Origin: a virus
Virus record (IMG/VR): IMGVR_UViG_3300021137_000127
Coordinates: 1-20,052 of that record
Strand: one strand, 5' to 3'
DNA length: 20,052 nucleotides
Below the pieces are notes generated by a model, which saw nothing but the letters and a program-made list of their open reading frames with translations, was not told the DNA's origin and searched no databases. Positions 1 to 20,052 of the stretch are shown here, piece by piece (position 1 is the first letter of the stretch; the number at the start of each line of letters is the position of its first letter). Position numbers and translations under genes: made by a program.

Positions 1-1752
1 CGCGTTAAAAAGGAGGCCAGTCTTAACGATCTGGATCGGGCGCGGCGCGATGCCGGACTGGTGTTGTGCCAGGCGATTGAATCCGCGATGGCGCTGTCCA
101 GCTGCTCGGCAAAACATGCCATGCGTGAACTGTCTGAGCGCGTATTAGCCGGGGTCGCCCGTCCTGAATTGATTGAAGCGGCCGCAACGACCTATATCAA
201 GCCGCGCAAGACAGGACAAACACTAGCATCGCTGATTTCACGCCTACAAAAGATGTATGCCGCCTATATGCAAGGGCGCAGTGAAGGCGATATCGGGCGT
301 TATCTGGTGCCAGGAACACCTGAAAAATCCGGTTATAACCCGATCCATATCCATGCGTTCCTGATTTTTTATTGCCGTCCGACGCGGCCACCCGTCTCAG
401 AGGCGTGGCGCGCAGCACAAGGCTGGTTTGCAGCTCAAAGCCTGCCTTGTCCTGCGGTAGATACGTTCCATCGCATCGAAAAATCTTTGCCGGTTACGAT
501 CAAATACCGTGGCCGCATGACTGGATCCGAATGGCGCGGCCTGAAGGCTTATGTGGCGCGCGACGTATCGATGTTCCATACCAATGATATCTGGGTAGCG
601 GATGGACATAGCTTTAAAGCCAAGGTGCAACACCCGATTCATGGTCAACCATTTACACCGGAAATCACCGTGGTGCTTGACTGGGTTTCACGCAGAATTG
701 TTGGATGGTCGGTCGATTTGGCTGAATCCACCATCGCGGTATCGGCAGCCTTGCGCCATGCCGAGCAACAAACCCGCGCACGTCCGCTGGTGTTCTATTC
801 GGACAACGGATCGGGCGAAACCGGCAAGCTGATTGACTGCCCGATACACGGCACGCTGGCACGCCAGGGAATCACGCATGAAACCGGTATTCCGGGCAAT
901 CCACAGGCGCGCGGCATCATTGAACGCTCATGGCAAGTGACCTTGATCCCACTGGCGCGCACTTATCCGACCTGTACTTGGAAAGGCACGGATAAGGAGG
1001 CAACACGCAAGATGCTGGTCGGGCTGAACAAGAAAGACGGCACAGGCCGTTCGGTATTACCTACATGGAAACAGTTGCTGGACGACTGCGAACGCGTACT
1101 GGGGTGGGATGGTGAATACAACCGATTGCATTCACATCGTGAGCTAGATGACCGCACACCAACTGAAGAATATGCGAAAAAATTAGACCCAAATTCAGGG
1201 GCTTGCGGCCCTAGTGATGACGAGCTGGCTGTGTTGTGGATGCCGGAAGTGGGACGTACCCCGCAGCGCGGCGTGATCTCAATTTTTGGTAATGAATACG
1301 CCAATAGGATGCTGGTTGATGCACTAGAAGAGGGCGAAAAAGTGCGCGTCCGCTTCGACATTCACAATGCCGACAAGGTTTGGGTGTTGCGCATGGATGG
1401 CACTTTCCTTTGTGTAGCGGAATGGAACGCGCATAAACGTGCCGCCTTCCCAGTGGCTTATATGGATAAAAAGCGTCAGGAACGTGCCGACGGCAAGATC
1501 AAACGTGCGGTACGCGACATCAACGAGGCCAATGCTGAGCTGGGTAATGTGATTGAGGCGCAAGGCCAATTTACTCAGGATATTACTGATTTTATTGATT
1601 TAACACCCAAGGTCCCGGTTCGTGAGCAGACGGTTGAGGATTTCAGAGACGAACCGGAAGAAAAAGAGAAATTCATGACCGCAGAAGAGCAATTGATGTG
1701 GCTGTACGGCGGCGGGGAAGACCCAAGAACTAAGGATGTGGCCGTTAGCTAG
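1..1752 (+). CDS. A: Mu A-type DDE transposase, 5' end cut by the window
   Basis: Catalyses strand transfer of phage ends during integration and replicative transposition. The frame is open from base 1, so the start lies upstream; a GTG at 61 is internal, not the start. 583 residues are visible. The DDE triad can be read: Asp at 601-603 (context WVADGHSF), Asp at 802-804 (FYSDNGSG) and Glu at 922-924 (GIIERSW). The first two Asp are 67 residues apart, as in MuA D269/D336; D-to-E spacing is 40 here against 56 in MuA. By that alignment about 68 N-terminal residues are missing, giving a full protein near 650 residues (MuA is 663). The C-terminal part fits the beta-barrel and the charged, MuB-contacting tail. 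It is first in an early operon with the ATPase 67 bases downstream. Family assignment is very secure. Confidence 0.97.
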   Translation, partial: RVKKEASLNDLDRARRDAGLVLCQAIESAMALSSCSAKHAMRELSERVLAGVARPELIEAAATTYIKPRKTGQTLASLISRLQKMYAAYMQGRSEGDIGRYLVPGTPEKSGYNPIHIHAFLIFYCRPTRPPVSEAWRAAQGWFAAQSLPCPAVDTFHRIEKSLPVTIKYRGRMTGSEWRGLKAYVARDVSMFHTNDIWVADGHSFKAKVQHPIHGQPFTPEITVVLDWVSRRIVGWSVDLAESTIAVSAALRHAEQQTRARPLVFYSDNGSGETGKLIDCPIHGTLARQGITHETGIPGNPQARGIIERSWQVTLIPLARTYPTCTWKGTDKEATRKMLVGLNKKDGTGRSVLPTWKQLLDDCERVLGWDGEYNRLHSHRELDDRTPTEEYAKKLDPNSGACGPSDDELAVLWMPEVGRTPQRGVISIFGNEYANRMLVDALEEGEKVRVRFDIHNADKVWVLRMDGTFLCVAEWNAHKRAAFPVAYMDKKRQERADGKIKRAVRDINEANAELGNVIEAQGQFTQDITDFIDLTPKVPVREQTVEDFRDEPEEKEKFMTAEEQLMWLYGGGEDPRTKDVAVS

Positions 1753-1776
1753 TTACGAGCTAACCAACGGCCTTTT
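1740..1776 (+). terminator. Hairpin plus short T-run at the end of the transposase gene
   Basis: GGCCGTTAGCT (1740-1750) can pair with AGCTAA and CGGCC on the right arm (1758-1772) with a small bulge, and is followed by TTTT at 1773-1776. It overlaps the last codons of the transposase. The T-run is short and the ATPase gene starts 44 bases later, so partial termination or attenuation is more likely than a full stop. This is an inference from sequence only. Confidence 0.35.
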
Positions 1777-1784
1777 GTAGCAGA

Positions 1785-1806
1785 AGTAACCAGTAAGTAA
1801 CCACTA
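1785..1806 (+). repeat. Two tandem 11-bp repeats upstream of the ATPase gene
   Basis: AGTAACCAGTA (1785-1795) is followed directly by AGTAACCACTA (1796-1806), with one mismatch, just before the AGAGGA ribosome site of the ATPase gene. One helical turn of spacing could suit a paired protein-binding site, but no function is known. Confidence 0.5.
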
Positions 1807-1819
1807 AGAGGAATTGTAA

Positions 1820-2551
1820 ATGAAACAGCACTTTGTAGAAACCAGTAATCACCGCCTGTTTATCGGCAGCGTCGCTGCAGTTGAAAATCGCGGCAGCCCT
1901 GAGGCGTGTATTTTGCTGCTGACGGGTGAGCCAGGCACGGGTAAAAGCTGCACCGTGGACAATTGGGGCGCAGCGCGGGACGCGATTTATCTGGAAGGAA
2001 TCCCCGGCATGAGCCTGAGTTTTCTGCGCGACTATCTGGCTGATCAGACTGGCGTGATGGCGCGTGGAAAGTTCGATCAATACAAGGGAATGGTTGAGTT
2101 TTTCAAGATAAATCACCAGCCGATCATCCTGGATGAAGCGCAGCACGGGCTGCCCAACAAGGCCGAGTGCATCGAATACCTGCGTCGCATCGCTGAGCAA
2201 GCTAATACCTTACTGGTGTTGGTGTGCCACACCTCCGAGAAACACCGTTTTTCCGAACACCGTCTGGCACACGTCGCCACCCGCGTATCGGCAGCGCCAG
2301 AACTCAAGCCTGCCACCGTGGCCGATTGTGCGGCATATCTCGCTGAGTTGTGCGAAGTGGGCACTGATCAGAGCATCGCGCAGCAGGTGTTCGAGCAGTC
2401 ACGCGGACGCTATCGCCTGATGAGCAACGCTTGCCGCACGCTGGAAGTGATCGGCGAAAAGAAGAATAAAACCGAGCTGATCGCCGCAGATATCAAGGGT
2501 ATCCGGCTGTGTGAAGACGCGATGAAGAGCCTGAAACGGGAGGCAAAGTAA
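1820..2551 (+). CDS. B: MuB-type AAA+ transposition target ATPase (short form)
   Basis: An ATP-dependent DNA-binding protein expected to select target DNA and activate the transposase. Of its 243 residues, Walker A is GEPGTGKS (36-43), Walker B is PIILDEAQHG (101-110, DE at 105-106), and a sensor-like VLVCHTSEKHRF follows. MuB is 312 residues with an N-terminal helix-turn-helix before its Walker A. Here only about 35 residues precede Walker A, and there is no room upstream (67 bases after the transposase stop), so that N-terminal domain is absent. The ATG at 1820 has AGAGGA eight bases upstream. The stop overlaps the next gene by one base (TAATG). Confidence 0.93.
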   Translation: MKQHFVETSNHRLFIGSVAAVENRGSPEACILLLTGEPGTGKSCTVDNWGAARDAIYLEGIPGMSLSFLRDYLADQTGVMARGKFDQYKGMVEFFKINHQPIILDEAQHGLPNKAECIEYLRRIAEQANTLLVLVCHTSEKHRFSEHRLAHVATRVSAAPELKPATVADCAAYLAELCEVGTDQSIAQQVFEQSRGRYRLMSNACRTLEVIGEKKNKTELIAADIKGIRLCEDAMKSLKREAK

Positions 2552-2913
2552 TGTCCCGTAAAGGTCAAATCTCCCCGCGTACCGTCACGACCGGACTACG
2601 TCCGCGCGCCTGGTGGGTGATGCGCAAGCGTATCAATTTTACGGTGCAGGATCTGCTGGCCACGCTGGCGGACGGGACAGAACGTGATGCGATCGGAAAT
2701 CTCGGCAAGTACATCCGCGCACTGGAAAAAGCCGGAATCGTTAAGCGCGAAGCCAATCGGCAAGCAGGCACCGCCCTAACCAGCCCAGGCATGCTGCGCT
2801 ACCAGCTCGTCATCAATGCCGGTCGTAAAGCCCCGGTATGGCGTGCCAAAAACAATACGGTGTATGACCCAAACAGCGATACGGTGTACCCAATGGAGCT
2901 ATGCAATGAATGA
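2551..2913 (+). CDS. Small early protein, winged-helix-like
   Basis: A basic protein of 120 residues. The middle (about 30-85) reads as a winged-helix fold: helix with VQDLLATLADGTERDAIGN, then a KYIRALEKAGIVKRE recognition-type helix and a wing ending in YQLVINAG. The N-terminal segment is rich in Arg/Lys. Its start codon overlaps the ATPase stop (TAATG), so it is translationally coupled. Proteins of this type often follow the ATPase gene in Mu-like phages. DNA binding is inferred; the function is not known. Confidence 0.8.
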   Translation: MSRKGQISPRTVTTGLRPRAWWVMRKRINFTVQDLLATLADGTERDAIGNLGKYIRALEKAGIVKREANRQAGTALTSPGMLRYQLVINAGRKAPVWRAKNNTVYDPNSDTVYPMELCNE

Positions 2914-3229
2914 CGCTCACACTTTTGATCTTTGCCGGGTGGCGGTTGATGCCAGCAGCATGACCGCTGTCGCTGAAGCAATTGGATACTCGCGCACAGC
3001 GATTTCACTGTATCTGTCCGGCAAGTACGGCGCAGGCGTGGAAAAGTTGGAAGCGGCCATTCTGGCGCGTTACGACATCTACCCATGCACGCATAACAAC
3101 ATTGAAATCAGTGGCCCAGACTGCCAGCGCCGCGCGACCGCACCACGTCCCTTCGGTGGTCGTGCCAAGGAAGCGCACTGGCTGGCCTGCCAGGTATGCC
3201 CACACAACAAGTCTGGAGATAAATCATGA
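2906..3229 (+). CDS. Small HTH protein with four-Cys tail
   Basis: I chose the ATG at 2906 (107 residues) over an upstream in-frame ATG at 2816, because 2906 has GGAG seven bases upstream and a short overlap with the preceding gene. Residues about 18-40 (MTAVAEAIGYSRTAISLYLS) form a Cro/LacI-style helix-turn-helix. The tail holds Cys61, Cys73, Cys95 and Cys98 (CTH, CQRR, CQVCPH), a pattern I recognise from phage regulators where a C-x(n)-C...HW-x-AC-x-x-CP tail follows the HTH. It could bind metal. Its role is probably regulatory or replication-related in the early operon; the target is unknown. Confidence 0.85.
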   Translation: MNDAHTFDLCRVAVDASSMTAVAEAIGYSRTAISLYLSGKYGAGVEKLEAAILARYDIYPCTHNNIEISGPDCQRRATAPRPFGGRAKEAHWLACQVCPHNKSGDKS

Positions 3230-3531
3230 ACAATTTGCCACAACAGCAATTCGTTAAATCCTACGCAGGCTACGTCAGTCAGGCCGTGCGACTCAACACC
3301 GCACTACGGGCTGATTACTGCAAAAAATGGCTTAAATCACAAGGTTTTGAAGTCATGTACGTGCTTCCTGGTATGGATAAGCCACGTGTCTTTATCAAAA
3401 ACAGCCCGTTGTGCGACAAGTTGGATGGCGCGGTGCATCGCTTTGAACGCTGTGCCGGTGTTGAGCGTCGCTACTGGTTTGCTATTCGTCACAATTGTGA
3501 AGTGCGCTGGAATGATGCGGAGGTGCAGTGA
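3226..3531 (+). CDS. Hypothetical early protein, 101 residues
   Basis: I do not recognise the family. The start overlaps the previous stop as ATGA, with a GGAGAT ribosome site. The protein is basic in the first half, and the middle could form a small alpha/beta domain (FEVMYVLPGMDKPRVFI). It has three further Cys residues (CDKL, RCAG, HNCEV) after Cys32. It ends in a TGATG overlap with the next ORF, so it is embedded in a tightly coupled string of genes. Confidence 0.75.
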   Translation: MNNLPQQQFVKSYAGYVSQAVRLNTALRADYCKKWLKSQGFEVMYVLPGMDKPRVFIKNSPLCDKLDGAVHRFERCAGVERRYWFAIRHNCEVRWNDAEVQ

Positions 3532-3701
3532 TGTATATCCACGAGGAAATCATACAGAGCATGGCGCGCTTGCAGAAAAAACACGACCTGACTAAGACCG
3601 AAGTGGTCGCAGAAATGGCGCAAGCCATACACGTCATGCTGGAAATGATTGAGCCGTCATTAAAGGCTATCAGCGCTTATTTTGAAAGGAATGGGAAATG
3701 A
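3531..3701 (+). CDS. Very small helical early protein, 56 residues
   Basis: Too short for routine ORF calls but well supported: a GGAGGT ribosome site six bases before the ATG, TGATG overlap upstream and ATGA overlap downstream. The peptide is almost wholly helical with Met-rich amphipathic repeats (MARLQKKHDL, VVAEMAQAIHVMLEMIEPSLKAI), as in a small dimerising protein. Function unknown. Confidence 0.7.
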   Translation: MYIHEEIIQSMARLQKKHDLTKTEVVAEMAQAIHVMLEMIEPSLKAISAYFERNGK

Positions 3702-3997
3702 AAATCACCCCAATTAATCAACCTGGTCGAATCTTGCTGGCATTACGCGCAGGTCGAATGGACGCAGCTCAGATAACTGAGAAATTTTCATTTGCGTACG
3801 CATGGATGTCTCGCCTGATCGCAGCGGGACTCATTGAAAGAAATGAGGATTTTGTTGTGAGCATTACGCCAGCTGGTCGGGCTGTATGCCCGAACCGTCG
3901 CGATGCCCAACTTGAACCAATGCACACCGGCAAGACCAGCAAGAGTCGCGCACACGGATGGTCGTCAACACGCCAGCAGCAAGGAGTATCGGCATGA
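3698..3997 (+). CDS. Small winged-helix-like protein
   Basis: 99 residues. Residues about 10-58 match a winged-helix layout: GRILLALRAGRMDAAQITEKF, a second helix with AYAWMSRLIAAGLIER, then a beta wing (DFVVSITPAGRAV). The C-terminal third is basic and low in hydrophobics, probably flexible. It is coupled on both sides by ATGA overlaps. A DNA-binding role in early control is inferred only. Confidence 0.72.
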   Translation: MKITPINQPGRILLALRAGRMDAAQITEKFSFAYAWMSRLIAAGLIERNEDFVVSITPAGRAVCPNRRDAQLEPMHTGKTSKSRAHGWSSTRQQQGVSA

Positions 3998-4203
3998 GTA
4001 CAGAAAACCTATGTTCCTGGCAATTCGATATGGCGGTAACGATGGCCAGCTTGGCAGCCGAATTGGACGATAAAAAGGGCGATATTGATGCGTTCCTGTT
4101 CCAGACAATCGAACTGGTGAGCAAGATGCATGAAATGGCGCAGCGGCTTGCCGGTGATCGTGCAGGCGAGATTTATGCGCCAGATGATGAGGAGGTCGCA
4201 TGA
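3994..4203 (+). CDS. Hypothetical small acidic protein
   Basis: 69 residues from the ATG at 3994, preferred over the in-frame ATG at 3958 because AAGGAG (3981-3986) sits seven bases before it and it forms an ATGA overlap. Strongly acidic, largely helical, ending in PDDEEVA. No recognised domain. The next gene starts inside its stop (ATGA). Confidence 0.7.
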   Translation: MSTENLCSWQFDMAVTMASLAAELDDKKGDIDAFLFQTIELVSKMHEMAQRLAGDRAGEIYAPDDEEVA

Positions 4204-4430
4204 ATCCGATTCCACGCCCTACCGTCACCACCAGCGGAGTGCATCTGAAGATGGCGTTACATGCCTTTCGCAAAGCTGGAACCCGTGAGGATTGCATTGC
4301 GATCGCTGAGAAACATAAGCCGTACATGCTGGATGCCGACATCAAACAGATGCGGATCTCATTTAGGAATTTGCAACAAACCCAAAGCTACCATGAAACA
4401 CCAACGCCAGCGGAAACGCAGACACCTTAA
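4200..4430 (+). CDS. Hypothetical early protein, 76 residues
   Basis: The ATG is within an ATGA overlap and has GAGGAGG just upstream. The core (HLKMALHAFRKAGTREDCIAIAEKHKP read in two parts) is helical and the tail is Thr/Pro-rich, probably unstructured. No family recognised. It is the last of the short early genes before gam. Confidence 0.7.
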   Translation: MNPIPRPTVTTSGVHLKMALHAFRKAGTREDCIAIAEKHKPYMLDADIKQMRISFRNLQQTQSYHETPTPAETQTP

Positions 4431-4465
4431 TTTCTACCACTTAACCCGACAAAAGGAGCAACAAA

Positions 4466-4990
4466 ATGGCTACACCCTCAAAAACTCGCCTCAAAGCAAA
4501 GGCGCAACTCTATGTGCCGCAAAATCGCGATGAGGCTGCCGCTGAAATCCGCAAGATAGGCGACCTGCAACGCGAATTTTTCCGCGCGCAGGCGGCGATG
4601 AATGACGATATCGCCGTCATTACAGCCAGTGCGCAGCCCGTACTGGAAGAGATCAAGACGCAGATCACCAGTCTGCAAGAGGCCGTGCAAGGCTACTGCG
4701 AAGCCAATCGAGACGACTTGACCAACGGCGGTAAGGTGAAGACGGCCAACCTCATTACCGGCGAAGTGCAGTGGCGGCAACGTCCGCCCAGCGTGCGTGT
4801 CTCCAAGTCGGAGCTGGTGCTTGAAACGCTGGCACGATTAGGTCTGATGCGCTTCATTCGCACCAAGGAAGAGGTAAATAAGGATGCCATTCTGGACGAG
4901 CCTAATGCTGTGCGCGGTGTGGCTGGACTGACTATCGTGACCGGTGTTGAGGATTTTGTGATCACACCTTTTGAACAAGAGGCCGCGTAA
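4466..4990 (+). CDS. gam: Host-nuclease inhibitor Gam
   Basis: Mu Gam binds double-strand DNA ends and blocks exonucleases, and is a bacterial Ku-like protein. The 174 residues equal the Mu Gam length. Family hallmarks are visible: VPQNRDEAAAEIRKIGDLQRE, AAMNDDIA, a coiled coil at about 30-80, then CEANRDDLTNGGKVKTANL, TGEVQWRQRPPSV, LGLMRFIRTKEEVNKDAIL and the EDFVITPFE end. The ATG has AAAAGGAG upstream after a 35-base gap. Confidence 0.96.
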   Translation: MATPSKTRLKAKAQLYVPQNRDEAAAEIRKIGDLQREFFRAQAAMNDDIAVITASAQPVLEEIKTQITSLQEAVQGYCEANRDDLTNGGKVKTANLITGEVQWRQRPPSVRVSKSELVLETLARLGLMRFIRTKEEVNKDAILDEPNAVRGVAGLTIVTGVEDFVITPFEQEAA

Positions 4991-5048
4991 TAGCGTGGTT
5001 CGTGCAATTAATTGTTTTCAATGCATTATTTACCCTAAGGAGTTTCAA

Positions 5049-5339
5049 ATGAACCAAAAAGAACTGATCGACGCAATACAAAAACATCAATGCAGCAGCC
5101 TGACCAAGGATGCTATCAAGCAAACATTGGAAGGATTAGCTGCGGTAACTCAGATCGCATTCCAGAAAGGCGAAGGCGCTGAAGTGACCTTGCCCGGCAT
5201 CGGCAAAATTAGCGTCAAGCAGAGTGCGGCACGCATCGGGCGCAATCCGGCCACGGGTGCAGAAATATCAATCCCAGCCAGAAACAAGCCGCATTTCAGT
5301 GCAGCCAAGGCGTTGAAAGACGCGGCAATGTCTAACTAA
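5049..5339 (+). CDS. HU/IHF-family DNA-bending protein
   Basis: 96 residues from the ATG at 5049, which has AAGGAG before it; an in-frame codon at 4971 lies inside gam and is rejected. The fold markers are the helical N-half (KELIDAIQKH, KQTLEGLAAVTQIAFQKGE), VTLPGIGKISVKQ, the DNA-arm motif RIGRNPATG (62-70, tip Pro67) and IPARNKPHFSAAKALKDA. HU and IHF bend DNA in Mu transpososome assembly, and a phage copy beside gam would fit that job, by inference. The 58-base leader is AT-rich and may hold a promoter, but I see no convincing -35/-10 pair. Confidence 0.93.
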   Translation: MNQKELIDAIQKHQCSSLTKDAIKQTLEGLAAVTQIAFQKGEGAEVTLPGIGKISVKQSAARIGRNPATGAEISIPARNKPHFSAAKALKDAAMSN

Positions 5340-5388
5340 ACCATCGCTTCCAGCCCGTTAGAAGTAGCGGGCTGCGAGAGACGGTTTA
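5337..5388 (+). other. Long imperfect hairpin after the HU gene
   Basis: A 21-base left arm (5337-5357) pairs with 5368-5388. TAAACC/GGTTTA forms the base and a perfect CAGCCCG/CGGGCTG the tip, with three mismatches and one G-T pair between, and a 10-base loop. It begins on the HU stop codon. A TTTT run lies eight bases after it (5396-5399), too far for a clean intrinsic terminator, so an RNA-processing or stability element is as likely. TTTAACGAAA (5385-5394) recurs as TTAAACGAAA (5416-5425). Confidence 0.6.
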
Positions 5389-5436
5389 ACGAAACTTTTA
5401 CGGGTTAAATGCCTGTTAAACGAAAGTGAGCATGAA

Positions 5437-5868
5437 ATGAGCAACCCATACCCATCCAAATTCAAACAAGCCGATCTTGCCCGACGCGAGATCCAGTTGA
5501 TCCACGTCGCCCGACAGAAAGTGAGCATGGATGAGGATACCTATCGCGCGCTGCTGCATGACCGTTTCGGCGTGGCCAGCAGCAAGGATATGGACTGGAA
5601 ACAGCGTAAAGAGCTGCTCGATCACTTCAAGACGCTGGGTTTCAAATCAACGGCGTCAACGCGCCCTGCCCCGGCCAAGGATAAAGTCGCGCAGGTCAGT
5701 AAAATCCGCGCGCTGCTGATCGCCCTGGACAACAAGCCAGATGCCTACGCCGACGGCATGTCGAAGCACATGTTCAAGATTGATCGCTTCGAGTGGTGTA
5801 CTGGCGCGCAGCTGGGAAAGATCATCGCTGCGCTAGAATACGCAAAAAATAAGGCAGAAACAAAATGA
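5437..5868 (+). CDS. gemA: GemA / Mu gp16-family protein (DUF1018)
   Basis: 143 residues. Recognised by the family pattern: ARREIQLIHVARQKVSMDED, YRALLHDRFGV, SSKDM, RKELLDHFKTLGF, then SKIRALLIALDN and a helical end with GAQLGKIIAALE. Mu GemA modulates host gene expression and DNA topology early in infection; this family is also called BcepMu gp16-like. It is followed by mor with an ATGA overlap, the usual order in Mu relatives. Confidence 0.9.
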   Translation: MSNPYPSKFKQADLARREIQLIHVARQKVSMDEDTYRALLHDRFGVASSKDMDWKQRKELLDHFKTLGFKSTASTRPAPAKDKVAQVSKIRALLIALDNKPDAYADGMSKHMFKIDRFEWCTGAQLGKIIAALEYAKNKAETK

Positions 5869-6260
5869 ATTTGAACGAATCTGATTTACACCTGTTGCCG
5901 CCCTCTATGCAATGGCTGGCCAAGGCCATCGGCCTGACCGCCGCGATGAAGCTGGTTAAAATGCACGGCGGCGGAACGCCGATTTATATCCCAATGACGG
6001 CGCAGTTGGATCATCGCTTGTTATATCTGATCGGTATGGAAGCCTTTGCCGCGCTGGTATCTGAATACGGCGGCGATTATCTGGAAATCGCCCGCTGTGA
6101 AAAAGCAGCTCGGGTGCTGATTTATCGTGAAATTCGCCGCGAATATGCCGAAGGGACGCCACAAAACACCCTGGCGCTGAAATATGAATTCACTACCCGG
6201 CACATCCGTGACATTCTGAATAGCGAAATTGAAGATGACATGCAGGTCGGGTTGTTTTAA
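5865..6260 (+). CDS. mor: Mor-type middle/late transcription activator
   Basis: 131 residues (Mu Mor is 129). The N-terminal part is the dimerisation region (PPSMQWLAKAIGLTAAMKLV, then GGGTPIYIPM). The C-terminal helix-turn-helix reads NTLALKYEFTTRHIRDIL at about 100-117. Mor/C proteins bind dyads near -43 and recruit RNA polymerase to promoters with poor -35 boxes. It is the only Mor/C-family protein in the window, so it is the best candidate to drive both late promoters found at 6861 and 15156. Confidence 0.94.
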   Translation: MNLNESDLHLLPPSMQWLAKAIGLTAAMKLVKMHGGGTPIYIPMTAQLDHRLLYLIGMEAFAALVSEYGGDYLEIARCEKAARVLIYREIRREYAEGTPQNTLALKYEFTTRHIRDILNSEIEDDMQVGLF

Positions 6261-6287
6261 GGTGTAAGTTTTCAAAGGGGAAACGAT

Positions 6288-6797
6288 ATGAAAAAGCTAC
6301 TTTTTACGGCGTTAATAGCATTAATACTAGCTGGCTGTGGGAAGGATGTAGCGCCAACAGCAACGAATACAGGAATTACATATAACGCTCTTGTTAATGG
6401 CATCTCATTACCGATGAGCCAGATACAAAATACTGTTGATGGAACCGCAATGTCGGGAAATGTTAAAAACCAAGATGGCGGATTACTTACCCTATATGCC
6501 GCTATCGATCATGGATTCGTTACTAAGGCTAGATTGGTGATAATGCCATCAGCGAAAGGCAATTTGCCATCTGATGCATCCAACTTAAAAACGATGATTC
6601 AAATTCTTGGAAATGCGGCACCAACATGGGGCAATAGGCAAGACTGGTTTATATCTGCGTTCAGTAGCGCACACACTACTCCAAATACAAAAGTTATCGG
6701 AATGCATATGGGAAATGAGTTTTCTATAATAGAAGTTCCTGAATTAAGAAGTTTTGAGCTTGAAATATCTCCAGCGAAGATCGATAGTGCCAAATAG
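6288..6797 (+). CDS. Predicted outer-membrane lipoprotein, accessory (moron-like) gene
   Basis: 169 residues. The N-terminus is a lipoprotein signal: MKK, a hydrophobic stretch, and LAGC with the lipidated Cys at 17; Gly18 (not Asp) argues for the outer membrane. The rest is a soluble periplasmic domain I do not recognise. Base use differs from its neighbours: clearly AT-rich, with eight ATA codons and AGA/AGG Arg codons. It has its own AAAGGGG ribosome site and an intrinsic terminator just after. The slot is where Mu carries C. Changing the infected cell surface, for example superinfection exclusion, is a fair guess but unproven. Confidence 0.88.
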   Translation: MKKLLFTALIALILAGCGKDVAPTATNTGITYNALVNGISLPMSQIQNTVDGTAMSGNVKNQDGGLLTLYAAIDHGFVTKARLVIMPSAKGNLPSDASNLKTMIQILGNAAPTWGNRQDWFISAFSSAHTTPNTKVIGMHMGNEFSIIEVPELRSFELEISPAKIDSAK

Positions 6798-6831
6798 CCT
6801 ATTGTAATTTACCTGTAAAGCGAATTCATCC

Positions 6832-6856
6832 AAGCCCCGCCTAGTGCGGGGTTTTT
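6832..6856 (+). terminator. Strong intrinsic terminator
   Basis: CCCCGC (6835-6840), five-base loop CTAGT, GCGGGG (6846-6851), extended by AAG/TTT, then a run of five T (6852-6856). It closes the early operon plus lipoprotein gene and sits immediately upstream of the first late-promoter box, insulating late from early transcription. Confidence 0.9.
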
Positions 6857-6860
6857 CGTT

Positions 6861-6917
6861 TACCCCGGAACCCCTTCTGCCTTATCCCGCCTCGCGCGCA
6901 CGCGTACATTACGCGTC
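6861..6917 (+). promoter_or_regulatory. Predicted activator-dependent late promoter (Plys position)
   Basis: Upstream box TACCCCGGAACCCC (6861-6874), then CTTA at 6881-6884 and a -10-like TACATT (6905-6910). The -35 position is poor (TTATCC, 6882-6887, 17-base spacer), as in Mor/C-activated promoters. A half dyad CGGA-N6-TCTG (6866-6879) is centred near -45 if transcription starts at 6918. The same box, spacing and -10 offset recur before gene I at 15156. The predicted start falls on or next to the ATG at 6918. Confidence 0.7.
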
Positions 6918-7127
6918 ATGGAAACAACCAAATTCTATGACCTGAATCCCGGCGACCGCTTTGTCGATCAGGATGACCGCGTCTGTACAAAGCTCACCAG
7001 CACCACGGCACGTCTGCATATCGCCCATCCGCCCAAGGAGTTCGGGCGCCGCATTGCTGCGATCGGCGCAGGTACGTTGGTTCGATTTCTTCCCATTATT
7101 CCAGCCAAATTCAAAGGAAATCCATGA
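6918..7127 (+). CDS. Small first late protein, 69 residues
   Basis: An unrecognised basic protein with a short beta-rich pattern (DLNPGDRFVDQDD, RVCTKL, RLHIAHPP), possibly a small barrel. No Shine-Dalgarno precedes the ATG, and the predicted transcription start coincides with it, so translation may be leaderless. Its end overlaps the endolysin start by four bases. It has no similarity to Mor/C, although it lies where Mu has the C-lys junction. Confidence 0.72.
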   Translation: METTKFYDLNPGDRFVDQDDRVCTKLTSTTARLHIAHPPKEFGRRIAAIGAGTLVRFLPIIPAKFKGNP

Positions 7128-7573
7128 ACCTATCCCCACATTTCACGCTGGAAGAACTGACGCATTCGCAGCAAGCGGTACGCGCCAGAATAGATAACAC
7201 GCCGAATACACCGCAACGTGCTTGTCTGGAACTCATCGCTAACCTATTGGAGGACGTGCGCCAGTTGCTCGGCAACCCCATTCAGATCAGCAGTGGCTTC
7301 CGCTGTACCAAGCTCAATACCCTGATAGGCGGCGCAAAAAATAGCCAGCATGTGCTGGGACTGGCAGTAGATTTCATCTGTCCTGGCTACGGCACGCCCA
7401 AAGAGATTTGCCAGACATTACTGGCCTCCGGTCTGAAGTTCGACCAGATGATCTGCGAAGGCACCTGGGTGCATCTGTCGCTGGATGTTGCAGGTCGGCC
7501 GCTGCGCAATCAGGTATTGACCGCTGTGTTTGAACCGGGTCGTAAAACTCGCTATCTGGAGGGGTTGGTATGA
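7124..7573 (+). CDS. Endolysin, M15-family zinc peptidase
   Basis: 149 residues. The peptidase M15 (D-Ala-D-Ala carboxypeptidase-like) signature is clear: SSGFRC (56-61), SQHVLGLAVD (74-83) with zinc ligands His76 and Asp83, and WVHLS with His117. It would cut peptidoglycan peptides at lysis. There is no signal peptide, so release by a holin is expected; the next gene encodes a small membrane protein. Mu gene lys occupies this place but is a different enzyme type. Confidence 0.93.
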   Translation: MNLSPHFTLEELTHSQQAVRARIDNTPNTPQRACLELIANLLEDVRQLLGNPIQISSGFRCTKLNTLIGGAKNSQHVLGLAVDFICPGYGTPKEICQTLLASGLKFDQMICEGTWVHLSLDVAGRPLRNQVLTAVFEPGRKTRYLEGLV

Positions 7574-7806
7574 CGATCACTGACCTGATTACCGATTCCG
7601 GTACCGGCATGCTGTCGCACACTAAGCTATGGGCAAATATCGCTTACTGCGCCGCGACCATCGCCTTTGGCTATATGGTTTATATGAACACTGCAACGTC
7701 TGAAATCTGGTTGATTTATCTGGCTAGTATCGGTGCATCGTCAACCCTTTCCAAGCTGCTCTCGCTCCGTTACGGCATGTCGGCGAATGCGGAGGTAAAA
7801 CCATGA
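7570..7806 (+). CDS. Small two-segment membrane protein, holin candidate
   Basis: 78 residues. LSHTKLWANIAY opens a first hydrophobic segment (about 21-41) and EIWLIYLASIGASSTLSKLL a second (about 45-64). Proteins with this SHTKLWANIA...WLIYL pattern are common beside phage endolysins. It lies between endolysin and spanin, coupled by ATGA overlaps on both sides, which supports a lysis role. Holin function is inferred from position and topology. Confidence 0.75.
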   Translation: MTITDLITDSGTGMLSHTKLWANIAYCAATIAFGYMVYMNTATSEIWLIYLASIGASSTLSKLLSLRYGMSANAEVKP

Positions 7807-8309
7807 TCCCGCTGCCTTGGCGTTTATTAGGCGGGCTGGTCATCGCACTGGCGCTATTTTTTGGCGGTTATGGATTAGGGGCGAAGCATGCAAAAACAGA
7901 GTGTATGGCGGGACAGGTCGAGGCGCAACGCGCAGCAGTGGCGGAAGCAACAAAAGAAGATCTACGCCGGGAAGCTGTTGGTACAGCGCGAGAGACTACA
8001 CGCGACCAGATCCGTATCGTTTACAAAACCATCAAGGAGCAAGCGCGTGAAACTGTTAATAATCATCCTGAGTTTAACGATTGCGGCCTTGATGCTGACG
8101 GGCTGCGCCTCTGGAACGCCGCCAATAGCGGTGAAGCCGCGCCCGTGCCCAGCGAACCTTACGTATCCATGCACCGTGCCGCCACCAGCGAAATCAGGCA
8201 GTTTGGCGGATCTGCTGGCGAATCACGTCGAGTCGATGGAGCTGGCAGCACAGTGCCGGGATCAGCTGGCGAAACTGGCAGAGTGCGCACGGGAGTGATT
8301 TATGACTGA
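7803..8309 (+). CDS. Rz: Inner-membrane spanin, Rz-like
   Basis: 168 residues. One N-terminal membrane anchor (about 8-26, LLGGLVIALALFFGGYGLG) is followed by a charged helical periplasmic part (about 30-90) and a Gly/Ser-rich tail. It should pair with Rz1 to fuse inner and outer membranes at lysis. The Rz1 gene lies wholly inside it in the +1 frame, the classic nested arrangement. The tail is compositionally odd because it is constrained by the nested frame. Confidence 0.88.
   Translation: MIPLPWRLLGGLVIALALFFGGYGLGAKHAKTECMAGQVEAQRAAVAEATKEDLRREAVGTARETTRDQIRIVYKTIKEQARETVNNHPEFNDCGLDADGLRLWNAANSGEAAPVPSEPYVSMHRAATSEIRQFGGSAGESRRVDGAGSTVPGSAGETGRVRTGVIYD
8047..8298 (+). CDS. Rz1: Outer-membrane lipoprotein spanin, Rz1, nested in Rz
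   Basis: Starts at GTG 8047, not at an upstream ATG of the same frame (7888): AAGGAG (8034-8039) is seven bases before it, and the start gives a perfect lipoprotein signal (KLLIIILSLTIAALMLTGC, lipidated Cys20). The mature protein of 64 residues begins Pro-rich (TPPIAVKPRPCP, TVPPP), typical of Rz1, and ends helical. It lies wholly inside Rz and ends 11 bases before the Rz stop. Confidence 0.9.
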   Translation: MKLLIIILSLTIAALMLTGCASGTPPIAVKPRPCPANLTYPCTVPPPAKSGSLADLLANHVESMELAAQCRDQLAKLAECARE

Positions 8310-8508
8310 TGAAATTGATCGCGCCTGCGAGGCTGAAGAGTGGTTTCGCAGCCAGGCGCTGGATAACCGGCAGGTAATGGCGGATGCCATGCCGTTCACT
8401 GGTCAATGCTACAACTGTGAATTAACGATTGATTCCGGCAGTTTCTGTGATGTCGATTGTCGGGATGATTACGATCTGCGTGAAAAGCAGAATAAACAAA
8501 GGGTGTAA
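8302..8508 (+). CDS. Small zinc-finger protein
   Basis: 68 residues. Cys36, Cys39, Cys49 and Cys53 form C-x2-C...C-x3-C within GQCYNCE and FCDVDCRDDYDLREK, a pattern seen in small phage proteins annotated as DksA/TraR-like or zinc-ribbon. The N-terminal half is acidic and helical, as in DksA/TraR proteins, which bind RNA polymerase. The start overlaps the Rz end. Role uncertain. Confidence 0.8.
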   Translation: MTDEIDRACEAEEWFRSQALDNRQVMADAMPFTGQCYNCELTIDSGSFCDVDCRDDYDLREKQNKQRV

Positions 8509-8510
8509 GC

Positions 8511-8858
8511 ATGGATTCAGTTATTGAGTGGATAAAGTTGGGCGTCGTATTGCTGGGATTACTGGTCAATGTAGCGTCATTTATGTACGTCAGATCGTCG
8601 AATAAAGACAAGGCCACAAAAGATCAGATTGAAAAAATGGAAACCGATCTGGACGAAAAGCTGGATGGACAATCAGAGCGTATTACCCGACTTGAAACTA
8701 GCGCTGAAAACTCCCCTACGCATGCAGATCTAGGTGGTATTCACGAAAAAATAAACCAGCTGAGGGCAGAAGTCGGCCATCTATCGGGAGAGTTCATCGG
8801 TGTTCGTAATCTACTCAATACCATCCATCAACACTTACTGACTGGAGGTAAAAAGTGA
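8511..8858 (+). CDS. Mu gp25-like protein (DUF2730)
   Basis: 115 residues: an N-terminal membrane segment (about 9-28, LGVVLLGLLVNVASFMYV) followed by a long coiled coil to about 110. This topology and the place before gp26/gp27 identify the DUF2730 family of Mu-like phages. Function unknown. Its stop overlaps the next start as GTGA. Confidence 0.87.
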   Translation: MDSVIEWIKLGVVLLGLLVNVASFMYVRSSNKDKATKDQIEKMETDLDEKLDGQSERITRLETSAENSPTHADLGGIHEKINQLRAEVGHLSGEFIGVRNLLNTIHQHLLTGGKK

Positions 8859-9184
8859 CTACTTACGCCGAAGAAATAACCGCATCACGCCGCCTGTCTA
8901 TCCTTCTGGCGCTGTACTTTGCGAATGCCTTCACAATGAATCGCGCTGTGTTGCGCGATCAGGTCGGACGCACCGGATACGTGACCAGCATGGATGAAAT
9001 GATGGCTGATCTTGAATGGCTGGTCAGCATTGATCTGATTGAATTGCTGGCGATGGATGTAGTGCGACTCACCTATCGCGGTGAAGATATCGCGCTGGGT
9101 CGCAGCCAGATTGACGGTGTGCGCCGCCCTTCTCCTGTGGTGCCGCAAAGCAAGCCCGCCGCTAAACCACTGAGTCTGATCTGA
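8855..9184 (+). CDS. Mu gp26-position protein, winged-helix (VpaChn25_0724-like)
   Basis: 109 residues from GTG 8855, with TGGAGG six bases before. The motif order fits a phage winged-helix family: RRLSILLALYFANAF, NRAVLRDQVGRTG, MMADLEWLVSIDLIELL, VVRLTYRGEDIALGRSQIDGVRRPSP. It sits between gp25- and gp27-like genes as in Mu. DNA binding is likely; a link to packaging is inferred from position. Confidence 0.85.
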   Translation: MTTYAEEITASRRLSILLALYFANAFTMNRAVLRDQVGRTGYVTSMDEMMADLEWLVSIDLIELLAMDVVRLTYRGEDIALGRSQIDGVRRPSPVVPQSKPAAKPLSLI

Positions 9185-9684
9185 TGGCACACGGTGAAGA
9201 TGCTCGCCGCTCAGTTCGTGCGGCCTATGTGTTTGACCAGTTGTCGCTGGAAGTTGCTGCTGCCAAATTAGGTGTTCCGTATGCCACGGCACGTAACTGG
9301 AAGCGCACAGGTAAAGAACTGGGTGACGACTGGGACAAGGCACGCGGCGCGCAGATGATCGCCGGTGGCGGCATTGAGGACGTGGTACGCCAGACACTAG
9401 CTGTGGTGGTACAGCAAGTTCAAGCCACCGTTGAATCCATCCAGCAAGCACCCGATATGGCACCGGGCGACAAAGTACAGATGCTGTGCAGTCTGGCCGA
9501 TGCCTATAACAAGCTGATGGCCGCCAGTCGCAAGCTGATGCCGGAGACCGACAAGCTTGCTGTGGCCACGGATGTGGTCAAGCGTTATGCCGAGTTTGTC
9601 CGGGTCAAGTATCCAAAACACATGCTGGTTGTGATTGAGACGATGGAGCCGTTCGGTGACGAACTGGCGAGAGCGTATGGTTAA
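9184..9684 (+). CDS. Small terminase-type protein, Mu gp27-like (DUF1804)
   Basis: 166 residues. The N-terminal helix-turn-helix (EVAAAKLGVPYATARNWKR, about 23-41) is followed by a helical body (IEDVVRQTLAVVV, DKVQMLCSLADAYNKL). These match DUF1804, the putative small terminase that recognises the phage end for headful packaging. The start overlaps the previous stop (TGATG). Confidence 0.92.
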   Translation: MAHGEDARRSVRAAYVFDQLSLEVAAAKLGVPYATARNWKRTGKELGDDWDKARGAQMIAGGGIEDVVRQTLAVVVQQVQATVESIQQAPDMAPGDKVQMLCSLADAYNKLMAASRKLMPETDKLAVATDVVKRYAEFVRVKYPKHMLVVIETMEPFGDELARAYG

Positions 9685-9847
9685 AGTAAAAGACTGTGAA
9701 TGGGCTCGCGCGTCTTCGCTAAGAAAACGTGTATCGGGCTGTTTTGGGTATCTGCTCATGGCGCTGGTCACGTTATTCGATCCAGTGAGTGCCGATATGG
9801 AGATGTACAAGGTGCTGCGAGAGCAGTTTGAAGACGATGGCAAGTAA
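9677..9847 (+). CDS. Small ORF between terminase genes, 56 residues
   Basis: From ATG 9677, chosen because it overlaps the previous stop by eight bases; a longer in-frame start at 9635 would sit deep in the gp27-like gene. It has a basic first third (CEWARASSLRKR), a hydrophobic segment (FGYLLMALVTLF) and an acidic end. Possibly a small membrane protein. It overlaps the terminase start, consistent with coupling. No family recognised. Confidence 0.6.
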   Translation: MVKVKDCEWARASSLRKRVSGCFGYLLMALVTLFDPVSADMEMYKVLREQFEDDGK

Positions 9848-11462
9848 CCAAACCTCAAAACGCGCATTCCTTGAAGAGATAGGCAAGCTAGCCCAGAACT
9901 TCCGCATGCAGATCGAAGCGGAGGTGGACGGCTTCGATCCGGATCCGGCTGCGCTCGCTGAACGACGTGCACGGGCGATGGGTGACTATCGCTTTTTTGC
10001 GCGCACCTACTTTCCGCACTACGTTAAAAAGGGCGAAGCGGCGTTACATACCTACCTCTATGACCGCTTGCCTGAGATTGTCGATAACGGCACAGGCGAT
10101 CATGAAGCGATTGCCGCACCGCGCGGTAATGCAAAATCCACCCTGGTTACCCAGATCTTCGTAATCTGGTGCGTCGTCACAGGCCGTAAGCATTATCCGG
10201 TGATCGTCATGGATGCGCTGGATCAGGCGGCAACCATGCTGGAGGCGATCAAGGCTGAGCTGGCATTCAATCCGCGTCTGAAAATGGACTTTCCGGAGGC
10301 GTGCGGCGGCGGCAGGGTTTGGAATGTCGGCACCATCATCACCGCCAACGATGCCAAGATACAGGCATTCGGTTCAGGTAAGCGGATGCGCGGCCTGCGT
10401 CACGGCCCGCATCGCCCTGATCTGGTGATCGGCGACGATCTGGAAAATGATGAGAACGTGCGCAGTCCTGAGCAGCGCGACAAGCTGGAAAACTGGCTGA
10501 AAAAAACCGTTCTTTCCCTGGGCGAAGCGGATGACACGATGGATGTGATCATCATCGGGACCATCCTGCACTATGACTCGGTGCTGTCCCGCCTGCTCAA
10601 AAACCCACTCTGGTCATCGAAGAAATTCCGCAGCATCGAGCGCTGGCCAGACAACATGCATCTGTGGGAGAAGTGGGAAGAACGGCTGCTCAACGAAGGG
10701 CCTGAGGCCGCATTACAGCTTTACACCAGGTGTAAAGAGGAGATGGAAGCCGGTGCGGTCATATGCTGGCCGGATGGGCAGCCGCTCTATAAGTTGATGG
10801 TCAAACGCGCCCGCGATGGCCGTCCGGCATTCGATTCTGAACAACAGAACGATCCTGTATCAGGTGACGATGCGCCGTTCGCGCATATCCTGGACGATTG
10901 CTGGTATCAGTACCTGCCGCCTAATCTGATTTATTTCGGTGCATGTGATCCGTCACTGGGCAAGGCAGGCGCATCACGTGACCCGTCCGCCTTACTGGTC
11001 GGCGGTTATGACCGTACTACCGGCAAACTGTATGTGGTCGAAGCGGCGATTAAAAAACGCCTGCCAGATCGTATCATTGAAGACGTGATCGAACTTCAAC
11101 GGAAATACCGCTGTGTACTATGGGTAGTAGAAACAGTGCAGTTTCAGGAGTTCTTGTATACCGAGCTGGTGAAGCGTTCAGCGATTGCGGGAGTTCCTGT
11201 CCCTGCCCGTGCAGTCAAACCCACAGCGGACAAGCTGCTGCGCATCGAGACGCTACAGCCACATTTTGCCAACGGCCTGATCAAGCTAAATCCCAGCCAA
11301 ACCACGCTGATTGACCAGCTGCGTCACTTCCCCAAAGCGGATCATGACGATGGCCCTGATGCCTTACATATGCTCTGGGTGGCTGCATTATCAGGAAGTG
11401 CCGGTATGGAATTTCAAACGTTGGGACAGCGACGCGTCTCGACACGTATGAACGATTATTAA
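9837..11462 (+). CDS. Large terminase subunit, Mu gp28-like
   Basis: The DNA-packaging motor: N-terminal ATPase plus C-terminal nuclease. The start at ATG 9837 gives 541 residues (Mu gp28 is about 550); an in-frame start at 9789 lies inside the preceding gene. A Walker A-like APRGNAKST is at 94-102 and Walker B LVIGDD at 196-201. The RNase H-type nuclease shows FGACDPS with Asp371 and a late DDGPDALHM with Asp508. RMRGLRHGPHRPD just before Walker B is typical of the family. Confidence 0.96.
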   Translation: MASNQTSKRAFLEEIGKLAQNFRMQIEAEVDGFDPDPAALAERRARAMGDYRFFARTYFPHYVKKGEAALHTYLYDRLPEIVDNGTGDHEAIAAPRGNAKSTLVTQIFVIWCVVTGRKHYPVIVMDALDQAATMLEAIKAELAFNPRLKMDFPEACGGGRVWNVGTIITANDAKIQAFGSGKRMRGLRHGPHRPDLVIGDDLENDENVRSPEQRDKLENWLKKTVLSLGEADDTMDVIIIGTILHYDSVLSRLLKNPLWSSKKFRSIERWPDNMHLWEKWEERLLNEGPEAALQLYTRCKEEMEAGAVICWPDGQPLYKLMVKRARDGRPAFDSEQQNDPVSGDDAPFAHILDDCWYQYLPPNLIYFGACDPSLGKAGASRDPSALLVGGYDRTTGKLYVVEAAIKKRLPDRIIEDVIELQRKYRCVLWVVETVQFQEFLYTELVKRSAIAGVPVPARAVKPTADKLLRIETLQPHFANGLIKLNPSQTTLIDQLRHFPKADHDDGPDALHMLWVAALSGSAGMEFQTLGQRRVSTRMNDY

Positions 11463-11468
11463 GGCTGA

Positions 11469-12944
11469 ATGATCATGAATGATATTAAAAACTCACATCC
11501 TCCCGCAGAGACTGACGAAATCGCCAGCGTTAAACGCGACCCGTTTTTACCGCTTTTCAGCGGTCTTTTACAGCAAAACGATGACACGCTGGCCACACGC
11601 GGTCAGGGAAAAGGCATCCGGCTCTATGAAGAGATCGAGCGCGACGCACATGCTTTTTCCTGCCTGCATAAACGCAAGATGGCGGTCATCTCACGCCCGT
11701 GGGAAGTCACACCAGCCAGCGAATCCGCACTGGATCAGCATGCCGCCGAGGTGGTGCGCGCACAGCTGGGTAATATCGGTTTTGATCACCTCTGCCTGAA
11801 TCTGCTAGACGCGATCAACAAGGGGTTTTCCGTCGGTGAAATTTTGTGGGCAACCACGGGCAGTGAGATCGTAGCCAGCGAAGTCCGCGCACGCGATCAA
11901 CGCCGTTTCTGGTTTGGTGAAAACTACGAACTTCGCCTGAAAACCCTCACCAATATGCTGCCGGGTGAAGAGTTGCCTGAGCGCAAGTTCATTGTCCATT
12001 CTCTGGGGGCAAAAGACGGAAATCCTTATGGCATGGGCTTGGGTAGCAAGCTGTTCTGGCTGGTCTGGTTCAAGCGTCAGGGCATTACCTTCTGGTTAAC
12101 ACTGTTGGACAAATTCGGCTCACCGACTGCTGTCGGAAAATATCCCAATGGCACGCAGCCCCCCGATCAGCAAAAGCTGCTGGATGCGTTGTCCGCCATC
12201 TCGCAGGACTCTGGGGTAATTGTGCCGGAAGGCATGCTGATCGAGCTGCTCGAAGCCACGCGAGGCGGTAACGTCGGCTATGAACAGATGATCCGCTACA
12301 TGGATGAGCAGATCAGTTACTGCGTGTTGGGCGAAGCGCCCAGTGCTAAAGGTTCGGGCGGTGCGTTGGCCAGCGCGGCAATCACGCGCAACGAGGTACG
12401 ACTTGAGCTGGTTCAGTTCGATGCAGATATGTTGTCGGCTACGCTCAACAACACGCTGGTTAAATGGATCACCGAATACAACGTCCCTGGTGCAAAGCCG
12501 CCCACAGTATGGCGCAAGATCGTCGAGGCCGAGGACATCAAGCTACGTGCCGAGCGCGATCAAATCCTGTTCAACATGGGGATGCGCCCAGACGATGTTT
12601 ACCAGGCGGAGAATTATCCTGGCTGGACGTTTCAGGCGCAGCCAAAAAACCAAACCCAAGGTGCTGGTACGCCAGTAGCGTTCGCAGAGGGTGAGCTTTT
12701 TCCAGACCAGAAAGCATTGGATAGTGGTATTGAGGGCCTTAACGCCGACAAATTGACGGCACAGGCTCAAGTGGCGCTCAAGCCTGTTCTGGATCTGATC
12801 GCGGCCTCTACCGACTATGCTGAGGTGTTCGACAAGCTGGCTGAGACATTTCCGACTATGAATACACAGCAGCTTGAACAGACACTGGCCAGAGCGATGT
12901 TCGTGGCCGATGTTTGGGGAAAATTGAGCGCGCAATCAGAATGA
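11469..12944 (+). CDS. Portal protein, Mu gp29-like (DUF935)
   Basis: 491 residues forming the dodecameric ring at the head vertex. Family patterns are clear: RDPFLPLFSGLLQQNDDTL, GIRLYEEIERDAHAFSCLHKRKMAV, PWEVTPAS, a stretch with NKGFSVGEILW, GNPYGMGLGSKLFWLVWFKRQ and FGSPTAVGKYP, then GEAPSAKGSGGALASAAI. A second ATG at 11475 could be the true start; both follow AAGG at 11461. The stop overlaps the F-like start by an ATGA. Confidence 0.96.
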   Translation: MIMNDIKNSHPPAETDEIASVKRDPFLPLFSGLLQQNDDTLATRGQGKGIRLYEEIERDAHAFSCLHKRKMAVISRPWEVTPASESALDQHAAEVVRAQLGNIGFDHLCLNLLDAINKGFSVGEILWATTGSEIVASEVRARDQRRFWFGENYELRLKTLTNMLPGEELPERKFIVHSLGAKDGNPYGMGLGSKLFWLVWFKRQGITFWLTLLDKFGSPTAVGKYPNGTQPPDQQKLLDALSAISQDSGVIVPEGMLIELLEATRGGNVGYEQMIRYMDEQISYCVLGEAPSAKGSGGALASAAITRNEVRLELVQFDADMLSATLNNTLVKWITEYNVPGAKPPTVWRKIVEAEDIKLRAERDQILFNMGMRPDDVYQAENYPGWTFQAQPKNQTQGAGTPVAFAEGELFPDQKALDSGIEGLNADKLTAQAQVALKPVLDLIAASTDYAEVFDKLAETFPTMNTQQLEQTLARAMFVADVWGKLSAQSE

Positions 12945-14260
12945 ATAAGGTTGATCTGTCTGCTGTATTCGGATTGCCGCCTGAGAAGGCGATCGAATAC
13001 TTCCAGTCTAAGGGTTACGCAATCACCTGGTCATGGCGCGACTTATGGCAGGAATCCCAGGCTAAAGCATTCACCGTAGCCAAGGTGATGAATACCGATA
13101 TCCTCAATGATATTCGCGGTGCGCTGGATGAAGCGTTAAACAACGGCACCACCTTGCGCGATTTTGAGAAAAAGTTAACGCCAATCCTGCAAGCAAAAGG
13201 CTGGTGGGGAAAGACCGAACACATTGATACCCTGACCGGTGAAGTGAGTACTGTTCAGCTCGGCAGCCCGCGCCGCCTCAAGACGATCTATCAGACCAAT
13301 ATGCAAACCGCCTACATGGCCGGACGCTATCGCAGCATGATGGAAAGCGTAGACAGTCACCCCTACTGGCAATATGTCGCGGTACTGGATGGCCGCACCC
13401 GCCCGACGCACCGGGCCATGAATGGTCGTGTGTTCCGTTATGACGATGCGCTATGGGGTGCTATGTATCCGCCGAATGGCTTCAACTGCCGTTGCCGCGT
13501 GAGCGCGATCAGTGCTGTTGAGGTAAAGCGTGACGGCATCACGGTGGAATCATCTGCTGACCGCCTGATCGATCATGACATTCGCATGAAGGATGGCAGC
13601 GCGGTTCAGGTCAAGGCGCTGCGCATCAAGGTGGATGGTCAAGATAAGCTATTCGCACCGGATGCGGGATGGAGCTACAACCCTGGCCGCGCCGTATTCG
13701 GCAACGATGTTGAGGTGATGCGCAAGATCAGTGCGGTGAAAGACCGCGCCATCCGCGTACAGGCCGTGCAGGCGATCAATAACTCAGAACTACGTCATCA
13801 GGTATTTGCCAACTGGGTCAGCACGGCGCTGACCAAGCGTGCACCAGGACATGAGGCACAGGTGGTAGGTTTTGTATCCGAAGACATTGCCGACTTCGCC
13901 AGGAAGAACAACGGCGGTGTAAATGCGGCTCGTGTGCTGGCCTTGCCTGAAAAACGCCTGGTACATGCAGACAGTGTAAAACATCAAGGCGATGGCATCA
14001 CGCTCACGCTGACGCAATATCAGGTATTACCTCAAGTGGTCGCTGAGCCTGAGGCGGTGTACTGGGATAAGTTGCACAAGAATCTGGTCTATGTTGCAAA
14101 CGATGGGGATGGCGGCTTGATCTACGTTCCAGTCGACGCCGCAACCAACGTCAAACATCACGGCAAACTCGATGCCATTGTGAACGCGTACCGGCTGCCG
14201 GCAACGAATGACGGGACAGGAAGATTGAAAGATGGGAAGCGATTCGTAAAAATGGAGTGA
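12941..14260 (+). CDS. F: Head morphogenesis protein F with C-terminal nuclease-toxin-like domain
   Basis: 439 residues from ATG 12941; an in-frame start at 12914 is rejected in favour of the ATGA overlap with the portal stop. The MuF domain covers about 40-190, with LDGRTRPTHRAMNGRVF (149-165) and NGFNCRCRV (179-187). Residues about 305-421 (VGFVSEDIADFA, ALPEKRLVHADSVKHQG, EAVYWDKLHKNLVYV, KLDAIVNAYRL) resemble the PBECR-type (Barnase/EndoU/ColE5-D/RelE-like) C-terminal domains often joined to MuF. MuF proteins enter the head and may be injected, so the tail could act in the next host. That domain call is by eye. Confidence 0.93.
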   Translation: MNKVDLSAVFGLPPEKAIEYFQSKGYAITWSWRDLWQESQAKAFTVAKVMNTDILNDIRGALDEALNNGTTLRDFEKKLTPILQAKGWWGKTEHIDTLTGEVSTVQLGSPRRLKTIYQTNMQTAYMAGRYRSMMESVDSHPYWQYVAVLDGRTRPTHRAMNGRVFRYDDALWGAMYPPNGFNCRCRVSAISAVEVKRDGITVESSADRLIDHDIRMKDGSAVQVKALRIKVDGQDKLFAPDAGWSYNPGRAVFGNDVEVMRKISAVKDRAIRVQAVQAINNSELRHQVFANWVSTALTKRAPGHEAQVVGFVSEDIADFARKNNGGVNAARVLALPEKRLVHADSVKHQGDGITLTLTQYQVLPQVVAEPEAVYWDKLHKNLVYVANDGDGGLIYVPVDAATNVKHHGKLDAIVNAYRLPATNDGTGRLKDGKRFVKME

Positions 14261-14339
14261 AGGTCGGCGGCGGGACTTGAACCTGCATACTTCGCTGCTT
14301 GAGCAGTTAGCCATTACCCATCGGCGGACAACCGACCTT
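14260..14339 (-). ncRNA. tRNA-like element, antisense, in the F-G gap
   Basis: Read on the minus strand, the ends pair as AAGGTCGG/CCGACCTT, and a 7-bp acceptor-like stem is possible. A T-arm-like GCAGG-TTCAAGT-CCCGC (one A-C mismatch) with a classic TTCAAGT loop lies near the 3' side. GCC-GATGGGTAAT-GGC resembles a D-arm. The central CTGC-TCAA-GCAG hairpin has a 4-base loop, so no normal 7-base anticodon loop exists, and CCA is not encoded. It fills the gap from the F stop almost to the G ribosome site. Candidates: a degraded tRNA, a tRNA mimic RNA, or simply a stable hairpin in the late mRNA. A good promoter precedes it. Confidence 0.45.
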
Positions 14340-14341
14340 GC

Positions 14342-14378
14342 TGAGACGATTATAAGAGGTAGTCATGTTCGAAATCAA
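14342..14378 (-). promoter_or_regulatory. Minus-strand promoter reading into the tRNA-like element
   Basis: On the minus strand there is a TTGATT (-35, 14378-14373), an 18-base spacer and a perfect TATAAT (-10, 14354-14349). The expected start is near 14342, just before the tRNA-like element at 14339. A run of five T occurs on this strand about seven bases past the element (14253-14249). The spot also holds the ribosome site of G on the + strand, so chance cannot be excluded. Confidence 0.5.
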
Positions 14379-14946
14379 GGTAGAAAGCAAAAGCGTGATG
14401 AGCGCACTGGAGCGTCTGGCTCATACCGGACAGGATATGTCGCCTGTGATGCGCATCATTGCGCAGGAGCTGGAACGGCAGACAGAAAAAAACTTCGCCG
14501 CCGAGGGCCGTCCAAAGTGGTTAGGAATTAAGCCGCGTAAAGGTCGCGAGGGTGGGCATATATTGCAGGATACAGGGCAGCTTGCCGCTTCAATCACGAC
14601 CAGCCATGATGCCAACAGCGCCACGATCAGAAGTAACAAGGTCTATGCTGCTATTCACCAGCTGGGTGGCGAGATCAATAAGCCAGCACAAAGCCGCTTA
14701 GTGCGTCACCGTACTGACGCTAAAGGGAACCTGCTACGTACTGAACACTTTAAAGGTAAGGGGCTTATTTTTGCAAAGGACAGTCATAAACGTGCAGTGT
14801 CACGTTGGTTCGAGCAAGGCGCACACACGATTCACATGCCAGCCCGTCCATTTTTACCGATCGATGCGCAAGGCCAGCTGCAACCAGAGGCTGAAGAAAA
14901 CATTCTCGGTCTGGTCAATGACTATCTGAGTCGGGTCATTGGATAA
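14365..14946 (+). CDS. G: Virion morphogenesis / tail completion protein G
   Basis: 193 residues. It matches the Mu gpG / phage virion morphogenesis family: LERQTEKNFAAEGRPKWLGI, then LQDTGQLAASITT, VYAAIHQLGGEI and the end MPARPFLPI. It joins head and tail or completes the tail. AGAGGT precedes the ATG. Its place between F and I is as in Mu. Confidence 0.95.
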   Translation: MFEIKVESKSVMSALERLAHTGQDMSPVMRIIAQELERQTEKNFAAEGRPKWLGIKPRKGREGGHILQDTGQLAASITTSHDANSATIRSNKVYAAIHQLGGEINKPAQSRLVRHRTDAKGNLLRTEHFKGKGLIFAKDSHKRAVSRWFEQGAHTIHMPARPFLPIDAQGQLQPEAEENILGLVNDYLSRVIG

Positions 14947-15155
14947 AAGCACAGATCGAACACAGCGCGATTTAACGCGCTTGTCGGACATCAGTGCGGC
15001 GGATGTATCAAAATAAATCGCGGCGGTTTTTTAACGCGTAGTTAACGGCCTCCTTGCGCGTTCATTGCTAAAGTTTGCCGTCACACTTTCAGTATGCGCA
15101 ATCCGTTTGCTGTTTTTCCAAAATCTGGGTAGTCTAAAAATACACCAGCCCGCTC
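14947..15155 (+). other. Non-coding stretch between G and I, site of a possible gyrase element
   Basis: About 209 bases before the late promoter hold no believable gene. A near-palindrome AGCGCG-ATTTAA-CGCGCT lies at 14964-14981. TTTAACGCG occurs at 14971-14979 and again at 15030-15038, and GCGGCGG at 14996-15002 and 15020-15026. A T6 run (15027-15032) lacks a stem. In Mu the central strong gyrase site lies between G and I, so this is its positional equivalent; I cannot confirm a gyrase site by eye. Confidence 0.4.
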
Positions 15156-15211
15156 TACCCCGGAACCCCATCCGTCTTAACACCCCGCTTCGTGCCGCTC
15201 AAAATGCGGTC
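15156..15211 (+). promoter_or_regulatory. Predicted activator-dependent late promoter (PI position)
   Basis: Second copy of the late-promoter layout: TACCCCGGAACCCC (15156-15169) identical to 6861-6874, CTTA at the same offset (15176-15179), and -10-like CAAAAT (15200-15205) exactly 44 bases from the box start, as in the first copy. The -35 position reads TTAACA (15177-15182). A full dyad CGGA-N6-TCCG (15161-15174) sits near -45. The first 24 bases match the other copy at 21 positions. Confidence 0.75.
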
Positions 15212-16324
15212 ATGAAAACGAATAAACCCATCCAGATATTCAAGCCCGGCAAGCACACCGCGATGAGTGGTACTGCGTTGTCATTTTCCGAAACTGACTT
15301 GTCGGCAACCGCTGCCGCCTACGATCCGGCCAAGCACGAAGCGCCGCTTGTATGTGGCCACCCCGAGCATGACGATCCAGCTTACGGCTGGGTCGGCGCG
15401 CTGAGTTTTGCCGATGGCGCACTCGAAGCGAACCCCACCCAGGTGGATGCCGCATTCGCCGAGATGGTAGGCAAAGGTTCGTTCAAGAAAATCTCTGCCT
15501 CCTTTTACGCCCCTGATTCCCCCAGCAATCCTGTCCCTGGTGTGTATTACCTGCGCCACGTTGGTTTTCTCGGTGCGATGCCGCCCAGCGTGAAGGGATT
15601 ACGCAATCCCTCATTTGCAGATGCTGAGCAAGGCATCGTCGAGTTTGCTGAATGGGACGACGTAGATAACGCGGGTCTGTGGCGCAGCATGCGCGACTGG
15701 ATCCTCGGTAAGTTCGGTCAGGCCGATGCCGATACGGCTGTCCCTGGTTACACCGTTAAAAATCTTGAGCAATCCGCCCAGGATGAATTGAAGAAATCAC
15801 AAACCGCCGATGTACCCACACCGGCATTTATCGAGAAAGGAAGCATCGCTGTGACCCCTGAAGAAAAAGCCGCACTGGAGGCAGAAAACGCCCAGATGAA
15901 GAAACAATTGGCCGATGCAGCTGCCCGCGATAAAGCCAGTAAGGCTGCCGCGCGTCACGCAGAAAATTCCAGCTTTGCAGAAGGTCTGGCGAAGGCTGGC
16001 ACGCTACTCCCTGCGCATAAAGATGTGATCGTCGCCTCTCTGGATCAATTAGGCGCGGGTGAACAAGTGGTTGAGTTCGGTGATGGCGATGCCAAAAAGC
16101 CGTTTATCGATGCATTTAAAGCCATGTTGACCAGCATGCCCAAGTTGGTGAGCTTCGGCGAATCCGCCGGTGCTGGTAAAGCATCACAAGGCACAGTCGA
16201 TTTTGCGGCACCTGTCGGATATGCCGTAGACGGCGAGCGTCTGGAGCTGCACCACAAGGCGCTGGCTCACCAGGCGCAACACAAAGTGACTTACGGCGAA
16301 GCACTGTCTGCCGTCAGCGTTTAG
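15212..16324 (+). CDS. I: Head maturation protease I
   Basis: 370 residues from ATG 15212. The frame stays open upstream to 15065, but that would start inside the promoter region, and homologues begin KPIQIFKPGKHTAMSG. The protease part covers about 1-190: ALSFSETDL, AYDPAKHEAPLVCGHPEHDD, PAYGWVG, KGSFKKISASFYAPD, HVGFLGAMPPSVKGL. The C-terminal 157 residues are also made as the separate scaffold Z. No ribosome site precedes the ATG and the predicted transcription start is next to it, suggesting leaderless translation. Confidence 0.94.
   Translation: MKTNKPIQIFKPGKHTAMSGTALSFSETDLSATAAAYDPAKHEAPLVCGHPEHDDPAYGWVGALSFADGALEANPTQVDAAFAEMVGKGSFKKISASFYAPDSPSNPVPGVYYLRHVGFLGAMPPSVKGLRNPSFADAEQGIVEFAEWDDVDNAGLWRSMRDWILGKFGQADADTAVPGYTVKNLEQSAQDELKKSQTADVPTPAFIEKGSIAVTPEEKAALEAENAQMKKQLADAAARDKASKAAARHAENSSFAEGLAKAGTLLPAHKDVIVASLDQLGAGEQVVEFGDGDAKKPFIDAFKAMLTSMPKLVSFGESAGAGKASQGTVDFAAPVGYAVDGERLELHHKALAHQAQHKVTYGEALSAVSV
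15851..16324 (+). CDS. Z: Scaffold protein Z, in-frame internal start within I
   Basis: GTG 15851 is in frame with the protease and has AGGAAG (15838-15843) seven bases upstream, an unusually good site inside a gene. The product would be 157 residues starting TPEEKAALEAENAQMKKQL after the initiator, a coiled coil typical of scaffolds. In Mu, gene Z starts in frame inside I and encodes the scaffold. The shared C-terminus lets the protease join the core and cleave it. Confidence 0.72.
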   Translation: MTPEEKAALEAENAQMKKQLADAAARDKASKAAARHAENSSFAEGLAKAGTLLPAHKDVIVASLDQLGAGEQVVEFGDGDAKKPFIDAFKAMLTSMPKLVSFGESAGAGKASQGTVDFAAPVGYAVDGERLELHHKALAHQAQHKVTYGEALSAVSV

Positions 16325-16351
16325 CCCTCACAACACGAACAGGAGAACACG

Positions 16352-16693
16352 ATGCGTAACGGAATCAGTTTATTGGCATTACCGGTGCTGGCCACAGCAG
16401 CCATTACGGCAAATCGCTTTATTAGCCCGGCAGGTACTCTGGCCGCTGCGGCGGGCAATGCCCAGGGGATCGCGCAAACCGATGCAGTTATCGGTGCAAA
16501 AGTGACTACAACCGTGCTGGGTACCGAGGTGGTAGAGACCGGTGCGGCGATCGCTGCAAGTGCATTGATCGAAGCGGATGCGACAGGTCGTGCCATCACC
16601 AAGGCAGCGGGAGTCTCGCTGGCACGTCTGGCACCGGGCGAAGTAGCGACCGCTGCCGGACAGTTCGTCGAAGTCATTCTGTTGCCTAACTAG
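16352..16693 (+). CDS. Head decoration (capsid cement) protein, DUF2190-like
   Basis: 113 residues, Ala/Gly/Thr-rich, beta-strand pattern: ALPVLATAAITANRFISPAG, QGIAQTDAVIGAKVTTTVLGT, EVVETGAAIAA, ALIEADATGRAI, GQFVEVILLPN. This fits the small capsid-stabilising proteins placed between scaffold and major capsid genes. CAGGAGAA precedes the ATG. The family name is from pattern memory, not a search. Confidence 0.82.
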   Translation: MRNGISLLALPVLATAAITANRFISPAGTLAAAAGNAQGIAQTDAVIGAKVTTTVLGTEVVETGAAIAASALIEADATGRAITKAAGVSLARLAPGEVATAAGQFVEVILLPN

Positions 16694-16729
16694 GCGACAC
16701 AACCCTTTTTAAATATGGAGCGCTACAGC

Positions 16730-17803
16730 ATGAAATCTAACTTCCTGAAACTTTTTGCCGTGCTGGCCAGTTGTCTGGCCTATGCCGCACTGGCTCACGC
16801 CGGTGTGCTTGATCCTAGCTGGATTGATTCAAGTTCCCTTGTCGCACTGGGTTTTGTCGGCAATATGACCGGTGCGCAAGCGCGGGTCGTTGATCCGATC
16901 CTGACTACGGTGGCACAGGGTTATCAAAACAATGAGATGGTGGCAAGCTACCTGTTCCCGGTTGTCCCTGTCGAACAGCGCGGCGGCAAGATCATCCAGT
17001 TCGGGCGTGAAGATTTCCGCGCCTATAACACTGGGCGTGCGCCAGGTGTCAATACCAAGCGCGTGCAATACGGCTATCTGGGCAATCCTTTTGCGCTGGA
17101 ATCACACTCTCTGGAAGGTGCGGTTCCGTTTGAGATCATGCAGGAAGCCAATGCGGTACCAGGCATCGATATGGGGCGCATCGCCGTGGCCAAGACGCAG
17201 AACATCATCCTGTTGAGCAGCGAGATTGCGGCGGCATCACTGGCAACCAACCTTGCGAACTACGGCGCGAATAACAAAGTCACTTTGGCCGGTACCAGCC
17301 AGTGGTCTGACTATGCCAGCGGTATTTCTGATCCTTCCAAGGATATCGAGAATGCTAAGGAGCAAGTACGTTCGCAGACTGGTAAGCGCGCCAATACAGT
17401 CTTGCTGTCTCCCAAGGTATTTAATGCACTGAAGCAGCATCCCAAAATCATCGACCGTATCAAATTCACCGGTCGTGATTCGCTGAGTACCGACATCCTG
17501 GCTAACCTTTGGGGTACGCCACGGGTCGTTGTTGGTGATTCTGTCTATGAAGATGCGGCAACTGGCTTGCTGGCTGATGTCTGGGGTAAGGATGTGGTGG
17601 TCGCATACACCGAGATCGGCACACTGGCTGATGCTGGTTTGCCGAGCTACGGCTACACCTATCGTCTTCGTGGCTATCCACTGGTCGAAGTTCCTTACAT
17701 GGACCGCAATGCCAAGTTATGGGCCTACCCGGTCAATGATGAACGTGCGCCAGTGCTGGCCGCATCAGGTGCAGGCTTCCTGATCAAGAACGCTTCAGCC
17801 TAA
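16730..17803 (+). CDS. T: Major capsid protein T with N-terminal signal-peptide-like segment
   Basis: 357 residues from ATG 16730, with GGAG (16717-16720) nine bases upstream; ATG 16715 in frame overlaps that site and has no good one itself. The body is clearly a Mu-like capsid protein: GQARV-like GAQARVVDPILTTVAQGYQNN, FPVVPVEQRGGKIIQFGRE, VQYGYLGNPFALESHSLEGAVP, NTVLLSPKVFNALKQHPKI, and the end YMDRNAKLWAYPVNDERAPVL. Oddly, it begins MKSNFLKLFAVLASCLAYAALAHAG in two parts: basic n-region, hydrophobic core and AHA-G, a textbook Sec signal layout. GTG 16805 could bypass it but lacks a ribosome site. Confidence 0.94.
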   Translation: MKSNFLKLFAVLASCLAYAALAHAGVLDPSWIDSSSLVALGFVGNMTGAQARVVDPILTTVAQGYQNNEMVASYLFPVVPVEQRGGKIIQFGREDFRAYNTGRAPGVNTKRVQYGYLGNPFALESHSLEGAVPFEIMQEANAVPGIDMGRIAVAKTQNIILLSSEIAAASLATNLANYGANNKVTLAGTSQWSDYASGISDPSKDIENAKEQVRSQTGKRANTVLLSPKVFNALKQHPKIIDRIKFTGRDSLSTDILANLWGTPRVVVGDSVYEDAATGLLADVWGKDVVVAYTEIGTLADAGLPSYGYTYRLRGYPLVEVPYMDRNAKLWAYPVNDERAPVLAASGAGFLIKNASA

Positions 17804-17823
17804 ACCATAACCCGTAGTACGTA

Positions 17824-17849
17824 ATCCCGCCTGGAACATCAGGCGGGAT
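17824..17849 (+). other. Perfect 10-bp hairpin after the capsid gene
   Basis: ATCCCGCCTG (17824-17833), loop GAACAT, CAGGCGGGAT (17840-17849). No T-run follows (ATCCAGG instead), so it looks like an mRNA 3'-end stabiliser or processing point, or a partial terminator between the very highly needed capsid gene and the less needed genes beyond. Confidence 0.7.
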
Positions 17850-17864
17850 ATCCAGGAGACAGTA

Positions 17865-18206
17865 ATGAAAAAAAGTTACCCCGTATTGAGTCCAATCCGT
17901 TTTAACGGCAAGGATTACCCGGTCGGATCAGCGATTGATCTTGAGGATGCCGACGTGGCCGATCTGCTCGGTGCAGCTGCCATCGAAGATTCCCCAACAG
18001 AAATTGCGGTCCTTAAAGCTCCCCCCGATTATGCCGCGCGCCTTGCCGCTGTCGTAGCCGCGATTGGTCAGATGGATACTGCTAATCCCGGCCAATGGCT
18101 GAGGGATGGTAAGCCCAAGAGCGATGCACTGTCGGCGATCACAGGCTGGCCAGTCACTGCTGCCGATCGCGATGCTGCCTGGGCAACCGGTGCAGGTCAG
18201 GTTTAG
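17865..18206 (+). CDS. Mu gp35-position protein (FluMu-like N-terminal domain)
   Basis: 113 residues. The first part (SPIRFNGKDYPVGSAIDLEDADVADLLGAAAIE in pieces) matches the small domain found in Mu gp35 and FluMu relatives. The second half contains AAVVAAIGQMDTANPGQWL and DALSAITGWPVTAADRDAAW, a helical module common in such proteins. CAGGAGAC precedes the ATG. Likely a head-tail junction accessory protein; role not established. Confidence 0.85.
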   Translation: MKKSYPVLSPIRFNGKDYPVGSAIDLEDADVADLLGAAAIEDSPTEIAVLKAPPDYAARLAAVVAAIGQMDTANPGQWLRDGKPKSDALSAITGWPVTAADRDAAWATGAGQV

Positions 18207-18221
18207 GACAGGAGCCGTTAA

Positions 18222-18647
18222 GTGTCCTACGCCACGATCAGCGATTTAATCATTCAGTTCGGTGAAAGCGAAGTGGTCGCCATCACCGATCGTAACCGTG
18301 ATGGTGTGGTCGATGAACCGGTTGCAAACGGTGCCTTGCAACGCGCCAGCAATACGATGGATAGTTATTTGGTGGCTCGTTACCCGCTGCCGCTGTCTGT
18401 CGTACCGAATCAACTGGTGGATCTGTGCTGCGACATCGCCCGTTACAAGCTGTTAGGTAGCGATGTCACTGAAACCGATCCTGTACGATATCGCTACAAG
18501 GATGCACTGCGTACCCTGGAGCATATCCGCGACGGCAAGATCGATATCGGATTGACAGTTGCAGGCCTAGCCCCTGCCGAAAGCGTGTCGGTCAAAACCA
18601 TCGGTGGCGGGCGTAAGTTCGATCGCGCCAGCCTGAGTGATTACTGA
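18222..18647 (+). CDS. Head-tail connector, Mu gp36-like (DUF1320)
   Basis: 141 residues from GTG 18222, with ACAGGAGCC upstream. Pattern of DUF1320: YATISDLIIQFGESEVVAITD, then LQRASNTMDSYLVARYPLPL, LVDLCCDIARYKLLG, then VRYRYKDALRTLEHIRDGKI. It is an all-helical neck protein, the counterpart of Mu J / gp36. The stop overlaps the next ATG (TGATG). Confidence 0.94.
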   Translation: MSYATISDLIIQFGESEVVAITDRNRDGVVDEPVANGALQRASNTMDSYLVARYPLPLSVVPNQLVDLCCDIARYKLLGSDVTETDPVRYRYKDALRTLEHIRDGKIDIGLTVAGLAPAESVSVKTIGGGRKFDRASLSDY

Positions 18648-19249
18648 TGCTCGCCGAGATTGAAGATGCCATCATTGCCCGTATCAAGGCAGCGGAAGCT
18701 GCAACGCCGGGGCTGGGTTACAAGCTGCATGAGGTCACCAGCTATGGTGGTGAACTGGATGATGATCTGGCGCGGGTAGTTCGTTCCTTCCCTGCAGTAT
18801 GGGTGACGTTTGGCGGAGCTGGAAAATCAAAGCCGATGGGTACTTCACGTACCAAGTGGCTCACCCCGGCGACGTTCGTGACGATGGTAGCGGCGCGCAA
18901 TGTACGTGGTGAACGGGATACGCGGCATGGCTTGACAGTGAACGGGGTGATCAGGGAGGTCGGTTCCTATCAGATGATGAAGGACGTTAGCCTGCTGCTG
19001 GTCAATTCCGATTTGGGGCTGCCGATTGATTATCTGAAGCCGGGGGCGATCCGGACTTTATACAACACCAAACTGAATGGTCAGGCACTGTCGGTGTTGG
19101 CCCGTGAATGGCATACCGAGTTTGTTGAGACACAGCCACGCGAACCGATCGATCTGACGGATCCGATGTGGCTCAAGATGGGAATCAACTATTACCTGAA
19201 GCCCGGCGACGATGTCGCTGATGTATCAGATCTGACAACGTTACGATAG
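18647..19249 (+). CDS. Tail terminator-type protein, Mu gp37-like (DUF1834)
   Basis: 200 residues. Family markers: MLAEIEDAIIARIK, then DLARVVRSFPAVWVTFGG, ATFVTMVAARNVRGE, GSYQMMKDVSLLLVNSDLGLPIDYLKPGAI in pieces, then LSVLAREWHTEFVE. It is coupled to the gp36-like gene. Probably caps the tail or joins it to the neck; Mu gene K occupies this place. Confidence 0.94.
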   Translation: MLAEIEDAIIARIKAAEAATPGLGYKLHEVTSYGGELDDDLARVVRSFPAVWVTFGGAGKSKPMGTSRTKWLTPATFVTMVAARNVRGERDTRHGLTVNGVIREVGSYQMMKDVSLLLVNSDLGLPIDYLKPGAIRTLYNTKLNGQALSVLAREWHTEFVETQPREPIDLTDPMWLKMGINYYLKPGDDVADVSDLTTLR

Positions 19250-19257
19250 GAGCTGTC

Positions 19258-19425
19258 ATGAAAGTTCAAGCTGCACCGGGATTGAATGTCCCAAAGGAAG
19301 ACAAACCGCACGATTACATTACAGATGCCGAAGCGGTCGATGTGCCGGATACCGCGTATTACCAGCGCCGTGTCACTGATGGCGATCTGGTTGAAGTGAC
19401 TACCAACAAGAAAGGAGCTGCATAA
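19258..19425 (+). CDS. Mu gp38-like small protein (DUF2635)
   Basis: 55 residues with TAGGAG before the ATG. The pattern KVQAAPGLNVPKED...DTAYYQRRVTDGDLVE is that of DUF2635, the small protein always placed just before the sheath gene in Mu-like phages. Its stop shares one base with the sheath start (TAATG). Function unknown. Confidence 0.9.
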   Translation: MKVQAAPGLNVPKEDKPHDYITDAEAVDVPDTAYYQRRVTDGDLVEVTTNKKGAA

Positions 19426-20052
19426 TGCCCAGCGCCAATATCGCATTCAACAACCTGCCTGCCTCAATCCGCAAGCCGGGGAAATACTTCGAATTTAATA
19501 CCTCAACGGCGGTACGTACGCTGCCGGGTAACCTGCAAAAGACTTTGATCGTCGGCCAACGGCTGGCGATGGGTTCAGTCGTGGCCAACACGCCGGTAGA
19601 CGTATTCTCTGACGTGGATGCCGCGACGTTCTTCGGTCGCGGCTCGATTGCGCACTTAATGGCGCGTTCAGCCTTGCAGGCCAACAACTATCTGGCGCTG
19701 ACCATGATCGCGCTGGATGATGCGGGCGGTTCTATCGCTGCTGCTGGCACGGTGACGCTCACTGGCCCCGCAACAGGTGGCGGTTCCCTGGTGCTGAATG
19801 TAGGCGATCAGCAGGTTGTAATTGCGGTGTCGGCAGCGGATACGCCAACCATTATTGCAGCGGATCTGGTGGCACAGATCGGAAAACAGCCGGATCTGCC
19901 GGTAACGGCTAGCGCGGTGGCCGGTGTGGTTACCCTGGCTGCGAAAAACAAGGGCACGCTGGGCAATGCGATTAAGTTCAGCGCAAGCACAACGGCTGCT
20001 GGCGTGACAGCTGCGGTGGTAGCAATGGCTGGCGGAGCAACTGACCCTGCCA
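19425..20052 (+). CDS. L: Contractile tail sheath protein L, 3' end cut by the window
   Basis: 209 codons are visible and the frame is open to the last base. Recognised from the start NIAFNNLPASIRKPGKYFEF, then KTLIVGQRLA, VFSDVDAATFFGRGSIAHLMA, and the Ala/Gly/Thr-rich inserted domain typical of Mu gpL. AAAGGAG precedes the ATG. It shows that the phage is a myovirus with a contractile tail. Confidence 0.96.
   Translation, partial: MPSANIAFNNLPASIRKPGKYFEFNTSTAVRTLPGNLQKTLIVGQRLAMGSVVANTPVDVFSDVDAATFFGRGSIAHLMARSALQANNYLALTMIALDDAGGSIAAAGTVTLTGPATGGGSLVLNVGDQQVVIAVSAADTPTIIAADLVAQIGKQPDLPVTASAVAGVVTLAAKNKGTLGNAIKFSASTTAAGVTAAVVAMAGGATDPA

Follow-up and report, generated by a model that had tools for sequence, protein, structure and literature searches.

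The promoter in front of the head maturation protease gene of this transposable phage appears to be nested in a hairpin, so that one short stretch of DNA would act both as an activator-dependent promoter and as a translational lock against read-through. We give this reading a probability of about 0.62, with activator binding, transcription start sites and silencing of read-through RNA being inferred. The repeated activator box, the positions of its copies, the promoter spacing, the absence of Shine-Dalgarno sequences, the covarying hairpin and the match with the start sites deduced for phage Mu are established at the level of sequence.

Activator boxes in the window and in related phages

The window, i.e. 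the whole stretch of 20,052 nucleotides that was analysed (positions 1 to 20,052 of IMG/VR record IMGVR_UViG_3300021137_000127), represents a Mu-type transposable phage with genes for a Mu-type transposase, a Mor/C-family activator, an endolysin, spanin-like proteins, the terminase large subunit, the protease (I) and the major head protein. The features relevant for the analysis are the following:

5865..6260, plus strand: Mor/C-family activator gene, likely reader of the box (phrog_836, 2.8e-29; PF08765)
6832..6854, plus strand: intrinsic terminator just upstream of the Plys box
6861..6884, plus strand: activator box, Plys copy, with one dyad pair broken (TCTG)
6900..6916, plus strand: predicted hairpin ACGCGTA-CAT-TACGCGT around the Plys -10, 7 bp, ending one base before ATG 6918
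6905..6910, plus strand: putative -10 element TACATT of the Plys copy (from sequence)
6918..7127, plus strand: first gene behind Plys, 69 aa, no Shine-Dalgarno
7124..7573, plus strand: endolysin gene of the lysis cassette (phrog_894, 3.3e-35)
15156..15179, plus strand: activator box, PI copy, half-sites 15161-15164 and 15171-15174 (from sequence, kept in relatives)
15177..15182, plus strand: -35-like hexamer TTAACA (TTAACA-17-CAAAAT, 9/12)
15189..15198, plus strand: left arm of the hairpin, TTCGTGCCGC, upstream of the predicted transcription start (RNA fold)
15200..15205, plus strand: putative -10 element CAAAAT in the hairpin loop, A/T positions conserved across phages
15206..15216, plus strand: right arm of the hairpin, GCGG-T-CATGAA, covering the ATG (RNA fold)
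15212, plus strand: A of the ATG, probable start of a leaderless transcript, predicted from the position of the -10 without transcript data
15212..16324, plus strand: head maturation protease gene of the Mu I type (phrog_976, 6.7e-129), no Shine-Dalgarno upstream

The product of the activator gene scored 43.3 bits with the Pfam Mor family (PF08765; cut-off 24.9), and a profile search of solved structures with this protein as query gave no match. No family was found for the 69-aa product of the first gene behind Plys. One box follows the activator gene and the terminator and precedes the lysis genes, and the other one lies directly in front of the protease gene; in Mu, Plys and PI occupy the corresponding positions (annotation of AF083977).

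The two boxes, TACCCCGGAACCCCATCCGTCTTA (15156-15179) and TACCCCGGAACCCCTTCTGCCTTA (6861-6884), differ at box positions 15, 18 and 20, and recomputation returned the 21 identities in 24 bases given by the first-pass annotation. Its equal offset of 44 nt from box start to the -10 candidates CAAAAT and TACATT also held, as did the nearly equal distances from box start to ATG (+56 and +57, respectively). The complete dyad CGGA-N6-TCCG that it had reported at 15156 is present, and is in fact larger than described, namely TA-N3-CGGA-N6-TCCG-N3-TA over all 24 bp. If the A of the ATG is taken as +1, the box CGGA-ACCCCA-TCCG is centred at 15167.5, i.e. -44.5, and has the same layout as in Mu, where the site bound by a Mor dimer consists of two 5-bp inverted repeats on either side of a G/C-rich 6-nt spacer, with its centre at -43.5 (PMC4390567; PMC4287176). 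The full box pattern with up to 3 mismatches had exactly these two matches in the window and none in 100 dinucleotide shuffles of it, and a 14-mer with 2 mismatches recovered only the same two sites, compared to 0 in the reversed control. An independent scan for sigma-70-like sites returned the TTAACA-17-CAAAAT promoter at 15177-15205, in which the box runs into the -35-like hexamer exactly 17 bp before CAAAAT. The -35-like hexamer, the absent leader and the hairpin around the -10 had not been mentioned in the first-pass annotation.

Since a plain DNA search for relatives gave only one weak match among annotated phages, relatives were gathered via the activator and protease proteins. The boxes are kept in three near relatives. 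The prediction that further copies would be found to the right was borne out in two of these, contigs G001 (30.9 kb) and G002 (38.3 kb), with a third copy at approximately 26.57 kb in both and a fourth, diverged copy at 29.5 kb in G002; in G002, genes for the baseplate hub (phrog_184) and the baseplate wedge (phrog_180) follow the third and fourth boxes. More distant phages have two to four copies each of their own box version, with e.g. CGGA/TCCG, ACCGA/TCGGT, ACTGA/TCAGT or TTAAA-type half-sites. The half-site class tracks the activator class: the activators of CGGA phages are closest to that of the window or that of G006, those of CCGA/CTGA phages are of the G009 type, and those of TTAAA phages are Mu-C-like.

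Random placement of the box in the host genome had been named as a result that would refute a late regulon. In six bacterial genomes with related prophages (approximately 19 Mb), the related box pattern had 20 matches, compared to 0 for the reversed control, and these lay on phage contigs or at phage-type sites wherever this could be judged. All matches in five of the genomes were on the prophage-bearing contig; in the sixth, a fragmented MAG, they occurred at the starts of lys-type and N-type genes on a number of small contigs. One of the 20 matches (L211) is not clearly a promoter. The proposed coordinated Mu-type late regulon is supported by the activator gene, the Mu-like dyad and the copies before lysis, head and baseplate genes, and, as far as sequence can tell, the case is strong that the site at 15156 is the PI member of the late promoter set of a Mu-type phage, activation and binding being inferred.

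Two late regions with unusual arrangements were observed along the way. A Rhodocyclales prophage (L230, G016:C50:77000-84000) has an extra late box at approximately 81.7 kb, between the activator and the lysis cassette, before a separate small operon with ORFs of 180, 142, 150 and 653 aa, the last of which is highly repetitive; these are possibly cargo genes under late control. In G006 (L058), the late cassette is rearranged and the box kept: the endolysin gene is on the minus strand (575-126), a nearly symmetric box TTAAGCCGGAA...TTCCGGCTTAA at approximately 790-820 faces it, and the protease promoter is immediately preceded by the activator gene.

Promoter spacing and translation starts

We compared approximately 130 non-redundant late promoters. 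The PI set among these comprised 102 non-redundant sites chosen solely by protease homology, and some of the extra sites (TTAAAAG group) had been selected requiring an A...T -10. An A and a T four bases apart are the two fixed bases of a -10 element, and 62% of the PI sites had such a pair at -11/-7 or -12/-8 relative to the ATG, versus 6% of control starts. At -1, C was found in 83% of the PI sites and in 89% of the remaining late sites versus 42% of controls, CA being the usual start pair at sigma-70 promoters. A Shine-Dalgarno core was present in 8% of PI and 4% of other late sites versus 41% of controls. Within the window, a Shine-Dalgarno-like sequence precedes most other listed gene starts and is absent at both gene starts behind the boxes (6918 and 15212). 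A -10 element at -12 to -7 would place the RNA start at the A of the ATG. Because the -10 is so near the ATG and no Shine-Dalgarno sequence is found, the late mRNAs of these phages are probably leaderless, although the start sites in the window phage are inferred.

Inverted repeats around the -10 element

Folding of the RNA from 15180-15224 gave a predicted free energy of -13.9 kcal/mol (z -3.71); the 7-nt loop contains the -10, and the AUG is part of the right arm, where its predicted pairing probability is 0.997. The RNA from ATG 15212 onward is predicted to be nearly unstructured (-0.8 kcal/mol). The free energy of the hairpin at the 6861 copy is unexceptional (z -0.55).

The arms vary widely among phages (GCCGCC/GGCGGC, GTTGCC/GGCAAC, GCCTCC/GGAGGC, GCCCTGCA/TGCAGGGC) and also between the copies in one phage (ACGCGTA versus CCGC in the window; CATGCGCGC at N in G002), yet they remain complementary. 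They abut or cover the start codon, and the loop is often exactly the -10 hexamer. A fixed-register covariation table gave modest signals only, because the loop length varies, and a swap test was used in its place, in which the upstream part was exchanged between phages, such that composition was kept and only the pairing was broken. Stems of at least 5 bp were found at 65 of 129 non-redundant sites versus 18.0 expected, and stems of at least 7 bp at 29 of 129 versus 3.6; among the 58 sites less than 50% identical to each other, 7 had such longer stems versus 0.4 expected. The 400 other gene starts of the same phages had no stem excess (27 versus 24.6). The mean folding energy at late sites was approximately 4 kcal/mol lower than in swapped sequences, and equal to these at control starts. 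Stems ran through all three bases of the start codon in 15 of the 71 cases that reached -1 (1.1 expected). Mismatches inside stems were G-T in 18 and A-C in 5 cases (p = 0.016 versus the null share), a lean, based on just 23 mismatches, that would be expected if the structure is formed by RNA of the coding strand. By the strict criterion, a clear stem was absent from about half of the late sites. In many cases the stem ends immediately before the AUG, and mean AUG pairing over the PI sites was not in excess (0.44 versus 0.43 in swapped controls), which speaks against simple hiding of the AUG at every site.

As a separate observation, a long alternating purine-pyrimidine tract (6893-6909), mostly CG, directly precedes the -10 of the Plys copy, and such tracts also occur at lys/N-type promoters of relatives, e.g. 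L014, L148, L178 and L188. Tracts of (CG)4 or longer were present at 11 of the 27 non-PI late promoters, compared to 3 of the 102 PI sites and 2 of 300 controls; they might promote Z-DNA formation, or slipped pairing to right arms with GCGC.

For phage Mu, in which start sites have been mapped, we deduced these from the oligonucleotides in Table 1 of PMC4461284, whose ends were placed 20 nt beyond the start site by design. The deduced starts are at or next to the A of CCATCA for lys and within CTCA for I, and agree to within approximately 2 nt with a start past the 5' arm, which for the window phage is predicted from the position of the -10. In lys, the segment TGATGGCGG, which overlaps the start codon, base-pairs with CTGCCATCA immediately upstream of the deduced start; in I, CTGCTCA base-pairs with TGAGCAG, which overlaps the annotated ribosome binding site. 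For 12 PI and 8 lys sites of Mu relatives, the pairing of the upstream part with leader or start codon beat all 2000 between-phage permutations. Phage B3 was not judgeable, its annotated protease start being CTG.

The design is thus found in two forms across phages, leaderless and with a leader. In the leaderless form, found in most betaproteobacterial phages and in the window, the -10 is in the loop. In the leader form, found in Mu and also in Chromohalobacter phage YPCBV-1 (GGCCTCC...GGAGGCC), transcription begins where the left arm ends, and the right arm overlaps the Shine-Dalgarno sequence or the AUG. The protease leaders of YPCBV-1 (L258) and a Bordetella hinzii prophage (L127) have a true GGAGG Shine-Dalgarno sequence within the right arm, and their left arm, GGCCTCC or GGCTTCC, is located between -10 and start. 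The PI regions of Pseudomonas prophages (L095-L125) combine a TTTAA-N6-TTAAA box and a CAGGCT-type -10 with a leader of approximately 24 nt lacking a clear Shine-Dalgarno sequence; their TGTGCGC...GCGCACA pairing spans the start site, and they are intermediate between Mu and the leaderless form.

Alternative readings and comparison with known systems

We propose that a dimer of the phage's own Mor/C-family activator (5865-6260) would bind the CGGA-N6-TCCG dyad near -44 and let the host sigma-70 RNA polymerase start at the weak promoter TTAACA-17-CAAAAT, probably at the A of the ATG, yielding a leaderless mRNA. The hairpin would be encoded by the DNA from approximately -23 to +5; its loop would contain the -10, and its right arm would include or adjoin the start codon. 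RNA started upstream, i.e. in an earlier operon or by host transcription into the prophage, would contain both arms, fold and leave the gene untranslated, whereas RNA from the late promoter would lack the left arm and be translated; if the late RNA starts at the ATG, only upstream-started RNA could form the hairpin. Two points count against such a lock: start codons without a Shine-Dalgarno sequence would be weak inside a longer RNA anyway, and the terminator upstream of Plys may already stop most read-through.

The alternative that survives best is that these are ordinary C-dependent promoters in which the inverted repeat acts in the DNA, e.g. as a cruciform or melting aid that makes the -10 single-stranded, without any role in RNA. 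A loop that is often exactly the -10 hexamer would suit this, and the long alternating CG tracts before the -10 (11 of 27 lys/N-type copies versus 2 of 300 controls) favour an unusual DNA structure. The surplus of G-T over A-C mismatches (18:5), however, is not predicted by a double-strand structure, stems run over the start codon (15/71), and Mu and the Pseudomonas-type phages keep the pairing across the start site even though their -10 is outside the loop; we therefore regard this alternative as unlikely, albeit not negligible. Somewhat less credible still is a late mRNA whose start lies before the hairpin, which would then serve as a 5' leader element for stability, ribosome standby or processing. 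The RNA-like character of the hairpin and its location directly before the AUG are compatible with such an element, but the dyad would then be centred at approximately -20, unlike that of Mu Pm (-43.5, PMC4390567), the conserved A...T pair and the C at -1 would be left unexplained, and the published Mu start excludes the left arm. An inverted repeat over the -10 also occupies a classical operator position and could be bound by a second dimeric regulator, e.g. a repressor; as the arms differ between copies in one phage while the activator box is constant, we see very little room for this. We consider the 5' leader element and the operator both less likely than the proposed lock. Chance similarity, or a repeat without promoter function, is formally left standing by the lack of direct activity data, but is barely tenable given its absence from shuffles, the same positions in many phages and the confinement of the box to phage sites in complete bacterial genomes.

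Among known systems, the C-activated late promoters Plys, PI and PP of Mu and its Mor-activated middle promoter Pm are closest to the nested promoter proposed here. Shared features are a Mor-family activator gene before the lysis cassette, a dimer-type dyad with a G/C-rich 6-nt spacer near -44 (-43.5 for Mor, PMC4390567), a weak -10, promoters before lys and I, and upstream pairing with leader or start codon at Plys and PI. The window phage differs from Mu by its CGGA/TCCG half-site, the -35-like TTAACA at PI and its probably leaderless transcripts, whereas short leaders with Shine-Dalgarno sequences are annotated in Mu. In addition, the third promoter is before N here and inside N in Mu, and, unlike in Mu, only one Mor/C-type gene was found in the window.

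The silencing of read-through RNA is inferred by analogy with gene e of phage T4. For T4 e, soc, 49 and I-TevI, the translation start is sequestered in a hairpin on long early transcripts, and the late transcripts, which begin downstream of the 5' arm, are translated (PMC3014915). Our sites resemble the gene e type in that a predicted hairpin would hide the start codon in upstream-started RNA, weakly so at the 6861 copy. T4 differs in using gp55 late promoters and leaders with Shine-Dalgarno sequences, compared to the host sigma-70-type promoters with a Mor/C activator and the mostly leaderless transcripts inferred here; moreover, the hairpin design recurs at lysis, head and baseplate operons in the phages studied here. 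Post-transcriptional control of a Mu late gene through its mRNA is itself described for mom (PMC6483171); that control requires the RNA-binding protein Com, whereas here the start at the promoter itself would remove the structure. We found no publication on such a lock in Mu-type phages in searches of an open literature library, which is no proof of absence.

With slightly less confidence than for the window phage, but still leaning in its favour, we suggest that the lock is family-wide in Mu-type phages including Mu, such that only RNAs from activated promoters, mostly leaderless, would be translatable, and lysis and structural genes would stay silent in the prophage and during early read-through. 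Mu late promoters are a textbook system that has so far been studied for the opening of the promoter by C; if our reading is true, the same base pairs also decide whether the RNA is translatable. It would explain how the lysis gene of a prophage stays silent after transposition to a site behind any host promoter, and would define a whole phage family with leaderless late mRNAs while their other genes use Shine-Dalgarno starts. In practical terms, the combination of box, -10 and hairpin at the ATG would provide a rule for recognising late operons and correct start codons in these phages.
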